A stretch of 12,982 nucleotides of DNA from Schlesneria sp. (lineage in GTDB: Bacteria > Planctomycetota > Planctomycetia > Planctomycetales > Planctomycetaceae). Positions 1 through 12,982 of this stretch are shown here, in pieces (the first letter of the stretch is position 1; every line of letters begins with the position of its first letter). A program made the position numbers and the translations under genes. Under the pieces are notes generated by a model. That model saw only the letters and a program-made list of their open reading frames with translations, had not been told where the DNA came from and searched no databases. The DNA lies in contig JANXOO010001202.1 in assembly GCA_025353525.1 (NCBI GenBank), forward strand, positions 1 to 12,982, written 5' to 3'.

Positions 1-1116
1 TTTCGTCCGCAGCGGGTGACCCCCAAGCCGGTCGTGGAAGGCCTCGAAACGGCCAAAGTTGTCGGCAAGAAGGGTGAAGAGATCTGGATCGACAAGTACG
101 GCCGCGTGCGTGTCCAGTTCTTCTGGGATCGCAAGGGGAAAGAGGACGAGAAGAGCACCTGCTGGGTTCGCGTAGCGCAGATCTCGGCGGGAAAACGCTG
201 GGGGGCCTATTTCTGGCCTCGAATCGGCCAGGAAGTGCTCGTGGCATTTGTCGAGGGTGATCCCGATCAACCGGTGATTGTCGGTTCTGTCTATAACAGC
301 CAGCAAATGCCCCCGTACCTGGGCGATGGACCCGACGAAAAGCACGCGGTCGACCCGAATGTCAGCGGAATCAAAACGAATTCGACAAAAGGTGGCGACG
401 GCTTCAACGAATTGCGATTCAATGACACCAAAGACAAAGAGCAGGTTTTCATCCATGCCGAAAAAGATATGGACGTTAAAGTCAAAAGTGTGATGCGAGA
501 GCACATACTCGGCAACCGAAACATCATCGTCGGAGACGAGGGGCAGTCGGATGACGACAAGGGGAATCTTTTTCAGCTGGTCCACAAGAAATGGATGCTC
601 AAGACGCTGCACGATAAAGTAGAAAAGGTAGAAGGGGATCACTACCACACTGTCGGAAATGGTGACGCTGACGGCGGCAACTCGCATTTGTATGTCAAAA
701 AGGATCGGCTCGAACAGATTGGCGGTGATCAGAACCTGACAATCGATGGAGCCCGGAATGAAAGTGTGGGGGGCCAGTATTCGTTGACGGCCGATCAGTG
801 GGATACAAAAATCCAGAAAACAGCCGCACTTGAAGTGACGAATTCACTACATATCAAAGCAATGTCCATCGTTATCGAGGCGGACATGCAATTATCCCTG
901 AAGGTCGGCGGTAATTTTGTGGATATCTCCGTAGCCGGAGTCGCGATCAACGGCATGCCGATGCTCATGCTGAATAGTGGTGGCGCGGCGGGTGCAGGGA
1001 TACCTCCCCAACCCGCAAGCCCGACAAAACCGCAAAGTGCCGAGAATGGCAAACCACCGAATGACTTCTTTAAAAAGGCCGATGATTCCAAGACCGGCAG
1101 CAAGTCTTGCGACTGA
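1..1116 (+). CDS. vgrG: Type VI secretion spike protein VgrG, C-terminal part (5' end outside window)
   Basis: Trimeric VgrG (TssI) forms the membrane-piercing spike of the T6SS and carries PAAR and effectors at its tip. The frame is open from base 1 (FRPQRVTPKPVV...), so the GTG at 16 is an internal valine and not a start; the N-terminal gp27-like half lies outside the window. The 371 visible residues hold the gp5-like OB-fold with the family's signature stretches: IDKYGRVRVQFFWDR near residue 33, CWVRVAQ near 54, YFWPRIGQEVLV near 70 and GDPDQPVIVGSVYN at about 86-99. Then follows a beta-helix needle with GDHYHTVGNGD, QIGGDQNLTIDG and VGGQYSL-type short repeats, and MPMLMLNSGG, a usual end of the needle. 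The last ~50 residues (from about 325) are a Pro/Lys/Ser-rich tail ending in SKSCD, without a recognisable effector domain. It is followed after 61 bases by the FHA-adaptor gene, the usual place for a VgrG-linked chaperone. Family assignment is certain; cargo is unknown. Confidence 0.95.
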   Translation, partial: FRPQRVTPKPVVEGLETAKVVGKKGEEIWIDKYGRVRVQFFWDRKGKEDEKSTCWVRVAQISAGKRWGAYFWPRIGQEVLVAFVEGDPDQPVIVGSVYNSQQMPPYLGDGPDEKHAVDPNVSGIKTNSTKGGDGFNELRFNDTKDKEQVFIHAEKDMDVKVKSVMREHILGNRNIIVGDEGQSDDDKGNLFQLVHKKWMLKTLHDKVEKVEGDHYHTVGNGDADGGNSHLYVKKDRLEQIGGDQNLTIDGARNESVGGQYSLTADQWDTKIQKTAALEVTNSLHIKAMSIVIEADMQLSLKVGGNFVDISVAGVAINGMPMLMLNSGGAAGAGIPPQPASPTKPQSAENGKPPNDFFKKADDSKTGSKSCD

Positions 1117-1177
1117 AGGTGCGAAAATCCGATTCGAAAAACGGTTACGATTCTGTCGATAAAACCCGGGATTGAAT

Positions 1178-2149
1178 ATGTCACAGCGTCTGGTACTGGA
1201 AGTCATCAGCGGACCTCACAATGGCCAGGTGGCTTCGGTGAGGGATGGCGAATCACTTGTTGTCGGGCGTTTGCCCGAATGCGGTCTGTCTTTTCCTCAG
1301 GACCTGACAGTCTCGCGCCAGCACTTCCGGATCGAGTTCGAATCCCGTAATTGCCGCATCGTGCATCTCAGTCAGACGGGTGAAACACTCGTGAACGGCA
1401 ATTCGGTTAGCACTTATGAATTGCGAACAGGTGACGAAATTGAATTTGGGTCTGGAAACAGAATTCGGATTTCGATCGACGATGGTCGTAAGGGCCTCGC
1501 CTCGCCGACGGTCGCTCCCGTCAAATCGGGCCAGCCCGAATCTGAGGCAGGCACACGCATCGTGGCCTCGACGGCAAGCTGCGGCTGGAATCTGTATGAA
1601 AGTGCCGAAGATCAACCGGGACACGATATGTTGTTGAAGGTACTGATCGGGACTCGTCAATTGTATTCGATTTTTGATTTTCGACGGATCGGAACTTCCG
1701 TAGCGGCTAATCTGGTCGATCCGGGTCATCTTTTTGAATGGATCGAGCCACCACTTCGCGATCAGTTTTCACCCATCCTGTTTTCAAACGCGGCAAACCC
1801 CGAGATGGCAGATGCGATCAATGCTGCGTGGGGAAAAGACGGGCTCGTCTGCTTCGGTTCGACGCTGCAGGGTGACGATTTGTTGACGCACTGGCGCAAG
1901 GCGATCGGAATGGCGGCTGACAAGCCGGGAGACGGGATGACCGCATATTTCTGGCCCTCGATTCTGAACATGATTTTAACGTGCCAAACCGCCGCCAAAG
2001 TGGCTACCCTACTCGATGGACTGACCTGGCTGTTCGTTGAATCGCCGGAATCTCCCGGCCAATGGCGACTTTTCACCAAAGACGATTTTTCGTCCGAATT
2101 GAAGAAGGCCGGATTGGCGACTGTCCCCGCGACCAAAACCTCGTCATGA
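1178..2149 (+). CDS. FHA domain - DUF4123 (Tap/TEC-like T6SS adaptor) fusion protein
   Basis: 323 residues, cytoplasmic, no signal peptide or membrane segment. Residues 1-105 are a forkhead-associated (FHA) phosphothreonine-binding domain: GR at 30-31, SRQH at 46-49 and NG at 73-74 are the conserved phosphopeptide-binding positions and all are intact. After a ~40-residue polar linker, residues about 160-300 resemble DUF4123, with the usual opening QLYSIFDFRR, a central WGKDGLVCFGS segment and AYFWPSILNMIL, comparable to the FRFYDPRVL region of the family. DUF4123 proteins (Tap/TEC) are known to load effectors onto VgrG and are encoded beside vgrG, as here. The FHA fusion suggests that loading or docking depends on a phosphorylated partner, in line with the known PpkA/Fha control of some T6SS; no kinase lies in the window. 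The start at ATG 1178 is preferred over an in-frame TTG at 1172; neither has a strong Shine-Dalgarno sequence. The FHA call is very firm, DUF4123 moderately firm. Confidence 0.85.
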   Translation: MSQRLVLEVISGPHNGQVASVRDGESLVVGRLPECGLSFPQDLTVSRQHFRIEFESRNCRIVHLSQTGETLVNGNSVSTYELRTGDEIEFGSGNRIRISIDDGRKGLASPTVAPVKSGQPESEAGTRIVASTASCGWNLYESAEDQPGHDMLLKVLIGTRQLYSIFDFRRIGTSVAANLVDPGHLFEWIEPPLRDQFSPILFSNAANPEMADAINAAWGKDGLVCFGSTLQGDDLLTHWRKAIGMAADKPGDGMTAYFWPSILNMILTCQTAAKVATLLDGLTWLFVESPESPGQWRLFTKDDFSSELKKAGLATVPATKTSS

Positions 2150-2333
2150 TCAATACTTAAACTTCGCGCGGTCTAATTTGAGGCCTTTGATAACCCCTGC
2201 AATTGCTGGAAATTGCGTTTCCAACTGTCAATCTGCATCGAACGCGGAAATGGACAATCAAACGAAGCCTCAATCCGGACCGCGAGAAGAATAAATTCAA
2301 CATCGATCAAATTGACAATAAAAGGAGAATTTC
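2150..2333 (+). other. 184-base intergenic region before the PAAR gene
   Basis: This is the longest gap in the window. It contains a small perfect inverted repeat, TGGAAA-TTGCG-TTTCCA at 2207-2223 (6-bp stem, 5-base loop), with no T-run after it, so it is not a typical Rho-independent terminator. A TTGACA hexamer at 2312 lies too close to the PAAR start to act as its -35 box. The extra length could hold an internal promoter or a leader for the PAAR gene, but no -35/-10 pair stands out. No coding frame with credible protein features was seen here. Confidence 0.4.
2321..2329 (+). promoter_or_regulatory. Strong Shine-Dalgarno site of the PAAR gene
   Basis: AAAGGAGAA ends four bases before the ATG at 2334, with the GGAG core at 2324-2327 and six bases between core and start. 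It fixes that ATG as the start and is the best ribosome-binding site in the window, fitting high demand for a small spike-tip protein. Confidence 0.8.
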
Positions 2334-2627
2334 ATGCCACCTGCTGCTCGAATACTCGACATGCACGTTTGCCCAATGCAGACGCCGGCGGTGGTGCCGA
2401 TTCCCCATGTTGGCGGACCGGTCTGCATCGGATACCCGATGGCTCTCATCGAATTCATGCCTGCGGCACGTGTTGGTGATATGCTGGTTTGCGTCGGGCC
2501 GCCCGATGTCATCGCGATGGGTTCATTCACCGTTCTGATTGGCGGACAACCGGCAGCACGGATCGGAGACCTCACCGCTCACGGCGGTTCGATTGTCATG
2601 GGAGCCCCGACGGTCATGATTGGCTGA
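2334..2627 (+). CDS. PAAR domain protein, T6SS spike tip
   Basis: 97 residues, the usual size of a stand-alone PAAR protein. PAAR proteins fold into a zinc-bound cone that caps VgrG, sharpens the spike and can link effectors to it. The motif is repeated three times: PAARILDMHVCP at 3-14, PAARVGDMLVC at 43-53 and PAARIGDLTAHGG at 73-85. H11, H25 (PHVGG), C53 and H83 are the likely zinc ligands (three His, one Cys), all present. Gly-rich turns with GSFTVLIGG (63-71) and GAPTVMIG at the C-terminus complete the family pattern. There is no N- or C-terminal extension, so any cargo would be bound non-covalently or through VgrG. It lies between the DUF4123 adaptor gene and, 36 bases on, the first giant protein. 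The start is set by a strong Shine-Dalgarno site. Confidence 0.95.
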   Translation: MPPAARILDMHVCPMQTPAVVPIPHVGGPVCIGYPMALIEFMPAARVGDMLVCVGPPDVIAMGSFTVLIGGQPAARIGDLTAHGGSIVMGAPTVMIG

Positions 2628-2663
2628 CGCATTGAAAATCCGATTCGTATTTGAGAACCGCTG

Positions 2664-5600
2664 ATGAGTCCTGGTAAACCCCCTTCCCGTGACTGGCGCG
2701 CGCTTCCTCCAACGCGGTCTGTCTACGCTCGCGAATGGCGCGGGACGGCGAGCGGTGGCGGATCAAAGTACTCGCGCGGATTCAAGTTGCGAGTCGTTGG
2801 TTTCAGTCTGATCCTGTTGATGTCGTTAATCGCCATTCTGCTACTGGTTCCTGTCGCAGGAGGAATGCCCAAAACACAGGTCCTGACCTTCGGGATCGGT
2901 GCGTACGGCGGGCAAACGAATCCGCGCGGAATCGTGCCGATCAATCCGTTTGGCGAACAGGATGCAGGTGCCTTCAAAATCCTTCATGATCGCAACGAAG
3001 CGCAGTTCCTCGAAGTTCGTGAGGAAGTCAACGCTCTCAATGGCGACCAGTTTCTCGATTTCTGGGCGTCCGAACGAAGTTCCGACAAACTCGCACGACA
3101 AAACCTGATCGTCTATTGCACGATGCACGGTCTCGTTCAACCGTCTGGTGAAGTCAGGCTGTTTGCCATCGATGCCACACCGGAAACTCGCGGCAAACTG
3201 ATTCCGCTCAAGGATCTTGTCGCCCTGTTGCAGGAATGCCGTGCGCGACGGGTCCTGCTGGTACTCGACGCCGCACGACTTGAATCGAGCTGGCGTCTGG
3301 GAATGTTGTGCAATGACATTGCCGAACAGGTCGCGAGTGACTGGCCGGCCCACGAGTCAAAACGAAATCCGGAATCGGGTTCCGAGACTGACAAGGTTGC
3401 AATCCTGCTCGCCGCGAGTCCCGGTCAGCAAAGCTGGCCAAAGGAAGGCCGGTCAGCGTTGGCTCATTTTCTGATTGAAGGACTTTTAGGAGCCGCCGAC
3501 GGTTGGGAGGCGACCGACGGACGATCGCAAGATTCCGGGCGACACGATCAGCGGATTGGCTTGCATGAATTGACCGAATACGCACGTCAACAAATCGCCG
3601 ACTGGAGCCGCGACCGCTATGGGGCTCTGCAAACAGTTGAATTGCTGGGAAACACAGCCGATTTCGATTTGGCAAGTACCTCGAAACCGGTTTCGGTCGG
3701 GTCCGTCGTCAAGATTGCCACCGCCAAAAACAAGACCAAGGCCATCGACGCGGCAGTGAGTGAGAACGCAACCAGCGCAGACACGGCATCGACCGAGACA
3801 CCGCCAGAAGTCAAGTGGGACATTCAGTTGGCTCAGGAGTTATGGAAGACGCGAGACCAGTGGCGCGACGAAACCGGAAAAACGCGTCCCGCCGTTCGCC
3901 GGCAATCCCCGCTTGCATGGCGATCGTTCGAAGCCAATCTTGCCCTGGCCGAGTCCCTGCAACGCGGCGGACAAGAAAAACTCGGTGTCATGGCACTTCA
4001 TCAGGCCGATTCCATCGGCAAGAGATTGACCGAGCAGTCGTCGGCTGTGGCGGGTCTGAGCTGGAATCCCAAAGACGCTCGAATGCTCAGGAACTGGGGC
4101 TTCTTCGTCGACACAAATCTACTGACACGTGAAGCGATCGTCGCTGCAGGAAAAAGCCTGCTGGCCGACCTCGCGAACTCGTCAGCACCGCCATCGGACG
4201 CGACTGCAGCACCTGCCTCTACAACATCGACCCAAAACATCTCTGATCTTGACCCGACAGTCGTTCGCGAATGGATTGTTCAGGAATTACGACGCGAGTC
4301 GTCCGCGAAAGATCGGGAGCAACTGCGACGAATCCTGGGACGATTGCCCGCGACCCCCGATGCGTTGTTTTTGAGCGATATCCTGGCGAACAAATCAGAT
4401 GATCTTGCCACAGGTTTATCCGACTTGCTGCCCGAATTCTTTGAATTGCATGATCGGTATCGCCGGTTGGCCGTACGCATTCCCGAGTCGTGGAGTCTCG
4501 TCAAAGACGACATTCGGGCAGGTGTTCGGGCATTGAGTGCTGCCGAACGGTGGATGTTCGCTCCCGGATCACGCTATCCCGAAGTCAAGGAATGGTTGCG
4601 AAAGGGAGCTGAAATTGCCGCCAGAGCCGAGCGGAATGCGGACAGGTATCGTGAAGCCATCGGAATCTGGTTTGACCTGCTGACGGAATTGCCATCGGTC
4701 GCGGAATGGGTCGCCGCGCGGGCCAACGACGACGATCGTAACCTGACATGGATGCGATCGGCGGCAAAACAGTGGTCGCTGCAACAGCAGGAAGAACGCT
4801 CTGATGTCTCGGGGTTACTCGAGACATGGCCGGAAAAGCCCAAACGCCTGACAGATGTCGAACGCAGATTACTGATACAGTTTGTCGACGCCCAGCGTCT
4901 GAAGTCCGTTTTGTTTGCAAGTGCCAGCCGGCGCGATTCCGCCGACAGACTCGACAAACTCGTGAGCGAAGCGACCGCTCACCGGCGCGATTTCTGGAAG
5001 GAATTTGCGCAATTCTTTTCACCAGGGGAACTCAAAACACCGTCCGCGACGATTTGCCGTGAATCGTTTCGGTTGCTCGAACAGCCATGGTTACCGCTCG
5101 AAGACCGAATCCGACTCGACAAATTACAACGCGAGATCGAGTCGCGGCTGGTTCGCTTGGCGACGGGCGATTCGGCGAAGCTGAAAACGGCATCGAATTC
5201 AAGCGGTTCGATCACCGGGAAAACGACGATGAAAGGGGGCGTGTGGCAAGGATTCTGGGCCACGGCAACATTGGATCTGTTTGCGAAGAACGCGGGCGAA
5301 ACTGCCGAACTGTGGAAGGAATGGGATCGGCTGGTCGAACTATCCCCCGTTTCGGATGCCACGGCGAGTTCAGGTGCGACCGAACGAGGCGATTTGCGCA
5401 AGCGGCGAGCCGACCTGGGTCAGAAGATTCGCGAACAATGGATTCGACCGGTTACTGATGCTGCTGATCTTCCCGGTATTCACCTGCTCGCAGCGGTTCA
5501 GGAACCGTTTCTTGTACCGGATCGTGATCCCGATGCATTGATCCGAGCCGAGCGGCAACGTCAATTCGGGGCATGGCTAGTGATGTTTTCTGACGGTTGG

Positions 5601-7916
5601 CGCAATCGTTCCTCGATCGCGGCGACCGCCAGCGGTCTCGCCTGGTCAGATCTGGCAAAGGCAGCGGATGAACTGGCACAAGGGTTGGTCGGAAATGCCG
5701 AACGGATCGATTCGCCGAACCGTACAACGCCTGCAGCGTCGCCGAAGATTCAGGAAGAGTCACGGCCAACGTTAGATGCCGAGCGGAAGGGGCGATTGAC
5801 GTTCACAGTAGCGGGAAACTCGGGAGGTGGTCCTGCGACGCATGTCACACTGACATCGGAACACGTGCGTCTGGTGGAAGGAAACAGACCGATCCCGATC
5901 GATCGGGGACTTTCCCGACCGATTCCTGCGGGTGGAAAGATGACGTTCGACGTGATGCTTGCCGAGTCGATCGATTCAACACAAACCGTGATGGTTATGT
6001 TGACCGAAGCGGACGGCTATCCACTCGATTTCAGGCAGATTCTTGTCAGTCCGCCTTTCGATCCCAAACAGTGGCGAGTCGAGTTTTCAGAAGCAACAAC
6101 ACAAAATATTCTGGAAACTGTCGGCCAATCGGCCGGTGTCAGGATTTTCCTGCCGCCGTCAGCACCCGTTTCGCTGCGGGCGACTCTGGTTCGCCCCGAG
6201 AAAGATGTGACGCCCTCGGCATCAATCGCCATTTACCGCCTTCTTGACAACAGCAAGCCGCCACAACGAGAACTGCTCGGAACAATCACCGATTTCAAGC
6301 TCGAGTCCGGCCGGGTTCGTTCGCCAATCGTTTGGGACTTTCCCGAAGCGCCCAAAGAAAAATCTGTGGCGAAAGAGATTCCTGTGCCCAGTCCTGCTAA
6401 AGAATTGAGTTACGGACTGGTGTTCCAGATCACTCCCGAAGGCCAATCGGCTCTGGAATATACTGTTCGTCCGACTTTCTATTCCGCGATGAATTTCGTG
6501 GGCGAGCCGAAACCGGTGATCGCCAATGACCGTTTGAATCTGGCTCTCGCCCGACCCGTCGTTTCGAAAGACGGACTTCTGCCCAAAAAGATTCCGGTTG
6601 AACTCCACGTCCCCGATGCCATCCGAGCCTCGATGACAGACTTCACGCTCAGTGGATCGGTTGAACAGGGGCAACAATTGACGCTGTCATTTCCGTTGCC
6701 GAAAAACTGGAGTGAACTGGCGCGCGACCGACAATTGACGATCACACTCGATGTCGCCGGGTTGCCACACGCCTATGTGTGGCGTATCGAGTCATCAGGA
6801 ATTGTGACCGCGATCACAGGCCAACCGCCGAACCTGGCGATCCGGATGTTGATGCCGCCACCTGAAGGGAAGAATCCGCCGCGATTGAAGCCCGTCATAC
6901 TCGCTGGAAAAGAACCTGTGGGCCTTCAGTTTCAGGTGAACGCCACCGAACTTGACCGCACCGACGGTCGCGGCGACTGGCTTCTGAAGTACACGGTCCA
7001 TCGCGAATCAGTTCAGGGTCTCGATCCGACACCCCTGCAGAATTCGTGGCAAATGGTCTCTTCTGTACAACGCCACGTTTTGCTCGAAGGCATTCAGGGT
7101 GGGGTCTGGAAGGTTCAAACTCAGGCGGCAGACTATGAAAAGGTCGAACCCGACTCGGAAATTCGGGGTTTGTCGGGGCGTTTCCAGGTTCGGGCTGACA
7201 TCATTCGCGGGGACGAACCGAATCCGGTGGCGACGACAAAGATCCGGTTTGCAATCGATGACTTGAAGCCACCTGATCTGAAAGTGACCTGGCCGAACAG
7301 CAGCCCGAAATCAACCGAAAAAGATCTGTCATTTCAAATAACCGCCAGTGATCCTGAATCGGGTGTTCAACGCATCGCTTACGGGTTCGACCTGAATGGC
7401 GACGGAGTTTTGCAAGAGCCGAAAGAGCTGCTGGGTGAGACCCCTCCCGATCCAACGGGTGGAGTCGGTCTCGACGAAACCAGACTTGACCTGAAGGTGA
7501 CAATTCCCAAGTCGAAGCTTCCAAAACTGGCAAAAGACAAGGACGAAGAGGCGAAAGACCTGATCGTTCTGGCGATGAACGGAGTTGGCGTTGTGAAATC
7601 AACGGTCGAATCCGTTATGTTTCGCAAACCACCCAGGTCCGTAATTCCGATGAAAGAGCCAACCTGTTCGCTGGTCGTCAAACTGAACGTCACGAAGAAA
7701 CGGACGGCGGTGGTCGAGATCACGGGGCCGAGCGTTGGCAAGGAAACGACCGAGGACGACAGTGTTTCGTTTAGTAACCTCAAACCCGGTCGATATATAA
7801 TCAAGGTATCGGTGACATACATCAGGACGGGAGATATTGAAACGGGCGAGCAAACTGTAGATATCAAAGCGGACGAAAACAAAACTGTCGACGTCAAATT
7901 GTCGCCAAAGCGATAG
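2664..7916 (+). CDS. Giant single-pass membrane protein with catalytically dead caspase-like (peptidase C14) domain and Ig-like C-terminus
   Basis: 1750 residues. A basic, Pro-rich cytoplasmic N-terminus (1-42) precedes one membrane helix at about 43-65; the positive-inside rule puts the rest outside the cytoplasm. Residues about 71-335 follow the caspase/C14 fold in order: FGIGAYGG (core strand), PFGEQDAGAF (usually GAxxDA), YCTMHG with the catalytic-type H155, VLLVLDAAR where the nucleophile Cys should be but is A204, ILLAASPGQQSW, AHFLIEGLLGAADG, IGLHELTEYA. A low-complexity Ala/Thr/Ser linker follows (340-380), then ELWKTRDQW (392-400) and a long helical, Trp/Arg/Glu-rich region to about 1030. 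From about 1042 on come beta-rich, probably Ig-like domains, a near-EF-hand loop DLNGDGVLQEPKE (1576-1588) and a C-terminal carboxypeptidase-regulatory/PEGA-like domain (about 1668-1750). An in-frame TGA 12 bases upstream fixes the start at or after 2664. It follows the PAAR gene by 36 bases and is paralogous to the last gene of the window. The true role is unknown: an envelope scaffold of the T6SS is favoured, an effector is the alternative. Confidence 0.85.
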   Translation: MSPGKPPSRDWRALPPTRSVYAREWRGTASGGGSKYSRGFKLRVVGFSLILLMSLIAILLLVPVAGGMPKTQVLTFGIGAYGGQTNPRGIVPINPFGEQDAGAFKILHDRNEAQFLEVREEVNALNGDQFLDFWASERSSDKLARQNLIVYCTMHGLVQPSGEVRLFAIDATPETRGKLIPLKDLVALLQECRARRVLLVLDAARLESSWRLGMLCNDIAEQVASDWPAHESKRNPESGSETDKVAILLAASPGQQSWPKEGRSALAHFLIEGLLGAADGWEATDGRSQDSGRHDQRIGLHELTEYARQQIADWSRDRYGALQTVELLGNTADFDLASTSKPVSVGSVVKIATAKNKTKAIDAAVSENATSADTASTETPPEVKWDIQLAQELWKTRDQWRDETGKTRPAVRRQSPLAWRSFEANLALAESLQRGGQEKLGVMALHQADSIGKRLTEQSSAVAGLSWNPKDARMLRNWGFFVDTNLLTREAIVAAGKSLLADLANSSAPPSDATAAPASTTSTQNISDLDPTVVREWIVQELRRESSAKDREQLRRILGRLPATPDALFLSDILANKSDDLATGLSDLLPEFFELHDRYRRLAVRIPESWSLVKDDIRAGVRALSAAERWMFAPGSRYPEVKEWLRKGAEIAARAERNADRYREAIGIWFDLLTELPSVAEWVAARANDDDRNLTWMRSAAKQWSLQQQEERSDVSGLLETWPEKPKRLTDVERRLLIQFVDAQRLKSVLFASASRRDSADRLDKLVSEATAHRRDFWKEFAQFFSPGELKTPSATICRESFRLLEQPWLPLEDRIRLDKLQREIESRLVRLATGDSAKLKTASNSSGSITGKTTMKGGVWQGFWATATLDLFAKNAGETAELWKEWDRLVELSPVSDATASSGATERGDLRKRRADLGQKIREQWIRPVTDAADLPGIHLLAAVQEPFLVPDRDPDALIRAERQRQFGAWLVMFSDGWRNRSSIAATASGLAWSDLAKAADELAQGLVGNAERIDSPNRTTPAASPKIQEESRPTLDAERKGRLTFTVAGNSGGGPATHVTLTSEHVRLVEGNRPIPIDRGLSRPIPAGGKMTFDVMLAESIDSTQTVMVMLTEADGYPLDFRQILVSPPFDPKQWRVEFSEATTQNILETVGQSAGVRIFLPPSAPVSLRATLVRPEKDVTPSASIAIYRLLDNSKPPQRELLGTITDFKLESGRVRSPIVWDFPEAPKEKSVAKEIPVPSPAKELSYGLVFQITPEGQSALEYTVRPTFYSAMNFVGEPKPVIANDRLNLALARPVVSKDGLLPKKIPVELHVPDAIRASMTDFTLSGSVEQGQQLTLSFPLPKNWSELARDRQLTITLDVAGLPHAYVWRIESSGIVTAITGQPPNLAIRMLMPPPEGKNPPRLKPVILAGKEPVGLQFQVNATELDRTDGRGDWLLKYTVHRESVQGLDPTPLQNSWQMVSSVQRHVLLEGIQGGVWKVQTQAADYEKVEPDSEIRGLSGRFQVRADIIRGDEPNPVATTKIRFAIDDLKPPDLKVTWPNSSPKSTEKDLSFQITASDPESGVQRIAYGFDLNGDGVLQEPKELLGETPPDPTGGVGLDETRLDLKVTIPKSKLPKLAKDKDEEAKDLIVLAMNGVGVVKSTVESVMFRKPPRSVIPMKEPTCSLVVKLNVTKKRTAVVEITGPSVGKETTEDDSVSFSNLKPGRYIIKVSVTYIRTGDIETGEQTVDIKADENKTVDVKLSPKR

Positions 7917-7962
7917 GCAGACGCGAATACCGAATCAACAGTCCCGGTACACAGTACTGGTC

Positions 7963-7966
7963 GGAG
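7963..7966 (+). promoter_or_regulatory. Ribosome-binding site deciding the start of the TssM-like gene
   Basis: GGAG at 7963-7966 lies six bases before ATG 7973 but only three before the in-frame TTG at 7970. The spacing favours ATG 7973, which removes one residue from the longest possible frame. Confidence 0.6.
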
Positions 7967-7972
7967 TCATTG

Positions 7973-9664
7973 ATGATCGAGTCGTTTTTTTTGAGCATTG
8001 CCCGTGTTCTGAACGCGGGGCACCGGGTCATCTACGCCGCACTCAGGTGGCTGGGGCTGCTTTTCGGGATGATCCCCAAGGCCGGGCGTTTTCCGCCAAT
8101 CGTCTACAGCATCATTCATTACACGTTTATTATCTCGGTGACGCTGGTTCTTGCGTATTACAGCACGTACTGGATTCCGGAATCCCGGGTGACGTGGCCG
8201 TACTGGTTTGTCAGGCGTTTTTATGTCGCGATTGAATTCCTTCTTTTTTACCTGTTCGTCAGGTTGTTGATCGTCGGAATCCAGCTTTTCCTTTCGCGAG
8301 ATCTGTCGGAATTCGAAGATATCAATCGTGCCTGGGAAGCCGGGCTCGACGCCTTGGCTCGAGAAGGATTCGACCTGCAATGGTTGCCGGTATTTGTCAT
8401 CAGCGGTGCGACCCCGGACCAAAGTAAAAGTTTGCTGGAAAGCTCGCGAATTACCTGGAAAGTGAACGGCGGTACCGAAGATTCCCGGAACGCCGCGCTG
8501 ACATTTCACGCATGCGATGAGGCGCTGTTCATTTGTCTGAACGATGTCGGTGCCATGTCACGTCAACTTAGAAAAGTTGCCTCACGCGGTGCAGGCGGAA
8601 GCGCGGGTTCGGCGGCAGCATCAGGGCGTTCGGATGCAGGTATTCCTGCCACGATGCGGCCCGATCAGCTTCGTGCCGCCGTTGAACAAACGCGGCGGCC
8701 TGATGCCGCAGACAACCCCGCCGGGCGAACACTGGCACCTGGCGCTGCTGCGGCAGCGATCGCGGCAGCCAACTCACCAGCCTCGCACGGTCGCGCGGGC
8801 GAGACGATTCGTCCCGGTGCGATTGCAGATGCGAAGGGTTCGAGCACTGCACCCGTTGCCCCCGCGAGCGCTCTCGAAAAACTTTCCAAAGAAGAACTGC
8901 AACTGAATCGGCGGCGGCTGGAATACTTCTGCCAGTTGCTGGTCGAGCAGCGCGGCAGTTACTGTCCCTTGAACGGACTGCTTCAAGTCATTCCGCTCCG
9001 CTGGACCCAAAGCAACGCCTATGAGCCGTTGATGGCCGCGGTGGGACACGACGTTCAGTCGATGCACGACAGTTTGCACTTGCAGTTTCCGGTCGTCTGC
9101 TTGCACGTCGGATTGGAAGAATTGACCGGACTTGCCGAATTCATCGAACGGGGTAAAGAACTCGATTCGCGATTCCGTGATTCACGAGCGGGATCACGAT
9201 TTCCAGGCGGACTGGCGATCGATGACAAGACGGCATCGTGGGTTATCGAACGCGGTATGATCTGGTTTCGCGACTGGGTCTACGCCGAATTTGCCAAAAA
9301 CCTGGCCAGCCCCAAAAACCGGCAGCTCTATCAGTTTCTATGCGCATTGTCGCTACGTCGCGAGCGCCTGGTGCGCGAATTGAAAACGGCCGTTGGCGAT
9401 TCGCGGCAACCCGTACGGCTGACAGGATGTTACTTCAGTGCGACGGGTCCCGATGCGCCACGGCAGGCATTTGTACAAGGGGTCATGCAGCGGCTGATGA
9501 GTGAACAAAACGATGTTGCCTGGCAGCCGGAATGGCGGTCTCGAGATCGTCGTTATTTGTGGCTCGCAACTGTGTTGTCGTTCGTCACGCTCGCTGTATT
9601 TTCGATTGATATTTATTTCATCTGGACGATATGGGAACAATCATCAAACGTTGCAGCGGGATGA
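7973..9664 (+). CDS. Short TssM/IcmF-like T6SS inner-membrane protein lacking the periplasmic domain
   Basis: 563 residues. TssM (IcmF) is the inner-membrane part of the T6SS membrane complex, normally about 1100-1200 residues with two membrane helices, a cytoplasmic NTPase-like domain, a third helix and a large periplasmic domain that binds TssJ. Here helices lie at about 44-64 and 84-107, the cytoplasmic domain at 108-525 and a third helix at about 528-553, after which only ~10 residues remain. Family landmarks are in the right order: LPVFVISG (138-145, P-loop strand), NGGTEDSRNA (165-174, like GGTRNCDWW), DEALFICLNDVG (182-193, like DEAVLLDTAG), PLNGLLQVIP (332-341, like PINGVLLTVS), FPVVCLHVGLEEL (372-384, like PVYVLFTKCDL) and VRLTGCYFSAT (481-491, like RGVYFTSAT). 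All nucleotide motifs are eroded: Walker A is GATPDQSKS (K152 kept, glycines lost), the Walker B Asp is N190 and the TKxD motif is gone. An Ala/Gly/Pro-rich insert fills 203-300. It lies between the two giant paralogues. Confidence 0.8.
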   Translation: MIESFFLSIARVLNAGHRVIYAALRWLGLLFGMIPKAGRFPPIVYSIIHYTFIISVTLVLAYYSTYWIPESRVTWPYWFVRRFYVAIEFLLFYLFVRLLIVGIQLFLSRDLSEFEDINRAWEAGLDALAREGFDLQWLPVFVISGATPDQSKSLLESSRITWKVNGGTEDSRNAALTFHACDEALFICLNDVGAMSRQLRKVASRGAGGSAGSAAASGRSDAGIPATMRPDQLRAAVEQTRRPDAADNPAGRTLAPGAAAAAIAAANSPASHGRAGETIRPGAIADAKGSSTAPVAPASALEKLSKEELQLNRRRLEYFCQLLVEQRGSYCPLNGLLQVIPLRWTQSNAYEPLMAAVGHDVQSMHDSLHLQFPVVCLHVGLEELTGLAEFIERGKELDSRFRDSRAGSRFPGGLAIDDKTASWVIERGMIWFRDWVYAEFAKNLASPKNRQLYQFLCALSLRRERLVRELKTAVGDSRQPVRLTGCYFSATGPDAPRQAFVQGVMQRLMSEQNDVAWQPEWRSRDRRYLWLATVLSFVTLAVFSIDIYFIWTIWEQSSNVAAG

Positions 9665-9705
9665 CATTTTGTACCTGCATTTGACCGACGTTTGAAATCG
9701 CTTTC

Positions 9706-9710
9706 AGGAG
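9706..9710 (+). promoter_or_regulatory. Shine-Dalgarno site of the second giant gene
   Basis: AGGAG at 9706-9710, 11 bases before ATG 9722, somewhat long spacing but the only candidate. It lies in the 57-base gap after the TssM-like stop. An in-frame TTG at 9692 lies upstream of the site, so it is an unlikely start. Confidence 0.5.
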
Positions 9711-9721
9711 CATCAGAGACC

Positions 9722-12700
9722 ATGCCGCCCGCATCAGGCCCTTCATGGCGCGGATCAGCCGACAAACCCGGTAAAGGAGCCGGCCGGTCCTGGCGTCGAC
9801 CGGGGACGGGCGCAACAGCCACGTGGAACTCGCGATCACGCTGGATGCAAACCATCCTCAGTACACTATCGATGCTGTGCGCGTTCGCCGCAATCGTGAT
9901 CTTTATCTTTCTGGTGTTCGTACCGGGATGCAACCGGACGGATTTTGCAGTGCTGGCTCCTGCGCCGTACACCAATGCCGCCATGCAACCTCAACCGTTC
10001 GGCAAGCGGGATGCCGACGATTTCCGCGATCGTTTTTCTGCCGACGCATTCATGCCAATGCTCGATGTGAAACCGGTGACGGGTGATACGAAGTCCGTCC
10101 GCAAAAAGCTGGCAACTCCTTCGCGATCACGCAAGACGACTGTCATTTTTGTAACGGGATTGGCCGGACAAACAGCCGACGGACCTGTCCTCTATCGGAC
10201 CGAATCGGGCCCGGACGATACCGACGCAGAGGTGGCCGAATCAAACGGGTACCTTCCGCTGGAAAAGATCTGGAAGTTACTGGCAGACCTGCCTCCAGAA
10301 CAAAAGAAGATCGTTGCAATCGACCTGGGCAGTGGACCGATCGATTGGCGCTGGGGCCAGTTTTTTCATCCGCAACTGGGATCGATGTCGGAAAAAGGCG
10401 ATGCCAACGGGCCGCTTCACGATGTCCTTGCAAAAATCCCCAATTTGGCTGTTTTGGCCTCGGCGGCACCGGGCGAAGTCAGTTGGGGCAGTCCGATTCT
10501 CAAGCAGTCGGTCTTCGCTCACTTTTTGATACGCGGACTCGCGGGTGAAGCCGACGGAAGTGCGGGCGCGGCCCCGGATCGTCGCGTGACATTGGACGAA
10601 TTGCATCAGTATGTCCTCACGCGGACGAATCATTGGGTGGCTCAAAATCGTGATCCTCGGGGTCAGCATCCGCAACTCCTTGTCTCCGCCGAATCACGCG
10701 ACCGCATGAAAAGTGTTCTGGTGACAGAAGTCAAAGGCAAAGTCGCACCGCCAGCAATCGATCCACCCAGGCCAATTGACGGCAACCAGGTCAAAAAGAT
10801 TGAAGAAATGTGGTCGGCTCGCGACGACTGGAGCAAGACCGAACCCGAACAGTGGCATCCGGTTGCATGGCGGCAGTTTCTGGAAAACCTGCGACGGGCC
10901 GAACAGTGGTGGCTGGTCGGCCAGCCCGACGAAATGGTTCCCAATCTGTTCGCCGCAGAAAAAGCGATTCAGACACTGAAGTCGCGTCAGGAGACACGCA
11001 ATCGTTTTACGGCAACCGGGCTGTTACGTCGCGACCTGTCCGAGGCATTTTCCGGCAAGGATCTTGATGTTCCCGAACAACAGCTTGCACAGGCGTTAGG
11101 TCAGTACGCACCAAAGGCGATGGCCAAATCAGAAATCGAGCAATCAGTGGCATTGCGTAAATTCGCCGAGGTTCAGGCGTGGCACGGGTTCCGCAGTCGG
11201 CTTTGGACGGGGACACTTGTTTCCGACGCCGATCGCGACCGACGAAACGCAGAAGATTTGTTATTTGTCGGTGGGCCAAGTGAGCTCGAATCGTCGGGCA
11301 ACGCACGCAAATCGGCGACGGCCGGGTTCGAACAGGCTCAACAGATCATCGGCGAATTGTCGGAACTGATCCGATTGCATAATCGTTTGCTGGCCGAATT
11401 GCCCGATCTGGCGTGGTGGGCCGCACAACGATTGCCGGACGAGATGATTTCAAAACCGGCCAACGAATCGAAGCGATCGCGCCTGATGACCCGATATTCA
11501 GAACTGATCGACGACGAAAAATTCCGCCCCCCTGTTTTTTCACAACAGGAAAAGGGGCTGACGAGCGAATTGAATGATCCGATCGAACTTCAGGTCGTCG
11601 AGGTGCAACTGCTGCTGTTGTTCGAGCAGACTCGAATGCTCGGTCGGCTGATCGATCGCGAGCTGGACCCCGCAGCGCAGTCATTTGCACTACTACCGGA
11701 ATGGCGAGCTGAACGCGAGTTGGTCAAACGGTCACTGACCGATCCGGATCGCGGTCTGGATGCCATCGCAAAGCGACTGATTCGAAACGCGGACGGATTG
11801 ATCGGTTCATCCGACTCCGAGTCGAAAGGTGCATCGGGTGCCGAACAGGGACAGACGCAACATTATCACTGGCTGCGCCTGCGGAATGCGTTGCAGTGGT
11901 CCGGATTACCCGCCAAATCGCGTCGCGGACTGTTCAATGCGCTGGAAGAAAGCGGTCGAACACTGCATGCCAATGCGCAAAAAGTTCCTGTTGCCAAGGC
12001 AGCCGACTGGAGCGGCGACGACTGGTCAGGTGTCGACGGCTGCTGGCAGTCATTGTGGGCGCTTCAGATGCTCTCGATCGGCCTGCCGGAAACAATGGAC
12101 AAACGCTGGGTCGACTGGAAAAACGCCTGGCTCGACGGCAAAAAAAGGGAGCGGCAACTGGTCGACCTCGGAGCCTCGGTACGCAAGGAATTTCGCAATC
12201 GGGCCCGTTTGGCCAATCGCACGCTGGAAGAATCAGATCAGCTCGACGGTGCAATGAGGACGTTGCTGGTGGCCGAACGAGCGGCCCGCTCGATGCACGG
12301 GTACGACGCCGTATTATTCAATGTCGATCACGATCCGGTTCGTCAGAGAAACGAGTTCGATCTCGGTGCGATCTGCCTCGTACAGGCCGAACGGTACCTC
12401 GACGATTTCTGGGGAAACGTTGCGGGGGGCGAACCGTGGTACGTGAGGGCCGTTGATCGCTGTTTGCGCGGAGCTGTCCGCCAGCAGGAAATGCTCGGTG
12501 CAAGGGTGCTCAAGACAGTTCGTGACAAAATTGCGTTTCAACTGGACGAGCGACAAAAGGCGGGCCTCAGGATCGCCTCGGTCGATGGTCGCATCGACCT
12601 GAGTCTGGCCAACCAGCGCCCGACAAAAGTGACTGTTGCAGTCGATGCAGGGGTTCCACCCGGTACGGCGGCCCTGTGGCTGGAAGAGGATGTCCCGGAT

Positions 12701-12982
12701 GCCGACAGGATTCTGAATTTCACTCCGGACAGCCGAAAGTCCGTCACATCGAAATCATCGATGGCCGAATTCACAATCCACAAACAGAAGTCGTTTGCCG
12801 ATGGCCAGTGCGATGAAATTCGTGTTCAACCGCGATTGCTGTTCCGGTCGCGGTACTGGAACGAGAAAGAAGGCGAAATCCGTGTTAATCCGTGCTCGCC
12901 CAGGTCCATTCATCGCGAGTTTCAATCGACGCCAAATACCGGGGGGATCGTCGTTCGCGGGGCCGATCGGCGCGACACGATG
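9722..12982 (+). CDS. Second giant single-pass pseudo-caspase protein, paralogue of the first (3' end outside window)
   Basis: 1087 residues are visible and the frame is still open at the right edge. A basic, Pro/Gly-rich N-terminus (1-41, e.g. RSWRRPG) precedes one membrane helix at about 44-67 ending VFVPGC, so the rest is predicted to be exported. Residues about 75-325 keep the scaffold of a C14 caspase-like domain: QPFGKRDADDF (91-101), VIFVTGLAG (141-149), KKIVAIDLGSG (195-205), LAVLASAAPG (242-251), SVFAHFLIRGLAGEADG (263-279) and VTLDELHQYV (289-298). The catalytic His position reads Leu/Gly and the Cys position is G203, so it cannot be a cysteine protease. EMWSARDDW (362-370), AELPDLAWWAAQR (near 558), CWQSLWALQM (near 774) and a beta-rich segment from about 957 match ELWKTRDQW, TELPSVAEWVAAR, VWQGFWATATL and the Ig-like start of the first giant protein, in the same order and at similar spacing. 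Function is unknown; its place after the TssM-like gene suggests a role in the same envelope complex. Confidence 0.85.
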   Translation, partial: MPPASGPSWRGSADKPGKGAGRSWRRPGTGATATWNSRSRWMQTILSTLSMLCAFAAIVIFIFLVFVPGCNRTDFAVLAPAPYTNAAMQPQPFGKRDADDFRDRFSADAFMPMLDVKPVTGDTKSVRKKLATPSRSRKTTVIFVTGLAGQTADGPVLYRTESGPDDTDAEVAESNGYLPLEKIWKLLADLPPEQKKIVAIDLGSGPIDWRWGQFFHPQLGSMSEKGDANGPLHDVLAKIPNLAVLASAAPGEVSWGSPILKQSVFAHFLIRGLAGEADGSAGAAPDRRVTLDELHQYVLTRTNHWVAQNRDPRGQHPQLLVSAESRDRMKSVLVTEVKGKVAPPAIDPPRPIDGNQVKKIEEMWSARDDWSKTEPEQWHPVAWRQFLENLRRAEQWWLVGQPDEMVPNLFAAEKAIQTLKSRQETRNRFTATGLLRRDLSEAFSGKDLDVPEQQLAQALGQYAPKAMAKSEIEQSVALRKFAEVQAWHGFRSRLWTGTLVSDADRDRRNAEDLLFVGGPSELESSGNARKSATAGFEQAQQIIGELSELIRLHNRLLAELPDLAWWAAQRLPDEMISKPANESKRSRLMTRYSELIDDEKFRPPVFSQQEKGLTSELNDPIELQVVEVQLLLLFEQTRMLGRLIDRELDPAAQSFALLPEWRAERELVKRSLTDPDRGLDAIAKRLIRNADGLIGSSDSESKGASGAEQGQTQHYHWLRLRNALQWSGLPAKSRRGLFNALEESGRTLHANAQKVPVAKAADWSGDDWSGVDGCWQSLWALQMLSIGLPETMDKRWVDWKNAWLDGKKRERQLVDLGASVRKEFRNRARLANRTLEESDQLDGAMRTLLVAERAARSMHGYDAVLFNVDHDPVRQRNEFDLGAICLVQAERYLDDFWGNVAGGEPWYVRAVDRCLRGAVRQQEMLGARVLKTVRDKIAFQLDERQKAGLRIASVDGRIDLSLANQRPTKVTVAVDAGVPPGTAALWLEEDVPDADRILNFTPDSRKSVTSKSSMAEFTIHKQKSFADGQCDEIRVQPRLLFRSRYWNEKEGEIRVNPCSPRSIHREFQSTPNTGGIVVRGADRRDTM

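Follow-up and report, generated by a model that had tools for sequence, protein, structure and literature searches.

The TssM periplasmic domain is regarded as central to the envelope-crossing complex of type VI secretion systems (T6SS). The locus analyzed here raises the question of how such a system could cross the envelope when its TssM stops at the inner membrane and is flanked by two giant, membrane-anchored proteins. Our window is an entire contig (C949, 12,982 bases, JANXOO010001202.1) from a planctomycete draft genome (Schlesneria sp.). Its six genes run in one direction as first described, an arrangement confirmed by the reading frames and Pfam families: VgrG (cut at its 5' end), an FHA adaptor, PAAR, giant A, a short TssM and giant B (cut at its 3' end). 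The arrangement recurs across many divergent genomes and is thus more than chance; a search for related loci in genome contigs returned a single locus (L002). A plasmid-borne origin was ruled out, as the TssM-like protein has no match in a plasmid collection. tssK and tssL are absent from the contig and are likewise not found beside the short TssM of G100 and G021, the closest relatives. The TssL of the window's own genome is located on contig C821, and its TssC on contigs C1522 and C1394.

Table. Positions of genes and predicted protein regions in the window
Feature	Position	Strand	Basis or remark
VgrG (TssI), C-terminal part, 5' open	1..1116	+	TIGR03361 E 4.7e-75; PF04717, PF22178
FHA-domain adaptor	1172..2149	+	FHA E 5.4e-12; DUF4123 PF13503 E 0.0024 (below cut-off)
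PAAR spike-tip protein	2334..2627	+	PF05488 E 2.5e-21
Giant A, 1,750 aa	2664..7916	+	Tail, one membrane helix, pseudo-caspase, helical region, Ig-like domains
A, cytoplasmic tail	2664..2792	+	Trp-Arg motifs at residues 11-13 (WRA) and 25-27 (WRG)
A, membrane helix, residues 44-62	2793..2849	+	Hydropathy 3.01
A, pseudo-caspase, about residues 72-330	2877..3653	+	NF047832 E 1.7e-5 (far below cut-off); alignment to B
A, C-terminal beta-sandwich (Ig/FnIII-like), about residues 1028-1750	5745..7913	+	
Short TssM, 564 aa	7970..9664 (ATG at 7973)	+	PF14331
Short TssM, third membrane helix	9557..9613	+	Hydropathy; 16 residues, then stop
Giant B, at least 1,086 aa, 3' open	9692/9722..12982	+	Contig end cuts gene
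B, cytoplasmic tail	9722..9838	+	Trp-Arg motifs W9-R-G and W24-R-R
B, membrane helix, model residues 40-66	9839..9919	+	Hydropathy, model
B, pseudo-caspase, residues 68-340	9923..10741	+	
B, helical region, residues 354-946	10781..12559	+	Model, most blocks pLDDT >80
B, beta domain	12566..12901	+	Model; just ahead of vWA in full-length relatives

The short TssM carries an IcmF-related N-terminal domain (PF14331, E 5.7e-11, 42.7 bits against a cut-off of 25), and hydropathy analysis places two membrane segments at its N terminus and a third after the cytoplasmic domain. Most of its relatives share this pattern, with one helix missed or one extra in a few. Profile alignment with residues 320-586 of a canonical TssM (hhalign) gives an E value of 0.0017, at a probability of only 15.6. 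The initial annotation held that this TssM lacks its periplasmic part, and the same is seen wherever the protein was read in the class, with 16 residues left past helix 3 in the window. The matches listed comprise 35 proteins including the window's own, and 29 proteins longer than 500 aa (the window's and 28 relatives) stop 4-18 residues past the last predicted helix. In the fetched loci, which were hand-picked rather than random, 33 of 34 short TssM frames stop 0-53 residues past the last predicted membrane helix, the remaining one being cut by the end of the fetched stretch; the 34 include G136c, a cut copy of another frame. This common end, in the 29 proteins and the fetched frames alike, rules out an assembly artefact or a pseudogene. 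A TssM split over two genes was ruled out for its recognizable domains by searches of 158 genomes with PF06744 and PF06761.

These 158 genomes, all from the window's own class, formed our survey set. The sheath protein TssC is found in 62 of them, the short TssM profile matches 59, and TssL (PF09850) is present in 63, of which 59 are among the 62 TssC-positive genomes. TssJ (PF12790) was found in none of the 158, with a positive E. coli control. The TssM periplasmic domain (PF06744) matches one class genome, G102, which has no TssC match, and PF06761 exceeds its cut-off again only there. Both domains match in the E. coli control, yet neither does so in any TssC-positive class genome. A canonical tssJLM set, named beforehand as the finding that would speak against the proposal, is therefore seen in no T6SS-bearing genome of the class: TssL is present and TssJ is not. 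The genomes G100, G021 and G152 encode TssA, B, C, E, F, G, Hcp, VgrG and ClpV, and the order tssK-tssL-tssM is found in many relatives' loci. Five TssC-negative genomes match the short TssM profile (G050, G105, G127, G136 and G149) and four match TssL (G102, G105, G136 and G149); G136 has a short TssM, TssL and a 730-aa giant but no TssC match. A phylum-wide search detected the short TssM in 13 of 352 genomes, all from the window's own class, which is weak evidence of its absence elsewhere because only three candidates were scored per genome.

The giants closely follow the T6SS. Frames of at least 1,000 aa (measured stop-to-stop) that match the A profile, for which matches are complete, occur in 54 genomes, all within the 62 TssC-positive ones and in none of the 96 TssC-negative ones. 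With the more sensitive N-terminal profile, such frames were counted among the matches listed (to about E 1e-26) in 61 of the 62 TssC-positive genomes and in 1 of the 96 TssC-negative ones. No giant is among the matches listed for G111, a fragmented assembly. Few candidates were scored per genome (up to 3 for the A profile, up to 11 for the N-terminal profile), so that giants may have been overlooked in any of them, and Fisher values for the association of giants with TssC overstate its significance because the 158 genomes are not independent. Some match to the N-terminal profile is found in 62 of the 96 TssC-negative genomes, because this profile also catches other caspase-like proteins. A single giant of at least 1,000 aa is among the matches listed in 19 of the 61 positive genomes; second giants slightly below 1,000 aa (for example in G070 and G133) are left out of the two-giant count. 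Co-occurrence with the sheath gene is thus near-perfect, and the widespread occurrence of giants without a T6SS, the other outcome named as contrary to the proposal, was not seen. Together with the VgrG, PAAR and FHA neighbors, this bears out the proposed link of A, the short TssM and B to a T6SS. Of the 34 short TssM frames, 21 have a giant within 5 kb, in several cases in the order A-TssM-B, and the other 13 do not (flanks are limited, and one is a cut copy); the giants of G016, G027 and G090 are about 50 kb away. Fragments count in the nearest-giant distances, as does the 730-aa giant of G136.

A and B are paralogous, with a BLASTP E value of 2e-16 and a profile-comparison E value of 2e-56 over 753 columns. 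Both start with a tail rich in Trp-Arg, followed by a single membrane helix, a caspase fold that lacks the catalytic Cys, and a helical region (about residues 385-1010 in A). In a Pfam scan A has no match over the cut-off and B has no match at all. Hydropathy analysis identifies one N-terminal membrane segment in A and one in B (two overlapping windows). The AlphaFold model of B residues 1-1086 contains the membrane helix, a caspase-like domain, the helical region and a beta domain (pLDDT 82, pTM 0.79), and that of A residues 555-1750 shows helical and then beta structure (pLDDT 77, pTM 0.44, a pTM at which domain placement is unsure). A has at least 16 relatives besides itself among the matches listed. 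Going by the names of the matches, Schlesneria paludicola encodes relatives of A, B and the short TssM, Planctellipticum variicoloris one of A, and Caulifigura coniformis one of B. Of the B relatives listed, 33 of 35 are 1,530-1,853 aa long, and most full-length ones contain a vWA domain, in the part that the contig end removes from B here. About 1,500-1,700 residues each of A and B are predicted to lie outside the cytoplasm, the figure for B coming from its full-length relatives. The single membrane segments and the helical and beta models thus agree with the earlier description of single-pass proteins exposing more than 1000 residues; the paralogy, the caspase-like domains and the vWA domain of B relatives are additional to it. 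A set of 40 giants was drawn from 43 hits by dropping a 224-aa fragment and two truncated copies that came from overlapping stretches. Nearly all 40 have an N-terminal membrane helix behind a mostly positively charged tail, and 13 contain a vWA MIDAS motif. In the tails of 39 of them (one without a predicted membrane helix was dropped, and a few tails begin upstream of the probable start), 54 of 68 Trp residues are followed by Arg or Lys, compared with 18% in the giant bodies.

The caspase fold predicted for A and B leans mainly on a VIA alignment, together with the weak NCBIfam match and the alignment of A with B, because Foldseek returns caspases only at E 0.0016 and weaker; its sole match reaching E 0.001 is to a DNA glycosylase, an unrelated protein. 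We take the places of the His and Cys residues in the giants to be those of the C14 motif. The catalytic Cys, expected two residues after a conserved Asp, is found in none of 35 aligned giants (three have a Cys one place off), and the catalytic His is present in 15 and absent in 20. The giants would thus have the fold in common with caspases and other C14 proteins (metacaspase, paracaspase) but have not kept the His-Cys pair, and the lost Cys rules out A and B as active proteases.

We read the locus, with a probability of about 0.6, as a planctomycete T6SS envelope module in which A and B stand in for the periplasmic arch of TssM and for TssJ. Its inner-membrane base would consist of TssL and a TssM reduced to the cytoplasmic domain and three membrane helices; the genes and gene order are observed, and the base would dock the baseplate. 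A and B would be anchored beside this base as single-pass proteins, their Trp-Arg tails touching TssL, TssM and TssK, and their pseudo-caspase domains may form a non-catalytic scaffold on the outer face of the inner membrane. Helical stalks would then span the periplasm, and the heads, Ig-like in A and vWA in B, could reach the peptidoglycan or the outer membrane. The planctomycete periplasm can be greatly enlarged, according to PMC5394234, and longer struts would therefore be favored. Profile comparison detected no sequence similarity of the giants to a canonical TssM, so that "replacement" is meant functionally when we infer that A and B physically take the place of the arch. The outer parts of A and B have no profile match to the TssM periplasmic domain, no TssM chain is among the structure matches listed for the giants (a comparison that barely tested the helical region of B), and PDB searches with the sequence profiles of A and the short TssM returned no relative of note (one match at E 0.6 and none, respectively). 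It is an even call whether this amounts to a class-wide T6SS subtype, whose trans-envelope channel would be, in place of TssM and TssJ, an A/B hetero-oligomer docked by its Trp-Arg tails on a minimal TssL-TssM, with vWA and Ig-like heads coupling contact at the outer envelope to firing.

The main rival to a structural role is contact sensing, in which the vWA and Ig-like heads of A and B would detect a neighbor or envelope stress, and kinase and FHA proteins would trigger assembly of a T6SS held by TssL and the short TssM alone. Pseudo-enzyme domains often act as signaling scaffolds, and the pseudo-caspase and vWA domains, the latter with its MIDAS motif in 13 of 40 giants, fit such a role; kinase and FHA neighbors suit it equally well. 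A kinase gene directly follows B in G021 (PF00069) and G100 (similarity only), kinase-like genes also occur in the loci of G016, G027, G090 and G103, and FHA genes in many giant or short TssM loci. However, within the annotated loci a kinase directly after B is confined to G100 and G021, whereas giants are present in nearly all T6SS genomes, and a purely sensory pair would leave genomes without TssJ or the TssM periplasmic domain with no known periplasm-crossing protein. We consider sensing possible but unlikely.

The giants adjoin vgrG and PAAR in the window and are large multidomain proteins with vWA and Ig-like domains, as might be expected of exported effectors, or of surface adhesins dependent on the T6SS, whose genes lie near envelope genes by chance. 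Nearly all of them, however, retain the membrane helix behind a mostly positive tail, they flank the short TssM in A-TssM-B order, Pfam scans found no recognized toxin domain, and none of 35 has the caspase Cys where it is expected. We consider this reading very unlikely. It is also very unlikely that the envelope is crossed by some other protein, or by a TssM periplasmic domain too diverged to be recognized, with A and B as accessories. Extreme divergence can escape profile searches, and structure comparison barely tested the giants' helical part, but PF06744 and PF06761 recognize the E. coli control and no TssC-positive class genome. A third giant, with WD40 repeats and a signal-peptide-like start (judged by eye), is encoded near two clusters, but within the annotated loci it is restricted to G100 and G021, and the co-occurrence of A and B is far wider.

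In the open-licence literature (titles and abstract starts) we found no description of a planctomycete T6SS without the TssM periplasmic domain, and only brief mention of T6SS in planctomycetes. A large group of bacteria from soil and water appears to run this system with the usual envelope-crossing piece cut away, its role probably taken over by a pair of giant anchored proteins; such a machine would be a new version of the T6SS. A class that keeps its T6SS yet loses TssJ and the TssM periplasmic domain would show that this part is replaceable and would be a natural experiment on the minimal needs of the envelope complex. A recruited, inactive caspase fold gains a plausible structural job, and the planctomycete T6SS becomes open to direct tests. 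Tools for finding T6SS could overlook the variant if they demand TssJ or a full-length TssM.

Compared with the canonical T6SS-i, the planctomycete loci share TssL (DotU), the TssM cytoplasmic domain with three helices and, in relatives, the tssK-tssL-tssM order, the baseplate and sheath genes and ClpV; they differ in having no detected TssJ or TssM periplasmic domain and two giant pseudo-caspase proteins beside TssM. The IcmF/DotU pair of type IVB secretion forms an inner-membrane module of IcmF-like and DotU-like proteins, a similar pair that is here accompanied by sheath and baseplate genes. In the T6SS-iii of Bacteroidetes, TssN-TssR are envelope proteins. T6SS-iii and the T6SS-iv of Amoebophilus are presented, in PMC10433429, as variants with altered or missing TssJLM. 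Unlike these, the planctomycete loci have TssL, a short TssM and ClpV, and relatives' loci with these three fall outside T6SS-iv, which lacks TssJLM and ClpV. Another parallel is the non-canonical membrane complex of Acinetobacter, in which, as described in PMC10564176, TssJ is missing and lineage-specific envelope proteins (TsmK and others) compensate, as A and B are candidates to do here. According to the same source, that complex has a functional TssM C-terminal linker, whereas the planctomycete protein lacks the whole part past helix 3, and its candidate partners measure about 1,600-1,750 aa.

The contig C949, which is the entire window, belongs to a draft genome of 6.28 Mb in 1,559 contigs (89% complete). 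Its six closely spaced, co-directional genes encode, in order, a VgrG C-terminal part, an FHA-domain adaptor (DUF4123 match below threshold), PAAR, the giant protein A, a short TssM and the giant protein B, a paralog of A truncated by the contig end. The named relatives of the window proteins in the protein database are planctomycetes.

Gene junctions and a TssM sequence element in the window
Feature	Window positions	Residues
PAAR-A junction	PAAR stop 2627, A start 2664	
A-short TssM junction	A stop 7916, TssM ATG 7973	
Short TssM-B junction	TssM stop 9664, B ATG 9722	
P-loop-like stretch of short TssM	8384-8446	138-158 from ATG

Judged by sequence, the short TssM is a genuine, conserved TssM. 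A family search locates an IcmF-related N-domain, and the last of three predicted membrane helices (with starts near residues 44, 86 and 530) ends 16 residues before the stop. The cytoplasmic domain and third helix align to residues 320-586 of the canonical TssM of genome G102 (locus L065; profile comparison, E 0.0017, probability only 15.6). The protein database lists 35 such proteins including our own, and the 29 longer than 500 aa (again with our own) end 4-18 residues past the last helix. In the fetched loci 33 of 34 frames, two long ones of 762 and 956 aa among them, finish 0-53 residues past the last predicted helix; the 34th is cut by the fetched stretch. An extra near-C-terminal helix is possible in G103 and G024, and perhaps G017 and G111. 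The P-loop-like stretch, part of the cytoplasmic domain, is degenerate in 24 aligned planctomycete proteins compared with the canonical motif, which the G102 protein contains. Many relatives have the order tssK, tssL, short tssM, resembling ordinary T6SS loci (one of them verified by matches to the DotU and TssK families); in the window and its closest relatives, G100 and G021, tssL and tssK do not adjoin the short tssM.

We searched 158 Planctomycetia genomes for five families (PF05943, PF09850, PF12790, PF06744 and PF06761), each of which also gave a hit in E. coli, one of 14 control genomes. TssC (PF05943) is found in 62 genomes, TssL (PF09850) in 63 (59 TssC-positive) and the short TssM, by its own profile, in 59 (54 TssC-positive). 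TssJ (PF12790) was detected in 0/158 and the TssM periplasmic C-domain (PF06744) in 1/158, as was PF06761 above cut-off, with one further weak match in G046. By these sequence searches the truncation is class-wide, bearing out the initial annotation's view that this TssM lacks its periplasmic part and agreeing with the absence of tssJ and full-length tssM that it named as a check. The sole canonical TssM (1,357 aa) lies in G102, which has no TssC match, beside a 431-aa TssL with an OmpA-like end, judged by eye, on a 9.9-kb contig (C97); it may represent contamination or separate acquisition. A shallow search of 352 genomes from the phylum gave 13 short TssM matches, all within this class. In G136 (single contig, rated 100% complete, no TssC match) a short TssM adjoins TssL and a 730-aa short giant (L051, L060, L061), and a second short TssM frame measures 956 aa; this may be an envelope module without sheath. 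Tandem tssC-like pairs occur in the T6SS loci of G110, G016, G065 and G004, often with a third, more distant homologue.

The giants follow the presence of T6SS across the class. The A profile matches 65/158 genomes, with frames of ≥1,000 aa in 54/62 TssC-positive versus 0/96 TssC-negative genomes; shorter frames occur in 11 of the latter. Closer inspection of the eight TssC-positive genomes missed revealed giants in five. A sensitive N-terminal profile, with listed matches reaching ~E 1e-26, finds giant frames in 61/62 TssC-positive versus, among the matches listed, 1/96 TssC-negative genomes, the co-occurrence anticipated by the initial annotation. Some match to this profile is present in 62/96 TssC-negative genomes because it also detects smaller caspase-like proteins. 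The one giant-length TssC-negative frame listed (G022:C1:735317-736414; 1,576 aa) has a caspase-like match. Among the matches listed, at least 42 genomes have two or more giants and 19 TssC-positive genomes have one. Trp is followed by Arg/Lys in 34/39 giant tails (shuffled mean 13.3, S.D. 2.8, maximum 23, 2,000 shuffles), and 54 of 68 tail Trp residues are so followed, versus 18% in giant bodies; as the tails are related, we read this as conservation and not as a probability. The tails may serve in docking.

A giant lies within 5 kb of 21 of the 34 short TssM frames, and several fetched loci share the window's A-TssM-B order; in G016, G027 and G090 the distance is ~50 kb. The G100 and G021 clusters also encode TssA, B, C, E, F, G, Hcp and ClpV. 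We consider it somewhat probable (about 0.6) that A and B replace the lost TssM periplasmic arch and TssJ. TssL and the short TssM would form the inner-membrane base for the baseplate, and with arch and TssJ both gone another protein would have to span the periplasm. A and B, whose single-pass topology and folds are predicted, are candidates: of the envelope proteins found here to go with the T6SS and able to play this part, they show the widest conservation. They would contact TssLM, form a channel and attach to the outer membrane. A passage in PMC5394234 describes the planctomycete periplasm as capable of great enlargement, which makes longer struts plausible.

The main alternative is that A and B act as sensors through kinase and FHA proteins. 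A kinase gene lies directly 3' of B in G100 and G021 (PF00069 in G021), and kinase-like genes occur within the G016, G027, G090 and G103 loci. Sensing and replacement could hold together. The G100 and G021 clusters also encode a giant with WD40 repeats (Pfam in G021, similarity in G100). This third giant (L054:3768-9116 in G021; ~1,780-1,830 aa) adjoins the kinase gene after B and has a signal-peptide-like start, judged by eye. The gene architecture and T6SS link noted initially now have stronger support than was visible from the sequence alone, and replacement of the TssM part by A and B is probable to the degree stated.

T6SS genes have been reported in Rhodopirellula baltica (PMC2660368), the only one of three genomes for which PMC5394234 notes many T6SS-related genes, and a T6SS is reported in freshwater Planctomycetes (PMC6461901). 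Our partial literature search returned no description of the present layout. In Acinetobacter, a TssJ-less membrane complex has been described (PMC10564176), and the relevant section of a review naming four T6SS subtypes describes none with this arrangement (PMC10433429). We file the planctomycete system as a new T6SS variant.
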